Origin: an uncultured Neglectibacter sp.
Lineage (GTDB): Bacteria; Bacillota; Clostridia; Oscillospirales; Acutalibacteraceae
DNA length: 64,000 nucleotides
Direction of reading: 5' to 3'
Assembly: GCA_946554335.1 (NCBI GenBank)
Contig: CAMNSA010000014.1
Span: 1-64,000, forward strand
Positions 1 to 64,000 of this stretch are shown piece after piece (within the stretch, counting starts at the first letter, position 1; every line of letters begins with the position of its first letter). The position numbers and the translations under genes are program-made. The notes beneath the pieces were generated by a model. It had not been told where the DNA came from, ran no database searches, and worked only from the letters and a program-made list of their open reading frames with translations.

Positions 1-2
1 AA

Positions 3-335
3 TTTCAACACAGCCCTCATATTATGCAGGGTGGCAGTATACTTTCTTTAGAGTTTCGTGCACCGCGGGAAGAGATAGAAAAATGGGAGGCCTTTTTCAA
101 GGAAAAAGCTGATTATTCCGGCTCCTATCTGGATCAAGGTCTGACAGCCAAAGATATGGCGGCTCTATTAGGTTATTCCGCTGAATTCAAGGTTTATGTG
201 ATTTATGCTAAAGATTCGTTGGGAGAAGATAACCCTGTGTCAGAGAATATTCTTACGCAGAACCATGGAAAGATTTATTATGGCGCAGTTAATTATGATA
301 CAGAACAGGTATTTTTTTATAAGTCAAGTTGGTAA
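3..335 (+). CDS. Hypothetical protein, 3' end only
   Basis: The frame is open from the window edge to a TAA at 333-335, so this is probably the C-terminal part of a longer protein. An internal ATG at 24 has no convincing ribosome site, which favours a start outside the window. The visible 110 residues are soluble, mixed alpha/beta in character, with no membrane segment and no motif I recognise. The DNA is clearly AT-richer than the rest of the window, which may mark a recently acquired segment. Function unknown. Confidence 0.5.
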   Translation, partial: FQHSPHIMQGGSILSLEFRAPREEIEKWEAFFKEKADYSGSYLDQGLTAKDMAALLGYSAEFKVYVIYAKDSLGEDNPVSENILTQNHGKIYYGAVNYDTEQVFFYKSSW

Positions 336-343
336 TCGTTCAA

Positions 344-676
344 TCAACTTTTATTCTTCTGTACCAGAAAACCAGTCTCATAACAACAGAATTTCAGTTG
401 TACGAGACTGGTTTTCTTATATCCCAACTTGGGACGCAAAACTGAAGCATAGACATTCTTCCATATCCCCGGATCCAGAGGTTCCGCTAGCTGAGTGATT
501 TGGTCTGCACTGAAGCCGTATGCCATCTCATCTTCTGAGCCGTCTTTGAGGTGATCGTGATAGAAAAATTTCGCTCTGTAGAAGGCTCCTCCCCTCGTCC
601 TAGGCGGGAATCTCTGCCGTCTCAACCTAAGGAAAAAGCTTGTCATATCCCAAAGGACGGCTTTCAGGCGATTCAC
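344..676 (-). pseudogene. Possible remnant of a mobile-element type protein
   Basis: A 110-codon minus-strand frame holds a segment (FSADQITQLAEPLD, then IWKNVYASV) resembling the short Q-[IV]-x-x-[LY]-A-x-P repeats seen in some large clostridial plasmid or conjugative-element proteins. The segments on either side look random, and the first half is rich in Arg and Pro as shadow frames are. No ribosome site precedes it. A 10-bp inverted repeat (ACCAGTCTCA / GAGACTGGT) lies at 375-415. I read this as decayed sequence rather than a working gene; it may equally be noncoding. Confidence 0.25.
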
Positions 677-719
677 ACGGTGTGACTGTACCGGAGGTTT
701 GTCGTTGCCCGGAGAAAAA

Positions 720-749
720 AATTCCTGAAAGCGAAAGCTTTCAGGAATT
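720..749 (-). terminator. Rho-independent terminator of the PLP lyase gene
   Basis: A perfect 13-bp stem (AATTCCTGAAAGC) with a four-base loop, followed on the minus strand by a T run. It begins three bases past the stop codon of the PLP lyase gene at 753. Confidence 0.85.
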
Positions 750-752
750 TTT

Positions 753-2024
753 CTACAAAACGATCTCTTTCTCGTTAATCATTTCCTGGGCTGCCAGCAA
801 AGTTCCCAGGTGCCCGCTGTGGTAGTTGAGCCCTCCCTGCATCCAGGCGGCATAGGGCTCCCTGAGAGGGGCGTCTGCGGAAAGCTCGATGGAGGACCCC
901 AGGGTAAAGGCGCCCGCCGCCATGATCACATCGCTGTCATAGCCCGGCATGGGGCTGGGCTCGGGACGCACAAAGGCGTCTACCGGCGCGCCCTTCTGCA
1001 CTCCACGGCAGAAAGCGATCAGCGCCTCCTTCTTTTTCAGCAGCATCACCTGAATGATGTCGGCGCGCTTTTCCTCATACCCCGGCGTGACCTCAAAGCC
1101 CAGAAGGGAAAAGAGCGACGAGGCAAACACCGCCGTTTTCAAGGCCTCTCCCGTGGCGTGGGGCGCGTGAAAGGCCCCCAGGAACAGCTCCCGGTTATTG
1201 CCCAGCGTGCACCCCAGCTCTCTTCCTGTTCCGGGAGTGGTAAGACGGTAAGAGCACAGCTCCACCAGCTCCCTCTTTCCCGCGATATATCCCCCTGTAG
1301 GGGCGATGCCTCCTCCCGGATTTTTGATCAGAGATCCGGCCATCAGGTCCGCTCCGTGGGTGAGGGGCTCCTCTTTTTCCACAAACTCTCCGTAACAGTT
1401 ATCCACCATCACGACGCAGTGAGGAGCTTTCTTTTTGGCGATCTGCGCGATGCGCTCGATGTCCTTTACGAACAGGGAGGGCCTTAAAGAGTATCCTCGG
1501 GAGCGCTGGATATAGACCATCCGGTATTCATCGCTGAGCTTTTCCTCCATGCCCTCATAGTCCGGCGTACCGTCCGGCAAAAAAGGCAGCTCCTCATAGG
1601 AGACGCCGAACTCCTTTAAGCACCCCGGCTCTTCCCTGCCGGGAATCCCAATGACGCCCTGAATGGTGTCGTAGGGGGTCCCGGTGACCGAGAGCATTTT
1701 GTCCCCCGGGCGCAGCACGCCGAACAGGGCGACGGTCAAAGCGTGAGTGCCGCTGACAAAATTGTAGCGCACCAGAGCGTCCTCGGCGTCAAAGGCGTTG
1801 CAATAGACCTGATCCAACACCTCTCTGCCCCGGTCGCCGTAGCCATAGCCGGTGCTGCCCACAAAATGGCTTTCGCTGACCCCCGCCCGGGTAAAGGCCG
1901 CCAGCATCTTCTGCTGGTTATAGCGCTGGGTATCCTCAATGGAAGCAAAATAGGGTTTTGCCCGCTCCTCCGCCTTTTGCGCGATCTCCAAAAGCTTTTC
2001 GTCAAACTGATAGTAAGGAAACAA
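753..2024 (-). CDS. ynbB: Methionine gamma-lyase family PLP protein (aluminium-resistance/YnbB family)
   Basis: A 423-residue fold-type I PLP enzyme. The sequence has the cofactor-Asp segment (VMVDNCYGEF, about 205-214) and the Schiff-base lysine in SLIKNPGGG (Lys234); the early SGTHAL turn (about 91-96) fits phosphate binding. The overall pattern matches the Alum_res family, related to Cys/Met metabolism enzymes; true substrate unknown. The start is TTG at 2024, six bases after GGAGGG. It lies 15 bp after the acetyltransferase gene and is probably cotranscribed with it, ending at the hairpin at 720-749. Family call is firm; substrate is not. Confidence 0.88.
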   Translation of the reverse strand: MFPYYQFDEKLLEIAQKAEERAKPYFASIEDTQRYNQQKMLAAFTRAGVSESHFVGSTGYGYGDRGREVLDQVYCNAFDAEDALVRYNFVSGTHALTVALFGVLRPGDKMLSVTGTPYDTIQGVIGIPGREEPGCLKEFGVSYEELPFLPDGTPDYEGMEEKLSDEYRMVYIQRSRGYSLRPSLFVKDIERIAQIAKKKAPHCVVMVDNCYGEFVEKEEPLTHGADLMAGSLIKNPGGGIAPTGGYIAGKRELVELCSYRLTTPGTGRELGCTLGNNRELFLGAFHAPHATGEALKTAVFASSLFSLLGFEVTPGYEEKRADIIQVMLLKKKEALIAFCRGVQKGAPVDAFVRPEPSPMPGYDSDVIMAAGAFTLGSSIELSADAPLREPYAAWMQGGLNYHSGHLGTLLAAQEMINEKEIVL

Positions 2025-2039
2025 AAGAATCCCTCCGTT

Positions 2040-2768
2040 TTACAGGGCCGCCCAGACCCAGGTATCTGTTTTCAAATAACCCAATTTCCGGTAAAACTCC
2101 AGATGCCTGCCCTTTTCCCGCAGCAGGTACATGGTTTTCCCAGGGAAGAAGCCCTCGATCTTTTTGACAAGCTCCGTCCCGATCCCCCGGCGGCGGTAAT
2201 CTTCGGAAACCACCACGCCGGACAAGACCGCGCAGGAGGGAGCGACCGAGGACACCAGCGCGCACCCCGCAAGCTCTTCCCCTACATATTTTGTCACCAC
2301 CGCAGCCCCTTTGTGCCGCAGCTTGTGGGAAAGGTCCAGATAGAAGGGCTCGAATTCATCCGCCATACCCGCCTCTTCCAGAAGCCGGTAGATCCCACGG
2401 ACATTGACTTCCTCCTGTATGGCATCGGGCTCTCCCGGCTCCAACTGCTTTTTCAGCACGTCCCCGGATTCCGTGGGAGTAAGGGAAAGGGCTTCCGCGT
2501 TCTTTACCGCGCACATGATCTTTTTCGGCCCTACCGCCCGCAAAAACTCCTTCGTCTCCTTCGGGTCCAGCACCGTTCCGGTAATCAGCATCAAGCCGTC
2601 GGCCAGGCCAAAGGCCACTTCACGCTCCTGATCCAGCCAAAAACAGGCAAAGCTTTTGTCGAAGCCGTAGCACAGGGCGGTGGAGGCGATCTTGCAGCCG
2701 AACACCGTTTTCCCGCAAAGCTCTAAAAGCCTTTGTTTGTCCTCTTCTTTTTCCACCAGCGTTATCAT
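2040..2768 (-). CDS. GNAT family N-acetyltransferase
   Basis: About 242 residues. The C-terminal half is a GNAT domain with the acetyl-CoA pyrophosphate loop YRRRGIGTELV near residue 195 and the typical late FYRKLGY motif. The N-terminal ~120 residues are a less conserved domain, as in two-domain GNAT proteins. I chose ATG 2768 because AAAGGAC sits eight bases upstream; an upstream frame extension to 2798 has no ribosome site. First gene of a likely two-gene operon with the PLP lyase. Acceptor substrate unknown. Confidence 0.82.
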   Translation of the reverse strand: MITLVEKEEDKQRLLELCGKTVFGCKIASTALCYGFDKSFACFWLDQEREVAFGLADGLMLITGTVLDPKETKEFLRAVGPKKIMCAVKNAEALSLTPTESGDVLKKQLEPGEPDAIQEEVNVRGIYRLLEEAGMADEFEPFYLDLSHKLRHKGAAVVTKYVGEELAGCALVSSVAPSCAVLSGVVVSEDYRRRGIGTELVKKIEGFFPGKTMYLLREKGRHLEFYRKLGYLKTDTWVWAAL

Positions 2769-2858
2769 AAATAAAGTCCTTTCGCCAAAACCCAGCAAAA
2801 ATATAGAGAAAAAAGCGCCCCATCCAAAAAGATGAGGCGCAGAAATTTTTCCGGTCTC

Positions 2859-3110
2859 TTACGCTCCCGTAAAATACATGACCGCGTTTACCACGATCAC
2901 GAACAGGAAAAAGCCAATCGCGATCACCTTGGTCCAGCGGGACAAAAAGGCGTCCACAGAGCGGGCCTTGTTCTTGGAAAGGAAGGTGTCAGCGCCGCCG
3001 GTGATAACACCCATATTCTTCTGGCTGCCCTCCTGCAGCAGGACCACAATGATAATGGCCAGCGCGAACAGCAGCAAAATGATCCCGAAAACGATCTCCA
3101 GAGCTCCCAT
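2859..3110 (-). CDS. secG: Preprotein translocase subunit SecG
   Basis: An 83-residue membrane protein with two hydrophobic helices (about 3-25 and 61-80) joined by a polar loop containing the SecG-typical LLQEGSQKN and an SFLSKNKAR-like stretch. It is the small accessory subunit of the SecYEG channel. GGAAGGA precedes the ATG. Its usual partner rnr is not adjacent here. A promoter with a 13-bp palindrome in its spacer lies just upstream. Confidence 0.92.
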   Translation of the reverse strand: MGALEIVFGIILLLFALAIIIVVLLQEGSQKNMGVITGGADTFLSKNKARSVDAFLSRWTKVIAIGFFLFVIVVNAVMYFTGA

Positions 3111-3140
3111 ATTTTATTTCATTCCTTCCTGAATAGTTAA

Positions 3141-3169
3141 GATATATTCAAAACACTAAGTGTTATCAA
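3141..3169 (-). promoter_or_regulatory. secG promoter with palindrome in the spacer
   Basis: On the minus strand a -35 TTGATA and a -10 like TATATC are separated by 17 bp. The spacer contains a perfect 13-bp dyad, AACACT-T-AGTGTT (3152-3164), placed where a repressor would block RNA polymerase. The promoter call is good; the operator is inferred. Confidence 0.5.
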
Positions 3170-3467
3170 ACCATAAGCGCCGAAAGCACCGTCTGCTTTG
3201 GAGAAGTCAAACCGCTTCGCGCTTCAGGCCTGCTCCCACATGACTGTTTTGCATTATATCATAGTTTGAAGTGGGAATCAAGCAAAACTTCTCCCGAAAA
3301 AATATTTTTGAAGGGCGGGTTTTTTCGCATAAGCCGGGAGGCAGCGGGCAGAATAACCAACAAGCGGCGCTGGTTCGCGTTTGCGTGCCTGGATTTCAGA
3401 TGGATACTTAACCCGGAGTCCGAAAGACTTCAAAAGTATCTGGACGGTTCGGGCTCCGGTGCTGCTC

Positions 3468-3512
3468 GCCCTTTGGCGCAAAACGGCAGCGGCTGTTTTG
3501 AGGCCAAAGGGC
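3468..3512 (+). terminator. Orphan long hairpin followed by a T run
   Basis: GCCCTTTGGC and GCCAAAGGGC form 10-bp arms, extended inward by CAAAAC/GTTTTG, and CAGTTTTTT follows on the plus strand. No plus-strand gene precedes it, so it may end an unannotated small RNA from about 3270 onward, or be a dispersed repeat. The rest of 3170-3560 holds no gene I can support, only a short TTAGAT/TTAGATATTAG repeat at 3530-3552 of the kind seen beside other palindromes here. Confidence 0.35.
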
Positions 3513-3559
3513 CAGTTTTTTAGTTGTGAGATTTTAGATGTTAGATATTAGAAAAAGGC

Positions 3560-3586
3560 AAAAAGCTTGATCGTCAGATCAAGCTT
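3560..3586 (-). terminator. Terminator of the nucleotidyltransferase operon
   Basis: Perfect 10-bp stem AAGCTTGATC with loop TGAC, followed on the minus strand by TTTTT. It lies about 45 bp past the stop at 3632. Confidence 0.7.
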
Positions 3587-3631
3587 CAGCAAACTCCCAA
3601 AGATGGGAGCCAAGGGCGGGGCGCACCCCGC

Positions 3632-4573
3632 TCAGTCTTTCCAAAGCGGCGAGGGGTATTTTCCCTCTCGTGTCATTTTTGCGACGGCCTCCACCACGGA
3701 AGCCTTATCCGCCTGATAGGTCACTCCAAACCATTTGTCCGGGGAGGTGAGCACCTCCACCTGGGCCCTTTTCTCTTTTAACAGATCCTCCACCACAAAG
3801 GGAAGAAAATACTCTGCTTTCCTGGGGTTTTGGGGAACCGTATCCCGGAAGAAGCGCTCAAAGCCCTTTTTCAGTTCTGCGGTAAATTCCGAAGGAAATC
3901 CCCAAAGGTTCATGGAAACGGTGGTGTCGGAGGGAAGAGGATTCCAGGTTTTCCCATCATCCTCGGTATAGGCGATGCCTTCCGGACGCTTTTCAATGCG
4001 AGTGCGCTCTGTGATGCTCTGAAGCTTCCCGTCCTTCTGGCTGCAAACGCCCCGGGAGACGAAGCCGTTTTCCGTCACGGTGTTTTCCAGACGGTAACCC
4101 ACCATGGCAAGGCTCAGCTTCTCCCCGGCGGAAGCTTTTGGGGCGTTTTTCAAAAACTGATAGATCTTCTGAAAGCCCTCCCGGCCGTAAAAATCATCGG
4201 CATTGATCACCGCATAAGGGCCGTCGATGACCCTGGCGGCACACAGGGCCGCGTGTCCCGTTCCCCAGGGCTTCTCTCTCTCCCGCGGGACGCCGAATCC
4301 TTCCGGCACATCGGAAAGTCTCTGAAAAACATACTCGATTTCCATGAACCTTCTCACGCGGGAGAATACATGCTCTTCAAAGTCTGGCAAAAGCTCTTCC
4401 TTGATGATGAAAACTGCCTTTTTAAAGCCCGCCAGACGGGCGTCATAAAGGGAATAATCAATGATCTTCTCGCCGTTTTTTCCGACGGGATCGATCTGCT
4501 TGAGGCCGCCGTAGCGGCTCCCCATGCCTGCTGCCATGATCACTAAAACAGGTTCTGCCAAAATGACACACAT
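3632..4573 (-). CDS. Sugar-phosphate nucleotidyltransferase
   Basis: 313 residues of the NTP_transferase family. The nucleotide-binding signature MAAGMGSRYGGLKQ is at about 13-26 and the metal-binding NADDFYG lies near 125-131. Such enzymes make NDP-sugars for cell-surface polymers. Its place behind two LCP ligases and near gtrA supports that role; the sugar is not identifiable. The start is uncertain: ATG at 4573 directly abuts AAAAAAGG, while an in-frame TTG at 4561 has better spacing. Only 14 bp separate it from the upstream LCP gene, so one transcript is likely. Confidence 0.85.
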   Translation of the reverse strand: MCVILAEPVLVIMAAGMGSRYGGLKQIDPVGKNGEKIIDYSLYDARLAGFKKAVFIIKEELLPDFEEHVFSRVRRFMEIEYVFQRLSDVPEGFGVPREREKPWGTGHAALCAARVIDGPYAVINADDFYGREGFQKIYQFLKNAPKASAGEKLSLAMVGYRLENTVTENGFVSRGVCSQKDGKLQSITERTRIEKRPEGIAYTEDDGKTWNPLPSDTTVSMNLWGFPSEFTAELKKGFERFFRDTVPQNPRKAEYFLPFVVEDLLKEKRAQVEVLTSPDKWFGVTYQADKASVVEAVAKMTREGKYPSPLWKD

Positions 4574-4587
4574 CCTTTTTTCGCCCT

Positions 4588-5784
4588 TTAAGCTTCGCTG
4601 TCAGGGGGAATATAATAAGGAGAATCCTCCTCATAGATAAAACGGCTGATATGTTCCGAGGCGGCCTCAATATCATAAAGGTACACCCAGCGGCCGTCCT
4701 CGTTGTAGTCTCCGTAGGCGTCCTCCTCTTCCCCGGGAATAGAAAGAGTCTCCGTGGAGAAGTCCTGAAGCAGGAAGGGCGTCATTCCCATAATATCCGA
4801 AAAATCCAGAGAGGTCTCGCACAGGGGCATCAGCTCATGGATCAGCCCCGGATATTCCAGCTTGCTTTTTCCCTTGAGCTGCTGGATGAGGCCCTTTAAT
4901 ACCTCCTGCTGACGGCCGGCGCGCATATCGTCGCCCCCCTCCAGATGACGGATTCGGGCATAGGCCACCGCCTGGTTGCCGTTTAAAAGCACCTCGCCGT
5001 CCTCATAGAGATAATCAGACTCTAAAATCTCGGCGTCATAGGATTCCGCCTGCTGCATGGCGAGGTTATTGTTGATCTCATTCATTTCCTCATAGGAGAT
5101 GGTAACCCTGGTGCCCCCGAAGGCGTCCACGATCTTCGCCATCTGGATGAAGTTCACCGTCACATAGTCCTCAATATCCAAACCGAAATTCTGGTTGAGG
5201 GTGTGAATGGCGAGCTCCGGGCCGCCATAGGCGTAGGCGTGGGTGATCTTATCGCTGCCATAGCCCTCGATCTCCACCTCGGAATCCCGCAGGACAGAGG
5301 TCATTTTCAGCTTGCCACGCTTGCTGTCCACAGACAGGACAATGAGTGCGTCGGAGCGGCCCTCGTTTTCATCCTCTCTGGCGTCCAGACCGAACAGCGC
5401 GATATTTTTCACGCCCCCCGCTTCGCTTTTCTGGATCCCCAGCTGATCCTTGTTGATCTGCCGGAAGGTAAGGCCCTTCAAAAGGTAGCCGTACACAAAA
5501 AAGACGCCCGCGCCGATGAGAAGCAGCACCAGCACCAAAGCGGCCACAGCGGGCTTTTTGGACTTCTCCCGGTACTTCTTCTGCTCGTTTCTGTGCTTTC
5601 TCTCCGCGGCCCGGGAGGAATAGCTGGAGATGTCCTCAAAAGTGTCTCTTCTCGGTGCTTGCCCCTGCACCCTGCTTCTGGAAGAGGAACCGCGTCTTGC
5701 CGGTTCTTCATAATAGTAATTGTCGTAAAGCGGTTCTCGCCGGGGACGCTCCCCACGGGAGCCGCGCGTATTTCTCTGCGCCAT
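4588..5784 (-). CDS. LytR-CpsA-Psr (LCP) family cell-wall polymer ligase
   Basis: 398 residues: an Arg/Tyr-rich cytoplasmic tail (1-77), one membrane helix (about 78-102) and an extracellular LCP domain (from about 125). Catalytic-type motifs are visible: the RSDALIVLSVD strand, SVLRDS with the conserved Arg-Asp pair, and NQNFGLDIEDYV. LCP proteins move undecaprenyl-linked glycopolymers onto peptidoglycan. GGAGG precedes the ATG. It is a close paralogue of the neighbour at 5951. The tail is unusually long and basic. Confidence 0.9.
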   Translation of the reverse strand: MAQRNTRGSRGERPRREPLYDNYYYEEPARRGSSSRSRVQGQAPRRDTFEDISSYSSRAAERKHRNEQKKYREKSKKPAVAALVLVLLLIGAGVFFVYGYLLKGLTFRQINKDQLGIQKSEAGGVKNIALFGLDAREDENEGRSDALIVLSVDSKRGKLKMTSVLRDSEVEIEGYGSDKITHAYAYGGPELAIHTLNQNFGLDIEDYVTVNFIQMAKIVDAFGGTRVTISYEEMNEINNNLAMQQAESYDAEILESDYLYEDGEVLLNGNQAVAYARIRHLEGGDDMRAGRQQEVLKGLIQQLKGKSKLEYPGLIHELMPLCETSLDFSDIMGMTPFLLQDFSTETLSIPGEEEDAYGDYNEDGRWVYLYDIEAASEHISRFIYEEDSPYYIPPDSEA

Positions 5785-5950
5785 ATTAAACCTCCGAAAT
5801 TCCGTGCCAGTACACGGTTTCTTTTTTGCCTTCCGACACAGGCGCTGTCATCTCGCCTGCCCGCGCCGGGAAGCATTCCGGACGGCCTCCTCATTCTTTC
5901 CCTGAAATAACCCCTTGTTTCAAAGCCGGTAAAACTGCGCGGAGAAAAGG

Positions 5951-7144
5951 CTACTGGGACGAAGTGTTCTCCACCGGCTTTGCCGTATTCCCATAATCCT
6001 CCCAATAAGGAGAAGCCTCCTCCCAGATAAAGCTGCTGATCCGCTTGGCCGCCTCGGTGGCGTCATAAATATAATACCAAACTTCGTCCTCCGCAATGCC
6101 GCCCCAGGGATTCTCATAGTCATAGTCCGGAATATTGATGGATTCCACCGTAAAGCCTCCAGTGAGAATGGGCGCCAAGGCGAGAATATCGTCCAGCTCC
6201 AGACTTGTCTCACACAAGGGGGCCATTTCCCGGATCAGGTTGGGATACTCGCTGAAGCTGATGTTTTTCAGCTTGGTCACCAGGCCCTTAAACACCCGCT
6301 GTTGTCTTCTGGCCCGCTCGTCGTCACTGTCGTCACGGTTGCGGCCGTAAGCCACCGCCTGATTGCCATTGAGCATATAGGTACCGCCGCCGTCCGTGAG
6401 GAAGTCGTCCTTGGTGATGGTGGAATATTCCACCTCTCCCACGGTGCCGTCCTCCTCGTCCCAGCCCTGGTATTTCTCTACCTCCGCGGCCAGGCTCCAG
6501 AGATTCTCATTGACCTGCACCGCCTCGTCGTAGGTCAAAGTGATCTCCACCCCGCCGAAAGCGTCTACGATTTTCGCTGTATTGGTGAAATTGACCGTCA
6601 CATAATCCTCAATATCCAGGCCGAAATTCTGGTTGAGCGTGCGAATGGCCAGCTCCGGACCGCCATAGGCATAGGCCGCGTTGATCTTTGTGTCCCAGTT
6701 AAGATACTCGCCTCCATAGGTATATCCTTCCACAGGAACCCTGGAATCCCGCAGGACCGAGGTGAGCTTCAGCTTTTTATGCTTGTTGTCCACCGTAAGG
6801 ATCATGATGATATCCGATTGTCCCTGGAAGGTATTGTCTCTGGTGTCAAGGCCGAACAGCGCGATATTTTTGATGCTGTTGTCCGTGACCACCGTCTGAG
6901 TGGAAATTCCCAGCTCCGCCGGGTCCTTTGTGATGGCATTGGTGCTTAGTCCTGAGATCAGGTTGGTGGAGACATAGATCAAAGCGCTGCCGAAAAGGAT
7001 CAGCAAAACGCAAAAAAAGGCGGCGATGCTTTTGAGCACAGTTCTGCCCCGTCGCCTTTTTCTGCCTTTTTTATAATCATGTACGGAGGAGTAGCTGGAA
7101 ACATCTTCAAATTCCAGTTCTTCCCCATTCCTTCTGTGGGCCAT
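5951..7144 (-). CDS. LytR-CpsA-Psr (LCP) family cell-wall polymer ligase, paralogue
   Basis: 397 residues with a short cytoplasmic tail, a membrane helix (about 38-60) and an LCP domain. NQNFGLDIEDYVTVNF is identical to the stretch in the 4588 protein, as are GGPELAI and SVLRDSRV; the two probably arose by tandem duplication. Insertions around residues 235-275 and the tail differ. Start ATG 7144 follows GGAGG by seven bases. About 166 bp without a gene separate the two copies. Confidence 0.9.
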   Translation of the reverse strand: MAHRRNGEELEFEDVSSYSSVHDYKKGRKRRRGRTVLKSIAAFFCVLLILFGSALIYVSTNLISGLSTNAITKDPAELGISTQTVVTDNSIKNIALFGLDTRDNTFQGQSDIIMILTVDNKHKKLKLTSVLRDSRVPVEGYTYGGEYLNWDTKINAAYAYGGPELAIRTLNQNFGLDIEDYVTVNFTNTAKIVDAFGGVEITLTYDEAVQVNENLWSLAAEVEKYQGWDEEDGTVGEVEYSTITKDDFLTDGGGTYMLNGNQAVAYGRNRDDSDDERARRQQRVFKGLVTKLKNISFSEYPNLIREMAPLCETSLELDDILALAPILTGGFTVESINIPDYDYENPWGGIAEDEVWYYIYDATEAAKRISSFIWEEASPYWEDYGNTAKPVENTSSQ

Positions 7145-7221
7145 ATCGCATCCTCCAGTCGGGAAACCTGTTGTTTCGCGTTGGTCAAAAAGTTATTTTC
7201 AAGGGAGAACAGCCGAAAAAA

Positions 7222-7653
7222 TCACTTACTGTTCGGGGGGCTGGGCTTTCGGAAAATAAAAAGCTTGCTGAAAATATAGTTGGCAGCGATCACAAGGAGA
7301 TTGGCAAAAAGCTTCATCACCTTGTCATTGAGGTGAAAAAGCTCCACCCCCACCCACATAAAGCCCAGATCTAAAAGCAACGAAGCTCCCCGGCAAGCGA
7401 AAAACTGCGCCATTTCCCAGGCGATCCCGCGAAAGCCGTGAACCTTGCTTTCAAAAACCCAGATCCGGTTGGTCACATAGGCAAAGAGAATGGACAGGAC
7501 CTGTGCCAGCACCGAGGCCGCCAGGTAGGGCGCCCGTAAGGGCTCAGAGAGAAGCAGATAGCTCCCCAGGTTCACCAGAGTGGTAAGTCCCCCAAAGAAA
7601 ATATATAGAATGAGTTCCCGGTACTTCTGAAAAAACGCCTTTCCTTTTTTCAT
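7222..7653 (-). CDS. GtrA family membrane protein
   Basis: 143 residues with four hydrophobic helices, the GtrA pattern (ILYIFFGGLTTLVNLGSY at the start and a basic C-terminus). GtrA-like proteins are thought to help move polyprenyl-linked sugars across the membrane for surface polysaccharide decoration. ATG 7653 follows AGGAAAAGAG. Its position before the LCP genes fits a cell-envelope glycan role. The 5' side is the noncoding repeat locus. Confidence 0.85.
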   Translation of the reverse strand: MKKGKAFFQKYRELILYIFFGGLTTLVNLGSYLLLSEPLRAPYLAASVLAQVLSILFAYVTNRIWVFESKVHGFRGIAWEMAQFFACRGASLLLDLGFMWVGVELFHLNDKVMKLFANLLVIAANYIFSKLFIFRKPSPPNSK

Positions 7654-7835
7654 CAAAGCTCTTTTCCTGTCCTTTTTCGCAGGGTATCAGTTAAAGTATA
7701 CCCCATAAACGGTCTGATTTCAAGAAAAAATAAAAGCCGCCCTCGAAAAACAAAGGAAAATCCTTTGAAAATCCGTGAGGTTCTCCTCCTGTCCCGAAAG
7801 CGTCCCTTCTGTTCTCTCTCGTCTTTTGCAGACGC

Positions 7836-7867
7836 GAAAAGCGGGAGATCCAAAGAACCTCCCGCTT
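7836..7867 (-). terminator. Terminator of the repeat-containing noncoding transcript
   Basis: Nine-bp perfect stem AAGCGGGAG/CTCCCGCTT with an 11-base loop, followed on the minus strand by TTTTCG. No coding gene ends here, so it defines the 3' end of the ncRNA locus. Confidence 0.7.
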
Positions 7868-8577
7868 CGATAAGCAGTTACGATATTCTTTTAGTTGTGC
7901 ATTGGCTGAATCCTCTTTGAAAATGCTTTCGGTATAACTCTCCCGAAAGGAAATTCTTTTTTGACGTCTTTCAAACAGAAGACTTGATTACAGTCATAAA
8001 CTAGTTCATTGGCTGAATCCTCTCTTGGAACGCTTCCGGCCAAAGCCGAAAGAAGTCTCGTTACGGAGTGTCCTAAATCTATATAAAGACGAAAGACGCG
8101 ATTCAAGCGATCCTGATAGAATCTTACTGGTTCATTGGCTGAATCCTCTACTGAACTATCTCCGGCAAGCTCCGCCGAACCGGCTGCCCACCGAAAGAAG
8201 TTTTTTCCTCGAGTGTCTTACAAATGGAAGACCAGATTTCAGTCCATTGGCTTATCTTCCTTTTCCCGGCCTTCAGCGCTTTCTCTGGTCCGCATGATCT
8301 ACCCGCTCGTCTTCAGACGGCTTACGCTTTTCTAAGCGTCATAATTCGCGGCTTGAAGTCACTGGGCCGTAATCATCGAAATCGTGGGAATCTCCTGCTG
8401 CATAGGCAACACTTCCCTTCTCAAAATCAGCTTCCTTTTTCAGAAAGCCAAGGTTTCCGCAGCGGTCTGCTGCAACATATTATGGTACACCGGACCCACC
8501 GCCTTTCCAAAAAGTATCAGTTTCTGGCTTTTCTTCCCGGCTTCCTGCCGGCCACTGAAACTAACCTTTCCTGTTCT
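7838..8577 (-). ncRNA. Candidate large structured noncoding RNA (about 740 nt)
   Basis: Both ends are defined: an exact TTGACA-17-TATAAT promoter at 8584-8612 and a terminator at 7836-7867. No frame has a convincing start and length, and stops occur in all minus frames. The 5' part folds into TTAGTTTC...GAAACTGA enclosing CCGGC...GCCGG; mid-molecule hairpins include ACGCTT/AAGCGT and CGTCT/AGACG. The 3' half is a tandem array of related units (see 7901-8261). Stem CTTTCGG/CCGAAAG of one unit becomes CTTTCGGC/GCCGGAAG in the next, with pairing kept. It does not match RNase P, tmRNA, SRP RNA or a riboswitch I know. Function unknown. Confidence 0.6.
7901..8261 (-). repeat. Tandem ~107-126 nt units ending in AGAGGATTCAGCCAAT
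   Basis: The 16-mer AGAGGATTCAGCCAAT (minus sense) occurs identically at 7901-7916, 8008-8023 and 8134-8149, with a degenerate copy at 8246-8261. Spacings are 107, 126 and 112 bp. Between copies the sequence diverges, but each unit keeps a GTCTT..AAGAC-like hairpin, a TTTCGG-containing stem and, in two units, GACACTC. That pattern of fixed single strand plus varied stems suggests selected RNA structure. Confidence 0.75.
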
Positions 8578-8583
8578 GGCTTT

Positions 8584-8612
8584 ATTATAAACGACCACTT
8601 TCAGTTTGTCAA
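8584..8612 (-). promoter_or_regulatory. Exact consensus sigma-A promoter of the ncRNA locus
   Basis: TTGACA (8607-8612) and TATAAT (8584-8589) separated by exactly 17 bp, on the minus strand. This is the strongest-looking promoter in the window and drives no recognisable protein gene. Confidence 0.85.
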
Positions 8613-8772
8613 TAGTTTTTTTGAACTTTTTTCTAAAAATTTTATAATGTGCCCAATTTGGGCTGTTTTTTGGAAAAACGACCCGAAAAAAAGAAAGAAG
8701 CGCCCCCTTTTTTCCTTTCCCTGCCGCCGTATTTTCGGGAGAAACAGGGAGATCTCTTTTCCCTTCTTCCTC

Positions 8773-8801
8773 TTGACTTCCCGCTTCCTTTTGGGTACAA
8801 T
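8773..8801 (+). promoter_or_regulatory. Promoter of the DUF1292 gene
   Basis: TTGACT and TACAAT with a 17-bp spacer, about 57 bp before the ATG at 8858. Confidence 0.7.
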
Positions 8802-8857
8802 ACAAAACAAAGAAAAGGCTCTCAGAAAGGTTGAGCCTTCCCGGAAAGGAGTACCCT

Positions 8858-9157
8858 ATGGATAACGAGTATGAAGCCGATCTTCTCACGCTCATTGACG
8901 ACGAGGGCAAAGAGCATGAATTTGAGATCATAGATGAGCTGGAAAACGACGACGGTCATTATATGGCGCTGGTCCCCACCCAGCAGGACGCCGACGAGAT
9001 CTCGTCCGAGGCGGAGACCTATTATATCTTCGAAGTCGTAGAGGAGGACGGTGAAGAGCTTTTGCAGGAAGTGGATGACGACACCCTTCTGGATAAGCTC
9101 TCCGATATCTTTGAAACCAGATTCAACGAGGCCTATTACGAAGAGGACGAAGAGTAA
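8858..9157 (+). CDS. DUF1292 domain protein
   Basis: 99 residues, extremely acidic (many Asp/Glu), matching the DUF1292 family of small Firmicutes proteins of unknown function (YrzB-like). In many clostridia this gene sits next to ruvX; here ruvX is about 5 kb away on the other strand. I chose ATG 8858 because AAAGGAG lies six bases upstream; a longer in-frame TTG at 8831 lacks a ribosome site. Monocistronic, with its own promoter. Confidence 0.85.
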   Translation: MDNEYEADLLTLIDDEGKEHEFEIIDELENDDGHYMALVPTQQDADEISSEAETYYIFEVVEEDGEELLQEVDDDTLLDKLSDIFETRFNEAYYEEDEE

Positions 9158-9254
9158 TTTTCCGGTTTCCGGCATGAGCCTTTCAGAAAAGGGGCATACT
9201 ATATCTGTCATGACCCTTCAATGAGATCTCCATCGTGAACGATCCATGAAGCCT

Positions 9255-9458
9255 TCGCCTGGCCGTACCGCGGACTGTGCACATATAACCCTACACTCAA
9301 ATAATCGGGAGCTCTGCTCCGTCTGTGGACTGCAGACCTCCCGGCCCGGCTTTACCGGCGCCGGAGGAAGGGAGCGCGAAGCAGATGGGAGGGCACCCAC
9401 CTGCGTCTTTCGTAGCAGGTTATTGAGATGCACATTACGGACGGCCGGGTTTTTTTTT
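9255..9458 (+). ncRNA. Candidate structured RNA with 6S-like architecture
   Basis: A ~200-nt region closed by a 9-bp stem (CCTGGCCGT 9259-9267 with ACGGCCGGG 9441-9449) followed directly by nine T. Moving inward: TGTGCA (9276) pairs with TGCACA (9429), CTCAA-TAA (9296) pairs with TTATTGAG (9419), and the 3' strand of the open region holds a small hairpin ACCTGC/GCAGGT (9399-9420). The tip holds CCTCC-GGC/GCC-GGAGG. A closed end, central bubble with a 3'-strand hairpin and irregular upper arm is the 6S RNA plan, but I cannot confirm the consensus. The 5' end may lie near 9208. Confidence 0.45.
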
Positions 9459-9552
9459 GCCCTCTTGGGGCGGAGAATTTCTCTGCCTCTTTTTCTATCG
9501 TTCATGCAGCAAAAAACACAGTTTTTTCATAGAATAATTTTGTGGATTTTCC

Positions 9553-9581
9553 TTGACAGCGACAAAAAAAAAGAATACTAT
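9553..9581 (+). promoter_or_regulatory. Promoter of the Gfo/Idh/MocA dehydrogenase gene
   Basis: TTGACA, 17-bp A-rich spacer, TACTAT. It lies about 80 bp before the ATG at 9662 and beyond the T run that ends the structured RNA. Confidence 0.75.
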
Positions 9582-9661
9582 GATGGCAAGTGGGCGCTTT
9601 TTGGAGAGCGCTTTACGGGGATCCAAATTTTTATCTCTATTTGAATTCGGGAGGTTTCAAA

Positions 9662-10786
9662 ATGAAAAACGGAAAAGTAGCAGTAGCCATCGTTGGCTGC
9701 GGCGGCATGGGCGGCGGCCATGCGGTTGCCATTTCCACCGGCAGCGGACAGGCGCTTTGGATGACTGACGGCTCCAAGGGCAGAGAGCTGGAGCCGGGCG
9801 ATACCGATCTTACGAAAAAAATGGTTTTGGCGGGCACCTTCGACATCAAGGAAGAACGCCAGGAATGGGCCAGAAGGCTGGGCTTTCACACTTACAACAG
9901 TTTTGAGGAGATCCTCAATGACGACGAGGTAGATGTGGTGCTGGTAGCCACTCCCAACGACGACCATAAGGAACTTTCCATCCGCGCTTTGAGAGCCGGA
10001 AAGAATGTGCTTTGCGAGAAGCCCGTCATGATGACCAGCAAGGACCTGGAAGATGTGATGGCCGTTGCCAAGGAGACCGGAAAAGTCTTCTATCCCCGGC
10101 AGAACCGCCGCTGGGACAAGGATTATCTCACCATGAAAAAGATCTACGACGAGAAGCTCATCGGCGACGTGTTCCATGTGGCTTCCCGCTATCACGGATC
10201 CCGCGGCATCCCCGGCGACTGGCGCGGCATTAAAGAAAAGGGCGGCGGAATGATGTTCGACTGGGGCGTTCATCTGCTGGACCGTATCGTTCTGATGATC
10301 CCCGAGAAGATCAAAAAGGTCTACTGCAAGACCACCCATATCACCAACAATGAGGTAGACGACGGCTTTACCATGCTCATGACCTTTGAAAGCGGCAAGA
10401 CCGCCACTGTAGAAGTGGGCACCTGCAACTTCATTAACCTGCCCTTGTGGTATATGCTGGGCACCGAGGGCACTGCTGTAATCCAGGACTTTGAGGACAA
10501 GGGCCACATGGTAAAGGTGCGCAGCTGGGAAGACAAGGACGCCACCCCCATCCTGATGGGCGAGGGCCTTTCCAAGACCATGGCCCCCAGGAAGGCCGAT
10601 TCTGTGGATGACCTTCCCCTGCCTGACTTTACTTATGACCGCAACGAGCTTTACTCCAACCTGTGCGATGTGGTTCTCGGCAAGGCCGAACCCGTCATCA
10701 AGAACGAGGAAGCTCTGCGCATCCTTCGTCTGATGGAGGCCGCCCTGAAATCCGACGAGCTGGGCGAAGCGGTAGATTTCGAGTAA
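9662..10786 (+). CDS. Gfo/Idh/MocA family oxidoreductase
   Basis: 374 residues. The N-terminal Rossmann fold begins with VAIVGCGGMGGGH (NAD(P)-binding Gly motif), and the family's catalytic EKP appears as LCEKPVMM near residue 119. The C-terminal half is the substrate domain. GGGAGG lies seven bases before ATG 9662; the upstream in-frame Met at 9590 is inside the promoter region and is rejected. These enzymes oxidise or epimerise sugars and inositols; the substrate cannot be told. A single-gene unit ended by the hairpin at 10806. Confidence 0.88.
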   Translation: MKNGKVAVAIVGCGGMGGGHAVAISTGSGQALWMTDGSKGRELEPGDTDLTKKMVLAGTFDIKEERQEWARRLGFHTYNSFEEILNDDEVDVVLVATPNDDHKELSIRALRAGKNVLCEKPVMMTSKDLEDVMAVAKETGKVFYPRQNRRWDKDYLTMKKIYDEKLIGDVFHVASRYHGSRGIPGDWRGIKEKGGGMMFDWGVHLLDRIVLMIPEKIKKVYCKTTHITNNEVDDGFTMLMTFESGKTATVEVGTCNFINLPLWYMLGTEGTAVIQDFEDKGHMVKVRSWEDKDATPILMGEGLSKTMAPRKADSVDDLPLPDFTYDRNELYSNLCDVVLGKAEPVIKNEEALRILRLMEAALKSDELGEAVDFE

Positions 10787-10805
10787 GCTTCCCCCTGTTG
10801 ACGCA

Positions 10806-10837
10806 AAAAAGCCGAACCCTTTTGGGTTCGGCTTTTT
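10806..10837 (+). terminator. Strong rho-independent terminator
   Basis: 14-bp perfect stem AAAAAGCCGAACCC with a TTTT loop, followed by TCGTTTTTT, 20 bp after the dehydrogenase stop. Confidence 0.92.
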
Positions 10838-10968
10838 CGTTTTTTATTGTTGCTTTTTAATGAAGTGCACGATTTTTCAGGTGAGACCAGGCTGATGAGT
10901 GCAAGCCCTCTTATCTGCTGAAACTAAGACCCTGACCTTAAAGGAACTCAGGTCAAGGGCGTTTAGGG

Positions 10969-11028
10969 CTCTCTCCCTCAGTCAAAAATCAAAGATTTTT
11001 GACAGCTCCCTCGTCAGAGGGAGCCAAG
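10969..11028. repeat. Dispersed CTCCCT/AGAGGGAG palindromic element
   Basis: CTCCCT, then a variable inner palindrome (GTCAAAAATC/GATTTTTGAC), then GCTCCCTCGTCAGAGGGAGCCAAGG. The same plan (variable hairpin followed by a fixed CTCCC..GGGAG..CAAG hairpin) recurs at 11217-11262 and 23930-23985. No gene is visible in 10840-11291. Confidence 0.6.
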
Positions 11029-11125
11029 GATAAGGGAAGTTTGCGCTCCTTTCGGAATTTTGCTATCGGGAAATTTTGTGGTTTGCGTTAGCAAATTGAG
11101 TTTTTTCAAACCTCAAAGTTATTTC

Positions 11126-11212
11126 CGAAATTTCACGGTCCCGCGTCAGCGGGATCACGGCTTTTCAAGCCGGGAAGTGAAATTCGAGAAAGCTTGAGCT
11201 TCGTTCAAGCTT
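11126..11212. repeat. Cruciform-type repeat: outer stem with two inner hairpins, plus side hairpin
   Basis: CGAAATTTCAC (11126) pairs with GTGAAATTCG (11177-11186); inside are TCCCGC/GCGGGA and CGGCTT/AAGCCG hairpins, giving a three-way junction. A side hairpin AAGCTTGA..TCAAGCTT follows at 11190-11212. Two more copies occur, inverted, at 23542-23755. Confidence 0.75.
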
Positions 11213-11216
11213 TTTG

Positions 11217-11296
11217 GCCCTCTCAGGCGCTACGCGCCAGCTCTCCCAGAGGGAGAGCCAAGTCTAACAACTAATATCTAAAATCCAAGAACTAAA
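11217..11296. repeat. Second CTCTC/GAGAG palindrome with AACTAATATCTAAAATC tail
   Basis: CCCTCT, an inner GGCGC/GCGCC palindrome, then CTCTCCCAGAGGGAGAG and CAAG, followed by a CTAACAACTAATATCTAAAATCC-type tail which runs into the mgtE stop codon at 11292. Similar tails accompany palindromes at 31228-31285 and 50731-50818. Confidence 0.55.
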
Positions 11297-12626
11297 TTCC
11301 CAGCACCAGCTTGGCGATATTGAAGTAAATCAGCAGGGCTACCGCGTCCACGATGGTGGTAATAAAGGGGCTGGCCATCACCGCCGGATCAAAGCCCAGC
11401 CGCTTTGCCAGAATGGGCAGGGTGCTGCCCACCAGATTGGACACCAGCACCACGCACAGCAGGGTCGCGCACACCACCGCCGCCACCGGCAAAGTCACCC
11501 GGTCGATGAGCATCAGCTTTAGAAAATTGGCCGCTGCCAGCGTGCCTCCACACAAAAGGGCTACGGTGATCTCCTTCCCGACCAGCTTCGGGACATCCCG
11601 ATAGCGGATCTCTCCCAGAGAGAGGCCGCGAATCACCGTGATGGAGGACTGGCTTCCGGAATTCCCCCCGGTGTCCATCAGCATGGGAATAAAACCGGTG
11701 AGCACCACACTGGCGGCAAGAGCCCCTTCAAAATTGGAGATGATGGCGCTGGTGAAGGTGGCGCTGATCATCAGAAGCAAAAGCCAAGGCACCCGCTTTT
11801 TCCAGGTGGAGAGAACGCTGGTCTTCATATAAGGCCGGTCGCTGGGGGTGATCGCCGCCATTTTCTCGATGTCCTCCGTGGTCTCCTCCTGGATAACATC
11901 GATGGCGTCGTCTACCGTGACGATTCCCACCAGCCGTTCCTCCGCGTCCACCACGGGGATGGCCAGAAAGTCGTATTTGCTCAGCTGTCTTGCCGCTTCC
12001 TCCTGGTCCGTGTGGGTGGAGACGAACTTCACGTTGGTCTCCATGATATTCCGGATCACTTCCTCCTGGGGAGAAAGCAGCAGATCCTTGACGGTGACGA
12101 TACCCTCCAGCTTTCTGCGGCTGTCCGTCACATAACAGGTGTAAACGGTCTCTTTTTCAATGCCGGTGCTGCGGATGCGCTCAAAGGCCTGGGCCACCGT
12201 CATGCTGCCCTTGAGATCCACATACTCCATAGTCATAATGCTTCCGGCGCTGTCCTTGGGGTAATTTAAGATCTGATTGATCATCTTTCTGGTGCCGGCG
12301 TCCACATGGCTTAACACCCGCTTGACCACATTGGCGGGCATTTCCTCCAGCATATCCACCGCGTCGTCCAGAAACAGTCCGCTCATCACCTCGTCCAGTT
12401 CCCGATCGTTAAAGGCTTTCACCAAAAGCTCCTGGATGTCCGGGTCCATATAGGCGAAGGCGTCCGCCGCCAGCTCTTTTGGCAGCAGCCGGAACACAAG
12501 CGGCATCTTTGCTTCCGGCATCTCCGAAAGCAATGCCGCCGCGTCGGCGGGCATCATATCCTTTAGGATCTTCCCCGCCTCCTGATATTTTTTTTCTTCT
12601 AAAAGCTCTAACAGTCTTTCCGTCAC
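11292..12626 (-). CDS. mgtE: Magnesium transporter MgtE
   Basis: 444 residues in the MgtE order: cytoplasmic alpha-helical N domain with repeated LPxELAA-like helices (1-125), a CBS pair (about 130-250) that senses Mg2+, a connecting helix, and five membrane helices (about 285-444). The family signature around the pore (MLMDTGGNSGSQ) is at about 310-325. It is a Mg2+-gated channel in the inner membrane. Start GTG 12626 follows GGGAGG by nine bases. A 260-nt leader precedes it. Confidence 0.95.
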   Translation of the reverse strand: MTERLLELLEEKKYQEAGKILKDMMPADAAALLSEMPEAKMPLVFRLLPKELAADAFAYMDPDIQELLVKAFNDRELDEVMSGLFLDDAVDMLEEMPANVVKRVLSHVDAGTRKMINQILNYPKDSAGSIMTMEYVDLKGSMTVAQAFERIRSTGIEKETVYTCYVTDSRRKLEGIVTVKDLLLSPQEEVIRNIMETNVKFVSTHTDQEEAARQLSKYDFLAIPVVDAEERLVGIVTVDDAIDVIQEETTEDIEKMAAITPSDRPYMKTSVLSTWKKRVPWLLLLMISATFTSAIISNFEGALAASVVLTGFIPMLMDTGGNSGSQSSITVIRGLSLGEIRYRDVPKLVGKEITVALLCGGTLAAANFLKLMLIDRVTLPVAAVVCATLLCVVLVSNLVGSTLPILAKRLGFDPAVMASPFITTIVDAVALLIYFNIAKLVLGI

Positions 12627-12886
12627 AGGCGTGTACCTCCCATTGCTTTATGTTCCGAAAGAAATGGAGAAATACAGCACAAAACCAGCGTTATTCCGGC
12701 CGAAAGCCTACACGCTCAGACGCCCCTTCCGCTCTTTGAAAGCGTGCAAGGCGTCCCCATACGGGCCTCGGCCAGACTTCGCCCTCCCGGTTTCATGCCG
12801 TCGCTACTTCGTGGTTTTGACACCTTGCTCACCTCCCGTTTTCCTATTCCGCCCTTTAGGGTACGCCCTTCTCTTTCTTCTGTCAA
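12627..12886 (-). promoter_or_regulatory. Long, hairpin-rich leader of mgtE
   Basis: TTGACA (minus sense, 12881-12886) lies 17 bp before TACCCT, a weak -10, leaving about 230 nt before the mgtE start. The leader can form GACGCC/GGCGTC enclosing CGCTT/AGAGCG. Mg2+ (M-box) control would be expected for mgtE, but I could not align the M-box core by eye. The leader also carries a possible short reading frame (12716-12823). Confidence 0.35.
12716..12823 (-). CDS. Possible 35-residue leader peptide upstream of mgtE
   Basis: GTG at 12823 is eight bases after a strong GGGAGG site and opens a 35-residue frame ending in TGA at 12716, about 90 nt before mgtE. The peptide is basic (begins MSKPRSSDG, ends KSGRGV), has no membrane segment, and resembles nothing I know. 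The ribosome site is the main argument; codon content alone does not prove translation. Confidence 0.3.
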   Translation of the reverse strand: MSKPRSSDGMKPGGRSLAEARMGTPCTLSKSGRGV

Positions 12887-12923
12887 GGAAAAATATAGTT
12901 CGGTCTTGGAAAGCGTTCTTCTC

Positions 12924-13796
12924 TCAGCGTTTCTCTCCCAGGAAGAAAAGAGCCACCGTACCCGGGCCGGAATGGGCGCCGATCACCGGGCCGATCTGAT
13001 TGATACAGATCGTTTCCACTCCCATCCTCTCCCGAACCAGCCGTTCAACATAGCGGGCGTCCTCCAGGCAGTCGCCATGGCTGATGAACACCGTCTGCCC
13101 CTTCGGGTCGATGGCGGTCTCCTCCATCCGCTTTACCAGCGCGTCCAGGGACTGCTTTCTGCCCCGCACCTTGGACACGGGGATCAGATGCCCCTCATCG
13201 TCCACATGGAGTACCGGCTTGATCCCCAGCATGGTTCCCACCAGCGCCGTGGCCGCAGAGACCCGTCCGCCACGCTTCAGATGATTCAAATCATCTACCG
13301 TAAACCAATGGCACAACTTCAGCACATTTTCTTTGAGCCAGGCAAGCACTTCATCTATGCTTTTCCCGGCGTTTTTCAGCTTTGCTGCATGGTACACCAA
13401 AAGCCCTTCGCCCATGGAGGCGCAAAGGGTATCGAACACCTCCACCCTGCGTCCGGGATACCTTTTCTCCAGCTCTTCTCTGGCGATCGCAGCGCTTTGG
13501 CAGGTGCCGGAAAGTCCGGAGGAAAAGGCGAGGTACAGGACATCCTTTCCCGCTTCCAGAAAAGGGGAAAACTGTGCGATAAACTCCTCGGAATTGATCT
13601 GCGCCGTGGTGGACATTTCCCCTCTGCGCAGCCTTGCGTAAAAGTCTTCCACGGTGATCTCCCCGCCGCCGGGGATGTTGTGATAGGTCTCTCCTCCCAT
13701 CATATAACACAGCGGGATCACCTCCACCTGAAGCTCCCGGATCAGCTCCGGAGAAAGATCCGTTGTAGAATCCGTGATCAGTACATACTCAGCCAT
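12924..13796 (-). CDS. DegV family fatty-acid-binding protein
   Basis: 290 residues. The first strand VLITDSTTDLSPEL and the later VFDTLCASMGEG match the DegV family, whose members bind a fatty acid and, as FakB, present it to the kinase FakA. A FakA partner is not in the window. Last gene of the long minus-strand run containing the pyr genes; 50 bp after ruvX. AAGGAG precedes the ATG. Confidence 0.9.
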   Translation of the reverse strand: MAEYVLITDSTTDLSPELIRELQVEVIPLCYMMGGETYHNIPGGGEITVEDFYARLRRGEMSTTAQINSEEFIAQFSPFLEAGKDVLYLAFSSGLSGTCQSAAIAREELEKRYPGRRVEVFDTLCASMGEGLLVYHAAKLKNAGKSIDEVLAWLKENVLKLCHWFTVDDLNHLKRGGRVSAATALVGTMLGIKPVLHVDDEGHLIPVSKVRGRKQSLDALVKRMEETAIDPKGQTVFISHGDCLEDARYVERLVRERMGVETICINQIGPVIGAHSGPGTVALFFLGEKR

Positions 13797-13845
13797 TGTT
13801 TGACCGCTCCTTCCTGTCTTTGCTTATTCTATCTGAAAGGCCCCG

Positions 13846-14289
13846 TTAAAGAGGCCGATCCTCCGTTTTTGCCCCGCCGCGGTGTCTCCGGTCCAGATAG
13901 GCCTGGAGAATGATCACCGCCGCCACGGCGTCCACTACCGCCTTGCGCTTCTTCCCTCTGGTATTGGTCTCGTTTAAAAAACTGTGAGCGGACACCGTGG
14001 TGCCCCGCTCGTCCTGAAAATCCACCGGGAGACGGCAGTTCTCCTGCAAAAGCGCCCCCAGCCTTCTGGCATTTTGAGCGCTTTCCCCCTCGCTGCCGTC
14101 CATGTTTCTGGGAAGCCCCACCACCAAAAGCTCTGCCTTGCTCTCTTTCGCGGCCTCCATGAGCTTTTCGATCAGCCGCTCTTCCTCCCGCTCTTCGATC
14201 ACCTGAAAGGGAGAGGCCAGGATCTCCCCGCTGTCGCAAAGTGAAAGGCCTGTGCGCGCCTTTCCCAGGTCTATCCCCATGATCACCAT
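13846..14289 (-). CDS. ruvX: Putative pre-16S rRNA nuclease / Holliday-junction resolvase RuvX (YqgF)
   Basis: 147 residues. The RNase H-like start MGIDLGKARTGLSL carries the first catalytic Asp; the second acidic site is DERGTT near residue 93, and the third lies in AVVDAVAA near 118. Known family roles are 5' maturation of 16S rRNA and possibly junction resolution. GAGGAG lies 11 bases before ATG 14289. It is 23 bp from the phosphatase gene in the same transcript. Confidence 0.92.
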   Translation of the reverse strand: MVIMGIDLGKARTGLSLCDSGEILASPFQVIEEREEERLIEKLMEAAKESKAELLVVGLPRNMDGSEGESAQNARRLGALLQENCRLPVDFQDERGTTVSAHSFLNETNTRGKKRKAVVDAVAAVIILQAYLDRRHRGGAKTEDRPL

Positions 14290-14312
14290 AAGCGTTTCTT
14301 CTCCTCTCCCCT

Positions 14313-14987
14313 TTATACCGGCTCTTTTCCGGCCTCCTCAAAGGAATACTTCGTGGGCTGCCTTTGAAGGGAACTTGGCAGGTGGCTTAGATCGTTGATT
14401 TTTTCAAAGAAAAGCTCCTTCCCCTCCTGCGCCTTCAAAACGCTGACGCCGGTGTTTCCAAACACCTCGCTTTTCCGGATCCCCTCAGGGCATCCGAAGG
14501 CCACCCTGGCGTATAGGTTGCGCAGCACACCGCCGTGAGTGACCACCACCACCTGTTTTCCTCTGTTCTTTTCAATGACCCGATCCAGTGTGTCATTGAC
14601 CCGCAGGTACACTTCCTGCATGGTTTCTCCTCCTGGAAAACAGCAGAGATCCGGGCTTTGGTCCCAGTTTCTGGCCGTTTCCGGAAACTGCTTTCCGATC
14701 TGGGAAAGCTCCAGGTTCTCCATTTCTCCCACGTTGATCTCAATAAAGCCCTCTTCTATCTGGATCGGAAGCCCTGAAAACCGGGTCACGGCCTGGGCCG
14801 TTCTCACTGCCCGAAGAAGGGGGCTGGAATAGACGGCGTCGATCTTCTCATTGCGGAACCGAAGGGATAAAAGCTCCAGCTGCTTTTCCCCGTCCGGGCT
14901 TACCGGCGCGTCAAAGCGGCCCTGAAAGCGGTGCTGGATATTCCCCATAGACTGGCAGTGGCGAATGAGATACAGAGTGGTCACCAA
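14313..14987 (-). CDS. Histidine phosphatase family protein (phosphoglycerate-mutase-like)
   Basis: About 224 residues. The phosphohistidine motif is LIRHCQS at residues 8-14, where the usual RHG/RHGE reads RHC; the second histidine is in VVTHGGVLRN near 155. Substrate unknown (CobC-like and general phosphatases share this form). AGGAGG is nine bases before TTG 14987; GTG 14984, which overlaps the pyrD stop as GTGA, is the alternative. The longer upstream frame is the pyrD gene read in another frame. Confidence 0.82.
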   Translation of the reverse strand: MVTTLYLIRHCQSMGNIQHRFQGRFDAPVSPDGEKQLELLSLRFRNEKIDAVYSSPLLRAVRTAQAVTRFSGLPIQIEEGFIEINVGEMENLELSQIGKQFPETARNWDQSPDLCCFPGGETMQEVYLRVNDTLDRVIEKNRGKQVVVVTHGGVLRNLYARVAFGCPEGIRKSEVFGNTGVSVLKAQEGKELFFEKINDLSHLPSSLQRQPTKYSFEEAGKEPV

Positions 14988-15892
14988 GGCTTCACACCTC
15001 CTGTCAGCTCGGAAAGGGATTTGACTCCGTTTTTGTCCATGTATTGGGCAAGGCCCTCCGTGATCTTCACAGGAGCGTAAGGATCGGTGAACAGAACGGT
15101 CCCGATCTGCAAAGCGGCGGCCCCCGCCAGAAGCATCTCCACCGCGTCCTCCGCTGTGGAAATGCCGCCCAGACCCACAATGGGGATCTTCACCTTCTGG
15201 TAGGTCTGCCACACCATGCGCAGGGCAATGGGCAGCAAAGCCGGGCCGGACATGCCGCCGGTGTTGTTGTGTAGGATGGGGCGGCGGGTGTGAATATCAA
15301 TGCGCATCCCCGTCAGGGTATTGATGAGGGAAACCGCGTCCGCGCCGGCGCTTTCCGCAGCCACAGCCATTTCGGAAATGTCCGTCACATTGGGAGAAAG
15401 CTTTACCATCAGCGGCTTTTTGCAGTGCTTCCGCACTTCTGAAGTGATGCCGTACACCCCTTCGCAGGTGGTGCCGAACTGTACGCCCCCCTGCCTCACA
15501 TTGGGGCAGGAGATGTTGAGCTCGATCATATCCACCGGGGCGTCATTGAGCTTTTCCACGGTCTGGCAGTAATCCTCCGGGGCATTTCCCGCCACATTGG
15601 CGATGATCTTCGTCCCCTGTTTGGAGAGCCAGGGCAGATCATGCTCAATAAAATGGTCCACTCCGGGATTCTGCAGGCCTACGGCATTGAGCATACCGCC
15701 CGGCGTTTCCGTCACTCTGGGCGGCGGGTTGCCGGGGCGCTCCTTGATGGTAATTCCCTTACAGGAGATCCCGCCCAGCACGGACAGGGGGTAAAACTCG
15801 CTGTATTCCCGGCCAAAGCCAAAGGTGCCGGAGGCGGCGATGAGAGGATTCTGAAACTCCACTCCGGCTACCATCACTCGTAAATCTGCCAT
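14981..15892 (-). CDS. pyrD: Dihydroorotate dehydrogenase, catalytic subunit (class 1B)
   Basis: 303 residues, an FMN TIM barrel oxidising dihydroorotate to orotate. The catalytic-loop cysteine is in ELNISCPNV (about 128-136), FMN-binding segments include SGTFGFGREY and GLGGISTAEDA. Class 1B is indicated by its partner pyrK 58 bp upstream, which carries electrons to NAD+. Start ATG 15892. Part of the pyr operon. Confidence 0.95.
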   Translation of the reverse strand: MADLRVMVAGVEFQNPLIAASGTFGFGREYSEFYPLSVLGGISCKGITIKERPGNPPPRVTETPGGMLNAVGLQNPGVDHFIEHDLPWLSKQGTKIIANVAGNAPEDYCQTVEKLNDAPVDMIELNISCPNVRQGGVQFGTTCEGVYGITSEVRKHCKKPLMVKLSPNVTDISEMAVAAESAGADAVSLINTLTGMRIDIHTRRPILHNNTGGMSGPALLPIALRMVWQTYQKVKIPIVGLGGISTAEDAVEMLLAGAAALQIGTVLFTDPYAPVKITEGLAQYMDKNGVKSLSELTGGVKPW

Positions 15893-15950
15893 ATAGGTTC
15901 ACCCGCTTTTCTCGTTTCTTCTCACTGAATCCAAAATAACCCGTCTTCTC

Positions 15951-16832
15951 TCACAGCACGACCCGGCGGCTGTCAAAGACAGGGCCGTCCTTACAGACAT
16001 GACCATAGTACCAGCCATCCGGCGGCAAAGTTTCCTTTGTGACAAATTGTCCATTGGACAATTTTTGCCCATCGGGCAATTTGGGGGTTGTCCGCGCTCC
16101 TTTTTTCGTGTCAAGTTCTCCGAAGGGGAACTTGCAGTCCGTTTGCGCATAGCGCAAACGGACTGCACAGCCAAGGCAGGCGCCAATGCCGCAGGCCATG
16201 CGCTCCTCCAAAGAGAGGAAGCAGGGCACATTTCTTCTTTCCGCGAGCTTAGCCGCCGCCTTCAGCATGGGAGAAGGACCGCAAGCAAACATCATTTCAA
16301 ATTCTTCCCGCTCCGCCAGCGCCGTCACCAAACCGTGGAAGCCATAGCTGCCGTCATCGGTGGCGACGAGAGTCTTTGCCCCCGCCGCCTTGAAATCCTG
16401 TTCTAATATCACGGCGCTCTCTGAGCGGAAGCCCAGCACAGCCACGGCATTTTCTTTCAGCTCTGCTGCACAGCCTAAAAGGGGCGGAACGCCGATGCCG
16501 CCGCCCACAAGCAGGGTGCGCTTATCGGGGTCAACGGGAAAGCCGTTTCCCAAAGGAGCGAGGATCTCCAACTCCTGTCCCTGTCGGAATTCCGCCAGCT
16601 CCGCCGTGCCCCGGCCCCTGATCTGGAACACAAAGCGCAGAGTGCCCCGCTCCCGGTCGATCCCGCAGATGGAGATGGGGCGGCGCAGGGTATGCCCCGG
16701 CAGCCTGATTTGGGCGAACTGCCCCGGCCGGGCTTTTGCCGCAAGCTCCGGACAGTCCAATATAAAATCATACACATCGGCGGTAAGCCTTTCCGCTTTG
16801 ACCAGCCTGCCAGTTTTGGAATCATACTTCAT
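15951..16832 (-). CDS. pyrK: Dihydroorotate dehydrogenase electron-transfer subunit, with in-frame insertion
   Basis: 293 residues, against the usual 250-265. FAD domain with RPISICGID (51-59), NAD domain with VGGGIGVPP (109-117), and a C-terminal [2Fe-2S] domain. The cluster cysteines are Cys214, Cys219, Cys222 and Cys280. The last gap is 57 residues instead of about 14: roughly residues 226-273 are extra and correspond to DNA made of four perfect palindromes (16044-16166). Before and after it the family sequence resumes (GIGACLGCAV ... HVCKDGPVF), so the frame is intact and the protein probably works. AAGGGG precedes ATG 16832. Confidence 0.92.
   Translation of the reverse strand: MKYDSKTGRLVKAERLTADVYDFILDCPELAAKARPGQFAQIRLPGHTLRRPISICGIDRERGTLRFVFQIRGRGTAELAEFRQGQELEILAPLGNGFPVDPDKRTLLVGGGIGVPPLLGCAAELKENAVAVLGFRSESAVILEQDFKAAGAKTLVATDDGSYGFHGLVTALAEREEFEMMFACGPSPMLKAAAKLAERRNVPCFLSLEERMACGIGACLGCAVRLRYAQTDCKFPFGELDTKKGARTTPKLPDGQKLSNGQFVTKETLPPDGWYYGHVCKDGPVFDSRRVVL
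16044..16166. repeat. Four consecutive palindromes inside the pyrK coding region
   Basis: AAATTGTCC-ATT-GGACAATTT (16044-16064), TTGCCC-ATC-GGGCAA (16065-16079), AAGTTC..GAACTT (16113-16133) and a 33-bp perfect palindrome with 15-bp arms (GCAGTCCGTTTGCGC, 16134-16166). All lie within the extra segment of PyrK and keep the reading frame. This looks like a palindromic element that inserted into a gene and is translated. Confidence 0.85.
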
Positions 16833-16847
16833 GGGCTTTTCCCCTTT

Positions 16848-17381
16848 TCACTTTAACTCGATCCAGAAAACCTTGACCGTCTCATTTTCCTCCGGCACAA
16901 AAACCTCCCGCTGGAACACACCGCCGTTTGCCAGAATGGTCTTTTCGCTGCCCGTATTTTCCTTGCCGCAGGAGACCATCACCCAATAAAGTCCCCGCTC
17001 CCTGGCCCGATCAAGACATTGCCGGAGCATTTCTTTGGCGTACCCCTTCCGGCGCTCATCGGGCCTGACGCTGTAGCCGATATGACCGCCGAACATGGAT
17101 AAAGCCGGATGGTCGATATGATGGCGCAGATCGATCATCCCAATGAGCCTGTTGTCTGCTTCCCTCACGGCAAGATACTGCGTGCTGACGGCATGCTCTT
17201 TGGGGCAGACTGCCGGATCGTTTTTTTGCCGAATGGAAGTAAGCCATGCTTCGGCGCTTTCAAATTTTCGGAGACCGGAACAGCCGTCAAATTCACTGCC
17301 GCTTTCCAAAAACTCCCGGCGATAGGCCATGATCTGCTCTGCGTATTGGACGCAGGGTATTTTCAAAACAATTTCACTCAT
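16848..17381 (-). CDS. GNAT family acetyltransferase inside the pyr operon
   Basis: 177 residues, RimJ/RimL-like GNAT with the acetyl-CoA loop SVRPDERRKGYAKEML near residues 110-125 and the late NTGSEKTILANGG typical of this subgroup. GGAAGGA precedes ATG 17381. It sits between pyrF (18 bp upstream) and pyrK (15 bp downstream), a place with no pyrimidine role I know of, so it is probably a passenger gene. Substrate unknown. Confidence 0.85.
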   Translation of the reverse strand: MSEIVLKIPCVQYAEQIMAYRREFLESGSEFDGCSGLRKFESAEAWLTSIRQKNDPAVCPKEHAVSTQYLAVREADNRLIGMIDLRHHIDHPALSMFGGHIGYSVRPDERRKGYAKEMLRQCLDRARERGLYWVMVSCGKENTGSEKTILANGGVFQREVFVPEENETVKVFWIELK

Positions 17382-17399
17382 GTGGGTTTCTTCCTTTCC

Positions 17400-18335
17400 T
17401 CAGGGAAGCCGGAGCGCTCCGATCTTCATCACGATCTCGTCTCTCATGCGAATCGCTTCCCGGCGGGCGGCTTCGGCATAATCCTCTTCCTGACAGCTCT
17501 CTTTTTGCCACGCGCACATGATCGCTCGGGAGGAATTGACGATAGCTCCCAAACCGTTTTGGTCAAAGGCGGGAGCCACGCTGTCCGCCGCACCACCCTG
17601 AGCTCCATAGCCCGGCACCAAAAAGAAGGTGTGGGGCAATTCTCTTCGAAGCTCTTCCAGCTGCTGGGGGTAAGTGGCTCCCACTACGGCGCCCACGCCG
17701 GAATAACCGTATTTTCCCGGCAGCTCTTTTCCCCAGCTTTCACATCTTTCTCCCATCAGGCGATAGACGGTCTCGCCGGTTTCAAGCTTCCTGTCCTGCA
17801 GCTCTCCGGAGGAAGGGTTGGAGGTTTTCACAAGCACAAAAATGCCTCTGTCACGCTCTGAGCACACCTGTAAAAGCGGCTCAATACCGTCAGTTCCCAG
17901 ATAGCCGTTTACCGTGAGGGCGTCCGCGCCAAAGGCCTCAAAGCATGTCTCTTCCACCTGGGTCACCCCCAGATGGGCGGTGGAATAGGCCTGCATGGTA
18001 GCGCCGATATCGTTGCGCTTGCCGTCTGTGATCACGAACAGACCCTTTTCTTTTGCATAGGAGATGGTCTCTGTGAGAGCCCTTACACCCTGCCAGCCGT
18101 ACATCTCATAATAGGCGGCCTGCGGCTTGACTGCCGGAACAATGCCGCACAAGGCGTCGATAAGCCCCTTATTGAAGGCAAGCAGCGCGTTGGCCGCCCC
18201 TTCCAGGTTCTTCCCGTATTTTGCAAAGCTTTCCCGGCGGATAAACTCCGGGATATAGTCAAGCTTCGGATCCAGCCCGGCCACCGTGGGGTTCTGCACT
18301 TCCACGATCCTTTCCATCAGCCTGTCAAACGACAT
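17400..18335 (-). CDS. pyrF: Orotidine 5'-phosphate decarboxylase
   Basis: About 311 residues, the longer (type 2) OMP decarboxylase form. The catalytic Asp-Lys-Asp array is seen in VITDGKRNDIGATM near residues 93-106. It converts OMP to UMP. I prefer ATG 18335, seven bases after GGGAGG; ATG 18341 overlaps the pyrC stop by four bases but leaves no spacing. Either way translation is coupled to pyrC. Confidence 0.94.
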   Translation of the reverse strand: MSFDRLMERIVEVQNPTVAGLDPKLDYIPEFIRRESFAKYGKNLEGAANALLAFNKGLIDALCGIVPAVKPQAAYYEMYGWQGVRALTETISYAKEKGLFVITDGKRNDIGATMQAYSTAHLGVTQVEETCFEAFGADALTVNGYLGTDGIEPLLQVCSERDRGIFVLVKTSNPSSGELQDRKLETGETVYRLMGERCESWGKELPGKYGYSGVGAVVGATYPQQLEELRRELPHTFFLVPGYGAQGGAADSVAPAFDQNGLGAIVNSSRAIMCAWQKESCQEEDYAEAARREAIRMRDEIVMKIGALRLP

Positions 18336-18337
18336 GT

Positions 18338-19624
18338 TCATTCCTCCCTTTCCAGTTCATCATAGACTTTTCTGCCTGAACAGAAGGTCATTTTTATCTT
18401 TCCCCTGAGGGTCATCCCTTTGAAGGGGGTGTTTTTACTTTTTCCGTGCAGGGCGTTTGCATCCACCGTCCAGCTTTCCTGAGGCGCAAACAGCGCCACA
18501 TCCGCCGGAGCGCCCTCCTGTAAAGTTCCCGCGGGGATCCCAAGAATCCGTGCGGGAGCAAGACTCATCTTTCTGACGATCTCCAAAAGGCTCAGCTCTC
18601 CCGAAAGGGCCGTGCAAACCGCGGCAAGGGAGGTCTCCATGCCGATGGAGCCGTTGGGGGCGGTGAGAAAATCCGCCTTTTCCTCCGGCGCGTGGGGAGC
18701 ATGGTCGGTGGCGATGGCGTCTATCGTGCCGTCCTTTAAGCCCTCGATCAGCGCAAGCCGGTCTTCCTCCGTTCTCAGGGGCGGATTCATCCGGTAATCA
18801 GCGTCTCGTTTCTTCAGCGCCTCCTGTGTCAGCAGCAGGTAGTGGGGGCAGGTTTCCGCTGTCACCCGCACACCTCTGCGCTTCGCGTCCCGGATCAGCT
18901 CCACGGAGCCCCTGGTGCTCACATGGCAGATATGAATGGGCGCGTCTACGGAAGCCGCCGCCGCGATCTCTCTGGCTGTCCCGCAGTCCTCCGCCGCCGC
19001 TGGGATGCCCTTCACGCCAAGCTGACGGGAAACTGTGCCCTCGTTCATCAGACCGCCGGCGGCCAGATACAGGTCCTCGCAGTGGGCGGTGAGAGTCATC
19101 CCCAGCTTCTCAGCCTCCTCCAGCGCTTTTAACAGGCATCCGGTATCCACCACAGGCCTGCCGTCATCGCTGAGAGCAATGGCTCCCGCCGCTTTCAGCG
19201 CCGGAAAGTCCGCAACCTCTTTTCCTTCCAAATTCCGGGTGACACAGGCGGCGGGGTACACATGAGCGCTTGCCCCTTCCGCCCGCTCCAGCAGGCTTCT
19301 CACGACTTCCGGAGAATCCAGTGCAGGCTTTGTGTTGGGCATGCACAAGAGGCTGGTCACCCCTCCCGCCGCCGCAGCCCGGCACCCGGAAAGCACATCC
19401 TCCTTGTGAGTCTGCCCCGGATCCCTCAGGTGAACATGCATATCCACAAGCCCCGGAATCGCCGTAAAACCCCGGGCGTCTATCACTTCATCCGCCTGAG
19501 AAAGCAGTCGGGAAAGGTCTTCTCCCAAAGCGGCGATCTTTCCCTCGGAAAGGAAAAGGTCGCCCACAAGCTCACTGTCTTTTGACGGATCCAGAATTCT
19601 CGATCCTCTGATCAGCGTATTCAA
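18338..19624 (-). CDS. pyrC: Dihydroorotase
   Basis: 428 residues of the amidohydrolase fold. Zinc ligands: DMHVHLRDPG (His-x-His) near residue 60, HICHVST near 232, and Asp in ATDHAPH near 305. It closes carbamoyl aspartate to dihydroorotate. I chose TTG 19624 because GGGGAGG is correctly spaced and the family start (..IRGSRILDPS) follows; the longer frame to 19672 reaches into ydcF. Ends by ATGA overlap with pyrF. pyrB, pyrE and carAB are not in the window. Confidence 0.93.
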   Translation of the reverse strand: MNTLIRGSRILDPSKDSELVGDLFLSEGKIAALGEDLSRLLSQADEVIDARGFTAIPGLVDMHVHLRDPGQTHKEDVLSGCRAAAAGGVTSLLCMPNTKPALDSPEVVRSLLERAEGASAHVYPAACVTRNLEGKEVADFPALKAAGAIALSDDGRPVVDTGCLLKALEEAEKLGMTLTAHCEDLYLAAGGLMNEGTVSRQLGVKGIPAAAEDCGTAREIAAAASVDAPIHICHVSTRGSVELIRDAKRRGVRVTAETCPHYLLLTQEALKKRDADYRMNPPLRTEEDRLALIEGLKDGTIDAIATDHAPHAPEEKADFLTAPNGSIGMETSLAAVCTALSGELSLLEIVRKMSLAPARILGIPAGTLQEGAPADVALFAPQESWTVDANALHGKSKNTPFKGMTLRGKIKMTFCSGRKVYDELEREE

Positions 19625-19638
19625 AGCCTTTCCTCCCC

Positions 19639-20412
19639 TCACCGTTCTAAAATCAATCGCTCGGCCTGCCACTTGGTCAGCGACAAAAGCTCTCTGCCAT
19701 AGTAAAGAGGGAACAGCAGCGGATCCGTTTCAGCCACCAGGGCGTAAGGGGTGAATCCGGCGTTTTCCGCCAGCTTCAGGGCCCGGTACATATGAAAGCT
19801 CTGGGTGACCACGGCCACCGTTTCCCCCACGCCGTTTTCCCTTGCCACCTCTCTGGCGAAGTTCATGTTCTCCCTGGTATTTTTCGACTTGTCCTCCAAA
19901 AAGATGCGTTCCTTTTCCACCCCCATGCGGATCAGGGCGTGGCGCTGGGCCTCGGCCTCCGTGCAGGGTTCGTTGTCCCCCTGCCCTCCGGTGACGATGC
20001 ACTTGGCCTCAGGATGGGCAAGCAGATATTTCCCCGCCGCCTCTACCCGATTTTGCAGGCTCACGCCCAGATGCTCGATGCTGTAGACCTGGCTGCCCAG
20101 CACCAGCACATCGGCGTTTGCCGGAACGGCCTGAGAAGCAGCGGTACACAGCAGTACGGTAAGGTAGACGCACCAGCCGATCCCCAGCCCATAAAGGCCG
20201 GAAAGCACCCGGACAAACAATTTGCACCTGGGGCTTCTCTCTTTCGCCCGCCGGTAGTAGTAAAGAAGCAGAAAACCCATCAGGCAAACCCCTGCTCCGA
20301 AAAACATTCCAATGCCTACGCCTCTGCGGACCAGGGGCAGCATAAACCAGACTGTGCCCGTCAGGCACAGCAACATTCCAATGATCCTCAAAACCTTTAA
20401 GAAAGTCTTCAT
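19639..20412 (-). CDS. YdcF/SanA family (DUF218) membrane protein
   Basis: 257 residues: three or four hydrophobic helices in the first 95 residues, then a DUF218 domain with VLVLGSQVY, CIVTGGQGDNEPCTEA and LEDKSKNTRENM, the conserved acidic/Gly motifs of the family. Linked to cell-envelope functions (vancomycin sensitivity for SanA), biochemistry unknown. GGAAAGGA precedes the ATG. First gene of the run that continues into pyrC 14 bp later. Confidence 0.85.
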   Translation of the reverse strand: MKTFLKVLRIIGMLLCLTGTVWFMLPLVRRGVGIGMFFGAGVCLMGFLLLYYYRRAKERSPRCKLFVRVLSGLYGLGIGWCVYLTVLLCTAASQAVPANADVLVLGSQVYSIEHLGVSLQNRVEAAGKYLLAHPEAKCIVTGGQGDNEPCTEAEAQRHALIRMGVEKERIFLEDKSKNTRENMNFAREVARENGVGETVAVVTQSFHMYRALKLAENAGFTPYALVAETDPLLFPLYYGRELLSLTKWQAERLILER

Positions 20413-20738
20413 GGGCAGTTGATTTCCTTTCCGGCAGCTTGTCCCTTCTCTTTCCCTCTTTATTTACAAAGAGAAGAGAAAAAGGGAAAACGGTCAAAAT
20501 GATCCTTTCCCCTTACTATACAACATTTTCCCGATTCTGTACAGCCTCATCTTCCCTCTTTTTCCCCTTTTCAACTCCCGGTGAAAAGCGGGAAAGGAGG
20601 GAGAAAGCAGGGGGCAAAAAACCGTGCAGGGTCCCGGCTTCATGCCAAAGAGATCGAAAAAAGCGGCCCGCCGCAAGCAGGCCTGAGGGCAGTTTAAAAG
20701 GGCCGCCGTAAAAACCTTTCACAGCGGCCCTTTTTTTC
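20413..20738. other. Intergenic region, promoter side of the ydcF-pyr run
   Basis: No gene is visible. On the minus strand TATAGT at about 20515-20520 could be a -10 for the ydcF-pyr transcript, but the -35 is poor. No PyrR-type attenuator is obvious. The right end holds the terminator at 20696-20737. Confidence 0.4.
20696..20737 (-). terminator. Terminator after the sugar isomerase gene
   Basis: GGGCCGC/GCGGCCC stem with a 17-base loop, T runs on both sides, starting two bases past the stop at 20739. Confidence 0.7.
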
Positions 20739-21581
20739 TCAGCCGATCTTTTCTTTCAGGAACTGCACAGCCGTCCCGATATCCTTTTCCGGGTCGTCTC
20801 CCACTTCCCGCTCAATAGTGAGGAAGCCGCGGTAGCCGATATCATTGAGCGCCTTTAAATACCGGGGGAAATCCACGTCTCCCTCCCCTAAGGGCAGCTC
20901 GATAAAGGAGGGGTCGGAAAGCATTTCCGATTCTTCCAGCCCATAAAGGATCTCAGGCTTCATGTCTCTCAGCTTTTTGCCGTCCTTGGCGTGAGTGTGC
21001 ACGATATAGTCCTTCAGTGTGTACACCGCCTCTACCGGGTCGTCTCCGGTGACCATCACGAAGTTGGCCGGGTCCAGATTCACCGCCACGCCGGTGGAGT
21101 GAAGCCCATCCAGAAACTGCCGGAGAGTCTCAGCCTCCTCCGGCCCCGTCTCAATAGCGAAATGGGCACGAAGGCTGTCCGCGTAGGCGGCAAGCTTTCC
21201 GCAGGCCTCCTGCATCACCCCATAGCGGGGATGGCTCTTCTCCTTGGGCACCACGCCGATATGGGTGGTGACCACATTGGTTTCCAGGTCTGCCGCCAAG
21301 TCCAGAATCCGCTTGGAGCATTCGATCAGCTCCGGGTTTTCTTCCGCGTTTCCAAAGCCTCTGCCCAAGTCGCCGCACAAAGCGGAGATCTGAAGACCGT
21401 GGTCCTTCGCCGCCTTCAAAAACTCTCTGCGCTTCTCTGCCGTCATGTTTTCCGGGGCCATCTCTCCCCGGGTGCAATACACCTGGATCCCCTTCGCGCC
21501 CAGCGCCTCCGCCTTTTTTAACGCGGTGGGAAAATCCACACGGAAAGAGTCCAGCATTACGCCGATAGAAAAAGGATACAT
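20739..21581 (-). CDS. Sugar phosphate isomerase/epimerase (xylose isomerase-like TIM barrel)
   Basis: 280 residues of the AP-endonuclease-2 superfamily. Metal-site features: TTHIGVVP near 105, ETGPEEAE near 143, NLDPANFVM near 168, HTHAKDG near 197, and ERE at the end of the barrel (IEREVG). It probably isomerises or epimerises a keto-sugar or inositol derivative. AAGGAGG precedes the ATG. It follows the Gfo/Idh gene by 30 bp; such pairs usually act in one sugar or inositol pathway. Confidence 0.87.
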
Positions 21582-21611
21582 TCTGGTTCCTCCTTAAAAG
21601 AATTTCACATT

Positions 21612-22667
21612 TCAGTTAAGCTCGATCTCCCGATGCTGCCGGGAAGAATCGTAAATGGCCTGCATCATTTTCGCCGTGATGATCACTGTGTCGATATGAG
21701 AGGGCAGCTTCTCTCCGGTGCGTACACAGCGCAGGAAAGCGTCGATCTCGTTTTGGAAGTGGTCTCTCGTGTGGAAGACGGGCTGGTATTCCACAAGCGC
21801 GCCGTGCTCCTGCGTATAGACGGTAAAGTTCTTTCCGTATTGCAGGCGGATCCCGGCCTTGTCTCCCATAAAATCAATATACTGCTCCGCTTCCCCGATA
21901 TTCTGAGCCCAGGCGCCGTTGATGGTGATGACCGGACCTGAGGTGCGTACCAAACCGGTGACGGAATCCTCCACATCGTAGACGCCGTTATAGTCCGGCG
22001 GTCCCGCCCACATATCCTGATAGGCGTAGTTCTTCATATCCCGCCCCAGCTTGCAGAAGGTCTCGCCGCTGACGGTCTTTACGGTAGGATCGCCGCAGCA
22101 GTACATGACGATGTCCAGGTAATGCACGCCCCAATCGATCAGAGCTCCGCCTCCCGCGATCTCTTTCGTGGTAAAGGCTCCGCCCAGGCCGGGGATAGAG
22201 CGGTGCGCCCGAAAGCTCACATACACATGGTGGACCTCGCCCAGCTTTCCGCTGTCGATATACTTCTTGATCAGGTTGACGCCGTCGTTAAAGCGGTTCA
22301 CTACCCCGATATTCAGGGTCTTCCCGGTCTCATGCTGGGCCTGCTGCATCTCAAGGGCCTCCGAGTAAGTCCTGGCCGCCGGCTTTTCGCACAGCACATG
22401 CTTTCCCGCCCGCAGGGCGTCTATGGCGATCCGGGGGTGGAGATTGTTGGGTGTGCAGACGGACACCGCCTCCACCTCCGGGTCGGCAAGAACCTCTTTA
22501 TAATCTGTCACTGCTTTCCCGCAGCCGTATTTTTCCACGGCGGCCTCGGCCCGCTGGGGAAGAATATCGCAGAAATACAGGATCTCTGCCTCCGGGTTGT
22601 TCAAATAGGAAGGAATATGGGCCGCGTTGGCAATGGTTCCGCAGCCGATCACCGCAACTTTTATCAT
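21612..22667 (-). CDS. Gfo/Idh/MocA family oxidoreductase
   Basis: 351 residues. Rossmann motif VAVIGCGTIANAAH at the start, catalytic LCEKPAARTY near residue 95, then a substrate-binding domain with GGGALIDWGVHYLDI typical of the family. It is a relative, not a close copy, of the 9662 protein. I prefer ATG 22667 after AGGTGGGAG; GTG 22676 is the alternative. In operon with the sugar isomerase; substrate unknown. Confidence 0.88.
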   Translation of the reverse strand: MIKVAVIGCGTIANAAHIPSYLNNPEAEILYFCDILPQRAEAAVEKYGCGKAVTDYKEVLADPEVEAVSVCTPNNLHPRIAIDALRAGKHVLCEKPAARTYSEALEMQQAQHETGKTLNIGVVNRFNDGVNLIKKYIDSGKLGEVHHVYVSFRAHRSIPGLGGAFTTKEIAGGGALIDWGVHYLDIVMYCCGDPTVKTVSGETFCKLGRDMKNYAYQDMWAGPPDYNGVYDVEDSVTGLVRTSGPVITINGAWAQNIGEAEQYIDFMGDKAGIRLQYGKNFTVYTQEHGALVEYQPVFHTRDHFQNEIDAFLRCVRTGEKLPSHIDTVIITAKMMQAIYDSSRQHREIELN

Positions 22668-22762
22668 CTCTCCCACCTCATTTTCTCCTGAATTTTGGCT
22701 CCAGCTTCATTATATCAGATTCTTTCCTGTTTGCAAGAAGAGAAAAAGAGGAAGCCCCTCCA

Positions 22763-22791
22763 TTGCCTCCGGCAGTTTTTTATAGTACAAT
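22763..22791 (+). promoter_or_regulatory. Promoter of the nitroreductase gene
   Basis: TTGCCT and TACAAT separated by 17 bp, 36 bp before the ATG at 22828. Confidence 0.6.
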
Positions 22792-22827
22792 AGCAGGAGA
22801 AAAAGAACGGAGAAAGGAAGAACTTCC

Positions 22828-23547
22828 ATGACAAACGAAACCATCCGGCTTTTGATGGAGCGGAAATCCATGCGGGTCTTTGAGGAAAAAGAGGTCCCGG
22901 AGGAAGTGAAGGACACCATTCTGAATGCCGCCATGAGAGCACCCACCGCCGGGAACTCCATGCTCTATTCCATTCTGGACATTACAGATCAGGCGTTAAA
23001 GGATCAGCTGGCCGTCACCTGCGACCATCAGCCCTTTATCGCCACCGCCCCTATGGTATTGGTCTTTTTGACGGATTACCGGCGCTGGTACAGGAAATTC
23101 AAGCAGGCAGGCTGCGAAAATGTGCCCGCCCCCAGAATGGGAGACCTGCTGCTGGCCGCCAACGACGCCGTCATCGCCGCCCACACCGCCTGTATCGCCG
23201 CCGACAGCTTAGGGCTTGGCTCCTGCTATATCGGCGATGTGCTGGAACAGTGGGAGACCCACCGGGAAATTCTGCATCTGCCCCAATATGTGGCCCCCAT
23301 TTCCATGCTGGTATTAGGCTACCCCACCCAGCAGCAGAAGGAACGAAAGCAGCTTTCCCGCTTTCCAAAGGAAATGATCGTGTTCGAGAACCACTACCGC
23401 GATCTCACAGAGGAAGAGCTGCAAAGCTTTTACGACAACGACCGGGCCAAGGCGTTTTACGAGCGGAAGTATATTTCGGACTTCTCCGTGGAGATGTCCC
23501 GCTCCGCGGAGGAGATCGTGAAGAACTGGAAGGGGAAAATGTCTTGA
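22828..23547 (+). CDS. Nitroreductase family FMN protein
   Basis: 239 residues. The N-terminal RKSMRVFEEKEVPEEV and following AAMRAPTAGNSML are the FMN-binding part of the family; GLGSCYIGDV near 130 is the second conserved strand. It reduces nitro or quinone compounds, or acts as a flavin reductase, using NAD(P)H. Usually dimeric. AGAAAGGAAG precedes the ATG. Its stop codon lies within the hairpin that begins the palindromic repeat at 23542. Confidence 0.88.
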   Translation: MTNETIRLLMERKSMRVFEEKEVPEEVKDTILNAAMRAPTAGNSMLYSILDITDQALKDQLAVTCDHQPFIATAPMVLVFLTDYRRWYRKFKQAGCENVPAPRMGDLLLAANDAVIAAHTACIAADSLGLGSCYIGDVLEQWETHREILHLPQYVAPISMLVLGYPTQQQKERKQLSRFPKEMIVFENHYRDLTEEELQSFYDNDRAKAFYERKYISDFSVEMSRSAEEIVKNWKGKMS

Positions 23548-23830
23548 GCTTCGCTCAAGACATCTCGAATTTCACTTCCCGGCTTGAAAAGCCGTGATCC
23601 CGCAAAGCGGGACCGTGAAATTTCGTTAATTTAAGAAGTGAGAAAAAGATTGAGCTTCGCTCAAGCTGTCTCGAATTTCGAATTGAGATTTGAAAAATCT
23701 CAATTTCCCGGCTTGAAAAGCCGTGATCCCGCAAAGCGGGACCGTGAAATTTCGGAAATAAATTTGAGATTTGAAAAACCTCAATTTGCTTACGCAAATC
23801 GCAAAATTTCGGGAAGAGTGTCAGGGGGAG
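23542..23830. repeat. Two cruciform-type repeats in tandem
   Basis: Copy one: TCTTGAGC/GCTCAAGA (23542-23560), then outer stem CGAATTTCAC (23566) with GTGAAATTTCG (23615-23625) around CGGCTT/AAGCCG and TCCCGC/GCGGGA. Copy two (23650-23755) has the same plan, with an extra AATTGAGATTT/AAATCTCAATT hairpin set into the left arm. A third TTGAGATTT/TTTGCTTACGCAAA cluster ends near 23810. Both are inverted relative to the copy at 11126. Confidence 0.8.
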
Positions 23831-23925
23831 CTAAGGCGGCATACTTGGCTCCCCTTTGGGGCGCTGGTGCGAACTGACCGAGCCGATAGGCGAGAAGAAC
23901 GCCCTTTCTGACAACTAACAACTGA

Positions 23926-24110
23926 AAGCCGCCCTCTCCGTCATGGCTTCGCCATGCCACCTCTCCCAAAGGGAGAGGCAAGAGGTTTTCTGCGGTTCGC
24001 GGCTTTACAGCCATCCTCTTGCTTCCCTCACAGCCTCCCCTTATTTATAGAAGGGGAGGCTGTGAGGGAGCCAAGGGCAAGGGCAGCCCTGCCGCTCAAC
24101 TCGAGAAGAC
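23926..24110. repeat. Palindromic elements of the CTCTCCC/GGGAGAG type
   Basis: CCCTCTCC, inner CATGGC/GCCATG, then CTCTCCCAAAGGGAGAG and CAAG (23930-23985); and CTCCCTCACAGCCTCCCC.. paired with its complement (24027-24071), followed by GAGCCAAGG. No gene is visible in 23831-24188. Confidence 0.6.
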
Positions 24111-24122
24111 TTTATTTGCCGA

Positions 24123-24187
24123 AGTTGGGCAGCAATGCTGCCCAACTCGAGAAGAACCCGGAGACACAAATGTGTCTCCGGGTTCTT
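24123..24187 (-). terminator. Two hairpins downstream of RNase P RNA
   Basis: A 17-bp perfect stem with a two-base gap (24152-24187, AAGAACCCGGAGACACA) lies immediately after rnpB, and an 11-bp stem AGTTGGGCAGC follows at 24123-24147. The first is placed as the rnpB terminator, although the T run is poor. Confidence 0.6.
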
Positions 24188-24188
24188 T

Positions 24189-24531
24189 GTGACCAGGTCT
24201 ATAAGCCGAGTTCTGTCTTAGACAGTCATCTATCTTGGCCTGCCGTTGCCAACAGGCTCACGCCACCTCCACAGAACGCGCAGGGCTACGCTTTATGTTC
24301 CTCCACGGTGTTGCTCCGAATAGGGTTTACAGGGCCATGAGGTCTCCCTCATGCCGGTGAGCTCTTACCTCGCCTTTCCATCCTTACCGGGAAACCCGGC
24401 GGTATCTCTCTGTTGCACTATCCCTGGGGTCGCCCCCGGCGGCGGTTAGCCGTTATTCTTGCCCTGGGGAGCTCGGACTTTCCTCAGACACAGGCTTTCG
24501 CCAGGTGCCCGCAACTGCCCGGCCTGCTCAC
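24189..24531 (-). ncRNA. rnpB: RNase P RNA (bacterial type A)
   Basis: The catalytic RNA of RNase P, which trims tRNA 5' ends. Read on the minus strand it shows the signature GAGGAAAGTCCGAGCTCC (CR-I), the GATAGTGCAACAGAGAGATA segment, the GGTAAGAGCTCACC region and the 3' GACAGAACTCGGCTTATAG. The ends are set by the P1 pairing GTGAGCAGGCC with GACCTGGTCAC. Length about 343 nt fits type A. Confidence 0.95.
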
Positions 24532-24566
24532 ATGGCCCATATTGTAGCGGAAAGCTTGCCTGTTTG

Positions 24567-26027
24567 TCAATAAGTTTTCTCGGAAAGCATCCTGTTTTTC
24601 TCGTCCCAAAGGCGCTGAGACAGATCCACATAGTAGGTATGGGGGTTTTCAAAGCGGGTAACTTCCTCCCACAGGGTATCCACCTGGGCCATGCAGTAGG
24701 CCTTGATGGCGCCCAGGGCGCGAGGCGTGTAGCTGCATTTTCCATCCTCGAATAACTGAGTCATCAAAGGCACCGCCCGGAAATTTTCCACCGTCTTCCT
24801 CTTCCAGACATGCTCCGGGTCGAAAATAGTGTAGGGCTTATCGTCCTCGATCACCTCATCGTGAAGGGTGATCACATCGGCGATCGCCTTGTCAGTCTCC
24901 CGGTCAAACAGGCGCCAGACGCTTTTGAAGCCGGGGGTGGTGATCTTCGCCACATTTTCGCTGATCTTGATCTTCGGCGTCACAACGCCGTCCTCCTTCT
25001 CCACGGCCACCAGCTTGTAGACCCCGCCGAACACCGGCTCGGAGGAGGAGGTGATCAGCCTTTCGCCTACGCCGAAGCTGTCCACCTTGGCCCCCTGCGC
25101 CAGCATATCCCGGATGATGTATTCATCCAGGGAATTGGAGGCGCAGATCTTGCAGTCCTCAAAGCCCGCCTCGTCCAGCATCACTCTGGCCTTCCTGGAA
25201 AGATAGGTGATGTCGCCGCTGTCGATGCGGATCCCGGCAGGGCGGAAGCCCTGGGGCACCAGCACCTCGTTAAACACCTTAATGGCGTTGGGCACGCCGG
25301 ACTTCAGCACATTATAGGTATCCACCAGGAGCACGCAGTTGTTAGGGTACTCCTTGGCGTAGGCCTTGAAGGCCTCATATTCCGTATCAAACAGCTGCAC
25401 CCAGCTGTGGGCCATAGTGCCCAAAGCCGGCACGCCGAACAGCTGGTCGCTGATGGTACAGGCAGTGCCTGCGCAGCCGCCGATATAGGCGGCCCTGGCG
25501 CCGTACATGGCCCCGTCAAAGCCCTGAGCCCTACGGGAACCGAATTCCATCACCGCTCTGCCCTGGGCGGCGCGGACGATACGGTTGGTCTTGGTGGCGA
25601 TCAGGCTTTGATGATTGATGCACAAAAGCACCATCGTCTCCACAAACTGGGCCTGAATGGCCGGGCCTCTCACCGTGACGACGGGCTCGCCGGGAAAAAT
25701 GGGAGTACCCTCCGGAATAGCCCACACATCGCAGGAAAAGCAGAAGTTCTGAAGATATTCCAGAAACTCTTTGGAAAAGATATTTTTGGAGGCAAGATAG
25801 TCGATATCCTCTTTTGTGAAACGCAGGTTGGAAAGGTAATCTACCAGCTGCTCCACTCCCGCCATAATGGCAAAGCCGCCGTTGTCCGGCACCTTGCGGA
25901 AAAACATATCGAAATAGCAGGTGGTATTCCCATAGCCGTTTTGCAGGTAGCCGTTGGCCATGGTAAGCTCATAGAAATCCGTCAGCATGGTGAGATTCAT
26001 CCCGCCGTTATTCTTCAACTCATTCAT
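24567..26027 (-). CDS. pncB: Nicotinate phosphoribosyltransferase
   Basis: 486 residues. The N-terminus (LTMLTDFYELTMANGY) and FGSRRAQGFDGAMYGARAAYIGG near residue 160 are characteristic, as is VDTYNVLKSGVPNAIKV. It makes nicotinate mononucleotide from nicotinate, PRPP and ATP in NAD salvage. ATG 26027 follows AGAAGG closely; the frame extends to 26093 without a ribosome site. Starts 36 bp from rnpB at its 3' end, same strand. Confidence 0.94.
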   Translation of the reverse strand: MNELKNNGGMNLTMLTDFYELTMANGYLQNGYGNTTCYFDMFFRKVPDNGGFAIMAGVEQLVDYLSNLRFTKEDIDYLASKNIFSKEFLEYLQNFCFSCDVWAIPEGTPIFPGEPVVTVRGPAIQAQFVETMVLLCINHQSLIATKTNRIVRAAQGRAVMEFGSRRAQGFDGAMYGARAAYIGGCAGTACTISDQLFGVPALGTMAHSWVQLFDTEYEAFKAYAKEYPNNCVLLVDTYNVLKSGVPNAIKVFNEVLVPQGFRPAGIRIDSGDITYLSRKARVMLDEAGFEDCKICASNSLDEYIIRDMLAQGAKVDSFGVGERLITSSSEPVFGGVYKLVAVEKEDGVVTPKIKISENVAKITTPGFKSVWRLFDRETDKAIADVITLHDEVIEDDKPYTIFDPEHVWKRKTVENFRAVPLMTQLFEDGKCSYTPRALGAIKAYCMAQVDTLWEEVTRFENPHTYYVDLSQRLWDEKNRMLSEKTY

Positions 26028-26229
26028 CTTCCTTCTATAATTGATCCCTTTTAAAAATGTTTGTCTTTCATCCGGGAAAGAAAACCAGAACACGATTTTC
26101 CCGCTTGCTATTATAGCAAATTTTCAGAAAAAGTACAGGGAGAATTCCGGATTTTTTCGTCTTTCCTATCTGTTCCTCTCCTCCTGTCCGGGATTTTCCA
26201 AATCTTCCTTGAAAACTCTCGAAAAAGTG

Positions 26230-26258
26230 TTGATTTTTTAGACAAATTACTGTAGAAT
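26230..26258 (+). promoter_or_regulatory. Promoter of the small XRE regulator gene
   Basis: TTGATT, 17-bp spacer, TAGAAT. A small TTACAAG/CTTGTAA hairpin (26287-26303) lies in the leader. The rest of 26028-26329 shows no gene. Confidence 0.6.
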
Positions 26259-26329
26259 AAAAGCAATTATACGGGGCGTCGTTTTTTTACAAGCTTCTTG
26301 TAAAAGGCGGTCCCCTCACAGGAAGAGAG

Positions 26330-26590
26330 TTGGACACCTTGCGACTTCGCAATCAACCTCTGGGAGACAAAAACCTGGTTGGCGCCCGTGTGGAAGCCGC
26401 CCGAAAGGACCTGGGAATGAAGCAGAAAGAGCTTTTGGCCCAACTGCAGGTGCGTGGCGTGGATCTGAACGCCTCCGGCCTTTCCAAGCTGGAAGGGCAG
26501 ATTCGTTCTGTCACCGATTCTGAGCTTTTGGCGCTTTCGGAAATTCTGGGCGTCTCTCTCAACTGGCTTCTGACCGGTGAGAACAAGTAA
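26330..26590 (+). CDS. Small XRE-family helix-turn-helix protein
   Basis: 86 residues, essentially one HTH_XRE domain: VGARVEAARKDLGMKQKELLAQL (about 17-39), DNA-recognition helix LNASGLSKLEGQ (about 46-57) and the closing LSEILGVSLNWLLTGE. No ligand or catalytic domain is attached. The start is TTG 26330 after AGGAAGAG. Stand-alone XRE proteins of this size are common transcriptional regulators; the target is unknown. Confidence 0.82.
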   Translation: MDTLRLRNQPLGDKNLVGARVEAARKDLGMKQKELLAQLQVRGVDLNASGLSKLEGQIRSVTDSELLALSEILGVSLNWLLTGENK

Positions 26591-26889
26591 TACGCGGCCA
26601 AAGAGCGCGCTTTTGAAAACGCGAGCAGGCGCCGTTGTCTTTTTGCGGGCATTTTTTCCCGCTTTTTCTTCCGAACCCGCCGGCGGGCCCCCTTTCTGCC
26701 CGCTTTTCCCGTAAGTTCCGCCTGCTGATCGCTTTTTATCCTCTGCCTTTTTCGGCAGGGGATTTTTTTGTCCGCGCCCAGTTTTCTCTTTCGGAAGGGT
26801 ATCCTCCTCTCTTTTGGGAAATACTAGCTCAAAAGAAGGGTCATGCGGGACTCTCCGCTCTTCTATGCTATTCTTGTTCGGAGGAAGCT

Positions 26890-27999
26890 ATGTTTCAAAA
26901 CCCTCACCTCAAACGCCTCTTCCCCATTTTCCTCTTTTTTCTTCTCTATTCCCTGCTCTTCTTTCTCTGGGTGAAAACCTTCTTTTATACCCTTCCCTTC
27001 CTTTTGGGGCTTTTGGCCGCGATCCTCACGCAGCCCCTTCTTTCCTTTCTGGAAAATAAACTGCACTTCTCCCACAGCGCAGCTGCGATCTTCTCCATTG
27101 TCTGCGTGCTTTCCGCGCTGCTCTTTCTTCTCTTTTTTCTGGGTTCCTTTACGGTAAGGGAGATCGCGGCGTTTCTCACCAAGGCGTCCTCCGGGGGATT
27201 TCCGGAGCTTTCTCCCTGGGTCCTCACCCTGATCGACGAGGGGAAAAATTTCTTTGAACGGCTGGACCTTTCCTTCCTCGCGGAAAATCGGGAACAGCTG
27301 TTGGAGCTGATCGGGGCCGGAAAGGAGCTGATCCTCTCTCTGTTGGGGGCCGTCCTCTCCTTTGCCATGTCCGTCCCCACAGTTTTGACCCTTTGTATCG
27401 TCACCTCCGTCTCCGCTTTCTTTTTCGCCCGGGATCTTGAAAAGCTGAAAAGTTTTTTTGGCAGCCTTTTGGGAAAAAGAGCCTGCCGTTACCTGAAAAA
27501 AGTGGTCAGCCGCAGCGGAAAAAACGGCAGAAAAGCTCTTTTTTCCTACCTTTTTCTCTATTTTATCACCTTCTGCGAGGCCTATATCGTCCTCTTTCTG
27601 CTGGGGATCTCCTACCCTCTTCTTTTAAGCTTTCTCACCATGCTTGCGGATCTTCTGCCGGTGTTCGGCCCCGCCGCAGTGTTTGTGCCCCTCATTTTCT
27701 GGCAGCTGCTCACCGGTCGGTACGCCAGGGCCGCCGCTTTGCTCATCGGGCTTTTTCTCATCTCCTCCATTCGTCAGGTCACAGAGCCGAAGCTCATTGC
27801 CGCCTCTGTGAAAATCCACCCTTTGGGGATGCTCTCCGCCGTCTATTTTTCCCTTCTCAGCGGCAGCGTGTGGATGCTCTTTTACGGGATGGGCCTGTTT
27901 CTCTCCTATTCTGCCCTGAAAGACGCAGGAGCTCTTCCCTCCTTTTTTCCAAAAAAGGAAAAAGCCTCCTCTCCCCGGGACGCTTTCGAAAAGAGATAG
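26890..27999 (+). CDS. AI-2E family membrane transporter
   Basis: 369 residues, about eight membrane helices, with the AI-2E/PerM family pattern: paired N-terminal helices, a soluble segment (about 90-160) and the conserved late LADLLPVFGPAAVFVPLIF and RQVTEPKLIAASVKIHPLG. Members export autoinducer-2 or act as Na+/H+ antiporters; the role here is open. GGAGGAAG precedes ATG 26890; the frame runs back to 26635 but without a ribosome site. Related clostridial members include the sporulation protein YtvI, a possible identity. Confidence 0.85.
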   Translation: MFQNPHLKRLFPIFLFFLLYSLLFFLWVKTFFYTLPFLLGLLAAILTQPLLSFLENKLHFSHSAAAIFSIVCVLSALLFLLFFLGSFTVREIAAFLTKASSGGFPELSPWVLTLIDEGKNFFERLDLSFLAENREQLLELIGAGKELILSLLGAVLSFAMSVPTVLTLCIVTSVSAFFFARDLEKLKSFFGSLLGKRACRYLKKVVSRSGKNGRKALFSYLFLYFITFCEAYIVLFLLGISYPLLLSFLTMLADLLPVFGPAAVFVPLIFWQLLTGRYARAAALLIGLFLISSIRQVTEPKLIAASVKIHPLGMLSAVYFSLLSGSVWMLFYGMGLFLSYSALKDAGALPSFFPKKEKASSPRDAFEKR

Positions 28000-28028
28000 A
28001 GGCCTTATCAGACAAAACAGTTAAGAAC

Positions 28029-29333
28029 TTAAAGGGTTTCCCGAGAGGAAACGCCCCGGTCAGACAGGAGCTTTTCACAGGCCGCCATACGCACGCAGAC
28101 ACACAAGAGAACCATGGCCTCCCGCAGCTCTTCGATGGGCGGAAAGCTGGGCGCGATGCGGATATTGCTGTCATTAGGGTCGAGACCATAGGGGTAAGTC
28201 GCCCCCGCGTCCGTCAGGATCACGCCCGCCTGTTTGCAAAGGCTCACCACCCGCTTCGCACAGCCGTTCATCACATCCAGATTCACAAAATAGCCGCCGT
28301 TGGGATCGCTCCACCTGGCGATGCCCAGCTCTTCGAGGCTCTCCCTCAGCGTGGAAACCACCAGGCGGAATTTGGGCTCTAAAATCTCCCGGTGGCCCTG
28401 CATCAGCTCGTGGACTCCCTCAATGTCATGCAGGAAGAGGATATGCCGAAGCTGATTGAGCTTATCCGGGCCGATGGTCTGCACATTAAAGCGTTTGTGA
28501 AGCCCTTCGATATTTCCCTTGCTGGCCGCCAGAGCGGCAACGCCCGCTCCGGGGAAGGAGATTTTAGAGGTGGAGGCGAAAAACAGAGGAAGGTCCTCCG
28601 TTCCGTTTTTCAGGCACTCCTCATAGAGATTCAGAAGGGTTTCCGGCGTATCGGTCAGGTCGTGGACGCTGTAGGCGTTGTCCCAAAAGATCCGGAAATC
28701 CTTCGCGGCGGGCTTCAAAGAGGCGAAACGCCGCACCGTCTCGTCGGAATAGGTTACGCCGGTGGGATTGGAATATTTCGGCACACACCAGCAGCCCTTG
28801 ACGCTTTCATCCTCCTTGACCAGCCGTTCGATCAGGTCCATGTCCGGCCCGGTTTTCAGCATGGGGACAGGGATCATCTCGAACCCGAAGTATTCCGTAA
28901 TGGCAAAGTGCCGGTCATAGCCGGGAGACGGGCACAGGAATTTCAGGCGCTTTTGCCGGCTCCAGGGCTCGCAGCCGCCGAAGCCATGAGTAAAGCCCTG
29001 AGAAACACAGTCGAACATCATCTGCAGGCTGGAGTTATTTCCCAGAATGATCTGGTCTGCGGGCACACCCATCATGTGGCTGAAGATCTCCCGCATTTCC
29101 GGAAGGCCGTTCCAAACCCCGTAATTCCGGCAATCATCTCCGTTGGAGTTGGCAAATTCACTTCTGGCATGGAGGGCTTCCAGCACGCCCAGCGCCAGAT
29201 CCAGCTGCTTCGCGCAGGGCTTTCCCCTGGCCATATTGAGGGTGAGCCCCCGCTGTTCAAAGGCCTCATACTGCTCCTTTGCCTCTTCGTACAGGGCACG
29301 GATCTCCTCCGTTTTCATGGCCGCTAACTTCAT
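28029..29333 (-). CDS. Aspartate aminotransferase, class I/II fold (Asp_aminotransf family)
   Basis: 434 residues. Begins with the family's RGLTLNMARGKPCAKQLDLA; the PLP lysine is in ASTSKISFPGAG (about 254), with substrate-site WDNAYSVHDL near 218 and NPTGVTYSDET near 190. This matches the less common aspartate aminotransferase subfamily longer than AspC. It would interconvert aspartate and oxaloacetate. GGGAG precedes ATG 29333. Monocistronic. The end lies close to the opposite-strand permease gene. Confidence 0.87.
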   Translation of the reverse strand: MKLAAMKTEEIRALYEEAKEQYEAFEQRGLTLNMARGKPCAKQLDLALGVLEALHARSEFANSNGDDCRNYGVWNGLPEMREIFSHMMGVPADQIILGNNSSLQMMFDCVSQGFTHGFGGCEPWSRQKRLKFLCPSPGYDRHFAITEYFGFEMIPVPMLKTGPDMDLIERLVKEDESVKGCWCVPKYSNPTGVTYSDETVRRFASLKPAAKDFRIFWDNAYSVHDLTDTPETLLNLYEECLKNGTEDLPLFFASTSKISFPGAGVAALAASKGNIEGLHKRFNVQTIGPDKLNQLRHILFLHDIEGVHELMQGHREILEPKFRLVVSTLRESLEELGIARWSDPNGGYFVNLDVMNGCAKRVVSLCKQAGVILTDAGATYPYGLDPNDSNIRIAPSFPPIEELREAMVLLCVCVRMAACEKLLSDRGVSSRETL

Positions 29334-29564
29334 TCAAACATCTCCCAAACAAGTTTTGCATGATTGCCTTGAGACTTGATTCATTTTAAATGCTCAAACC
29401 TTCACTATTTTAATATATGCAGTCAGAAAATGCAAGACGATTTTTCTATTCCTGCATTTTTTCTGTTTTATACGATTCCTTCTTCCTCCACCCTGCTTTT
29501 CTGTACAATCTTCATGATATGGGAGAGGAGCCAAGAAAATTCCTCTTTTCCGATGAAAATAGAA

Positions 29565-29593
29565 TTGTGATTTCCGCCTGTTTATGCTACAAT
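29565..29593 (+). promoter_or_regulatory. Promoter of the PurF-like gene
   Basis: TTGTGA, 17-bp spacer, TACAAT, 44 bp before the ATG. The AT-rich remainder of 29334-29564 has no gene. Confidence 0.65.
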
Positions 29594-29636
29594 ATCGTTC
29601 GGAAATCGAATTTTAGAACAGCGTCAGGAGGAGCCT

Positions 29637-31043
29637 ATGGGCGGTTTTTTTGGAGTAGCGTCAAAAAGCGACTGTATTTTTGATCTGTTTTTCGGTACGG
29701 ATTACCACTCTCACTTGGGAACCAGGAGAGCGGGAATGGCGGTGTATGACCGGGAAAGGGGCTTTGACCGGGCCATTCACAATATTGAGAACTCCCCCTT
29801 TCGCACCAAGTTTGACAAGGATATCACAGAGATGCATGGGAACCTGGGCATCGGCTCCATCAGCGACTTTGAGCCCCAGCCCCTGATCGTGCGCTCTCAT
29901 CACGGCACCTACGCCATCGTCACCGTAGGGAAGATCAACAATACAGACGAAATCGTAAAGCAGCTTTTCGCCTCGGGCCATTCTCATTTTCTGGAAATGA
30001 GCGGCGGAGACATTAACGCCACCGAGCTGACAGCGGCGGTGATCAACCAGAAGGACAACCTCATTGAGGGGATCCGCTATGCCCAGGAGACCATCGACGG
30101 CTCCATGACCATGCTGCTTCTCACCCCAAAAGGGATCTACTGCGCAAGGGATAAGCTTGGTCGCACTCCGGTGTCCATTGCCGAAAAGGAGGGAGCCTTC
30201 TGTGTCTCCTTTGAAAGCTTCGCCTACCTGAACCTGGGCTATGCTCCTGTACGGGAGCTGGGTCCCGGCGAGATCGCCATCGTGACCCCGGAAGGGCCGA
30301 AAACTTTAAGCTCGCCGGGAAAAGAGATGAAGATCTGCACCTTCCTGTGGGTGTATTACGGCTACCCATCCTCTTCCTATGAAGGCGTAGGGGTGGAAGA
30401 GATGCGTTACCGCTGCGGCGCTATGCTGGCAAAGCGGGACACTGCCCGCCCGGATACTGCGGCGGGCGTTCCCGATTCCGGCGTGGCTCACGCCATCGGC
30501 TATGCAAATGAGTCCGGTATCCCCTTTTCTCGCCCCTTGATCAAGTATACGCCCACCTGGCCCCGCTCCTTTATGCCCACCATCCAGAGCCAACGGAATC
30601 TCATCGCCAAGATGAAGCTGATTCCTGTCAAGGAGCTGATCCATGACAAGAGCCTGCTTTTGATCGACGACTCTATCGTCCGGGGCACCCAGATGCGGGA
30701 AACCACGGAATATCTGTATCAAAACGGCGCCAAAGAGGTGCATGTGCGCCCCGCCTGCCCGCCCTTGCTTTTCGGCTGCAAATACCTGAATTTCTCCCGC
30801 TCCACCTCCCTGATGGACTTGATCACCAGGCGGGTGATCAAGGAGATGGAGGGCACCATTGAGCCGGAGAATCTGGAAAAATACGCGGATCCGGAAGCTC
30901 AGGAATATCAGGATATGGTGGACGCCATCTGCAAAAAGCTGGATTTCACCAGCCTTCGCTATCACCGGCTGGACGACCTGATGGAATCCGTCGGGATCGA
31001 TCGGTGCAAGCTGTGTACTTACTGTTGGGATGGGAAGGAATAA
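29637..31043 (+). CDS. PurF-like amidophosphoribosyltransferase lacking the N-terminal nucleophile
   Basis: 468 residues: class II glutaminase-type N domain (1-230) and phosphoribosyltransferase C domain with an intact PRPP loop LLLIDDSIVRGTQ (about 340-352) and GVPDSG (277). In PurF the second residue is the Cys nucleophile (MCG..); here it is Gly (MGGFFG), read clearly in the DNA after AGGAGG. Cys234, Cys374, Cys460 and Cys463 lie where iron-sulfur ligands occur in Bacillus-type PurF. So the PRPP half looks alive and the glutamine half dead. It may use free ammonia or do another job. Confidence 0.85.
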   Translation: MGGFFGVASKSDCIFDLFFGTDYHSHLGTRRAGMAVYDRERGFDRAIHNIENSPFRTKFDKDITEMHGNLGIGSISDFEPQPLIVRSHHGTYAIVTVGKINNTDEIVKQLFASGHSHFLEMSGGDINATELTAAVINQKDNLIEGIRYAQETIDGSMTMLLLTPKGIYCARDKLGRTPVSIAEKEGAFCVSFESFAYLNLGYAPVRELGPGEIAIVTPEGPKTLSSPGKEMKICTFLWVYYGYPSSSYEGVGVEEMRYRCGAMLAKRDTARPDTAAGVPDSGVAHAIGYANESGIPFSRPLIKYTPTWPRSFMPTIQSQRNLIAKMKLIPVKELIHDKSLLLIDDSIVRGTQMRETTEYLYQNGAKEVHVRPACPPLLFGCKYLNFSRSTSLMDLITRRVIKEMEGTIEPENLEKYADPEAQEYQDMVDAICKKLDFTSLRYHRLDDLMESVGIDRCKLCTYCWDGKE

Positions 31044-31070
31044 AGTGTTTTCTTCCGTTTTTTAATTGGG

Positions 31071-31108
31071 AAAGCCGCCCCTTGAGAAACACGGGGCGGC
31101 TTTCCTGT
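31071..31108 (+). terminator. Terminator after the PurF-like gene
   Basis: 11-bp stem AAAGCCGCCCC/GGGGCGGCTTT with an 11-base loop, followed by CCTGTCCTTT. Starts 28 bp past the stop. Confidence 0.75.
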
Positions 31109-31138
31109 CCTTTAGATTCCGGATACCGGATATTTAGA

Positions 31139-31285
31139 TACGGCTCCCCTTGTCCTTCTCCTACTTGCCTCTCCCTTTGGAAGAGGCGGCGCGGCTTGGC
31201 TGCGACGGAGAGGGCGGGATTTTACTTGTTAGCTGTTAGTCGTTAGAAAGGGCCTTTTCTAAATACTAAATACTAAGTACCAGCC
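31139..31285. repeat. Degenerate CTCTCCC palindrome with AGTTAGTCGTTAG/CTAAATACTAAG tail
   Basis: CTTGCCTCTCCCTTTGGAAGAGG and GGCTTGGC.. lie next to TTAGCTGTTAGTCGTTAGAAAGG and AAATACTAAATACTAAGTACC. The parts match the elements at 10969-11296 and 50731-50862 in order and kind. It ends at the stop codon of the P-type ATPase gene. Confidence 0.5.
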
Positions 31286-31286
31286 T

Positions 31287-33146
31287 CTATCTCCCCTTCA
31301 ATGCCCGCATGGCGTTTAAAATAGCGATCACGGAAACGCCCACATCCGCAAACACCGCCGCCCACATATTGGCAAGGCCAAAGGCGCTGAGCAGAAGCAC
31401 CAGCACCTTCACCCCCAGGGCGAAGATGATGTTCTCCCGGACAATGCGAAGCGTCTTGCGGGAGATTCGCATGGCCGTCGAGAGTTTGGAGGGCTTGTCG
31501 TCCATCAGCACGATATCGGCCGCCTCAATAGCCGCGTCTGAACCCAGGGCGCCCATTGCGATGCCGATGTCCGCCCGGGAAAGTACGGGAGCGTCGTTGA
31601 TGCCGTCTCCCACAAAGGCAAGCTTCCCCTTGGGAGAGCATTCGCCCAAAAGCCTTTCCACCTCACGGACCTTGTCCGCGGGCAAAAGCTCTGTAAACAC
31701 CTCGCGGATTCCAAGCTCCTCTGCCACCGCTTCCCCCGCCTTTTCGGCATCGCCTGTCAGCATGACGACGCGCTTGACGCCCGCCGCCTTCAGCAAGGCC
31801 ACCGTCTCTTTGGCATCCGGCTTCTTTTCATCGGAAATGAGGATCGCCCCCGCGTATGCTCTGTCCACTGCCACATAGACGATGGTCCCCGGCTCTTCCC
31901 GCTTTTCAAAATCCACGCCTGCCTCTTCCATCAGCTTATCGTTTCCGGCCCAGACGATTTTCCCGTCTACCAGTGCCTTGACGCCACGGCCGGAAAGCTC
32001 CTGAACATCCGCAACCCGTCCCGGCTCCAGAGAGTTTTTACAGGCCTCCCGCAGGGAACGGGAAATGGGATGCTCGGAGTAGCTTTCCGCCAGAGCGGCC
32101 AGCTCCAAAACCGCCTCTTCCGAGAAGGGGGACTCCGGGTACACAGCGGTCACCTTGAACACGCCCCTGGTGAGAGTCCCGGTTTTATCAAACACCACCG
32201 TTTCCGTGTGGGCTAAAGCTTCCAGATAGTTCCCGCCCTTGATAAGGATCCCCTCCCGGGAGGCTCCGCCGATCCCGCCAAAGAAGCTCAAGGGCACGGA
32301 GATTACCAAAGCGCAGGGACAGGACACCACCAGGAAGATCAGAGCCCGGCTGATCCAGCTTGCCCAATTTCCCAGGAAGATCGGGAGAATCAGCCCCAGC
32401 GCCGCGGCGGAAAGCACCACGGCGGGGGTGTAATAACGGGCGAATTTGGTGATAAAATTCTCCGTTTTTGCCTTTTTGCTGCCGGCATTTTCCACCAGAT
32501 CCAGGATCCTTGAAACAGTGGACTCGCCGAATTCCTTTTTTACCTCTACCCGCAAAAGGCCGCTTTGATTGACGCATCCGCTGATCACATCGTCTCCCGG
32601 CCCCACCTCTCTGGGCAGAGCTTCTCCCGTGAGGGCCGAGGTGTCCAGCGAGGACGCGCCCTCCAGCACCATGCCGTCCAGGGGGATCTTCTCCCCTGCC
32701 TTGACGACGATCACATCGCCCACATGCAGAGACTGAGGGTCGACCCTGCGCAAAGCTCCGTTTTCCTCAATATTGGCATAATCCGGCCGGATATCCATCA
32801 AAGAGGAGATAGACCTTCTGGATTTGCCCACCGCGTATCCCTGGAACAGCTCTCCAACCTGATAAAAAAGCATGACGAACACGGCTTCCGGGTACTCCCC
32901 TTCCCCGAAAAAGCCGGTGCAGAAAGCGCCTATGGTGGCAAGGGCCATGAGAAAGTTTTCGTCAAAGACCCGCCCGTGAAGGATATTCCTCACCGCGCGC
33001 CACAGCACATCCCAGCCGATCACAAAATAGGCGGGCAAAAAGGAGAGAAATCTCCAAAGCCCTTCCAAAGGGAGCAGCACCGCCGTGATAAGCAGCAGGG
33101 CGCTCGCTCCGATACGCATCAGCGTCCGTTTCTGTTTGCGTGTCAT
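31287..33146 (-). CDS. Heavy-metal P-type ATPase (Zn/Cd/Pb exporter type)
   Basis: 619 residues. P1B features: membrane CPC motif (Cys276-Pro-Cys278), phosphorylation loop DKTGTLT (Asp320), actuator TGE (LTGEALPRE, about 173), SEHP histidine motif, and hinge GDGINDAP near 505. The CPC plus CadC-type sensor suggests Zn2+/Cd2+/Pb2+ export. There is no N-terminal metal-binding domain; the separate HMA protein encoded 23 bp upstream probably supplies it. ATG 33146 follows GGGAGGG. Confidence 0.93.
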   Translation of the reverse strand: MTRKQKRTLMRIGASALLLITAVLLPLEGLWRFLSFLPAYFVIGWDVLWRAVRNILHGRVFDENFLMALATIGAFCTGFFGEGEYPEAVFVMLFYQVGELFQGYAVGKSRRSISSLMDIRPDYANIEENGALRRVDPQSLHVGDVIVVKAGEKIPLDGMVLEGASSLDTSALTGEALPREVGPGDDVISGCVNQSGLLRVEVKKEFGESTVSRILDLVENAGSKKAKTENFITKFARYYTPAVVLSAAALGLILPIFLGNWASWISRALIFLVVSCPCALVISVPLSFFGGIGGASREGILIKGGNYLEALAHTETVVFDKTGTLTRGVFKVTAVYPESPFSEEAVLELAALAESYSEHPISRSLREACKNSLEPGRVADVQELSGRGVKALVDGKIVWAGNDKLMEEAGVDFEKREEPGTIVYVAVDRAYAGAILISDEKKPDAKETVALLKAAGVKRVVMLTGDAEKAGEAVAEELGIREVFTELLPADKVREVERLLGECSPKGKLAFVGDGINDAPVLSRADIGIAMGALGSDAAIEAADIVLMDDKPSKLSTAMRISRKTLRIVRENIIFALGVKVLVLLLSAFGLANMWAAVFADVGVSVIAILNAMRALKGR

Positions 33147-33169
33147 AGTCTTTCCCTCCCCGAAACAGT

Positions 33170-33388
33170 TCAGCGTAGGATCACACAGTCCGGCTCTACC
33201 CTTTTGCATACCTTTACGATCTGCTTCATGATCTCCTCAAAGCGCTCCTCCTCGGCGTCAACCGTCAGCTTCTGGGTGAAAAAGCTCACCGTCGCGTCGT
33301 TGACCCCCGGGATCTTCCGGATGGCCGTCTCCATTTTCGCCGCGCAGTTTGCGCAGTCCAGGTTCTCCAAGGCGTAGGTCTTTATCAT
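33170..33388 (-). CDS. Heavy-metal-associated (HMA) domain metallochaperone
   Basis: 72 residues, one ferredoxin-like HMA domain with metal site LDCANC (Cys12, Cys15). Likely hands metal to the adjacent ATPase or replaces its missing N-terminal domain. ATG 33388 follows GGAAGGATC. In most relatives this domain is fused to the ATPase, so the split is notable. Second gene of the three-gene metal operon. Confidence 0.88.
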   Translation of the reverse strand: MIKTYALENLDCANCAAKMETAIRKIPGVNDATVSFFTQKLTVDAEEERFEEIMKQIVKVCKRVEPDCVILR

Positions 33389-33511
33389 GATGATCCTTCC
33401 CTTCCGGTTATTCATTGATTTTTCTTTTTGATCCCGTCCGAAAGCATTCCCTTCGGGCAGGAACCAGCGTTCCGTCACAGATCACTGAACAGCAAATGAA
33501 TCCGTGATCCA

Positions 33512-33874
33512 TTATTCCGTGACATGCTCGATCCCCTGATCCAGAATGGTGCGCACATGGTCGTCAGAGAGCTGATAGAACACCGTTTTGCCCTCTCTGC
33601 GGTAGCGGACCAGCTTGCTCTTTTTTAACACCTGCAGCTGATGAGAGATGGCGGACTGGGTCATCCCCAAAAGCTGGGCGATATCGCATACGCACATCTC
33701 AGACTCAAACAGCACATAGAGGATCTTGATGCGGGTAGAGTCGCCGAACACCTTAAACAGCTCCGCTAAATCGAACAGCACCTCTTCTTCCGGCATCACC
33801 GCGTTGACCCGGTTGACGATCTCTTCATGCACATGCATGTACTCGCAGCCCGGCGCCTGTTTTCGCTCTGCCAT
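33512..33874 (-). CDS. cadC: CadC-type ArsR/SmtB metal-sensing repressor
   Basis: 120 residues, winged helix. It carries residues at a constant offset of three from the published ligands of S. aureus CadC: Cys10, Cys61 and Cys63 of the alpha3N site (CadC Cys7, Cys58, Cys60) with His14 in place of Cys11, and Asp104, His106, His117, Glu120 of the alpha5 site (Asp101, His103, His114, Glu117). Recognition helix TQSAISHQLQVLK. Expected to leave the operator when Cd, Pb or Zn binds. ATG 33874 follows AAAGGA by nine bases. First gene of the operon. Confidence 0.9.
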   Translation of the reverse strand: MAERKQAPGCEYMHVHEEIVNRVNAVMPEEEVLFDLAELFKVFGDSTRIKILYVLFESEMCVCDIAQLLGMTQSAISHQLQVLKKSKLVRYRREGKTVFYQLSDDHVRTILDQGIEHVTE

Positions 33875-33891
33875 GTTCAACATCCTTTCAT

Positions 33892-33940
33892 ATGAACGAT
33901 TGTTCATTTATATAATAGTCCTTCTCTTCTTCTCTGTCAA
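33892..33940 (-). promoter_or_regulatory. cad operon promoter with ArsR-type operator
   Basis: TTGACA (33935-33940), 17-bp spacer, TATTAT (33912-33917), then at once the dyad ATGAAC-GATT-GTTCAT (33892-33907). TGAA..TTCA palindromes are the known CadC/CzrA-type operators, and the position over the start site fits repression. Confidence 0.85.
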
Positions 33941-34024
33941 CCCTTTCAGAGATTTTTTAATCCGGAGTAAATGGCCTTTCCATTGCACCGTTGTTTTCTT
34001 CACCATTTAGCAGATGGGCGGGAA

Positions 34025-34061
34025 CAAAAAGAAACCGGGCGCTCCAAAGCGGAGTGCCCGG
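34025..34061 (-). terminator. cotJ operon terminator
   Basis: CCGGGC-CTCCG/CGGAG-GCCCGG stem, followed on the minus strand by TTTCTTTTT, 15 bp past the cotJC stop. Confidence 0.8.
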
Positions 34062-34075
34062 CCAAAAAAGACCTC

Positions 34076-34672
34076 TTATTTATCAAAAGACGGGTTGAAC
34101 GCATAGAAGTTTTTGGAGTCCAGCTTATCGGTAAGGATGCGAAGCCCCTCGCCAAAGCGCTGGAAATGAACGATCTCCCGCGCACGCAGGAACTTAATAG
34201 GATCGCGCACATCGGGGTCGTCCGCGAAGCGCAGGATATTGTCGTAGGTGAGCCTTGCCTTCTGCTCCGCGCTCAGGTCCTCGTGTAAGTCCGCGATGGT
34301 GTCGCCGGTCACGGCAAAGGTGTTGGCATTAAAGGGCGTGCCGGAGGCCGCCACAGGATAGACGCCTGCGGTATGATCCACAAAGTAGGTGTCGAAGCCC
34401 GCCTCCTGGATCTGCTGGGGCGTGAGGTCACGGGTGAGCTGGTACACGATGGTGCCCACCATTTCCAGGTGCGCAAGCTCCTCCGTGCCGATATCGGTGA
34501 GGATCGCTTTCAGTTCCGGATAGGGCATGGAGTACCGCTGGCTCAGATATCTCAGGGAAGCGCCGATTTCACCATGTGGCCCGCCGTATTGGCTGATGAT
34601 AATCTTCGCCAGGGCGGGGTTGGTGTTCTTGATTTTTACGGGGTATTGAAGCTTTTTCTCATAAATAAACAT
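34076..34672 (-). CDS. cotJC: Spore coat protein CotJC (manganese catalase family)
   Basis: 198 residues of the Mn-catalase ferritin-like fold. Metal ligands are visible in GGPHGEIGASL (about 31-41), TDIGTEELAHLEMVG (about 59-73) and the late FLRAREIVHFQRFGE. A component of the inner spore coat, possibly protective against peroxide. It follows cotJB by three bases; GGGAGG lies upstream of ATG 34672. Confidence 0.93.
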   Translation of the reverse strand: MFIYEKKLQYPVKIKNTNPALAKIIISQYGGPHGEIGASLRYLSQRYSMPYPELKAILTDIGTEELAHLEMVGTIVYQLTRDLTPQQIQEAGFDTYFVDHTAGVYPVAASGTPFNANTFAVTGDTIADLHEDLSAEQKARLTYDNILRFADDPDVRDPIKFLRAREIVHFQRFGEGLRILTDKLDSKNFYAFNPSFDK

Positions 34673-34675
34673 CTG

Positions 34676-34927
34676 TCAATTCGCCTCCCTTTCCCAGGGC
34701 CAGGGATCTCTAATCCAGGCCCAGCGGCTGGTTTCCCGGGAAGTCTCGTTGAGGGGACCGAACTTCTCTTCATACTCTTTTCTGAGCGCCTCAGCGCGGC
34801 TGCGGTATTCCTCCAGCTTCCTTGCGGCGTCGCAGTTATTGGGGTGCGTATCCAAAAACAGGTGCAGCTCCCACATGGCAAACTGCATGGCAGAGAGCCT
34901 TCTTCTCATAGCCTCTTTTTCGCTCAT
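34676..34927 (-). CDS. cotJB: Spore coat protein CotJB
   Basis: 83 residues matching CotJB: QFAMWELHLFLDTHPNN early, and the late WAWIRDPWPWE. Function in coat assembly is not resolved. Start ATG 34927 overlaps the cotJA stop by four bases (ATGA), and AGGAGG lies upstream inside cotJA. Confidence 0.92.
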   Translation of the reverse strand: MSEKEAMRRRLSAMQFAMWELHLFLDTHPNNCDAARKLEEYRSRAEALRKEYEEKFGPLNETSRETSRWAWIRDPWPWEREAN

Positions 34928-35130
34928 CTGGGCTCACCGCCCCTCCTGCCGTAAAACGGCTTATCCAATACCGGAAACAGGGTTCCGGCGTCCAGGGCAC
35001 GCTCTGCCGCATGCAGAGAGTCGCTCCATTGCTGAAACGGCACATAGGCCATGGCGGGCACCGGATCTGCGGGCAGCGGCATGGGGTCAGCCGCCGGGAT
35101 ACAGACCTGCACATTCATTTCTTCTGCCAA
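34924..35130 (-). CDS. cotJA: Spore coat-associated protein CotJA
   Basis: 68 residues: Pro-rich start and the CotJA core YVPFQQW then ERALDAGTLFPVLDKPFYG. TTG 35130 is chosen because AAAGGGG lies eight bases upstream; the longer frame to 35154 begins inside that site. First gene of cotJABC, normally made in the mother cell during sporulation. Confidence 0.88.
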   Translation of the reverse strand: MAEEMNVQVCIPAADPMPLPADPVPAMAYVPFQQWSDSLHAAERALDAGTLFPVLDKPFYGRRGGEPR

Positions 35131-35232
35131 AATAGTTTCCCCTTTCTGTTTCAATTCTTAGGTCGATCTATTTTAAAAGGGAACAGGCTTTGTCCCTTAC
35201 TGCTAAGATATGCGAAAAGGAAAACAAGGTGC

Positions 35233-35267
35233 AAAAATCGGTCCGGGACGAAGGCCCCGGACCGATT
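35233..35267 (-). terminator. hsp20 terminator
   Basis: CGGTCCGGG/CCCGGACCG stem followed on the minus strand by ATTTTTG, about 22 bp past the hsp20 stop. Confidence 0.85.
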
Positions 35268-35288
35268 AAAAAACTGCGAACTCTGTTT

Positions 35289-35723
35289 TTATTGGATCTC
35301 AAGCTTTCTGGAGGTCTGAGGCTTATCCTCCCGCTTAGGCAGCGTGAGCTTCAAAACTCCGTCCACATAGGCGCAGGTGATCCCCTCAGCTTTGATATTG
35401 GAAATGTCAAAGCTTCTCGTGAAAGAGCCGTAAGAGCGCTCTCTGCGCACATATCTGCCCTTCTCTTCCTTTTCCTCCTTCTCCGCATTGTGGGCGGCGG
35501 TGATCTTCAGAAAATCGCCGTCGATCTCTACGGAGATATCGTTCTTGGAAAATCCGGGAAGCTCGGCCTCCAGAAGATAATGGTCGCCCTGGTCCTGGAT
35601 GTCCGTTCTGAAATCAAAGGCGCTCATACCTCTGGTGAACATCCGCTCCAAATTCTCCAGCTCGGCAAAGGGACGGGAAAAAGAAAAACGGTCATTGTGG
35701 TCAAAAGGCATCAACTCAAACAT
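35289..35723 (-). CDS. Hsp20/alpha-crystallin small heat-shock protein
   Basis: 144 residues with an alpha-crystallin domain (about 38-130): FRTDIQDQGDHYLLEAELPGF at its start, the AYVDGVLKLTLPK signature with its GVL near the end, and a short C-terminal tail. It binds unfolding proteins without ATP. A clear ribosome site precedes ATG 35723. A promoter is at 35858-35885 and an exact CIRCE box at 35920-35946, so HrcA control is likely. Confidence 0.93.
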   Translation of the reverse strand: MFELMPFDHNDRFSFSRPFAELENLERMFTRGMSAFDFRTDIQDQGDHYLLEAELPGFSKNDISVEIDGDFLKITAAHNAEKEEKEEKGRYVRRERSYGSFTRSFDISNIKAEGITCAYVDGVLKLTLPKREDKPQTSRKLEIQ

Positions 35724-35857
35724 AATAAAAGCTCTCCTTTCGCTGCAAATGCAGCTGTTGAAATTTTAATGAAATGGAAAATCTGTCATACTTTGGAACG
35801 GGCGTTCGCCGTTCCCATCTCCCTGTTCATAGGAGATCCCTTCTTTCCTTTTGTCTG

Positions 35858-35885
35858 CTATTAGGATACCAACTGTTTATTTCAA
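35858..35885 (-). promoter_or_regulatory. hsp20 promoter
   Basis: TTGAAA and TAATAG with a 16-bp spacer on the minus strand, about 135 bp before the hsp20 ATG. Confidence 0.5.
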
Positions 35886-35919
35886 AAAATCAGATAAAAT
35901 ATGACGAAACCGTTAATTT

Positions 35920-35946
35920 TTAGCACTCTGTATTCAAGAGTGCTAA
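35920..35946. promoter_or_regulatory. CIRCE operator (HrcA site)
   Basis: TTAGCACTC-N9-GAGTGCTAA, an exact match to the CIRCE consensus with the standard nine-base gap. It lies between divergent hsp20 and phosphodiesterase promoters, 34 bp beyond the hsp20 -35, not over the start site as is usual. Confidence 0.95.
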
Positions 35947-35998
35947 TCCCTGGTCGCTCTCCTTTCCCCCTCTTATCAGAAAAGCCCTGCCGCCTCTC

Positions 35999-36027
35999 TT
36001 GACAAAGCTTTTGGGGAAGCATATGAT
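35999..36027 (+). promoter_or_regulatory. Promoter of the phosphodiesterase/MFS/oxidoreductase cassette
   Basis: TTGACA, 17-bp spacer, TATGAT, 46 bp before ATG 36074 and 52 bp from the CIRCE box. Confidence 0.75.
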
Positions 36028-36073
36028 GGATTCAGTTTCCAAAACATAATGGAATCAGAGAGGGGAACCGAAT

Positions 36074-36838
36074 ATGAAAGCGATCGTGATCCTGGTGGAC
36101 GGGATGCGCCCGGACGCCGCCGCGCAGATGGAGGAAGCCAAAAAGCTGATGGAGCGCTCCTCCTTTACCTTAAAGGCCCGCACCGTCATGCCCTCCGTCA
36201 CGCTGCCCTGCCACATGTCTTTGTTTCACAGCGTAGACCCGGCCCGGCACGGGACCACCACCAACACCTACGCCCCTCAGGTGCGGCCCATCCGAGGCCT
36301 GTGCGAGGTGCTTTCCGGGGCGAAGAAGCAGTGCGCCTTTTTCTACAACTGGGAAGAGCTCAGGGATCTGGCGAGGCCTGGTTCCCTCACATTCTCCTAT
36401 TTCGCAAGCGGCGGCACGCTCAGCTATCAAAAGACCAATCAGATGGTGACAGACGCCGCCGTCCGCCATCTTTGTGAAAACAGGCCGGACTTTGCCTTTC
36501 TTTATTTAGGGTATTCCGACGCCGCGGGCCATGACCACGGCTGGATGAGCGAGCCCTACATGGAGGCTGTTAAGGAAAGCTGGGACTGTATCCATCAGGT
36601 TCTTTCCTCTCTGCCGGAGGAATATGCTGTGATCATCACCGCCGATCACGGCGGCCACGACAGATCTCACGGCAGCGACTGCCTGGAGGACATGACTATT
36701 CCCCTGTTCCTGTTCGGGAAGGGGATCCCCGGGAACAAGGAGCTTTCCCATGCTGATATCCGGGACATCGCCCCCACCGTGACAGCGCTTCTGGGGGTGG
36801 AACCGGATCCTGAATGGGAAGGAGAGAATCTGCTGTGA
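36074..36838 (+). CDS. Alkaline phosphatase superfamily phosphodiesterase (nucleotide pyrophosphatase type)
   Basis: 254 residues. Metal and catalytic motifs: LVDGMRPD (about 7-14), nucleophile Thr in PSVTLPCHMSLFH (about 40-52), GYSDAAGHDHG (about 152-162) and TADHGGHDRSHG (about 194-205). This is the type I phosphodiesterase/pyrophosphatase form. No signal peptide, so it acts in the cytoplasm. Its stop overlaps the GTG of the MFS gene, which suggests it processes what that carrier imports. Confidence 0.87.
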   Translation: MKAIVILVDGMRPDAAAQMEEAKKLMERSSFTLKARTVMPSVTLPCHMSLFHSVDPARHGTTTNTYAPQVRPIRGLCEVLSGAKKQCAFFYNWEELRDLARPGSLTFSYFASGGTLSYQKTNQMVTDAAVRHLCENRPDFAFLYLGYSDAAGHDHGWMSEPYMEAVKESWDCIHQVLSSLPEEYAVIITADHGGHDRSHGSDCLEDMTIPLFLFGKGIPGNKELSHADIRDIAPTVTALLGVEPDPEWEGENLL

Positions 36839-38064
36839 CTGTTCTCACAAACCAGAGTCAGGTGCGAAAATTAGCCCTCTTATTCACCGTCACCTATCTT
36901 GTCAGCTACATGACCCGCATCAACTACGGGGCTATCGTCTCCGAGATGGAACGGGCGCTTGCGATCCCAAAAAGCCGCATTTCCATGGCGGTGACCGGCA
37001 GCTTTATCACCTACGGCGCGGGACAGATCTTAAGCGGGATCTGCGGGGACCGCTTCTCTCCCAAAAGGCTGATGACTCTGGCTTTAGCAGTTACCAGCGT
37101 GATGAACCTGTCCCTGCCCTTTTGCAGGAACGAGTATCAGATGCTTTTCGTCTGGTGCGTAAACGGTCTTTCCCAGGCCTTTTTGTGGCCTCCGCTGGTG
37201 CGTTTGATGGCTGCCCTGCTCTCCGAAAGGGACTATAACCGGATCGTCGTCAAGGTCTCCTGGGGCAGCTCTTTGGGCACCATTCTTATCTATCTGCTCT
37301 CCCCGCTTCTCATCTCGCTGTTTCAGTGGCGGGCGGTATTCTTTTTCTCCGCCGTTCTGGGCGGGGCCATGACGGTTTTCTGGTCGCTTTTTGCCCCGGA
37401 TATTCCCCGGGAAACGCCTAAAAAAGTAGAGGAGAAGCCCAAAAAGGCCACCAGCCTCCGGCTGCTGCTCAGTCCGGTCATGCTGGCGGTCATGGCGGCT
37501 ATCGTCTGTCAGGGAATGCTTCGGGATGGCGTCACCACCTGGATGCCCTCCTATATTTCGGAGACCTACCACATCAGCAGCATGATTTCCATCCTCACCG
37601 GAGTTACCCTTCCGCTGTTCGGCATGGTGTGTATGCAGGCGGCCTCCACCCTCTATATTAAGATATTCCGGGACCCGCTGCGCTGCTCTGCGGCGGTGTT
37701 TTTCGTGGGCACAGTTTCCGCCGTGGGCCTTTTCTTTTCCTCCGGCCGAAGCGCCCTGCTTTCCGTGATTCTTTCCGCCCTGTTTACCGGCTGTATGCAC
37801 GGAGTAAACCTGATGCTCATCTGTATGGTGCCTGCTTTTTTCAAAAATATGGGCAGCGTTTCCACCGTGTCCGGCGTTCTCAACTCCTGCACCTATATTG
37901 GCAGCGCCCTGTCCACCTATGGGGTAGCCGTATTCTCAGAGCGCTTCGGGTGGGGCTTCACCCTGCTGTTCTGGATCCTCACCGCTGCCGCCGGAACGGT
38001 TCTGTGCGCCGCTTCCATTCGGCCCTGGAAAAGGAAAGTGGCGTCAAGCGCCTCCGAGTCCTGA
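36835..38064 (+). CDS. MFS transporter, organophosphate-antiporter-like
   Basis: 409 residues, twelve hydrophobic helices in two halves with a charged central loop (about 190-205, KKVEEKPKKA). The start VSYMTRINYGAIVSEME and GDRFSPKRLM loop resemble the OPA group (glycerol-3-phosphate/hexose-phosphate carriers). GTG 36835 overlaps the preceding stop (GTGA) and follows AAGGAGAG; the longer frame from 36814 is rejected. Substrate unknown, but a phosphate ester fits the neighbour. Confidence 0.85.
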   Translation: MTVLTNQSQVRKLALLFTVTYLVSYMTRINYGAIVSEMERALAIPKSRISMAVTGSFITYGAGQILSGICGDRFSPKRLMTLALAVTSVMNLSLPFCRNEYQMLFVWCVNGLSQAFLWPPLVRLMAALLSERDYNRIVVKVSWGSSLGTILIYLLSPLLISLFQWRAVFFFSAVLGGAMTVFWSLFAPDIPRETPKKVEEKPKKATSLRLLLSPVMLAVMAAIVCQGMLRDGVTTWMPSYISETYHISSMISILTGVTLPLFGMVCMQAASTLYIKIFRDPLRCSAAVFFVGTVSAVGLFFSSGRSALLSVILSALFTGCMHGVNLMLICMVPAFFKNMGSVSTVSGVLNSCTYIGSALSTYGVAVFSERFGWGFTLLFWILTAAAGTVLCAASIRPWKRKVASSASES

Positions 38065-38100
38065 CATTTTACATCCACATTTCGGAAAGGAGTTTTCAGT

Positions 38101-39297
38101 ATGTTCCTCAATGAACACTTAAAAACCCCTGTCACGGCAGAGTATGATGTGGTGGTGTGCGGCGGAGGGATCGCCGGGATCAGTGCTGCCCTGGCGGCGG
38201 CAAGACGCCAGAAACGCACCCTGCTTCTGGAGCGCCAGTTTTTGCTGGGCGGCCTTGGCACCCTGGGGCTCGTCACCATCTATCTGCCCCTGTGCGACGG
38301 CTGCGGGCGCCAGGTTTCCTTCGGCATCGCAGAAGAGCTTCTGCGCCTGTCCATCTCTCAGGGAGCGGAGGGCCGCCTCCCGGAAAACTGGCTTTCGGAG
38401 AATGGCTCCCGCACCAGGCTCGATCCCCGGTTCGAGGTGCAGTACAATCCCCAGCTGTTCGCGATCTCGGCGGAAAAGCTGCTGCGGGATCATGGCGTGG
38501 ATCTGCTGTACGGCGTAAGCGTCACCGGAGTGGTGAAGGAAGGGGATCGGATCACCCATCTTCTCACGGAGAGCAAATCCGGCCGTCAGGCCATTTACGC
38601 GGGGGCTGTGGTGGACGCCACAGGAGACTGCGACATCGCCGCCTTTTCCGGCGCTCCTACCGAAAACTTCCAACAGGGGAATGTTCTGGCCGCCTGGTAC
38701 TACAGTGTGGGGAAAGACGGCTATCATCTGCGGTCTCTGGGGGCCTGCGACATTCCGGAGGAGGAAAAGAAGGAGGGCGGAGCGGTCACGCCCTTAATAG
38801 ACCAGCGCTTTCTGGGGCTTTCCACCCAGGAGCTTTCCCGGATGACAGAGCTTTCTCACCGCACCCTTTGGGAGGATTTTCTGCGGCACAGAAAAGAGGA
38901 CCCCACCTACCTGCCCGTCACCATGGCCACCATCCCCCAGATCCGGATGACCAGAAAGCTGCAGGGAGAGTACGAGCTTTCCCACAAGGAAGAGCATTGC
39001 TTTTTCCCGGATTCCATCGGGATGGTGTCCAACTGGAAAAAACGGGGACCCGTCTATGAGGTGCCCTTCAGGACCCTCTACCACCATAGCGTCAAGAATC
39101 TGATCGCCGCGGGCAGATGCACCAGTACAGACGAGACCTTGTGGGACGTGATGCGGGTAATCCCCTGCTGCGCGGTCACAGGAGAAGCGGCCGGGACCGC
39201 CGCCGCCATGACCGATGACTTCTCCTCCCTTTCTGTGGAGACTTTACAGGAAGAACTGAAAAGAGGCGGCGTGGTCCTGCACGAAAAAGAGCTGTAA
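38101..39297 (+). CDS. FAD-dependent oxidoreductase (FAD_oxidored family)
   Basis: 398 residues. Dinucleotide-binding start YDVVVCGGGIAGISAALAAAR (about 15-34), the family's LLLERQFLLGGLGTLGLV, and VVDATGDCDIAAFSG near 170. The C-terminal AAGRCTSTDE and later Gly-rich turn complete the FAD site. Such proteins often lie in carbohydrate-use clusters; substrate unknown. GGAAAGGAG precedes the ATG. Third gene of the cassette. Confidence 0.85.
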   Translation: MFLNEHLKTPVTAEYDVVVCGGGIAGISAALAAARRQKRTLLLERQFLLGGLGTLGLVTIYLPLCDGCGRQVSFGIAEELLRLSISQGAEGRLPENWLSENGSRTRLDPRFEVQYNPQLFAISAEKLLRDHGVDLLYGVSVTGVVKEGDRITHLLTESKSGRQAIYAGAVVDATGDCDIAAFSGAPTENFQQGNVLAAWYYSVGKDGYHLRSLGACDIPEEEKKEGGAVTPLIDQRFLGLSTQELSRMTELSHRTLWEDFLRHRKEDPTYLPVTMATIPQIRMTRKLQGEYELSHKEEHCFFPDSIGMVSNWKKRGPVYEVPFRTLYHHSVKNLIAAGRCTSTDETLWDVMRVIPCCAVTGEAAGTAAAMTDDFSSLSVETLQEELKRGGVVLHEKEL

Positions 39298-39319
39298 GCC
39301 CATCCATAGCCGCTAAAGC

Positions 39320-39386
39320 CGCCCGACGGAAAAATCCGCCGGGCGAAGAGGGGTTGCTGCAGTTTTTCATTCTGCAACATCCCCTC
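39320..39386. terminator. Two hairpins between convergent genes
   Basis: GCCCG-CGGA/TCCG-CGGGC (39320-39345) and GAGGGG-TGCTGCAG/CTGCA-CCCCTC (39348-39386), with T runs between. They probably end the FAD-oxidoreductase transcript and the spoIIA transcript. Confidence 0.65.
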
Positions 39387-39391
39387 CTATT

Positions 39392-40075
39392 TTACTCCCC
39401 AAACCTGCTGCGCATCCAGAGCAAAAGCTTTTTCTCCCGGCGGCTCACCTGCACCTGGGTCATGCCCAATACGGCTGCCGTGCTGGCCTGGGTCTTTCCT
39501 TCAAAATACCGAAGCCGGATCAGGCTTTTGTCCCTCTCCTCCAGCCCCTCCAGGATCTTATAAAGGGTCATGCGCTCCGTCATCCTTTCCTCCGGAGCCT
39601 CCACCGGGATCTCCAGCGTCTCCCCCTCCCCGTCTCCTGTCAGGGAAAGGGGCGGTCTGGCGGTGCCCAGGGCCAGGGCCGTTTTTTCCACGCTTTCTCC
39701 CAGGCGCTCCGCGATTTGGGAGACGCCGGGGCTTCTTCCGGTCTCCTCCCGCAGAAGCTCAGCCGCCGCCTGGGCCCTTTTCCCCAGCTCTCTGAGGCTT
39801 CTGGACACCTTGAGGGCTCCCGCCTCTCTGAAAAGCCGCCGGATCTCTCCTAGAATGACCGGCACCGCGTAGGTGGAAAATTTCACGCCCCGGCTCCTGT
39901 CAAAATTATCACAGGCCTTGACAAGCCCCACGCACCCCGCCTGAAACAGGTCGTCATATTCGATCCCCTTGCCGGAAAAACGCCGGGCGCACAGATGGAC
40001 CAGTCCGATATTTTTCTCTACCCCCGTCTCGCTTTCCTCGCCGTTTAAGACGGGAGCCTCTGTCGATTCCGGCAC
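39392..40075 (-). CDS. sigF: Sporulation sigma factor SigF (SpoIIAC)
   Basis: About 227 residues: sigma-70 regions 2 (YDDLFQAGCVGLVKACDNFD, -10 recognition), 3 and 4 (HTH TQASTAAVLGMTQVQVSRRE). It directs early forespore transcription. Identity rests on order: spoIIAA-spoIIAB-sigF. The start is unclear because the frame runs through the end of spoIIAB; I use GTG 40075, just after the spoIIAB stop, with only a weak AGGGTG site; TTG 40096 is an alternative. Confidence 0.92.
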   Translation of the reverse strand: MPESTEAPVLNGEESETGVEKNIGLVHLCARRFSGKGIEYDDLFQAGCVGLVKACDNFDRSRGVKFSTYAVPVILGEIRRLFREAGALKVSRSLRELGKRAQAAAELLREETGRSPGVSQIAERLGESVEKTALALGTARPPLSLTGDGEGETLEIPVEAPEERMTERMTLYKILEGLEERDKSLIRLRYFEGKTQASTAAVLGMTQVQVSRREKKLLLWMRSRFGE

Positions 40076-40079
40076 CGGC

Positions 40080-40511
40080 TCACACCCTGCTTTCAAAGTG
40101 CTTGCAAAGGGTAACGCTGACGCCCTTGCCCACTTTGGAGGTGACCCGCACACTGTCGCAGAAGCTCTGCATCACCGCAAAGCCCAGCCCGGCGCGTTCC
40201 TCCCCGCCGGTGGTATAAAGGGGCTCCATGGCCTTGGGAATATCCGGGATCCCGCAGCCCTTGTCCCGGACGCGTACCGTCACCTTGCCCCCTTCAAAGA
40301 TTTTCACCGTTATGTACACCGGTCCCAGCTCTTCTTTATAGCCGTGGACGATGGCGTTGGTCACTGCCTCGGAGACCGCCGTTTTCAGGTCGGTAAGCTC
40401 CCCGAGCGTGGGGTCCAGCTGAGAGAGAAAAGCGCTGACCGCGGCTCTCGCAAAGCCTTCATTTACCGAGTTGGAGGGAAATTTTATTTCCAGCTTATTG
40501 ATGGGCTTCAT
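40080..40511 (-). CDS. spoIIAB: Anti-sigma-F factor / protein kinase SpoIIAB
   Basis: 143 residues of the GHKL ATPase fold: N-box KTAVSEAVTNAIVHGY (about 44-59), G1 box VRDKGCGIPD (about 87-96) and G2 box ERAGLGFAVM (about 112-121). It holds SigF inactive and phosphorylates SpoIIAA. AAGGAGG lies upstream of ATG 40511, which shares its A with the spoIIAA stop (TAATG). Confidence 0.96.
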   Translation of the reverse strand: MKPINKLEIKFPSNSVNEGFARAAVSAFLSQLDPTLGELTDLKTAVSEAVTNAIVHGYKEELGPVYITVKIFEGGKVTVRVRDKGCGIPDIPKAMEPLYTTGGEERAGLGFAVMQSFCDSVRVTSKVGKGVSVTLCKHFESRV

Positions 40512-40828
40512 TATCCCGCCCTCCTTTCGATAGCGGCCACCCCAGACACGCCGGAAAGCTCCACCATTTTATTGAGATTCCCGGAAAGGCCGCAAAGCAC
40601 CACCCGCCCTCTCCAAAGCTGCAAAAGCCGCACTCGTCCCAGGATCAGGCCGATCCCGGAGCTGTCCATAAAGGGTACATTGGTAAAATCCAGCCTCAGA
40701 CAGTAGGGCTTTTTCCTTCTGGAATGGTCGTCGATCAATTCTCTTATCTCCCTGGCCGAGTGGTGATCGATCTCCCCGGCGAGCTTCGCCGTAAGGACTC
40801 CTTCCTCATAAAAAAACTGCACATCCAT
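40511..40828 (-). CDS. spoIIAA: Anti-anti-sigma factor SpoIIAA
   Basis: 105 residues, one STAS domain. The phosphorylated serine lies in FMDSSGIGLILGR (Ser56/57). In its unphosphorylated form it frees SigF by binding SpoIIAB. ATG 40828 overlaps AGCAGG; GTG 40822 is a possible alternative. First gene of the spoIIA operon, which in relatives is driven by sigma-H at the onset of sporulation; I could not fix that promoter. Confidence 0.93.
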   Translation of the reverse strand: MDVQFFYEEGVLTAKLAGEIDHHSAREIRELIDDHSRRKKPYCLRLDFTNVPFMDSSGIGLILGRVRLLQLWRGRVVLCGLSGNLNKMVELSGVSGVAAIERRAG

Positions 40829-40877
40829 CCTGCTTTCATCTTCCTTTCTGCTGATGGCATTTTCCGTTGGAACACAA

Positions 40878-40918
40878 AAGAAAAAGCGCCCGGAGAGAAG
40901 CCATTCTCTCCGAACGCT
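40878..40918 (-). terminator. folC terminator, upstream of spoIIA
   Basis: 15-bp stem AGCG-CCGGAGAGAA with one mismatch, loop TGGC, followed on the minus strand by TTTTTCTTTT. It insulates the spoIIA operon from folC read-through. Confidence 0.85.
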
Positions 40919-40973
40919 TGTCCCCTTCTCCCACATTGTACAGAGAGGGGGATTTATTTTTTGCAGAAATTTG

Positions 40974-42269
40974 TCACCGGGTCTTTAAATTGTCCATTTT
41001 TCCTTTCAGGGACTCCCGGATCTCGTCCGCCAGATAGAAGGAGCCGCAGACGATGAGGGCGTCATTCCGCTTCAGGTCCTTCATGGCGGCGGCCAAAGCC
41101 TCGCCGCAGGTCTGTGTGGGGATCACCAGTGGGCAGAACTCCTTTGCCACTTGGGCGAGATCCTTCGCCGGAAGGGACCGGGGATTGTTTGGCGCGCAGG
41201 TGACGATCTTGGAAAACAGTGGGCCGATGATCCGGAGGGCCTCCCGGCTGTCCTTATCCGCCATCATGCCCATGACGGCCACCCTTCTTCCGGGGACAAA
41301 CCGCTCCAAGGCCGCTTTGAGCGCCTGCGCGCACCCAGGGTTATGACCTCCGTCCAGAAGGCAGAGAGGCTCTTCTGAGATCACTTCCATCCTGGCCGGG
41401 ATAAAAGCGTTTGCGAAGCCCTCCCGGAGAGCCTTGTCCGAAATGGTAAAGCCCCGTTCCCGCAAAAGCTTTATCACTTCATAGGCTGTGAGAGCGTTTT
41501 TCACCTGATGCTCTCCCAAAAAGGGCGTTTTGAGCGTGAGCCCGTCCACGGCAAACTCCGTTCCAAAAAGAGTCGCGCCCAGGACAGCGGCCTCCTCCAG
41601 CCTGGGGATCACGAGAGAGGCGCCCCTCTCCTCGCAGGTCTTTTGGATCACCGCCTTGACCTCCTCGGCCTGCGTGGGGTACAACACCACTCTCCCGCCG
41701 GGCTTGATGATCCCCGCCTTCTCTCCGGCGATCTTTGCGAGGGTATCCCCCAGAATGGCCGTATGGTCCAGAGAGATGGACATGATGGCCGCCGCCTCAG
41801 GGGTATCGATCACATTGGTGGCGTCAAACCGGCCTCCTAAGCCCACCTCCAGCACCACCACATCGCAGTGCCGGGCGGCAAACCAGTGAAAAGCCAGGGC
41901 CGTGATGAATTCAAACTCCGTTACAGCCTCCCCTTTGCTTTCCAGCTCTTTGGCGGCCTTGGAGACCAGTTCCACCTCTTTGGTCAGCTCTTCTTCGGAG
42001 ATCATCTCCCCGTCGATCTGGAACCGCTCTCTGAAATCGATGACATAGGGCGAGGTATAAAGCCCTGTCACATACCCTGCTTTTCTCAGCACAGAGGAAA
42101 TCAGGGTACAGGTCGTACCCTTGCCGTTGGTGCCCGCCACATGAACGAATTTCAGCTTTTTCTGTGGGTTTGAAAGCTTTGTAAGCAGCTTTTCGATCCT
42201 TTCGAGCCCCGGCTTCACACCGAAGCGCAGCCGGGAATTCACTTCCTTGAGCGCCTCTTCATAGGTCAT
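40974..42269 (-). CDS. folC: Folylpolyglutamate synthase / dihydrofolate synthase
   Basis: 431 residues of the Mur-ligase family. P-loop HVAGTNGKGTTCTLI (about 43-57), the omega-loop segment TSPYVIDFRERFQIDGEMI, and LEVGLGGRFDATNVID near 142. C-terminal domain with LDGGHNPGCAQAL. It adds glutamate to folates. AAGGAG precedes the ATG. Follows valS by 70 bp with a strong hairpin between. Confidence 0.94.
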   Translation of the reverse strand: MTYEEALKEVNSRLRFGVKPGLERIEKLLTKLSNPQKKLKFVHVAGTNGKGTTCTLISSVLRKAGYVTGLYTSPYVIDFRERFQIDGEMISEEELTKEVELVSKAAKELESKGEAVTEFEFITALAFHWFAARHCDVVVLEVGLGGRFDATNVIDTPEAAAIMSISLDHTAILGDTLAKIAGEKAGIIKPGGRVVLYPTQAEEVKAVIQKTCEERGASLVIPRLEEAAVLGATLFGTEFAVDGLTLKTPFLGEHQVKNALTAYEVIKLLRERGFTISDKALREGFANAFIPARMEVISEEPLCLLDGGHNPGCAQALKAALERFVPGRRVAVMGMMADKDSREALRIIGPLFSKIVTCAPNNPRSLPAKDLAQVAKEFCPLVIPTQTCGEALAAAMKDLKRNDALIVCGSFYLADEIRESLKGKMDNLKTR

Positions 42270-42300
42270 ACAACTCGCTCCTTCCGTATCAGAAAACGCA

Positions 42301-42330
42301 GGGGCCGGACGAAGCTTTTCGTCCGGCCCC
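42301..42330 (-). terminator. valS terminator
   Basis: 13-bp perfect stem GGGGCCGGACGAA with a four-base loop, then TGCGTTTTC on the minus strand. Confidence 0.75.
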
Positions 42331-42337
42331 GCTGCTG

Positions 42338-44962
42338 TCAGGCAAAGGCCTTCAGGGATTCCTCCAGCATACGCACCTTTTCCCGAAGCTTGTCTCCGTT
42401 GGACCTCACTCCGTCTATCACATTTTGGGGCGCCTTGCTCAGGAAGGTCTCGTTGGAAAGCTTCGCCTCCACATTGGCAAGCTGCTTTTTGGCGCTTTCC
42501 AATTCCTTCTGAAGCCGTTTGCTCTCCGCCTCCTTATCCACCAGCTCGTCCATGGGAAGATACCCCTTACAGGCGGCGGTCACCACTGTCACCGCGCCTT
42601 GGGGAACGCTTTGGGACGCGCCGATTTCCAGGGCGCTGCAATAGGCAAGGCGGAGGATCGCCTCCCGTTCTGTCTCAAAGGCGGAAGCGTCCGGGGTCTC
42701 CACGAAAAGATGGGCCTTCCTGGAGGGGGGCACATTCATCTCGCTGCGCCGGGTGCGCACCGCGGTGATCAGCTCCATCACCTTTCCCATTTGAGCCTCT
42801 TCCTCTTCAAAGGAAAGATCCTGCCTATACTCCGGCCAAAGAGCTGTGATCAGAGCTTCACCCTCGTGGGGCATACTCTGCCAGATCTCCTCGGTGATGA
42901 AGGGCATGAAGGGATGCAGAAGCTTCAAGGTGCCGTCCAGCACCCAGACCAGCACCTGTCTGGCTCCCTGAGCCTGCTCCTCAGAGCCTGCCATACGGAT
43001 CTTCGCAAGCTCGATATACCAGTCGCAGAAATCGTCCCAAAGGAAGTCGTAAAGCTTTCCTACGGCGATCCCCAGCTCAAATTTTTCCAGGTTCTCCGTC
43101 ATTTCCCTCCCAACGGAATTGAGACGGCTGACGATCCATTTGTCCTCCAGGCAAAGCTTCTCCGGCAGCCGGCAGGGCACCTCTTTCCCATCGATATTCA
43201 TATGGATAAACCGGGCGGCGTTCCACAGCTTATTGGCAAAGTTCCGGCTGGCGGCCACCTTTTCATCGGAGAAACGCATATCGTTTCCGGGGCTGTTGCC
43301 TGTGACCAGGGTAAAACGCAGGGCGTCGGCGCCGTACTGCTCAATGACCTCCACCGGGTCAATGCCGTTGCCCAGGGACTTGCTCATCTTTCTGCCCTGA
43401 GCGTCCCGCACCAGTCCGTGGAAAAACACGGTATTGAAAGGGATCTCTCCCATATGCTCAAGCCCCGAGAAGATCATTCTGGCCACCCAGAAGAAAATGA
43501 TGTCGTAGCCGGTCACCAAGGTGTTGGTGGGATAGAAATACTTGAGCTCTTCCGTATTTTCCGGCCAGCCCAAAGTGGAGAAGGGCCACAAGGCGGAAGA
43601 GAACCAGGTGTCCAGGGTGTCCTCGTCCTGCCTGAGATCGGACTTTCCGCACTTGGGGCACTTATGAGGCTCCGTCTCGGAAACGATCAGCTCACCGCAG
43701 TCCTCACAGTACCAGGCGGGAATCCTGTGCCCCCACCACAACTGGCGGGAGATGCACCAGTCCTTGATATTCTCCATCCAGTTATAATAGATCTTGTCCA
43801 TGCGCTCGGGGATAAAGCGGATCTCCCCGTTTTTCACCGCGTCCACTGCAGGCTTCGCCAGAGGCTCCATCTTCACGAACCACTGGGTGGAAACTCTGGG
43901 CTCCACCACGGTGTGGCAGCGGCTGCAGGTTCCCACATTGTGCCGGATGGGCTCCACCTTGATAAGGAATCCGCCCTCGTCAAGATCGTTGACGATCTGC
44001 TTTCTCGCTTCCAGAGCGGGCATCCCCTGATATTTTCCGCCGTTTTCATTGATCACGCCCCGGTCGTCCATCACATTGATGACCTCAAGGCCGTGACGCT
44101 TTCCAACTTCAAAGTCGTTGGGATCATGGGCGGGGGTGATCTTCACCACGCCGGTGCCGAAATCCATCTCCACATATTCGTCCGCGATGATGGGGATCTC
44201 CTTGCCCACCAGCGGCAGGATCACCGTTTTCCCAACCAGATGCCGGTAGCGCTCATCCTCGGGATGCACCGCCACGGCGGTATCGCCCAGCATGGTTTCC
44301 GGACGGGTGGTGGCAAGCTGGATATCCCCGCTGCCGTCCGAAAGGGGATAGCGCAGATGCCAGAAGGAGCCCTCCTTCTCCTCGAACTCCACCTCGGCGT
44401 CGGAAATGGCGGTACAGCAGTTGGGGCACCAGTTGATGATCCGCTCGCCCCGGTAGATGAGCCCCTTTTCATAGAGCTTTACAAACACATGGCGCACTGC
44501 CTTGGAGCAGCCCTCGTCCATAGTGAAGCGCAGCCTGTCCCAGTCGCAGGAGGAGCCCAAGAGCTTGAGCTGCTCCACGATCCGCCCGCCGAACTTTTCC
44601 TTCCAGGCCCAGGCTCTCTCCAAAAACGCTTCTCGTCCCAGCGCCTCTTTGGTGACGCCTTCCTCGCGCATGGCCTCCACGATCTTCGCCTCTGTGGCGA
44701 TAGAGGCGTGATCCGTTCCGGGAAGCCAAAGGGCGCTGTAGCCCTGCATCCTTTTGAAGCGGATCAGGATATCCTGCATGGTCTCGTCCAGGGCATGTCC
44801 CATATGGAGCTGCCCCGTGATATTGGGAGGCGGGATCACGATGGTGTAAGGCTGTTTTTCCGGATCCGGCACAGCGTGAAAATAGCCGCCCCGCATCCAG
44901 AAATCGTAGATCCTTTTTTCCACTTCCTGAGGCTCATAGGCCTTGGCAAGTTCTGTGCTCAT
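42338..44962 (-). CDS. valS: Valyl-tRNA synthetase
   Basis: 874 residues, class I. HIGH motif [17 protein letters not shown] (about 46-62), KMSKS motif [13 protein letters not shown] near 528, zinc-type cysteines [15 protein letters not shown] near 415-440, and the ValS-type C-terminal coiled coil (about 800-870). Start ATG 44962 follows GGAGG; the frame extends to 45181 but overlaps the promoter. No T-box leader fits in the 68-nt space between promoter and start. Confidence 0.96.
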
Positions 44963-45029
44963 GGGTCGATTCCTCCAAAGGTAAAATAATGCTTCCGCTT
45001 TCTCTGTTTGATTCAAATGGATCCCGTTT

Positions 45030-45058
45030 ATTATTTCATTTTCCTCACACTTTGTCAA
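45030..45058 (-). promoter_or_regulatory. valS promoter
   Basis: TTGACA, 17-bp spacer, AATAAT on the minus strand. Confidence 0.7.
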
Positions 45059-45071
45059 CCGGAAGAGGGGC

Positions 45072-46793
45072 TTACAGACTGCGGGCCCAGCGGGTAAAGA
45101 CAACCGCCGCTTCCCGTCGTGCGGTATTCTTTTTGGGATTGAAACGGCCCCTTTCGTCCCCCTGAATAAGCTCCGCTCCATAGCAGGCGTAAACCGCCTC
45201 TCTCGCCCAGGAGGCGATGCCGCTGTGGTCCGGAAACCGGAAGTCAGAGGAGGCGCCGGAAAGGTCCATCACCCGGGCGAACACCACGCACATTTCCTCC
45301 CGGGAAATGGGGTCGTTCGGCCGAAACCTTCCGCCGTGGCCCTCCATGATCCCCTCCCGCTGGGCCCAGGCCACCGCGGGAGTGTACCACTTACCGGACG
45401 CTACATCGGTAAAGGCGCTTTCGTCCTCCTCATTGAGGGAGGCGTGCAGAGCGTTTGCCAGCGCCTGGACGAACTGGGCCCGGGTAAGTGCGCTGCCGGG
45501 GTTAAAATAGCCGTGCTCGTCCCCTTCAAAGATCCCCAGGGAGTGAACCTCCTCCACCGCCTCATAATACCAGGCGCTGCGAAGCACGTCCGGGAAGCTT
45601 AACGGGGCGTAATCATGCCCCAGATACACATAGGCCTCCCGGCTTTTCACCGGGTAGGAAAAGACCACATTCTGATGGCCGGAGGGCCTTTGATAGGGGT
45701 TTCTCTCAATGTGATCCGCTTCCCCGGAGAACTCTGTTTCCCCGATTTTAGAACGGTCTCCCAAAAGAAAGTAGGCGTCCACCGGCGTTTCTCCCCGGTC
45801 ATCCCAGGTGACGTCCACATGGTACCAGGCGCCGTCGTCCATCTTTACATTGTTCCACATGTGCTCCTTACTGACGGAAAGGACGCAGGGGATCTCCAAC
45901 TGGTCACAGAGAAGCTTGAAGGCCTTCGAGTAGCCGTCGCACACCGGCTCATACTCGTCCCCAGCCACCAAAGCGCTGTAGGGCGTGTGAGAGAGCTGTC
46001 CCGTCCTTTCGTCCCCTTCCTCCGTGAGGTAGGTGCAGCGGGAGGCCAACAGGTCGTGAAGAGAGCGCACCCGGGTGTAGTAATCCCCGCCGGAGGCCTG
46101 TGCAGCGAGGCTTCTGGCGCTTTCCATCATCTCGTCATAGATCGCCTTCTCCTCCTCGCCGTACAAAAGGCGGAAGCCGAAGGTGACGCCGGTGACGGTG
46201 ACCGTAAAGGGGCCTGCGAGATCCCACCGGTAGCCATACTGCATACTGGCGCTCCAGATGGCCTCCGGATGGTCATACCGATAAGCCACTACAGCGGCCA
46301 GAAGATCGGTGTAGAGGGACTGGACCTGGGTCAGGGACGCGCCGGTGGGAGTAAAATTGCGCTTGCTGTCAAAGCTTCCGGAAAGCTTCAGCCCCTGGAC
46401 GCTCTCTACCGGGGCGAAGATCGTGTGATACCCGTCCGTTTCCACTGCGGAGAGGATCCGGTCCAGCGTAAGCCCGTCCAGCTCCTGATAAAAGGCCTTC
46501 TGCCGGGCGTTTAATTGGTCGCTGAAGCTGTTTTGAAAGACGGCCGTTCCTTTAAAGGAGCTCTCCAAAGAGATAAAACCATCTTCTCCCTCCTCGGTTT
46601 TCCGCAGAGACGCGCCGGAGCCGGGCAAACTTTCTTCCCCCTGTGCCGGGGCGTTCTCAAAGACAGAAAAGCCTTCTCCCGTTTTCCCGGGCTCTTCTTC
46701 GCCCGCAAGCGCCCGGGCCGGGGCGCCTGTCGCGGCAAAGGCCGAAAGGGAGAGCACGAGCAGAAAACAAATCAGCTTTTTTCCAGTCCTCAT
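45072..46793 (-). CDS. Secreted transglutaminase-like protein with three SLH domains
   Basis: 573 residues: signal peptide ([22 protein letters not shown]), then a transglutaminase-like domain with the triad Cys in [11 protein letters not shown], His in KEHMWNNV and Asp in YHVDVTWDD, then three SLH repeats (about 400-573; [38 protein letters not shown] and similar). SLH repeats hold proteins to cell-wall polymers. It may cross-link or cleave surface proteins or peptidoglycan; exact reaction unknown. Divergent from another SLH gene at 47207. Confidence 0.87.
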
Positions 46794-47206
46794 ATTCGAT
46801 CCACCATACCTTTATAAAAAATACTTTAGTACTGTTCCGTTTTTTCTTCCCCGCGGACAAGCCGCAGAATCCTCCACTGTTTATTATCGCTGTCCAGGCA
46901 GATGATGTCAATCTTTTTTTCATTTTGTGAAGACCACTGCTCATAGATATTATGAAGCCCCGTTCCCCAAGAGATAGTGTTTTCTCCGGAAAATTGCTTT
47001 CCGAAAAAATGGAGAAACGGGTGGCAATATCAGGAAAAAGCTGCTTTTTCCTTGCAAAAACGGGAAAGCTGTGGTAATATGTAACGGATTTGTAACTATT
47101 AAAATCGATTTTTGAAGGGCGTTCTGCATGGTCAAGCGCCTGAAAAGATATTTTGTGAAAAGGTTTTTTTGAAAAGAAGCTTTTCTAGGAAAGGAATTTT
47201 TCTCAA
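46794..47206. promoter_or_regulatory. Divergent promoter region between two SLH genes
   Basis: 413 AT-rich bases without a gene. On the plus strand TTGCAA (47052-47057), 17-bp spacer, TAATAT (47075-47080) is a good promoter for the 47207 gene, leaving a ~120-nt leader. Purine-rich inverted segments (CCGGAAAATTGC..; CTGCTTTTTCC..) are present but no clear operator. Confidence 0.5.
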
Positions 47207-49036
47207 ATGATGAAAGACACTCTGCAAAAACCCATCCTCCTGCGTTTTCGCCTGCTGGCCGCCTTTCTTTCGATGTGCCTGCTGTTTTACGCCCTTCCGG
47301 AGCTTACCCTGAATGTTGAGGCCGCCCAAAGCGGCACCTCTCTCTCCTTCGCGGAGCACGGCCTTAAGGCCTACCGGGACGGTTGGATCTATATTTTGGG
47401 CAACAAGGGCCAGGTGGTAAACGGTCACAGAAGCTCTGACTGCGCGGGACTTTTATACGCCTATTTCACGGACAATCACATGGCGACCCCCATGGGTGGG
47501 GCCACCTCTCAGGTAGAGCATGACTGCGTCTTTTCCGGCGATCTGGAGGAGGGGCTTCCCAGAATTCACGGCCTCGCTTTGACCATGCCGGACTATTACG
47601 ATCCCGGAACCGGGATCTACGGCCACATCGGCATCTATGTGGGCAACAACAGGGCCACTGACAACAGCGATACCGCTCACAATATGCGCTATGAGACGGT
47701 AGTGGGCAATGACCGCAACTGGAACGCCTGGCATGTGTTTGACAACGGCCTGAAATATCCCAAGAACGGCTGGTACTCCATGGATGGGGCCATGTACCAT
47801 TACACCGACTGCCAATACGACGTGAACACCCGAGTGGACGGCTATGAGATAGGCGAGGACGGCATTGCGAGAGACATGGCCGGAAAGCCTATCCCGGTGG
47901 ACGACGCCATGAAAAACGACGGATATGTCAGCGCCGCTCAGGTGGGAGAGATCCTTCGCCGGCAGGGCTATGACGGCAAGGACAACACGGCGGAGCTGGT
48001 AGGCATGGGAAGCGACGAGCCGGATCCGGATTACAACGGGCGCATCACCGGAAACGGGGTCAACCTCAGGGAAAAGCCCACCACAGTGTCTTCCCCTATT
48101 GTCACCACCCTGCTGCGGGGCACAAAAATCAATATTCTGGAAGAGGTGAAGGGAGAGCTGATCAAAAGCGGCAGCGCTTCCTCTGACCTATGGTACAAAG
48201 TGAAGACCTTCTCCGGGAAGGAGGGCTTCGTGTGTTCTCTCTACGCGGAACGCACCGGCTTTTCCGACGAGCTTGTGGCCCCCACCATCACGGCCAAGGA
48301 CGGTTATGTCACCCTTTCCACCCCCACCCAAAGCGGCGAGATCTACTTTACCGTGGATAATACTCTGCCCGATGAAAACAGCATCCCCTACACGGGCCCC
48401 AATTACTTAGTGGGCTGCACTTATAAGGCCGTCACCGTGAGAAACGGGGAAAAGAGCAGCGTCACTACCGCCTCTGTGCTTTCCGACGGCAGTATTTTCA
48501 CAGACTTTACCTCCTCCGCCTGGTATTTTGACGCGGTGGACGAGGCGGTGAAGCTGGGCCTTTTTGAGGGCACCGGACAAGCTGCCTTCTCCCCGAAAAA
48601 GACCATGAGCCGCGCCATGCTGGTCACCACCTTATACCGTCTGGACGGCGCGCCGCAGATCGCCTCCGCCGAAGAGGGCCCCGCCTTTTCCGATGTGAAG
48701 CCCGGAAGCTGGTACGCGGACGCGGTGTATTGGGCAAAAAGCCTGGAGATCACAGACGGAACGGGAAAGGACGCCTTCTCCCCCAGCAGCCCCGTCACCC
48801 GGGAACAGTTTGTCACCATGCTGTGGCGCTACGCTGGCTCCCCTGCCTCTGAAGCTTCTCTTTCCGGCTTTGCGGACAGCGGAAGAGTCAGCTCCTTTGC
48901 CAAAAAAGCCATGTGCTGGGCGGTGGAAAACAAGATCATCGAGGGCAAGGAAGGAAAACGGCTGGACCCCAAGGGAGCAGCCGACCGGGCCCAGGGCGCC
49001 AAGATCCTGGTGGCCTATTCCACCTCCTTGGCATAA
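47207..49036 (+). CDS. Secreted NlpC/P60-like hydrolase with SH3, CHB_HEX and SLH domains
   Basis: 609 residues: signal peptide (about 12-40); an NlpC/P60-like papain fold (45-215) with Cys in RSSDCAGLLYAYF and His in IYGHIGIYVGN; a bacterial SH3 domain (about 280-345, ITGNGVNLREKPT); a chitobiase/hexosaminidase C-like beta domain (about 355-420, GEIYFTVDNTLPDEN); and three SLH repeats (430-609). Probably a peptidoglycan endopeptidase fixed to the wall. AAAGGAA precedes ATG 47207 or 47210. Confidence 0.85.
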   Translation: MMKDTLQKPILLRFRLLAAFLSMCLLFYALPELTLNVEAAQSGTSLSFAEHGLKAYRDGWIYILGNKGQVVNGHRSSDCAGLLYAYFTDNHMATPMGGATSQVEHDCVFSGDLEEGLPRIHGLALTMPDYYDPGTGIYGHIGIYVGNNRATDNSDTAHNMRYETVVGNDRNWNAWHVFDNGLKYPKNGWYSMDGAMYHYTDCQYDVNTRVDGYEIGEDGIARDMAGKPIPVDDAMKNDGYVSAAQVGEILRRQGYDGKDNTAELVGMGSDEPDPDYNGRITGNGVNLREKPTTVSSPIVTTLLRGTKINILEEVKGELIKSGSASSDLWYKVKTFSGKEGFVCSLYAERTGFSDELVAPTITAKDGYVTLSTPTQSGEIYFTVDNTLPDENSIPYTGPNYLVGCTYKAVTVRNGEKSSVTTASVLSDGSIFTDFTSSAWYFDAVDEAVKLGLFEGTGQAAFSPKKTMSRAMLVTTLYRLDGAPQIASAEEGPAFSDVKPGSWYADAVYWAKSLEITDGTGKDAFSPSSPVTREQFVTMLWRYAGSPASEASLSGFADSGRVSSFAKKAMCWAVENKIIEGKEGKRLDPKGAADRAQGAKILVAYSTSLA

Positions 49037-49059
49037 AGCGCAGCGGAAAAATACACAAA

Positions 49060-49094
49060 AAGCGGCTCGGAATGATCCGGGCCGCTTTTTTCTT
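49060..49094 (+). terminator. Terminator of the NlpC/P60-like gene
   Basis: 12-bp stem AAGCGGCTCGGA/TCCGGGCCGCTT (one G-T pair) with ATGA loop, followed by TTTTC. Confidence 0.85.
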
Positions 49095-49192
49095 ACTGCC
49101 ATAATGAATGAGATCGTTTTCCAGCTAACCTGCCGAGGGGATGCAGCTTAGCGATTCGTTTTCTTAGCTTACGAGCGGGAAGCTAGGCGTCC

Positions 49193-50862
<1,670 letters not shown>

Positions 50863-50877
50863 TGCCGAAACTCAAAA

Positions 50878-50927
50878 TTGTATGTACAACTTTGTCCATT
50901 ATAATCTGTCCCCGGGGAAAAAGTCAA
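50878..50927 (-). promoter_or_regulatory. GH51 promoter with AraR/GntR-like dyad
   Basis: TTGACT (50922-50927), 18-bp spacer, TATAAT (50898-50903), then nine bases on the dyad TTGTA-TG-TACAA (50878-50889). The known B. subtilis AraR operator has a very similar TTGTACGTACAA core, and this gene is an arabinosidase, so arabinose-responsive repression is a reasonable inference. Confidence 0.65.
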
Positions 50928-51066
50928 TCACAAGGGAGGAGAAATCCCGGCTCTTTTTGAAAAAATCTCTTTTCTTTTCCCGTTTTTGCGGTATACTTAG
51001 GGCAGAAAGTGGGGCGGCTCCAAAGCCTCGCCCGAACGGGTCCGATCACAGAAAGGATGGATCATC

Positions 51067-53628
51067 TTGAAAATCACGGAGCTTCGCACCAATCATTTCA
51101 CAGAGCCTCTGGGCATGTACCTTGGAAAACCCATCTTCTCCTGGGTGACAAACAGCGAGGTGGACAAGAAGCAGACGGCGGCTCGGATCACGGTCCGAAA
51201 TGACCGGGGCGACCTTCTGTTTGACAGCGGCAAGCAGACGGAGATTTCCTCCCTGGGCTTTGAAGCTCAGATGAAGCTTGCACCCCGCACCCGCTACACC
51301 TGGGAGGTCACCGTCTGGGGCGATAAGGGCGGAGTCGCCAGCGCCTCCTCCTTTTTCGAGACCGCCAAGGAAGAAGAACCCTGGGCGGGAAAATGGATCG
51401 CGGCAGACTTCGAGGACAAAGAACGCCAGCCTCTGCTCAAAAAGGATTTCTCCCTTGCCGGGAAAGCGGTTTCCGCCAGGGTCTATGTGTGCGGCCTGGG
51501 CATTTATGAGCTGTACCTCAACGGAGAAAAAGCCAACGAAGAATATCTGCTTCCCGGGTATCACTGCTATGACAGCGCCCTGGAATACCAAACCTTCGAT
51601 GTGACCTCTCTGCTGAAGAAGGGGGATAACACCATCGGCCTGAGCCTTGGCCCCGGCTGGTACAAGGGGGATATCGTCTTCGACCGCTTCCATAACCTCT
51701 ACGGAGACACCATGCAGGCTGTCTGCGAGCTGCGCGTAAAGCTGGAGGACGGCAGCGAGCAGGTGATCGCCTCAGACGAAAGCTGGAAAAGCTACCCCTC
51801 CCCCGTGACCTTCAGCAATATCTACGACGGAGAGTTTTTCGACGCCAATCTTATGACCGAGGGCTGGTGCCTTCCCGGCTGCAAGGCTCCCGCCCACGGA
51901 GTGATCCCCGGAAAAGCCGGCGCTCCCCTTTCGGCCCGGCTCGGCCCGAAGATCCTGAAAAAGCACGCCTTCTCCCCTGTGGAGGTGATCCACACCAAAA
52001 AGGGCGAGACCGTGCTGGACTTCGGCCAGAATCTCACCGGCTGGGTAGAGTTTGAGGTAAAAGAGCCCAAGGGGAAGGAGATTCTGATCTCCTACGGCGA
52101 GGTACTGCAGGGCGGCTGCTTCTACCGGGACAATCTGCGCACCGCGAAAAGCGAGTACCATTATATCAGCGACGGCGTTTCGCGCCACGTCCGTCCCCAC
52201 TTCACCTTCTACGGATTTCGCTATGTGAAGGTAGAGGGCGTGACCGATCTTGACCCCCGGGATTTCACCGCCTTCCATATCCGCTCAGACATTGACCCCA
52301 TCGGCAGCATCGAGACCGGCAGCGCCAAGGTGAACCGCCTCTTCCAGAACGCCATATGGGGAGAGTTTGACAACTTCCTGGATGTGCCCACAGACTGCCC
52401 CCAGAGAGACGAGCGTCTGGGCTGGACGGGAGACGCGGCCATCATCTCCTCCACCGCCTGCAAAAACCTGTATATGCCTGCCTTCTTCCACCACTTCATT
52501 GAAAATGTGCGTCGTGAGCAGGCCCATTTCGACGGCTCCGTCCCCTTCTTTGTGCCCACGCCCAAGGTAAAGTGGCCGGGAGACAACTGGCTGGGCGGCA
52601 ATGACAAGGGCTGCGCCATCTGGAGCGACGTGGCCACCATGATGCCCTGGGCGGTCTATGAGAACTTCGGCGACCGCAGCCTGCTGCAAAGAGAGTATCC
52701 CGTGATGAAGGCCTGGGTAGAGCGGGTGCGCAGAGACGACCGGGAGGACGGAGACCGGGGTCTGTGGCTTCGGGGGATGCAGCTGGGAGACTGGCTGGCC
52801 TTGGACCGGGAGGACGGAGACACCCAGAACCCCTTCGGCGCAACGGATCTCGCCTACACTGCCACCGCCTTTTACTACTACTCCGCCTCCCTCACCGCCA
52901 AGGCCGCCGGGGCCCTGGGGTATGAGCAGGACGCGAAGGAATACGAGGCCCTAGCGAATAAGATCAAGAAAAGCTTCCTTGGGGAGTATTTCACGGAGGA
53001 CGGAGCTCTCAGGATCCACGAGACCCAGACCGCCTGCGTCATCAGCCTCTACTTCAAGCTCTATCCCGAAAACGGCGGAAAACGCGTGATCGATACCCTG
53101 CTGCGCCTCCTCAAAGAAAACAATATGCACCTGAACACCGGCTTCTGCGGCACGCCCTTTTTGTGCCTTGCCCTCACGGAAAACGGGGCGCAGGACACAG
53201 CCTGCGACCTGTTTCTCAACGAGGACTTCCCAAGCTGGCTGTATGAGGTGAATCTGGGCGCCACCACCGTTTGGGAAAGATGGAACTCCATCCTGCCGGA
53301 CGGCTCCATCAGCGGCACCGGTATGAACAGCCTGAACCACTACGCCTACGGCTCTATCGTCGACTGGATGTACCGCTGCCTCTGCGGGCTGAATCCTACA
53401 GAGGAGGCTCCGGGCTACAAAAAGGCGGTCATCAGCCCGAAGCCGGACCCCCGCCTCAGGTTCGCACACCTTACAATGGACTCCGCCTCAGGCAGATATG
53501 CGGTCAGGTGGCACTACGAGGGAGAGACGGTCCGCTATCAGGTAACGGTCCCCTTTGACTGCGAGGCTGAGCTTCATCTTCCGGACGGCAGAAGCTATTC
53601 TCTGGAGGCGGGAAGCTATACCTTCTAA
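51067..53628 (+). CDS. Alpha-L-rhamnosidase, GH78
   Basis: 853 residues in GH78 order: N-terminal fibronectin-like domain (1-105), Bac_rhamnosid_N beta domain (about 110-270), concanavalin-like domain (about 285-390), (alpha/alpha)6 barrel (about 400-740; DVPTDCPQRDERLGWTGDA carries conserved acidic residues, WGDWLALD-like GDWLAL follows) and a C-terminal beta domain. It removes rhamnose from plant glycosides or pectin. TTG 51067 follows AAAGGA by nine bases. No signal peptide. Partner of the GH51 enzyme in plant side-chain breakdown. Confidence 0.92.
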   Translation: MKITELRTNHFTEPLGMYLGKPIFSWVTNSEVDKKQTAARITVRNDRGDLLFDSGKQTEISSLGFEAQMKLAPRTRYTWEVTVWGDKGGVASASSFFETAKEEEPWAGKWIAADFEDKERQPLLKKDFSLAGKAVSARVYVCGLGIYELYLNGEKANEEYLLPGYHCYDSALEYQTFDVTSLLKKGDNTIGLSLGPGWYKGDIVFDRFHNLYGDTMQAVCELRVKLEDGSEQVIASDESWKSYPSPVTFSNIYDGEFFDANLMTEGWCLPGCKAPAHGVIPGKAGAPLSARLGPKILKKHAFSPVEVIHTKKGETVLDFGQNLTGWVEFEVKEPKGKEILISYGEVLQGGCFYRDNLRTAKSEYHYISDGVSRHVRPHFTFYGFRYVKVEGVTDLDPRDFTAFHIRSDIDPIGSIETGSAKVNRLFQNAIWGEFDNFLDVPTDCPQRDERLGWTGDAAIISSTACKNLYMPAFFHHFIENVRREQAHFDGSVPFFVPTPKVKWPGDNWLGGNDKGCAIWSDVATMMPWAVYENFGDRSLLQREYPVMKAWVERVRRDDREDGDRGLWLRGMQLGDWLALDREDGDTQNPFGATDLAYTATAFYYYSASLTAKAAGALGYEQDAKEYEALANKIKKSFLGEYFTEDGALRIHETQTACVISLYFKLYPENGGKRVIDTLLRLLKENNMHLNTGFCGTPFLCLALTENGAQDTACDLFLNEDFPSWLYEVNLGATTVWERWNSILPDGSISGTGMNSLNHYAYGSIVDWMYRCLCGLNPTEEAPGYKKAVISPKPDPRLRFAHLTMDSASGRYAVRWHYEGETVRYQVTVPFDCEAELHLPDGRSYSLEAGSYTF

Positions 53629-53647
53629 GCTACTAAAGCATACAAAA

Positions 53648-53693
53648 ACCCCGCCCGGCTTGCAGGAGCTTTCCTGCAAGCCGGGCGGGGTTT
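53648..53693. terminator. Very strong terminator shared by convergent genes
   Basis: 21-bp perfect stem (begins AACCCCGCCCGGC) with a four-base loop, followed by TGTTTT. It lies between GH78 (+) and the 53-residue protein (-). Confidence 0.92.
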
Positions 53694-53707
53694 GTTTTGA
53701 AAGGGCC

Positions 53708-53869
53708 TTACAGCCGGCCCTTCATGGTGTTCTGGCAATAGGTCTCCAGCTGCTCCCTGGTAGTCATCTTCACGCCGCTTTGCATCAGCTCTTCCTGAAG
53801 CACCGGCGGGAGAGAGTCGAAATAAGCTCTGGCGTCCTCATTCATTTCCTCAAGGTCTTTTTTCTGCAT
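53708..53869 (-). CDS. Small acidic protein of unknown function (53 aa)
   Basis: ATG 53869 lies after AAGGAAGGGG at proper spacing and opens a 53-residue frame ending in TAA. The peptide (starts MQKKDLEEMNED, then YFDSLPPVLQEEL, ends TMKGRL) is amphipathic helical with no membrane segment. Composition and codon use look like a real gene. It lies 78 bp after the flavodiiron gene on the same strand, so it may be cotranscribed. I do not recognise the family. Confidence 0.65.
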   Translation of the reverse strand: MQKKDLEEMNEDARAYFDSLPPVLQEELMQSGVKMTTREQLETYCQNTMKGRL

Positions 53870-53947
53870 GGCTGCCCCTTCCTTTCTAAAATATGAACTA
53901 AAAGGTAGGGTTCGCCGAAACTGCCGCTTTATTCTCGGGGAGAGTCT

Positions 53948-55141
53948 TTATTTTCCCAGAACTTTTTCCGCGAAATTCTCACCGAAGCTTTCGCACTCCG
54001 CAAGCTCCTCCTCGCTGGGCTTGAAGCGCAGGCGAAGCCCGTCGGAAACCTTCATCTTCAGCGCCGTCAGCCGGGCGGTCAGATTTCCTACCGCCTCGCC
54101 GCTCCAGCCATAGGAGCCGAAGGCTGCCGCCTGCTTGCCTCCGTGGATGGTGGGAAGCATAGTGGTGGAAAGATCGTAAACAGGCTTCAAGGCATCCCCC
54201 AAAATGGTGGGGGAACCCAAAAGGATCCCGTCCGCTGTGAGAAGCTTTCCGGGAAGGTCCGCGCAGTCGTCCGCAACCAGGTCGTAAAGCTCAGCCTCCA
54301 CGCCCTTTGCCCGGATCCCCTCCGCGATTCTCTTCGCCATCATGGCCGTATAGCCATAGGCGCTGACATAGGCGATGACCACCTGCTTCTTCTCCCCCTT
54401 TACAGGGAGGCTGCTCCACCGGCGGTATCTTTCAAACAGCTCCGGAAGCTTTTCATCCAGCACAGGGCCGTGGCCGGGGCAAATCAAATCGACATCCATC
54501 TTCTCCACCCGGTCCAGCGCCTTATTCATAAAGGGCTTGAAGGGGCCTAAAATATTGTCAAAATAATACTTGGCGGCCCTCAGATACCCCTCCTCTTCTC
54601 CCGGCTCCATCCCGCTTTTCACGATCTTATCGCTTGCGTAGTGAGCGCCGAAGGAGTCGCAGGTAAATAGGGTCTTGTCCTGCGGGATATAGGTGTACAT
54701 GGTGTCCGGCCAATGGAGGTTGGGCACGATCATAAACCGCAGGGTCTTGTCCCCCAGGTCGATCTCGTCTCCCTCTTTCACCGCCCGGGACTCAAAGGGC
54801 ATATTCACGATCTCCTTTAAGAAGTTGATCGCCCCCGTGGTCCCCGCCACCTGAAGCTTTGGATTGCGCTTTAAAAGCTCACGGGCGCTGCCCGCGTGGT
54901 CCGGCTCGGTGTGATTTACCACCAGATAGTCGATCTTCTCCAGGGGGACAAGGGCCTCCACCTTCTTCAGGTACTCCTCGCAGAAGGTCTCCTTGGCCGT
55001 CTCGATAAGCGCCGTCTTTTCGCTTCCCTGCACGAGATAAGAATTATAGGTGGTGCCGAATTCCGTCTCCATGATAATATCGAATATTTTCAAGTCCCGG
55101 TCCAGAATCCCGCACCAGTGAATTCCGTTTTTCAGTTCCAC
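53948..55141 (-). CDS. Flavodiiron protein (FprA-type A flavoprotein)
   Basis: 397 residues: metallo-beta-lactamase-like diiron domain (1-250) with ligands His77, Glu79, Asp81 and His82 in NHTEPDHAG, His in NLHWPDT, Asp in FTCDSFGAH and His in CPGHGPV; then a flavodoxin domain (about 253-397, VIAYVSAYGYTAMMAKRI). Reduces O2 to water or NO to N2O in anaerobes. Divergent from a Crp/Fnr regulator, which probably controls it. Confidence 0.93.
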   Translation of the reverse strand: MELKNGIHWCGILDRDLKIFDIIMETEFGTTYNSYLVQGSEKTALIETAKETFCEEYLKKVEALVPLEKIDYLVVNHTEPDHAGSARELLKRNPKLQVAGTTGAINFLKEIVNMPFESRAVKEGDEIDLGDKTLRFMIVPNLHWPDTMYTYIPQDKTLFTCDSFGAHYASDKIVKSGMEPGEEEGYLRAAKYYFDNILGPFKPFMNKALDRVEKMDVDLICPGHGPVLDEKLPELFERYRRWSSLPVKGEKKQVVIAYVSAYGYTAMMAKRIAEGIRAKGVEAELYDLVADDCADLPGKLLTADGILLGSPTILGDALKPVYDLSTTMLPTIHGGKQAAAFGSYGWSGEAVGNLTARLTALKMKVSDGLRLRFKPSEEELAECESFGENFAEKVLGK

Positions 55142-55170
55142 TCAAACCATATCCTTTCCGTGAAATCTTC

Positions 55171-55247
55171 TGTTTTAGTATTTACAAAACAACGGGAATA
55201 TCATATCATAAGGGCAGAAAATCTATCTGTTGTATTTGCAACAACAG
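55171..55247. promoter_or_regulatory. Two matching 21-bp dyads between fprA-type gene and Crp/Fnr gene
   Basis: Site 1, TGTTTT-N9-AAAACA (55171-55191), and site 2, CTGTTGT-N7-ACAACAG (55227-55247), share size and the TGTT..AACA ends, with centres 56 bp apart. Site 1 covers the -35 of the regulator gene's promoter, and site 2 lies after its -10. They are likely sites for the regulator itself. Confidence 0.6.
55181..55209 (+). promoter_or_regulatory. Promoter of the Crp/Fnr regulator gene
   Basis: TTTACA, 17-bp spacer, TATCAT; five of six matches in each hexamer. Confidence 0.65.
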
Positions 55248-55284
55248 GAAATTTTTTCCATAGATCAAGGAAGGAGGGGATTTG

Positions 55285-55944
55285 ATGCGCGACCTTTCCG
55301 AGCTCCTGCTGTTTTCCGGGATCCCCGACCCGGAGTGTCTCAGGATGGCTCAGTGCTTTGAAGCTCCGGTGAAAAGCTTTTCTCCGGGAGAGATCGCCTA
55401 TTCCTACGGAACGGAAAAACGCTGTATCGGAGTATTGGAGCAGGGACAGGCGCAGCTGGTGAAGATCGACGCCTTCGGCGCGCGCAGCCTTTTGGAGCGC
55501 CTCTCTGAGGGAGACGCTTTCGGCGAGCCCATCGCCTTTTCCTCTCAGCCCTATGACAGCGTCTCGGTGGAGTGTGAATCCTCCTGCAGGATCCTCTTCC
55601 TCCCCTGGGAAAAGCTGACAAAGCCCTGTAAAAACGCCTGTGAGTGTCACCAGGCCCTCATCGGCAACCTGTTTTCCCTGCTCTCCCAGAAGGCCCGCTC
55701 GTTAAGCGAGCGGGTAGAGGTGCTCTCCTGCCGGTGCATCCGGGAAAAGCTTTTATGCTATTTTCGGATCCTCTCCTCCCAAAGCGGGGAGGGCCTTTTC
55801 ACCCTGCCCTTTACTTTAAGCGCCCTGGCGGATTTTCTCTGCTGCGACCGCAGCGCCATGATGCGGGAGCTGAAAAAGCTGAAGGAAAGCGGCGTCCTGC
55901 TCCCCGCCGGGAAAAACGCCTATTTTCTGCGCTCCCCCGCCTGA
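55285..55944 (+). CDS. Crp/Fnr family transcriptional regulator
   Basis: 219 residues: N-terminal cyclic-nucleotide-binding-like beta roll (about 10-120; GEIAYSYGTEKRCIGVL, LSEGDAFGEPIAF) and a C-terminal winged helix with ALADFLCCDRSAMMRELKKLKESG. It lacks the FNR N-terminal iron-sulfur cysteine cluster; scattered cysteines occur near 100-120. Members next to oxygen or NO detoxifying genes commonly sense redox or NO stress. ATG 55285 follows AGGAGGGG. Confidence 0.87.
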   Translation: MRDLSELLLFSGIPDPECLRMAQCFEAPVKSFSPGEIAYSYGTEKRCIGVLEQGQAQLVKIDAFGARSLLERLSEGDAFGEPIAFSSQPYDSVSVECESSCRILFLPWEKLTKPCKNACECHQALIGNLFSLLSQKARSLSERVEVLSCRCIREKLLCYFRILSSQSGEGLFTLPFTLSALADFLCCDRSAMMRELKKLKESGVLLPAGKNAYFLRSPA

Positions 55945-56063
55945 CGAAAAATCTTATCATTCTCTTACAGTTTCGGAAGGGGTCTTGTACCTCTTTCCCA
56001 ATGGTTGTAAACTTTTTTTGATCCATTTCGATTTGAGACTAACTTATTGAAAGAGGGAATTTT

Positions 56064-56771
56064 ATGCTTTCCATCAGCGGCGTTACCAAAAAATACGGAA
56101 AAGTGATCGCCAACGACAACATCAGCTTCGCGGTGGGCGACGGACAGATCGGGATCCTGCTAGGGCCCAACGGCGCGGGGAAATCCACCATTATCAAATG
56201 TATCACCGGGCTGCTGCGCTTTACGGGGCGCATTGAGATAAACGGTCTGGAAAACACCTCCTTAGAAGCCAAAAAGCAGCTGGGCTATGTTCCGGAAATG
56301 CCCGCCGTTTATGATCTGCTCACCGTTTCGGAGCATCTGGAATTTATCCGCCGGGCCTACCGGGTGGAGGACGAGTCCTATTCCAGGGAGCTTTTAGAGC
56401 GGCTGGAGCTTTCCGATAAGAAGGACAAGCTGGGCAAGGAGCTTTCCAAGGGAATGCAGCAGAAGCTTTCCATCTGCTGCGCTTTGTGCCACCGCCCCCG
56501 GGTGGTGGTGTTTGACGAGCCCTTGGTAGGCCTTGATCCCCATGCCATCAAGGAATTAAAAGCCATTTTTCAGGAGTTGAAGGAAGACGGCGCTTCCGTG
56601 CTCATCAGCACCCATATGATCGACAGCGTAGAGGATTATTGGGATGTGGCAAATATCATGGTAAAAGGCCGCTTCGCCGCCACAAAGCTCAACGACGGCA
56701 AGGAGGGAGAAAGCCTCAGCGATCTGTTCTTCGAGATCACCGAGGGCAAAGAGGAGGAAGCGGCCCAATGA
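56064..56771 (+). CDS. ABC transporter ATP-binding protein
   Basis: 235 residues with Walker A LLGPNGAGKSTIIKC (about 33-47), Q-loop YVPEMPAVYD, signature LSKGMQQKLS (about 129-138), Walker B VVVFDEPLVGLDP (about 150-162) and the H-loop ISTHMID. Exporter type with a single nucleotide-binding domain. AAAGAGGG precedes the ATG. ATGA overlap with the permease gene shows one transporter. Confidence 0.9.
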   Translation: MLSISGVTKKYGKVIANDNISFAVGDGQIGILLGPNGAGKSTIIKCITGLLRFTGRIEINGLENTSLEAKKQLGYVPEMPAVYDLLTVSEHLEFIRRAYRVEDESYSRELLERLELSDKKDKLGKELSKGMQQKLSICCALCHRPRVVVFDEPLVGLDPHAIKELKAIFQELKEDGASVLISTHMIDSVEDYWDVANIMVKGRFAATKLNDGKEGESLSDLFFEITEGKEEEAAQ

Positions 56772-58375
56772 AAAGCGCGTTAGGATATTTGACTGTCGTC
56801 AAGCTGAAAAATCAGCTCAAGGGTATTCTCAAAAGCCCATCCAAGCTGATTTACGGCCTGTTTCTTGTCGCCATGCTTGCCCTGGCGGCCTTCTCCGGCT
56901 CGAATGAAGCCGAGATCCAGGCCCGGCCCCTTTCCGAGCTTGTGGCTATTCTGGTGCTGTTTTACAGTCTGATGTTTTTTCTGGTGTTCTTAAACGGAAG
57001 CGCAAGCAATACTCCCATGTTTACCCTCTCCGATGTGACGGTGCTGTTCCCTGCCCCCATCAATCCGAAGAGGATCCTGTTTTACGGGCTGTTTCGTCAG
57101 CTGGGGCTTTCCCTGCTGTTGGGCTTCTTTCTTCTGTTCCAGTATTCCTGGCTCCATTCCCTCTACGAGATCACTTACCCCCAACTGCTGCTCATCATTT
57201 TAGGCTATGCCCTCACCCTGTTCTTTGCCCAGCTGTGCGCCATGGCAGTGTATGTGCGCTTCAGCGGCAGAGACAACGCCTCCCGGGTAATCAAGGGAAC
57301 GGTGGCGGCTCTCACTGTGATCTATCTCATCGCCCTGCTGCTTCGCTGCCGGGAGAGTATCCTTCCCCTCCTGTCCGGCGAAAAGAACTACGAAGGGGCC
57401 CTAAACGCCTGCGTCTCCTTTCTCAGCACCCTGCCCGGGCTGCTGTTTCCCGTATCCGGCTGGGCGGCGGGACTTGTCGGGGGCATTTTCAACCAAAATG
57501 TCTTTGAGCTCCTTTTGTGCTCTCTCCTGCTTTTGGGGCTGCTTCTGGGCCTGCTTTTCAGTATTCTTCTGGCCAAGAACAACTACTATGAGGATGTGCT
57601 GCAAACCGCTGAGGTGGCCCAGTCCAATGTGACGGCCCAGAAGGAGGGCAAAATGGCCGAGGTGGTCCCCAAGCATGTGAAGGTGGGAAAGGTGGGACTT
57701 CGCCGGGGCGCCGGGGCCTCCGCTATCTACTATAAGCACAAGGTGGAAAACCGTCGCAGCGGGATCTTCATTTTTTCCAATGTCTCCCTGATCTTCGCGG
57801 CGATCCTCATTTTCTCGTCTCTGTTTTTCCGCTTTATGGACGACGGCGCGGGGCTGGTGGCCGTGTTCTCCATGGGAACCTATTTCCAGCTTTTCTCCGT
57901 GGCCCTGGGGCGCTTTAATCGAGAGCTTACAAAGCCCTATCTCTACCTCATTCCGGAGCCGCCTCTGAAAAAGCTACTATACGCCTTAAAGGAGAACCTT
58001 ATCGCAGAGGTCTTTGAGGCAGTGCTGATCTTCGTTCCGGCGGCGCTGATCTTACACGCCTCTCCTTGGAACGCAGCGCTGTGTATTCTCGGGCGCTTCT
58101 CCTTCTCCCTGCTGTTCACCGCAGGCAATGTGGTGGTGGAGCGGGTATTCGGCTCTATGCCCTCCAAGGTGCTGATCTTTTTCTTCTACTTTCTCGTTCT
58201 CATTCTCTTGGCTGCGCCCGGCATTACTGCCGGCATCTTCCTGATGGCGATCCTGCCGGAATGGGATCTTCTGCCCCTGATCGCCGGGATATTCTGCGGG
58301 AATCTGCTCTGCTCCCTGCTTGCCCTGTTCCTCTGCCGGAATTTGCTGCAATACGCGGAGCTCAACAACCGTTAA
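56768..58375 (+). CDS. ABC exporter permease, 535 residues
   Basis: About 12-14 hydrophobic helices in two sets separated by a charged loop (about 275-315). The pattern fits the putative ABC-exporter membrane family common in clostridia. Its ATG overlaps the ATPase stop. Substrate unknown: lipids, peptides or drugs are possible. The longer frame from 56639 lies inside the ATPase gene and is rejected. Confidence 0.82.
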   Translation: MKSALGYLTVVKLKNQLKGILKSPSKLIYGLFLVAMLALAAFSGSNEAEIQARPLSELVAILVLFYSLMFFLVFLNGSASNTPMFTLSDVTVLFPAPINPKRILFYGLFRQLGLSLLLGFFLLFQYSWLHSLYEITYPQLLLIILGYALTLFFAQLCAMAVYVRFSGRDNASRVIKGTVAALTVIYLIALLLRCRESILPLLSGEKNYEGALNACVSFLSTLPGLLFPVSGWAAGLVGGIFNQNVFELLLCSLLLLGLLLGLLFSILLAKNNYYEDVLQTAEVAQSNVTAQKEGKMAEVVPKHVKVGKVGLRRGAGASAIYYKHKVENRRSGIFIFSNVSLIFAAILIFSSLFFRFMDDGAGLVAVFSMGTYFQLFSVALGRFNRELTKPYLYLIPEPPLKKLLYALKENLIAEVFEAVLIFVPAALILHASPWNAALCILGRFSFSLLFTAGNVVVERVFGSMPSKVLIFFFYFLVLILLAAPGITAGIFLMAILPEWDLLPLIAGIFCGNLLCSLLALFLCRNLLQYAELNNR

Positions 58376-58383
58376 AAAGAAAG

Positions 58384-58406
58384 CGCCGCGGCAAAAAGCC
58401 GCGGCG
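58384..58406. terminator. Bidirectional terminator between ABC permease and small protein gene
   Basis: Nine-bp stem CGCCGCGGC/GCCGCGGCG with AAAAA loop; on the minus strand TTTCTTTTT follows. Confidence 0.75.
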
Positions 58407-58436
58407 ACCTTCCGGGTCAAAGAGAGAGGACGCGCT

Positions 58437-58628
58437 TCAGCGGAGCATTTTCTCCACGTCGCCGATCAGGTTTCCCACTGTGTGGATAGCCTTTCCCGCG
58501 CTCTTCTTCATATTGGCCGCTTTTTTGTGGCTGCCGGAAAGCATCTTCGTGCTCACGGCGGCTACCGCCGCTCCGGCGAGGATCCCCATTCCGATCCCTT
58601 TCGCGGTATTCATGGTCTGCTTGTACAT
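58437..58628 (-). CDS. Small Gly/Ala-rich protein with one membrane-like helix
   Basis: 63 residues: MNTAKGIGMGILAGAAVAAV is a glycine-zipper-like helix, followed by a Lys-rich amphipathic part and GKAIHTVGNLIGDVEKML. This form is widespread in clostridia as a YtxH-like conserved small protein of unknown role. ATG 58628 follows GGGAGG by nine bases; an upstream ATG at 58691, after AAAGGAG, would add 21 hydrophobic residues and cannot be excluded. Confidence 0.65.
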   Translation of the reverse strand: MYKQTMNTAKGIGMGILAGAAVAAVSTKMLSGSHKKAANMKKSAGKAIHTVGNLIGDVEKMLR

Positions 58629-58768
58629 GGCGTCGAACCTCCCGATGATAATGATGACTTTCAAAAGCTTGAGCATGGTCAACAATTTCATGATTCCCGC
58701 TTTCTCCTTTGTTTATGCTGAAGACAGGCTTTTTCAAAATTTTGTTTTTTCAGAAAGGCAGTGATCCC

Positions 58769-59320
58769 TTGGCCTCCCTCAATATAGTTCTGGTAGAGCC
58801 GGAAATCCCGCAAAACACGGGGAATATCGCCCGCACCTGCGCGGTGACAGGCGCCGCCTTGCATCTCGTTGGGCCTATGGGGTTTCCCCTGGACGACAAA
58901 AAGCTGCGCCATGCGGGCCTGGATTACTGGCCCTTTCTCTCCCTTTCCTACTATGACAGTCTTTCCCAATTCTTCGAAAAGAATACCGGGAATTTTGACT
59001 TCGCGGGACGCTGCTTCTTCTTTACCACCAAAGCGCAAAAGCGCCACTGCGATGTGAAGTATCCGGAAGACTGCTATCTGTTTTTCGGACGGGAATCCGC
59101 CGGGCTTCCGGAAAAGCTTTTGTTTGAACATCCCGAATCCTGCGTGCGCATCCCCATGATGGATCAGATGAGAAGCCTCAACCTGTCCAATTCCGTGGCG
59201 GTGGGTGTGTATGAGGTGCTGCGCCAGTGGGATTTTCCGGAGCTTTTGTGCAGCGGAGAGCTTCGGGAGTTCGACTGGGCAAAGGCGAAAGCGGAGCATC
59301 CCCTTTCTCAGTTTTTATAG
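58769..59320 (+). CDS. trmL: tRNA (cytidine/uridine-34-2'-O)-methyltransferase TrmL
   Basis: 183 residues of the SPOUT family. Starts with NIVLVEPEIPQNTGNIARTC, then the SAM-knot motifs FFGRESAGLPEKLL and IPMMDQMRSLNLSNSVAVGVYE. It methylates the wobble ribose in tRNA-Leu. TTG 58769 follows AAAGG by ten bases; the in-frame ATG at 58709 lies on the other strand's promoter and adds an unrelated tail. Some 113 bp precede the next ABC gene. Confidence 0.9.
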   Translation: MASLNIVLVEPEIPQNTGNIARTCAVTGAALHLVGPMGFPLDDKKLRHAGLDYWPFLSLSYYDSLSQFFEKNTGNFDFAGRCFFFTTKAQKRHCDVKYPEDCYLFFGRESAGLPEKLLFEHPESCVRIPMMDQMRSLNLSNSVAVGVYEVLRQWDFPELLCSGELREFDWAKAKAEHPLSQFL

Positions 59321-59433
59321 GCCTTTTCAATTTGTTCATAAATTTCTCAAAGGCGCTTCAAAACTTTCCCTTATGATGCTGACAGAATGGGCTAACCTGG
59401 GGAAAAACCGGGATAAAAGAGGAGGAGAGTTGT

Positions 59434-60138
59434 TTGTCTCACTTTATTGAATTTGAAGATGTGTGCAAATTTTACACCATGGGCGAAAACCGTATTTCAG
59501 CGGCGGATCACATCAGCTTCTTTGTGGAAAAGGGTGAGTTCTGCGTGATTGTGGGCCCCTCCGGCGCGGGAAAGACCACTGTGCTCAACATGCTGGGCGG
59601 AATGGACGCCTGCGACGAGGGGAAGATCCTCCTGGACGGGGAGCTTATAAGCTCTTATACCCCCCGGCAGCTCACCACCTACCGCAGGTACGATGTGGGC
59701 TTTGTGTTCCAGTTCTACAATCTGGTGCAAAACCTGACGGCCCTGGAAAATGTGGAGCTGGCAAGCGAGATCTGCCGGGAGCCTCTGGACGCCCGCAAGA
59801 CCCTGGAAGAGGTGGGACTCTCAGATCGGCTGGGGAACTTCCCCGCCCAGCTTTCCGGCGGCGAGCAGCAGAGGGTCTCCATTGCCCGGGCGCTGGCGAA
59901 AAACCCCAAGATCCTCCTTTGCGACGAGCCTACCGGCGCGTTGGATTATCACACGGGCAAATCGGTGCTGGGGCTTTTGCAGGACACCTGCCGGAAGACG
60001 GGCCGCACCGTACTGGTGATCACCCACAACAGCGCCCTGACTGCCATGGCAGACCGGGTGATCCGCATTAAAAGCGGCAAGGCCATTTCCAACGAGAAAA
60101 ACGAGCATCCCGTTCCGGTGGAGGATATCGAGTGGTAA
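59434..60138 (+). CDS. ABC transporter ATP-binding protein (MacB/LolD type)
   Basis: 234 residues: Walker [15 protein letters not shown] (about 41-54), Q-loop FVFQFYNL, signature [14 protein letters not shown] (about 140-153), Walker [13 protein letters not shown] (about 162-173). This subgroup drives FtsX-like permeases for lipoprotein or peptide export or sensing. TTG 59434 follows GAGGAGGAG. 15 bp before the permease gene. Confidence 0.92.
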
Positions 60139-60153
60139 AGAAGGAGTAAAAGG

Positions 60154-63100
60154 ATGAAAAAGAGCTACCTGCGGTCTGTGTTCCGCACTATTCGGGGCAC
60201 CTTCTCCCGGTTTTTGGCCATCTTCGCCATTGTGGCTTTGGGAGTGGGGTTCCTTGCGGGGCTGCTTTCCTCCCCGGACGATATGCGCCTTTCGGCGGAC
60301 CGCTATTATGACGATACCGGCCTTTATGATCTCCGCGTCCTCTCCACGCTGGGCCTTACGGAAGAGGATCTGGACGCCGTACGCGGGATAGAGGGCGTAA
60401 AAGAGGTGCTGCCGGTGAAGGACACCGACCTTTTGCTGCTCTCCTCTCAGGGAGATTCCTATACCGCCAGGATCCACACGCTGCCCGGGGACGATTCCGT
60501 AAGCGTCAACACTCCCCAGCTCATTTCCGGCCGGATGCCGGAAAAAAGCGGAGAATGTGTGGTGGTGGCCACCCCCTCTCTGGTGGGAGACAAGGATTGG
60601 ATCGGGGAGAAACTCACCGTAGACCGGGAAGAGGCGGAGGAGGAGACGCGGGACTCGCTGCCCTCCTCTCTCACCGTGGTGGGCACGGTGAAAAGCTCTC
60701 TCTATCTCTCCATGGAGCGGGAGCACACCACCGTGGGCGCCGGGACCCTGGGCCTCATTGCCTACACCCTGCCCGAAACCTTTTCCTATGACTACTATAC
60801 CGGCTTTTATCTCACGGGCGAGGGCTGTGAGGAGCTCAGCGCCTTTTCCGATGCCTATGAGGACAGGACGGAGGCTTTGAAGGAGTCTCTGGACTCCTTG
60901 GGCGAGGAGCGCTCCCGCCTTCGCTATGAGGAGATCATCGGAGAGGCCGAGGAGGAGCTTTCCAAGGCCCAAAAGGAGCTGGACGACAAAAAAGCCGAGG
61001 CCGAAAAAGAGCTTTCCGACGGGGAAAAAGAGCTGGAGGACGGCAGAAAGGAGCTTTCCGACAGCGAACAGCGGCTGCGGGACGCCAAGGCGCAGATCGA
61101 CTCGGGAGAGCAGGAGCTTGCGAATCAGCGCGCCTCCTACAACGCTCAGATCGCCGCCTCTCAGCAGCAGCTGGACGAGGGCTATGCTCAGCTGAAAAGC
61201 TATGAGGACGCCCTTCAGGAGGGCCTTACGAAAATTGAGCAGGCCCAGGCCCAGATCGACGCGGGATATGAGGCTTTGGACAAGGGAGATCATCAGCTGC
61301 TGGCGGCAAAGGAAGAGCTGGACAAAACAGAAGCGCAGCTGCTCGCTTTGGAAAATGGAAAACAGGCGCTGTGGCAGGCGGCCGCTGCCCTGAATATTCC
61401 CGTCACGGACACCTCTGACGCCGGCGCTCTCGCCCTGATCGACACCCTCTCCTCCCTCTCTGAGGAGGCAGCCGCCCCCTTTGCCGCTTTAAAGGAAGGG
61501 CTTTTGGCTCTGGCAGCCCAGGGACAGGATACCGTTTCCGCCCGGGTGCAGCTGGAGGCCGGAAAAGCCGAATACGAGAAAAATCTACAGGCCGCAAAAC
61601 AGGCGAGAGAAGAGCTTGACGAACAGCAGAAAGCTCTAAACGAGCAAGCCGCCCCTGTCCTGGAGCAGCAGAAGGCCCTGAAGGAACAGCGGGAAAAGCT
61701 GGACCGGAGCAAGGCCCAGCTCCAACAGGCCATGGCCTCTGCACGGCTTGAATTCTACCAGGCCGAAGAGGAGCTGAACGACGCCAGGGCTCAATATAAC
61801 GATGGCCTTGCGAAGCTGAACGAAGGAAGAAAAGAGCTGGAGTCAGCGGAGAAGGAGCTGGAGGACGGCAGAGCGCAGTTTCATGAGGAAGTGGAGGACG
61901 CGGAAGAAGAGCTGAGGGACGCCAGGGCCAAAATACGGGACATCGAAGAGGGCCAGTGGCACCTCTTTACCCGCAGCTCCAACGCGGGCTTTTCCAGTTA
62001 CGCCTCCAACGCCGATAAAATCGCTGCCATCGCCTCGGTGTTTCCCGTGTTCTTCTTCCTGGTGGCCGCTTTGGTGGTGCTCACCACCATGACCCGCATG
62101 GTAGAGGAGCAGCGCTTACAGATCGGGACCTTAAAGGCTTTGGGGTACTCCTCCGGGGCCATCGCCTTCCAGTATCTGTTTTACGCCGCTTTGGGAAGCG
62201 TGTTGGGCAGCGTCATCGGGCTGCTCATCGGCTGCAGGCTTTTCCCCTATATCATCATCAACGCCTATAATATCATGTACGACATTCCCGCCGCTTTCAC
62301 GCCCTTCTGGCCCTCCTACTGCCTGCTCTCCTCTTTGTTGATGACCCTCTGCGCCCTGCTCTCCACGCTGCTCGCCTGCTGGTCTGAGCTGCGCTCTTCC
62401 CCTGCGGCGCTGATGCTTCCCAAGGCGCCCAAGGCGGGCAAGCGGATCTTCCTGGAATACATCACACCGCTGTGGGAGAGGCTGAAATTCACCCAGAAGG
62501 TAACCGCCAGAAACCTCATTCGCTACAAGAAGCGGTTTTTCATGACGGTCATCGGCATCTCCGGCTGCACGGCCCTGCTGGTGACGGGCTTCGGGATCAA
62601 GGATTCCATCTCCCCCATCGTGTCTCTGCAGTACGAAGAGCTTAACCGCTATCAGCTGATGGTGGTTTTGAAAAGTGAGGAGGCCCTTTCCGGGCGGGAG
62701 TTCAAGTCGATCATGGGCTCCAAAGAGGAGATCGAGGGTTCTCTTCCCGTCATGCAGAACGAGGGTCAGGTGATCCCCCGGCGGGGAGACCCGGAGGACA
62801 GCGTCTCCATTTTCGTCCCCTCCGACTCCGCCCTCCTGCCGGACTACTTCACCTTCCGCCACCGCGGTGACCGGTCTCTCATCCCCTTTGACGAAAATCA
62901 GGTAGTGGTCACGGAGAAGCTGGCCCAGCGCCAGCACCTGAAGGTGGGTGATACGATCCGCGTCAAAAACCAGGACGGCGAGGAGGGCAGCTTCACCATT
63001 ACCCAGATCTGTGAAAACTATGTTTCCCATTATCTCTACCTTTCCCCCGCGGCCTACGAGGAGGCGTTCCGCACCCCGCCGGAAATGAACACGGTGCTGT

Positions 63101-63633
63101 GCAAGCTTCCGAAAGATCTCTCCCAGCAGGAGCAGGATCAGCTTGTTACCCGGCTTCTGGGCTGCCGGGATGTGACCAGCGCCTTTTCCACCACCGAGCT
63201 TTCCGAAAGCTTCGGAAACAGCATCAAAAGCATTGATTCCATTATCCTGGTGTTGATCCTGAGTGCGGGGGCTTTGGCCTTTGTGGTGCTTTACAACCTG
63301 ATGAACATCAATATCAGCGAGCGAAAGAAAGAGCTTGCCACCATCAAGGTGCTGGGCTTTTACGACCGGGAGGTCTCGGCCTATATCTACCGTGAGACCG
63401 GCATTTTGAGCCTGATCGGCACAGCATTGGGGCTGGTTCTGGGCTTCTTTCTGCACCAGTATGTGGTGCGCACCGCGGAGATTGACGTCGTCATGTTCGC
63501 CCGCACTGTGCTCCCCCAAAGCTACTTGTACAGCGCCCTGCTCACTCTGGCGTTCTCCGCTTTGATCTGCCTGATCATGTACCCCAAGCTCAAGGCCATC
63601 AGCATGGTGGAAAGCATGAAGGCTCCGGAATGA
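60154..63633 (+). CDS. FtsX-like ABC permease with long periplasm-side coiled coil
   Basis: 1159 residues. TM helix near 18-40, an outer domain, then a long Glu/Lys/Ala-rich coiled coil (about 255-610) carrying repeated LxxAKxELxxG/LEDGRKEL-type heptads; three FtsX TM helices (about 630-760), a second outer domain, and three C-terminal helices (about 1030-1150). This is the large two-FtsX-domain form found in Firmicutes. The outer coiled coil probably reaches the cell wall, so it may control a wall hydrolase or export a product. AAGGAG precedes the ATG. No two-component system adjoins it. Confidence 0.88.
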   Translation: MKKSYLRSVFRTIRGTFSRFLAIFAIVALGVGFLAGLLSSPDDMRLSADRYYDDTGLYDLRVLSTLGLTEEDLDAVRGIEGVKEVLPVKDTDLLLLSSQGDSYTARIHTLPGDDSVSVNTPQLISGRMPEKSGECVVVATPSLVGDKDWIGEKLTVDREEAEEETRDSLPSSLTVVGTVKSSLYLSMEREHTTVGAGTLGLIAYTLPETFSYDYYTGFYLTGEGCEELSAFSDAYEDRTEALKESLDSLGEERSRLRYEEIIGEAEEELSKAQKELDDKKAEAEKELSDGEKELEDGRKELSDSEQRLRDAKAQIDSGEQELANQRASYNAQIAASQQQLDEGYAQLKSYEDALQEGLTKIEQAQAQIDAGYEALDKGDHQLLAAKEELDKTEAQLLALENGKQALWQAAAALNIPVTDTSDAGALALIDTLSSLSEEAAAPFAALKEGLLALAAQGQDTVSARVQLEAGKAEYEKNLQAAKQAREELDEQQKALNEQAAPVLEQQKALKEQREKLDRSKAQLQQAMASARLEFYQAEEELNDARAQYNDGLAKLNEGRKELESAEKELEDGRAQFHEEVEDAEEELRDARAKIRDIEEGQWHLFTRSSNAGFSSYASNADKIAAIASVFPVFFFLVAALVVLTTMTRMVEEQRLQIGTLKALGYSSGAIAFQYLFYAALGSVLGSVIGLLIGCRLFPYIIINAYNIMYDIPAAFTPFWPSYCLLSSLLMTLCALLSTLLACWSELRSSPAALMLPKAPKAGKRIFLEYITPLWERLKFTQKVTARNLIRYKKRFFMTVIGISGCTALLVTGFGIKDSISPIVSLQYEELNRYQLMVVLKSEEALSGREFKSIMGSKEEIEGSLPVMQNEGQVIPRRGDPEDSVSIFVPSDSALLPDYFTFRHRGDRSLIPFDENQVVVTEKLAQRQHLKVGDTIRVKNQDGEEGSFTITQICENYVSHYLYLSPAAYEEAFRTPPEMNTVLCKLPKDLSQQEQDQLVTRLLGCRDVTSAFSTTELSESFGNSIKSIDSIILVLILSAGALAFVVLYNLMNINISERKKELATIKVLGFYDREVSAYIYRETGILSLIGTALGLVLGFFLHQYVVRTAEIDVVMFARTVLPQSYLYSALLTLAFSALICLIMYPKLKAISMVESMKAPE

Positions 63634-63675
63634 GCCCATCTTTGGAAAAAGCTTCCTTCAAAACCCTCAAAGGAC

Positions 63676-63704
63676 TTGAAAAGGGAAAAAATTTAGGCTA
63701 TAAT
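63676..63704 (+). promoter_or_regulatory. pgk promoter
   Basis: TTGAAA, 17-bp spacer, TATAAT, with a ~55-nt leader to ATG 63767. Confidence 0.85.
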
Positions 63705-63766
63705 ACGGGATGGTAAATTGTGTATTATTTCACAAATAATCTAACCATAAAAAGGAGTGCTTCAGC

Positions 63767-64000
63767 ATGAACTATCTGAACAAGAAAACCGTTGAAGACA
63801 TTGATGTCAGCGGCAAGCGGGTTCTGGTCCGCTGCGACTTCAATGTTCCCATGAAGGACGGCGTCATCACTGACACCAAGCGCATCGTAGGCGCCCTTCC
63901 CACCGTCAAGTACCTGTCTGACCACGGCGCCAAAGTGATTCTCACCTCCCATATGGGCCGTCCCCACAACATCTTCAATGAGAAGGTAAAGCTGGATAAG
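63767..64000 (+). CDS. pgk: Phosphoglycerate kinase, N-terminal part
   Basis: 78 codons, cut by the window end. The start ([14 protein letters not shown], about 17-30) contains the 3-phosphoglycerate-binding Arg-Asp-Asn residues, and LTSHMGRP (about 60-67) supplies the basic patch His and Arg. The usual KGE after GRP is replaced by [12 protein letters not shown], the start of an insertion seen in some gut clostridial PGKs. AAAGGAG precedes the ATG. Glycolytic enzyme, ADP to ATP. Confidence 0.95.

Follow-up and report, generated by a model that had tools for sequence, protein, structure and literature searches.

tmRNA, which carries a pseudoknot and a short ORF, engages ribosomes; dual-function RNAs such as RNAIII and SgrS combine a peptide with base pairing to mRNAs; and 6S RNA is a global regulator that binds RNA polymerase. 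Minigenes are a further known arrangement. Those described in PMC8708949 (axe-txe mg2, EHEC LEE1 and LEE4, and B. subtilis ycbK) are part of protein-gene leaders and influence the following gene in cis, and a strong Shine-Dalgarno sequence (SD) in front of a minigene is reported there to let ribosomes re-initiate without dissociating. Regarding the large structured RNAs, OLE is bound by bS21 and contains a mimic of the anti-SD (PMC12054373), and GOLLD has been pulled down with ribosomes (PMC12286853). VcdRP is another dual-function RNA (PMC8672173). Here we describe a putative RNA gene of about 740 nt that resembles each of these in some respect. It lies on the minus strand of a stretch of DNA of 64,000 nucleotides (the window) from the GTDB genus Acutalibacter, between a DUF1292 gene and, downstream, a GtrA gene (PF04138), and is present in one copy in the window's genome, G000.

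The locus and its relatives

A sequence-only reading of the window had proposed a highly expressed, selected, structured noncoding RNA with an exact consensus promoter, a terminator and tandem units. The promoter is as described (Table 1), and promoters of this type were found in 23 of 26 oriented intervals of the genus (the window and 25 loci), being absent in L081, L089 and L090. The RNA would start about 7 nt after the -10 box, and high expression may be expected, judging only from the promoter. At the other end, the proposed terminator does form a hairpin; its U-tract is limited to CUUUUC, and this hairpin, here called terminator-like, is missing from the list given by a stricter terminator scan. 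Twenty-two of the 23 promoter-bearing loci are full-length (L100 runs off its contig). In all 22, a terminator-like hairpin, counted as the first one beyond 300 nt, lies about 400-1200 nt downstream of the promoter and precedes the next gene.

Table 1. Positions of the RNA locus, its elements and its neighbours in the window
Feature	Position	Strand	Details
Promoter TTGACA-17-TATAAT	8584..8612	-	12/12 consensus bases; sigma-A-type
RNA (putative), ~740 nt	7836..8577	-	bounded by promoter and terminator-like hairpin; locus conserved beside DUF1292; no Rfam match
Block C SD region GGAAAGGCGGTGGGTCC	8492..8508	-	predicted SD duplex -11.9 kcal/mol, the strongest of the SDs found in this RNA; part of alignments A1 and A3
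Block C short ORF VYHNMLQQTAAETLAF-stop	8440..8490	-	GUG start (8490), 16 codons; homologous site opens a 16-32-codon ORF in 40/40 RNAs
Hairpin inside the short ORF, loop AGACC	8457..8472	-	complementary to the SD-AUG region (RBS-ORF complementarity); pseudoknot helix in the covariation count
Domain D	8268..8368	-	closing helix GGCCCAGUG (8368-8360) with CGCUGAAGGCC (8278-8268); inner CCGC/GCGG helix; GCUU-AGAA-AAGC hairpin (8339-8324)
Mini-ORF 1 (block E)	8239..8266	-	SD GGAAAAGGAAG, then AUG GAC UGA (M-D-stop); position conserved in the genus
Mini-ORF 2	8124..8150	-	AGAGGATTCAGCCA AUG AAC CAG UAA (M-N-Q-stop)
Mini-ORF 3	8001..8026	-	AGAGGATTCAGCCA AUG AAC UAG (M-N-stop)
Mini-ORF 4	7891..7919	-	AGAGGATTCAGCCA AUG CAC AAC UAA (M-H-N-stop)
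Terminator-like hairpin, short U-tract	7834..7867	-	13-nt arms (7867-7839); terminator-like hairpin also in 21 other full-length genus loci
DUF1292 protein gene	8858..9157	+	divergent neighbour of the RNA; PF06949, 61.1 bits
6S RNA	9253..9455	+	recurrent second neighbour, behind DUF1292; RF00013, 48.6 bits

By DNA similarity, congeners share little with the window beyond the promoter region: matches occurred in 15 of 29 genomes (G000 counted), and those outside G000 all fell in the first 76 bases, except for one 33-nt stretch in G016. The repeat's exact 16-mer occurs in one of 300 family genomes, the window's own. Hence, we fetched the DUF1292 side of the relatives and recovered the family by gene order. 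DUF1292 relatives are present in 26 of the 29 genomes of the genus, and the named ones reached through the window's DUF1292 protein include Acutalibacter MAGs and Neglectibacter timonensis (8 loci). A conserved block at the 5' side, block C, was found in 23 of the 29 genomes; one of its loci, L105, was added by R1, a covariance model of one block built from 21 genus sequences, which match by construction (L105, L094, L115 and L117 are outside the build). L094 (G024) was too divergent and was excluded from both alignments. Block C was not found in G013, G015, G019, G021 and G022, G015 and G019 being represented by partial stretches only, and G001 is cut off. The window itself is a divergent member, which retains block C, domain D and block E and lacks both the GAAAACGG block, present in 20 of 22 genus RNAs, and the CCGGAAGUAG block.

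The trio of 6S RNA, DUF1292 and this RNA was found in all seven same-family loci scanned, and 6S RNA in none of the ten other-family loci scanned. Six congener loci (L077, L078, L082, L083, L088 and L092) have an extra gene between the RNA and GtrA, presumably for an HD-domain protein, with no counterpart there in the window. Elsewhere in the window, a class A RNase P RNA lies at 24186-24530 on the minus strand (RF00010, 255.8 bits), and R1 gives a second, weak match at 40480-40534, also on the minus strand (12.8 bits, E 0.056), which is probably due to chance.

Across the family, R1 matched 94 of 398 genomes at E<=0.01, many of them weakly. From 25 listed non-genus loci we picked 20 by eye, excluding L139, L142, L144, L147 and L149; the genome of L142, G182, does carry the short ORF. 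Two of the 20 (G341 and G122) were dropped, as the match sits at other genes. DUF1292 lies divergently beside the RNA in all 18 RNAs kept and is absent near the two dropped matches. Three loci in which the promoter pattern was not found (L154, L158 and L160) were taken to start 230 nt upstream of the match, and three in which no terminator was found (L155, L156 and L163) were given an end by hand.

A sequence-only model of 29 sequences, R2, matched 82 of 345 genomes of the order at E<=0.01, family members included. Among the 18 of 25 listed order loci that we read, 14 lie outside the family: eight with the short ORF (genomes G677 and G548 of family f26; G500, G537, G571, G719 and G724 of f13; G456 of f15), two unsure (G716 and G686) and four judged by eye to be false (G728, G659, G540 and G586), with the G728 match presumably being the start of rsmH. 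The complementarity of the ribosome binding site (RBS) treated below exceeds 90% of its own shuffles in six of the eight, with fractions of 0.79 and 0.82 in the f13 loci L177 and L183, and in one of the two unsure loci. G548 also keeps an M-Y-stop mini-ORF. DUF1292 stands beside the RNA in both f26 loci and was not found around the f13, f15 and f20 loci. A class-wide search with R2 gave matches in 13 of 391 genomes at E<=0.001, eight of them in the same order and five outside. Three of the latter open short frames (L213, 27 codons; L217, 16 codons; L214, 3 codons), with no promoter pattern within 350 nt in any of the three. Besides, a scan of viral_contigs with one exact block C pattern returned five stretches, each the start of a frame of at least 63 codons. 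The sequences thus far collected point to a family that is probably Oscillospirales-wide and patchy.

Reading frames inside the RNA

Block C reads GAAAGGCGGGUGAGUCCAAUGGAC, followed by a hairpin. Its SD reaches -11.0 kcal/mol or stronger in 17 of 22 genus RNAs and -7.5 to -9.5 kcal/mol in the remaining five. The canonical anti-SD, GGCTGGATCACCTCCTTT, was found in five of ten genomes asked; a pattern for a shorter anti-SD tail was not found in G000, where the 16S gene is perhaps not assembled. The start codon of the short ORF is ATG in 36, GTG in three (the window among them) and TTG in one of 40 RNAs. Its frame is open through codon 14 in 40/40, with the stop at codon 16-32, compared with 23 and 16 for the other frames, a count that is not independent because the script locating the site demanded 14-33 codons. 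In all 18 non-genus RNAs, it is located 22-24 nt into the match made by the model itself. The N-terminus of the peptide, M-x-x-E-x-Q, is kept in many members across genera and families. For the C-terminal half, by contrast, sister species use different frames of one and the same hairpin (CGSADSHSADK versus LAICGLTIRR), which leaves the larger part of the peptide without conservation. The short ORF shows a weak bias between codon positions (0.38, 0.28 and 0.49; 15 of 22 rows).

The region around the start codon can pair with the loop inside the ORF. This RBS-ORF complementarity is greater than in 90% of its own shuffles for 19 of 22 genus RNAs and 16 of 18 others (35/40 in total). When segments were matched with those of other members, mean pairing changed from -16.8 to -14.8 kcal/mol in the other genera and from -21.0 to -20.3 kcal/mol in the genus. 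As segments from different members pair nearly as well, most of the complementarity is shared consensus and a smaller part covaries. The block C hairpin together with the GUGAG/CUCAC pseudoknot has 88.4% of its cells paired, versus 31-51% when slid. Both sides have changed in 16 cells, where shuffles give 6.5; the count of additional pair types is not above shuffles (156 of 500 reach it). Six loci of other genera (L151, L152, L162, L164, L166 and L168) also have a recurrent stretch, GAGUCC-nAAnUAnnnG, that corresponds to the block C context without the AUG.

The repeat that had drawn attention to the locus was described as four copies, three of them identical. The three exact copies of AGAGGATTCAGCCAAT are there, at 8149-8134, 8023-8008 and 7916-7901 on the minus strand; the fourth, before the AUG at 8247, has the same layout and differs by more than three mismatches. 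These copies are the SDs and start codons of two- or three-codon ORFs (SD-CCAAUG-stop). At each of the four CCAAUG sites the frame closes after 2 or 3 codons, and GUG 8490 opens one of 16 codons, so the statement that the locus has no usable reading frame is wrong. Nor do the data support calling the RNA purely noncoding and the repeat an RNA motif: by its sequence the latter is a translation-start site with an early stop, and the block C short ORF is family-wide. A fifth CCN-AUG of the window, at 8403, opens 14 codons.

We then counted such sites in the 40 RNAs (22 of the genus and 18 of other genera), excluding those of block C. Of 63 CCN-AUG sites, 43 have at most four codons and 20 are longer, compared with 83 of 411 other AUGs with at most four codons (Fisher p 7e-14). 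Among the 60 unique CCN-AUG sites, a stop falls within four codons 42 times in frame, versus 8 and 15 times in the other frames. There are 32 distinct mini-ORFs, which use all three stop codons. Since relatedness inflates the p-value, we repeated the test outside the genus with stops within three codons and found 21 of 33 in frame versus 6 and 5 (Fisher p 1e-7 against other AUGs), or 16 of 26 versus 6 and 4 when L162 was removed. At least one mini-ORF of up to four codons is present in 30 of the 40 RNAs (16 of 22 in the genus, the window among them, and 14 of 18 others), and no CCN-AUG mini-ORF of that length in the other ten. Counting AUG mini-ORFs of 2-5 codons preceded by an SD, we obtained 40 at -5.0 kcal/mol versus a mean of 18.4 (maximum 28) in 40 dinucleotide shuffles, and 16 at -6.5 kcal/mol over all 40 RNAs versus a mean of 7.9 (maximum 12), again in 40 shuffles. 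Many mini-ORFs have a modest SD; of the four in the window, a single one reaches -6 kcal/mol.

Tandem arrangement, also part of the original description, applies to the window (four mini-ORFs) and a few relatives (six in G091, three in G215, two each in G056, G184 and G162); among the other 21 genus RNAs, 15 carry a single unit and six none. The richest array is that of L162 (G091), whose RNA spans about 5003-5792, with six CCN-AUG mini-ORFs of 2-4 codons after block C, most of them behind GAGUCC; an additional AUG UAC AUC UAA is not preceded by CC.

Helices and known RNA classes

In the genus, domain D has a GGCAC/GUGCC closing helix (P1), an inner helix (P2) and a GCUU-AAGC hairpin, with block E, GGAAAAGGAAnnUAnGCCAAUGUACUA, immediately 3'. 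The predicted fold of the window RNA agrees with these helices, the closing pair being GGCC/GGCC in the window. RNAalifold gave a weak consensus on the domain D alignment, so the structure was named by hand from row L079 and then counted, and it leans towards L079. Overall, 85.2% of cells are paired (31-44% when slid), and both-side changes affect 43 cells, compared with 16.3 in shuffles that, like those for block C, ignore relatedness. P1 is paired in 98.1% and P2 in 89.6% of cells (21 rows), and both sides have changed at 4 of 5 and 4 of 6 of their pairs, respectively; helix 3 reaches only 57%. The number of further pair types is not above shuffles (143 of 500 reach it). For the whole window RNA, the folding energy is not decisive (z -1.43; 2 of 20 shuffles as good). 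The stems between the repeat copies fold locally as the sequence-only reading had claimed, and two of the three do hardly better than shuffles (z -2.25, -0.07 and -0.71). Evidence for structure is weak within this one genome, and it is the comparison between genomes, with its covarying helices, that supports it. Together with block C in 23 of 29 genomes, the promoter and terminator-like hairpin in 22, and homologues in other genera and families, these helices bear out the view of a selected structured RNA.

The proposal that the RNA belongs to no recognised class also holds after covariance searches of the window and its relatives. Inside the RNA there was no Rfam 15 match at or above the gathering threshold in the window, in 20 loci (19 with the RNA) or in 17 loci of other genera and families; as full loci, the scans took in seven of the 18 non-genus RNAs and, apart from L098 and L099, those of the genus, and six loci were scanned permissively. 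RNase P, 6S RNA and a T-box were the only matches in the scanned stretches, none inside the RNA. The best sub-threshold match reached 32 of 47 bits, outside the RNA, and the best in the window 18.5 of 50 bits. The covariance models of ROOL, GOLLD and OLE gave no match in the same window and loci. A literature search, mostly outside subscription papers, gave nothing on this RNA among the matches listed. tmRNA was rejected as an identity, with no RF00023 or ARAGORN match in the window and a canonical tmRNA elsewhere in 22 of 29 genus genomes. In the other seven, which include G000 (99.39% complete), no tmRNA exceeded the Rfam cut-off, pointing to an assembly gap or a divergent tmRNA.

Possible roles and comparison with known systems

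Since the most conserved parts are ribosome landing sites and early stops, the RNA probably works by engaging ribosomes, and not by making protein. We infer the following course of transcription, translation, ribosome loading and gating. Each member would be transcribed from its strong sigma-A-type promoter. A strong SD and start codon would lead ribosomes into the 16-32-codon ORF, and the RBS could be closed by pairing with the loop inside it. The ORF stops soon after the hairpin (judged by eye, in the genus), and a translating ribosome would thus open the hairpin. Further 3', and in the genus directly behind the closing helix of domain D, ribosomes would load at starts whose ORFs end within four codons, terminate at once and perhaps re-initiate. 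Loaded in this way, the RNA would serve as a sink for ribosomes or initiator tRNA, or as a sensor whose fold reports the number of free ribosomes. A stand-alone structured RNA family of the Oscillospirales that engages ribosomes at mini-ORFs, as sink or sensor, is our preferred reading, and we see the chances for and against it as evenly balanced. The RNA is perhaps a translational counterpart of its 6S neighbour; the recurrent 6S neighbourhood at most suggests a shared global role. In a bolder form, which we put forward only tentatively, members throughout the order would be stand-alone RNA machines made of ribosome entry sites with built-in early stops, some in tandem, where ribosomes idle and re-initiate under the control of a pseudoknot, so as to store, meter or sense free ribosomes as 6S RNA does for RNA polymerase.

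One could argue that the peptide is the functional product and that the remainder of the RNA base-pairs with mRNAs. Such dual-function RNAs exist (VcdRP; PMC8672173), and the frame open in every RNA and the M-x-x-E-x-Q start shared across genera and families would fit one. However, the frame-shifted C-terminal half speaks against a conserved peptide and the mini-ORFs are left unexplained, which makes this reading rather unlikely. We give about the same small weight to a protective role, in which parked ribosomes would shield the RNA from nucleases and the function would lie with a partner of the structured domains. According to PMC8708949, ribosomes occupying the RBS of a minigene protect the LEE4 transcript, and the same is proposed for LEE1 and axe-txe. 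Protection, though, accounts neither for the complementarity of the block C RBS to its own loop nor for the placement of mini-ORFs directly behind the covarying helix P1 in the genus.

The remaining two readings do without translation. An RNA of the OLE, ROOL or GOLLD kind might meet ribosomes by structure alone, with SD-AUG-stop as a by-product. Its size and wide spread are in line with this, as are the anti-SD mimic and bS21 binding of OLE (PMC12054373) and the pull-down of GOLLD with ribosomes (PMC12286853). Yet no scanned stretch matched Rfam at the gathering score for such an RNA, sub-threshold matches were far below, and the frame dependence of the stops is not expected without translation; we regard this as improbable, more so than the two readings above. 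Finally, several copies contain AGAGGA or AAGGA, so GGA motifs might act as CsrA sites in a sponge of the CsrB/RsmZ type, and CsrA is present in 16 of 29 genus genomes. But eight of the 23 RNA-bearing genomes of the genus (G000, the window's own, and G004, G005, G006, G012, G018, G027 and G028) have no PF02599 match, and early in-frame stops would go unexplained. For lack of a CsrA match in these eight genomes, a CsrA sponge is very hard to credit.

Should ribosomes load on this RNA as in our preferred reading, gut Oscillospirales would possess a translational regulator of a new kind, and the question whether a 'noncoding' RNA can act through translation that yields no product becomes directly testable. 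The locus also illustrates that what is taken for a repeated RNA motif can turn out to be a minimal reading frame, below the size limit of gene finders and absent from Rfam.

Compared with known systems, the RNA shares a pseudoknot and a short ORF with tmRNA, but canonical tmRNA lies elsewhere in 22 of the 29 genus genomes. 6S RNA is its neighbour, but a separate gene and Rfam family. Like dual-function RNAs (RNAIII, VcdRP), it has one short ORF; unlike them, its peptide is hardly conserved past the first residues, and mini-ORFs are added. We know of no counterpart of the mini-ORFs in dual-function RNAs. OLE and this RNA are both large structured RNAs of Bacillota linked to SD-anti-SD pairing (for OLE, PMC12054373), with the difference that OLE carries an anti-SD mimic and this RNA, which has no Rfam OLE match, carries SDs with start codons. 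Among the RNA classes that our searches reached, none is made up of conserved translation starts followed by an early stop in frame. There are precedents for minigenes, for large ornate RNAs and for dual-function RNAs, but we know of no conserved RNA standing on its own that is organised around minigenes. The mini-ORFs have what defines a minigene (SD, start codon and in-frame stop after few codons), and SD, AUG and a stop after 2-6 codons are common to them and to bacterial minigenes. In contrast to these, the RNA that holds them has a promoter and a terminator-like hairpin of its own, covarying helices and up to six such units.
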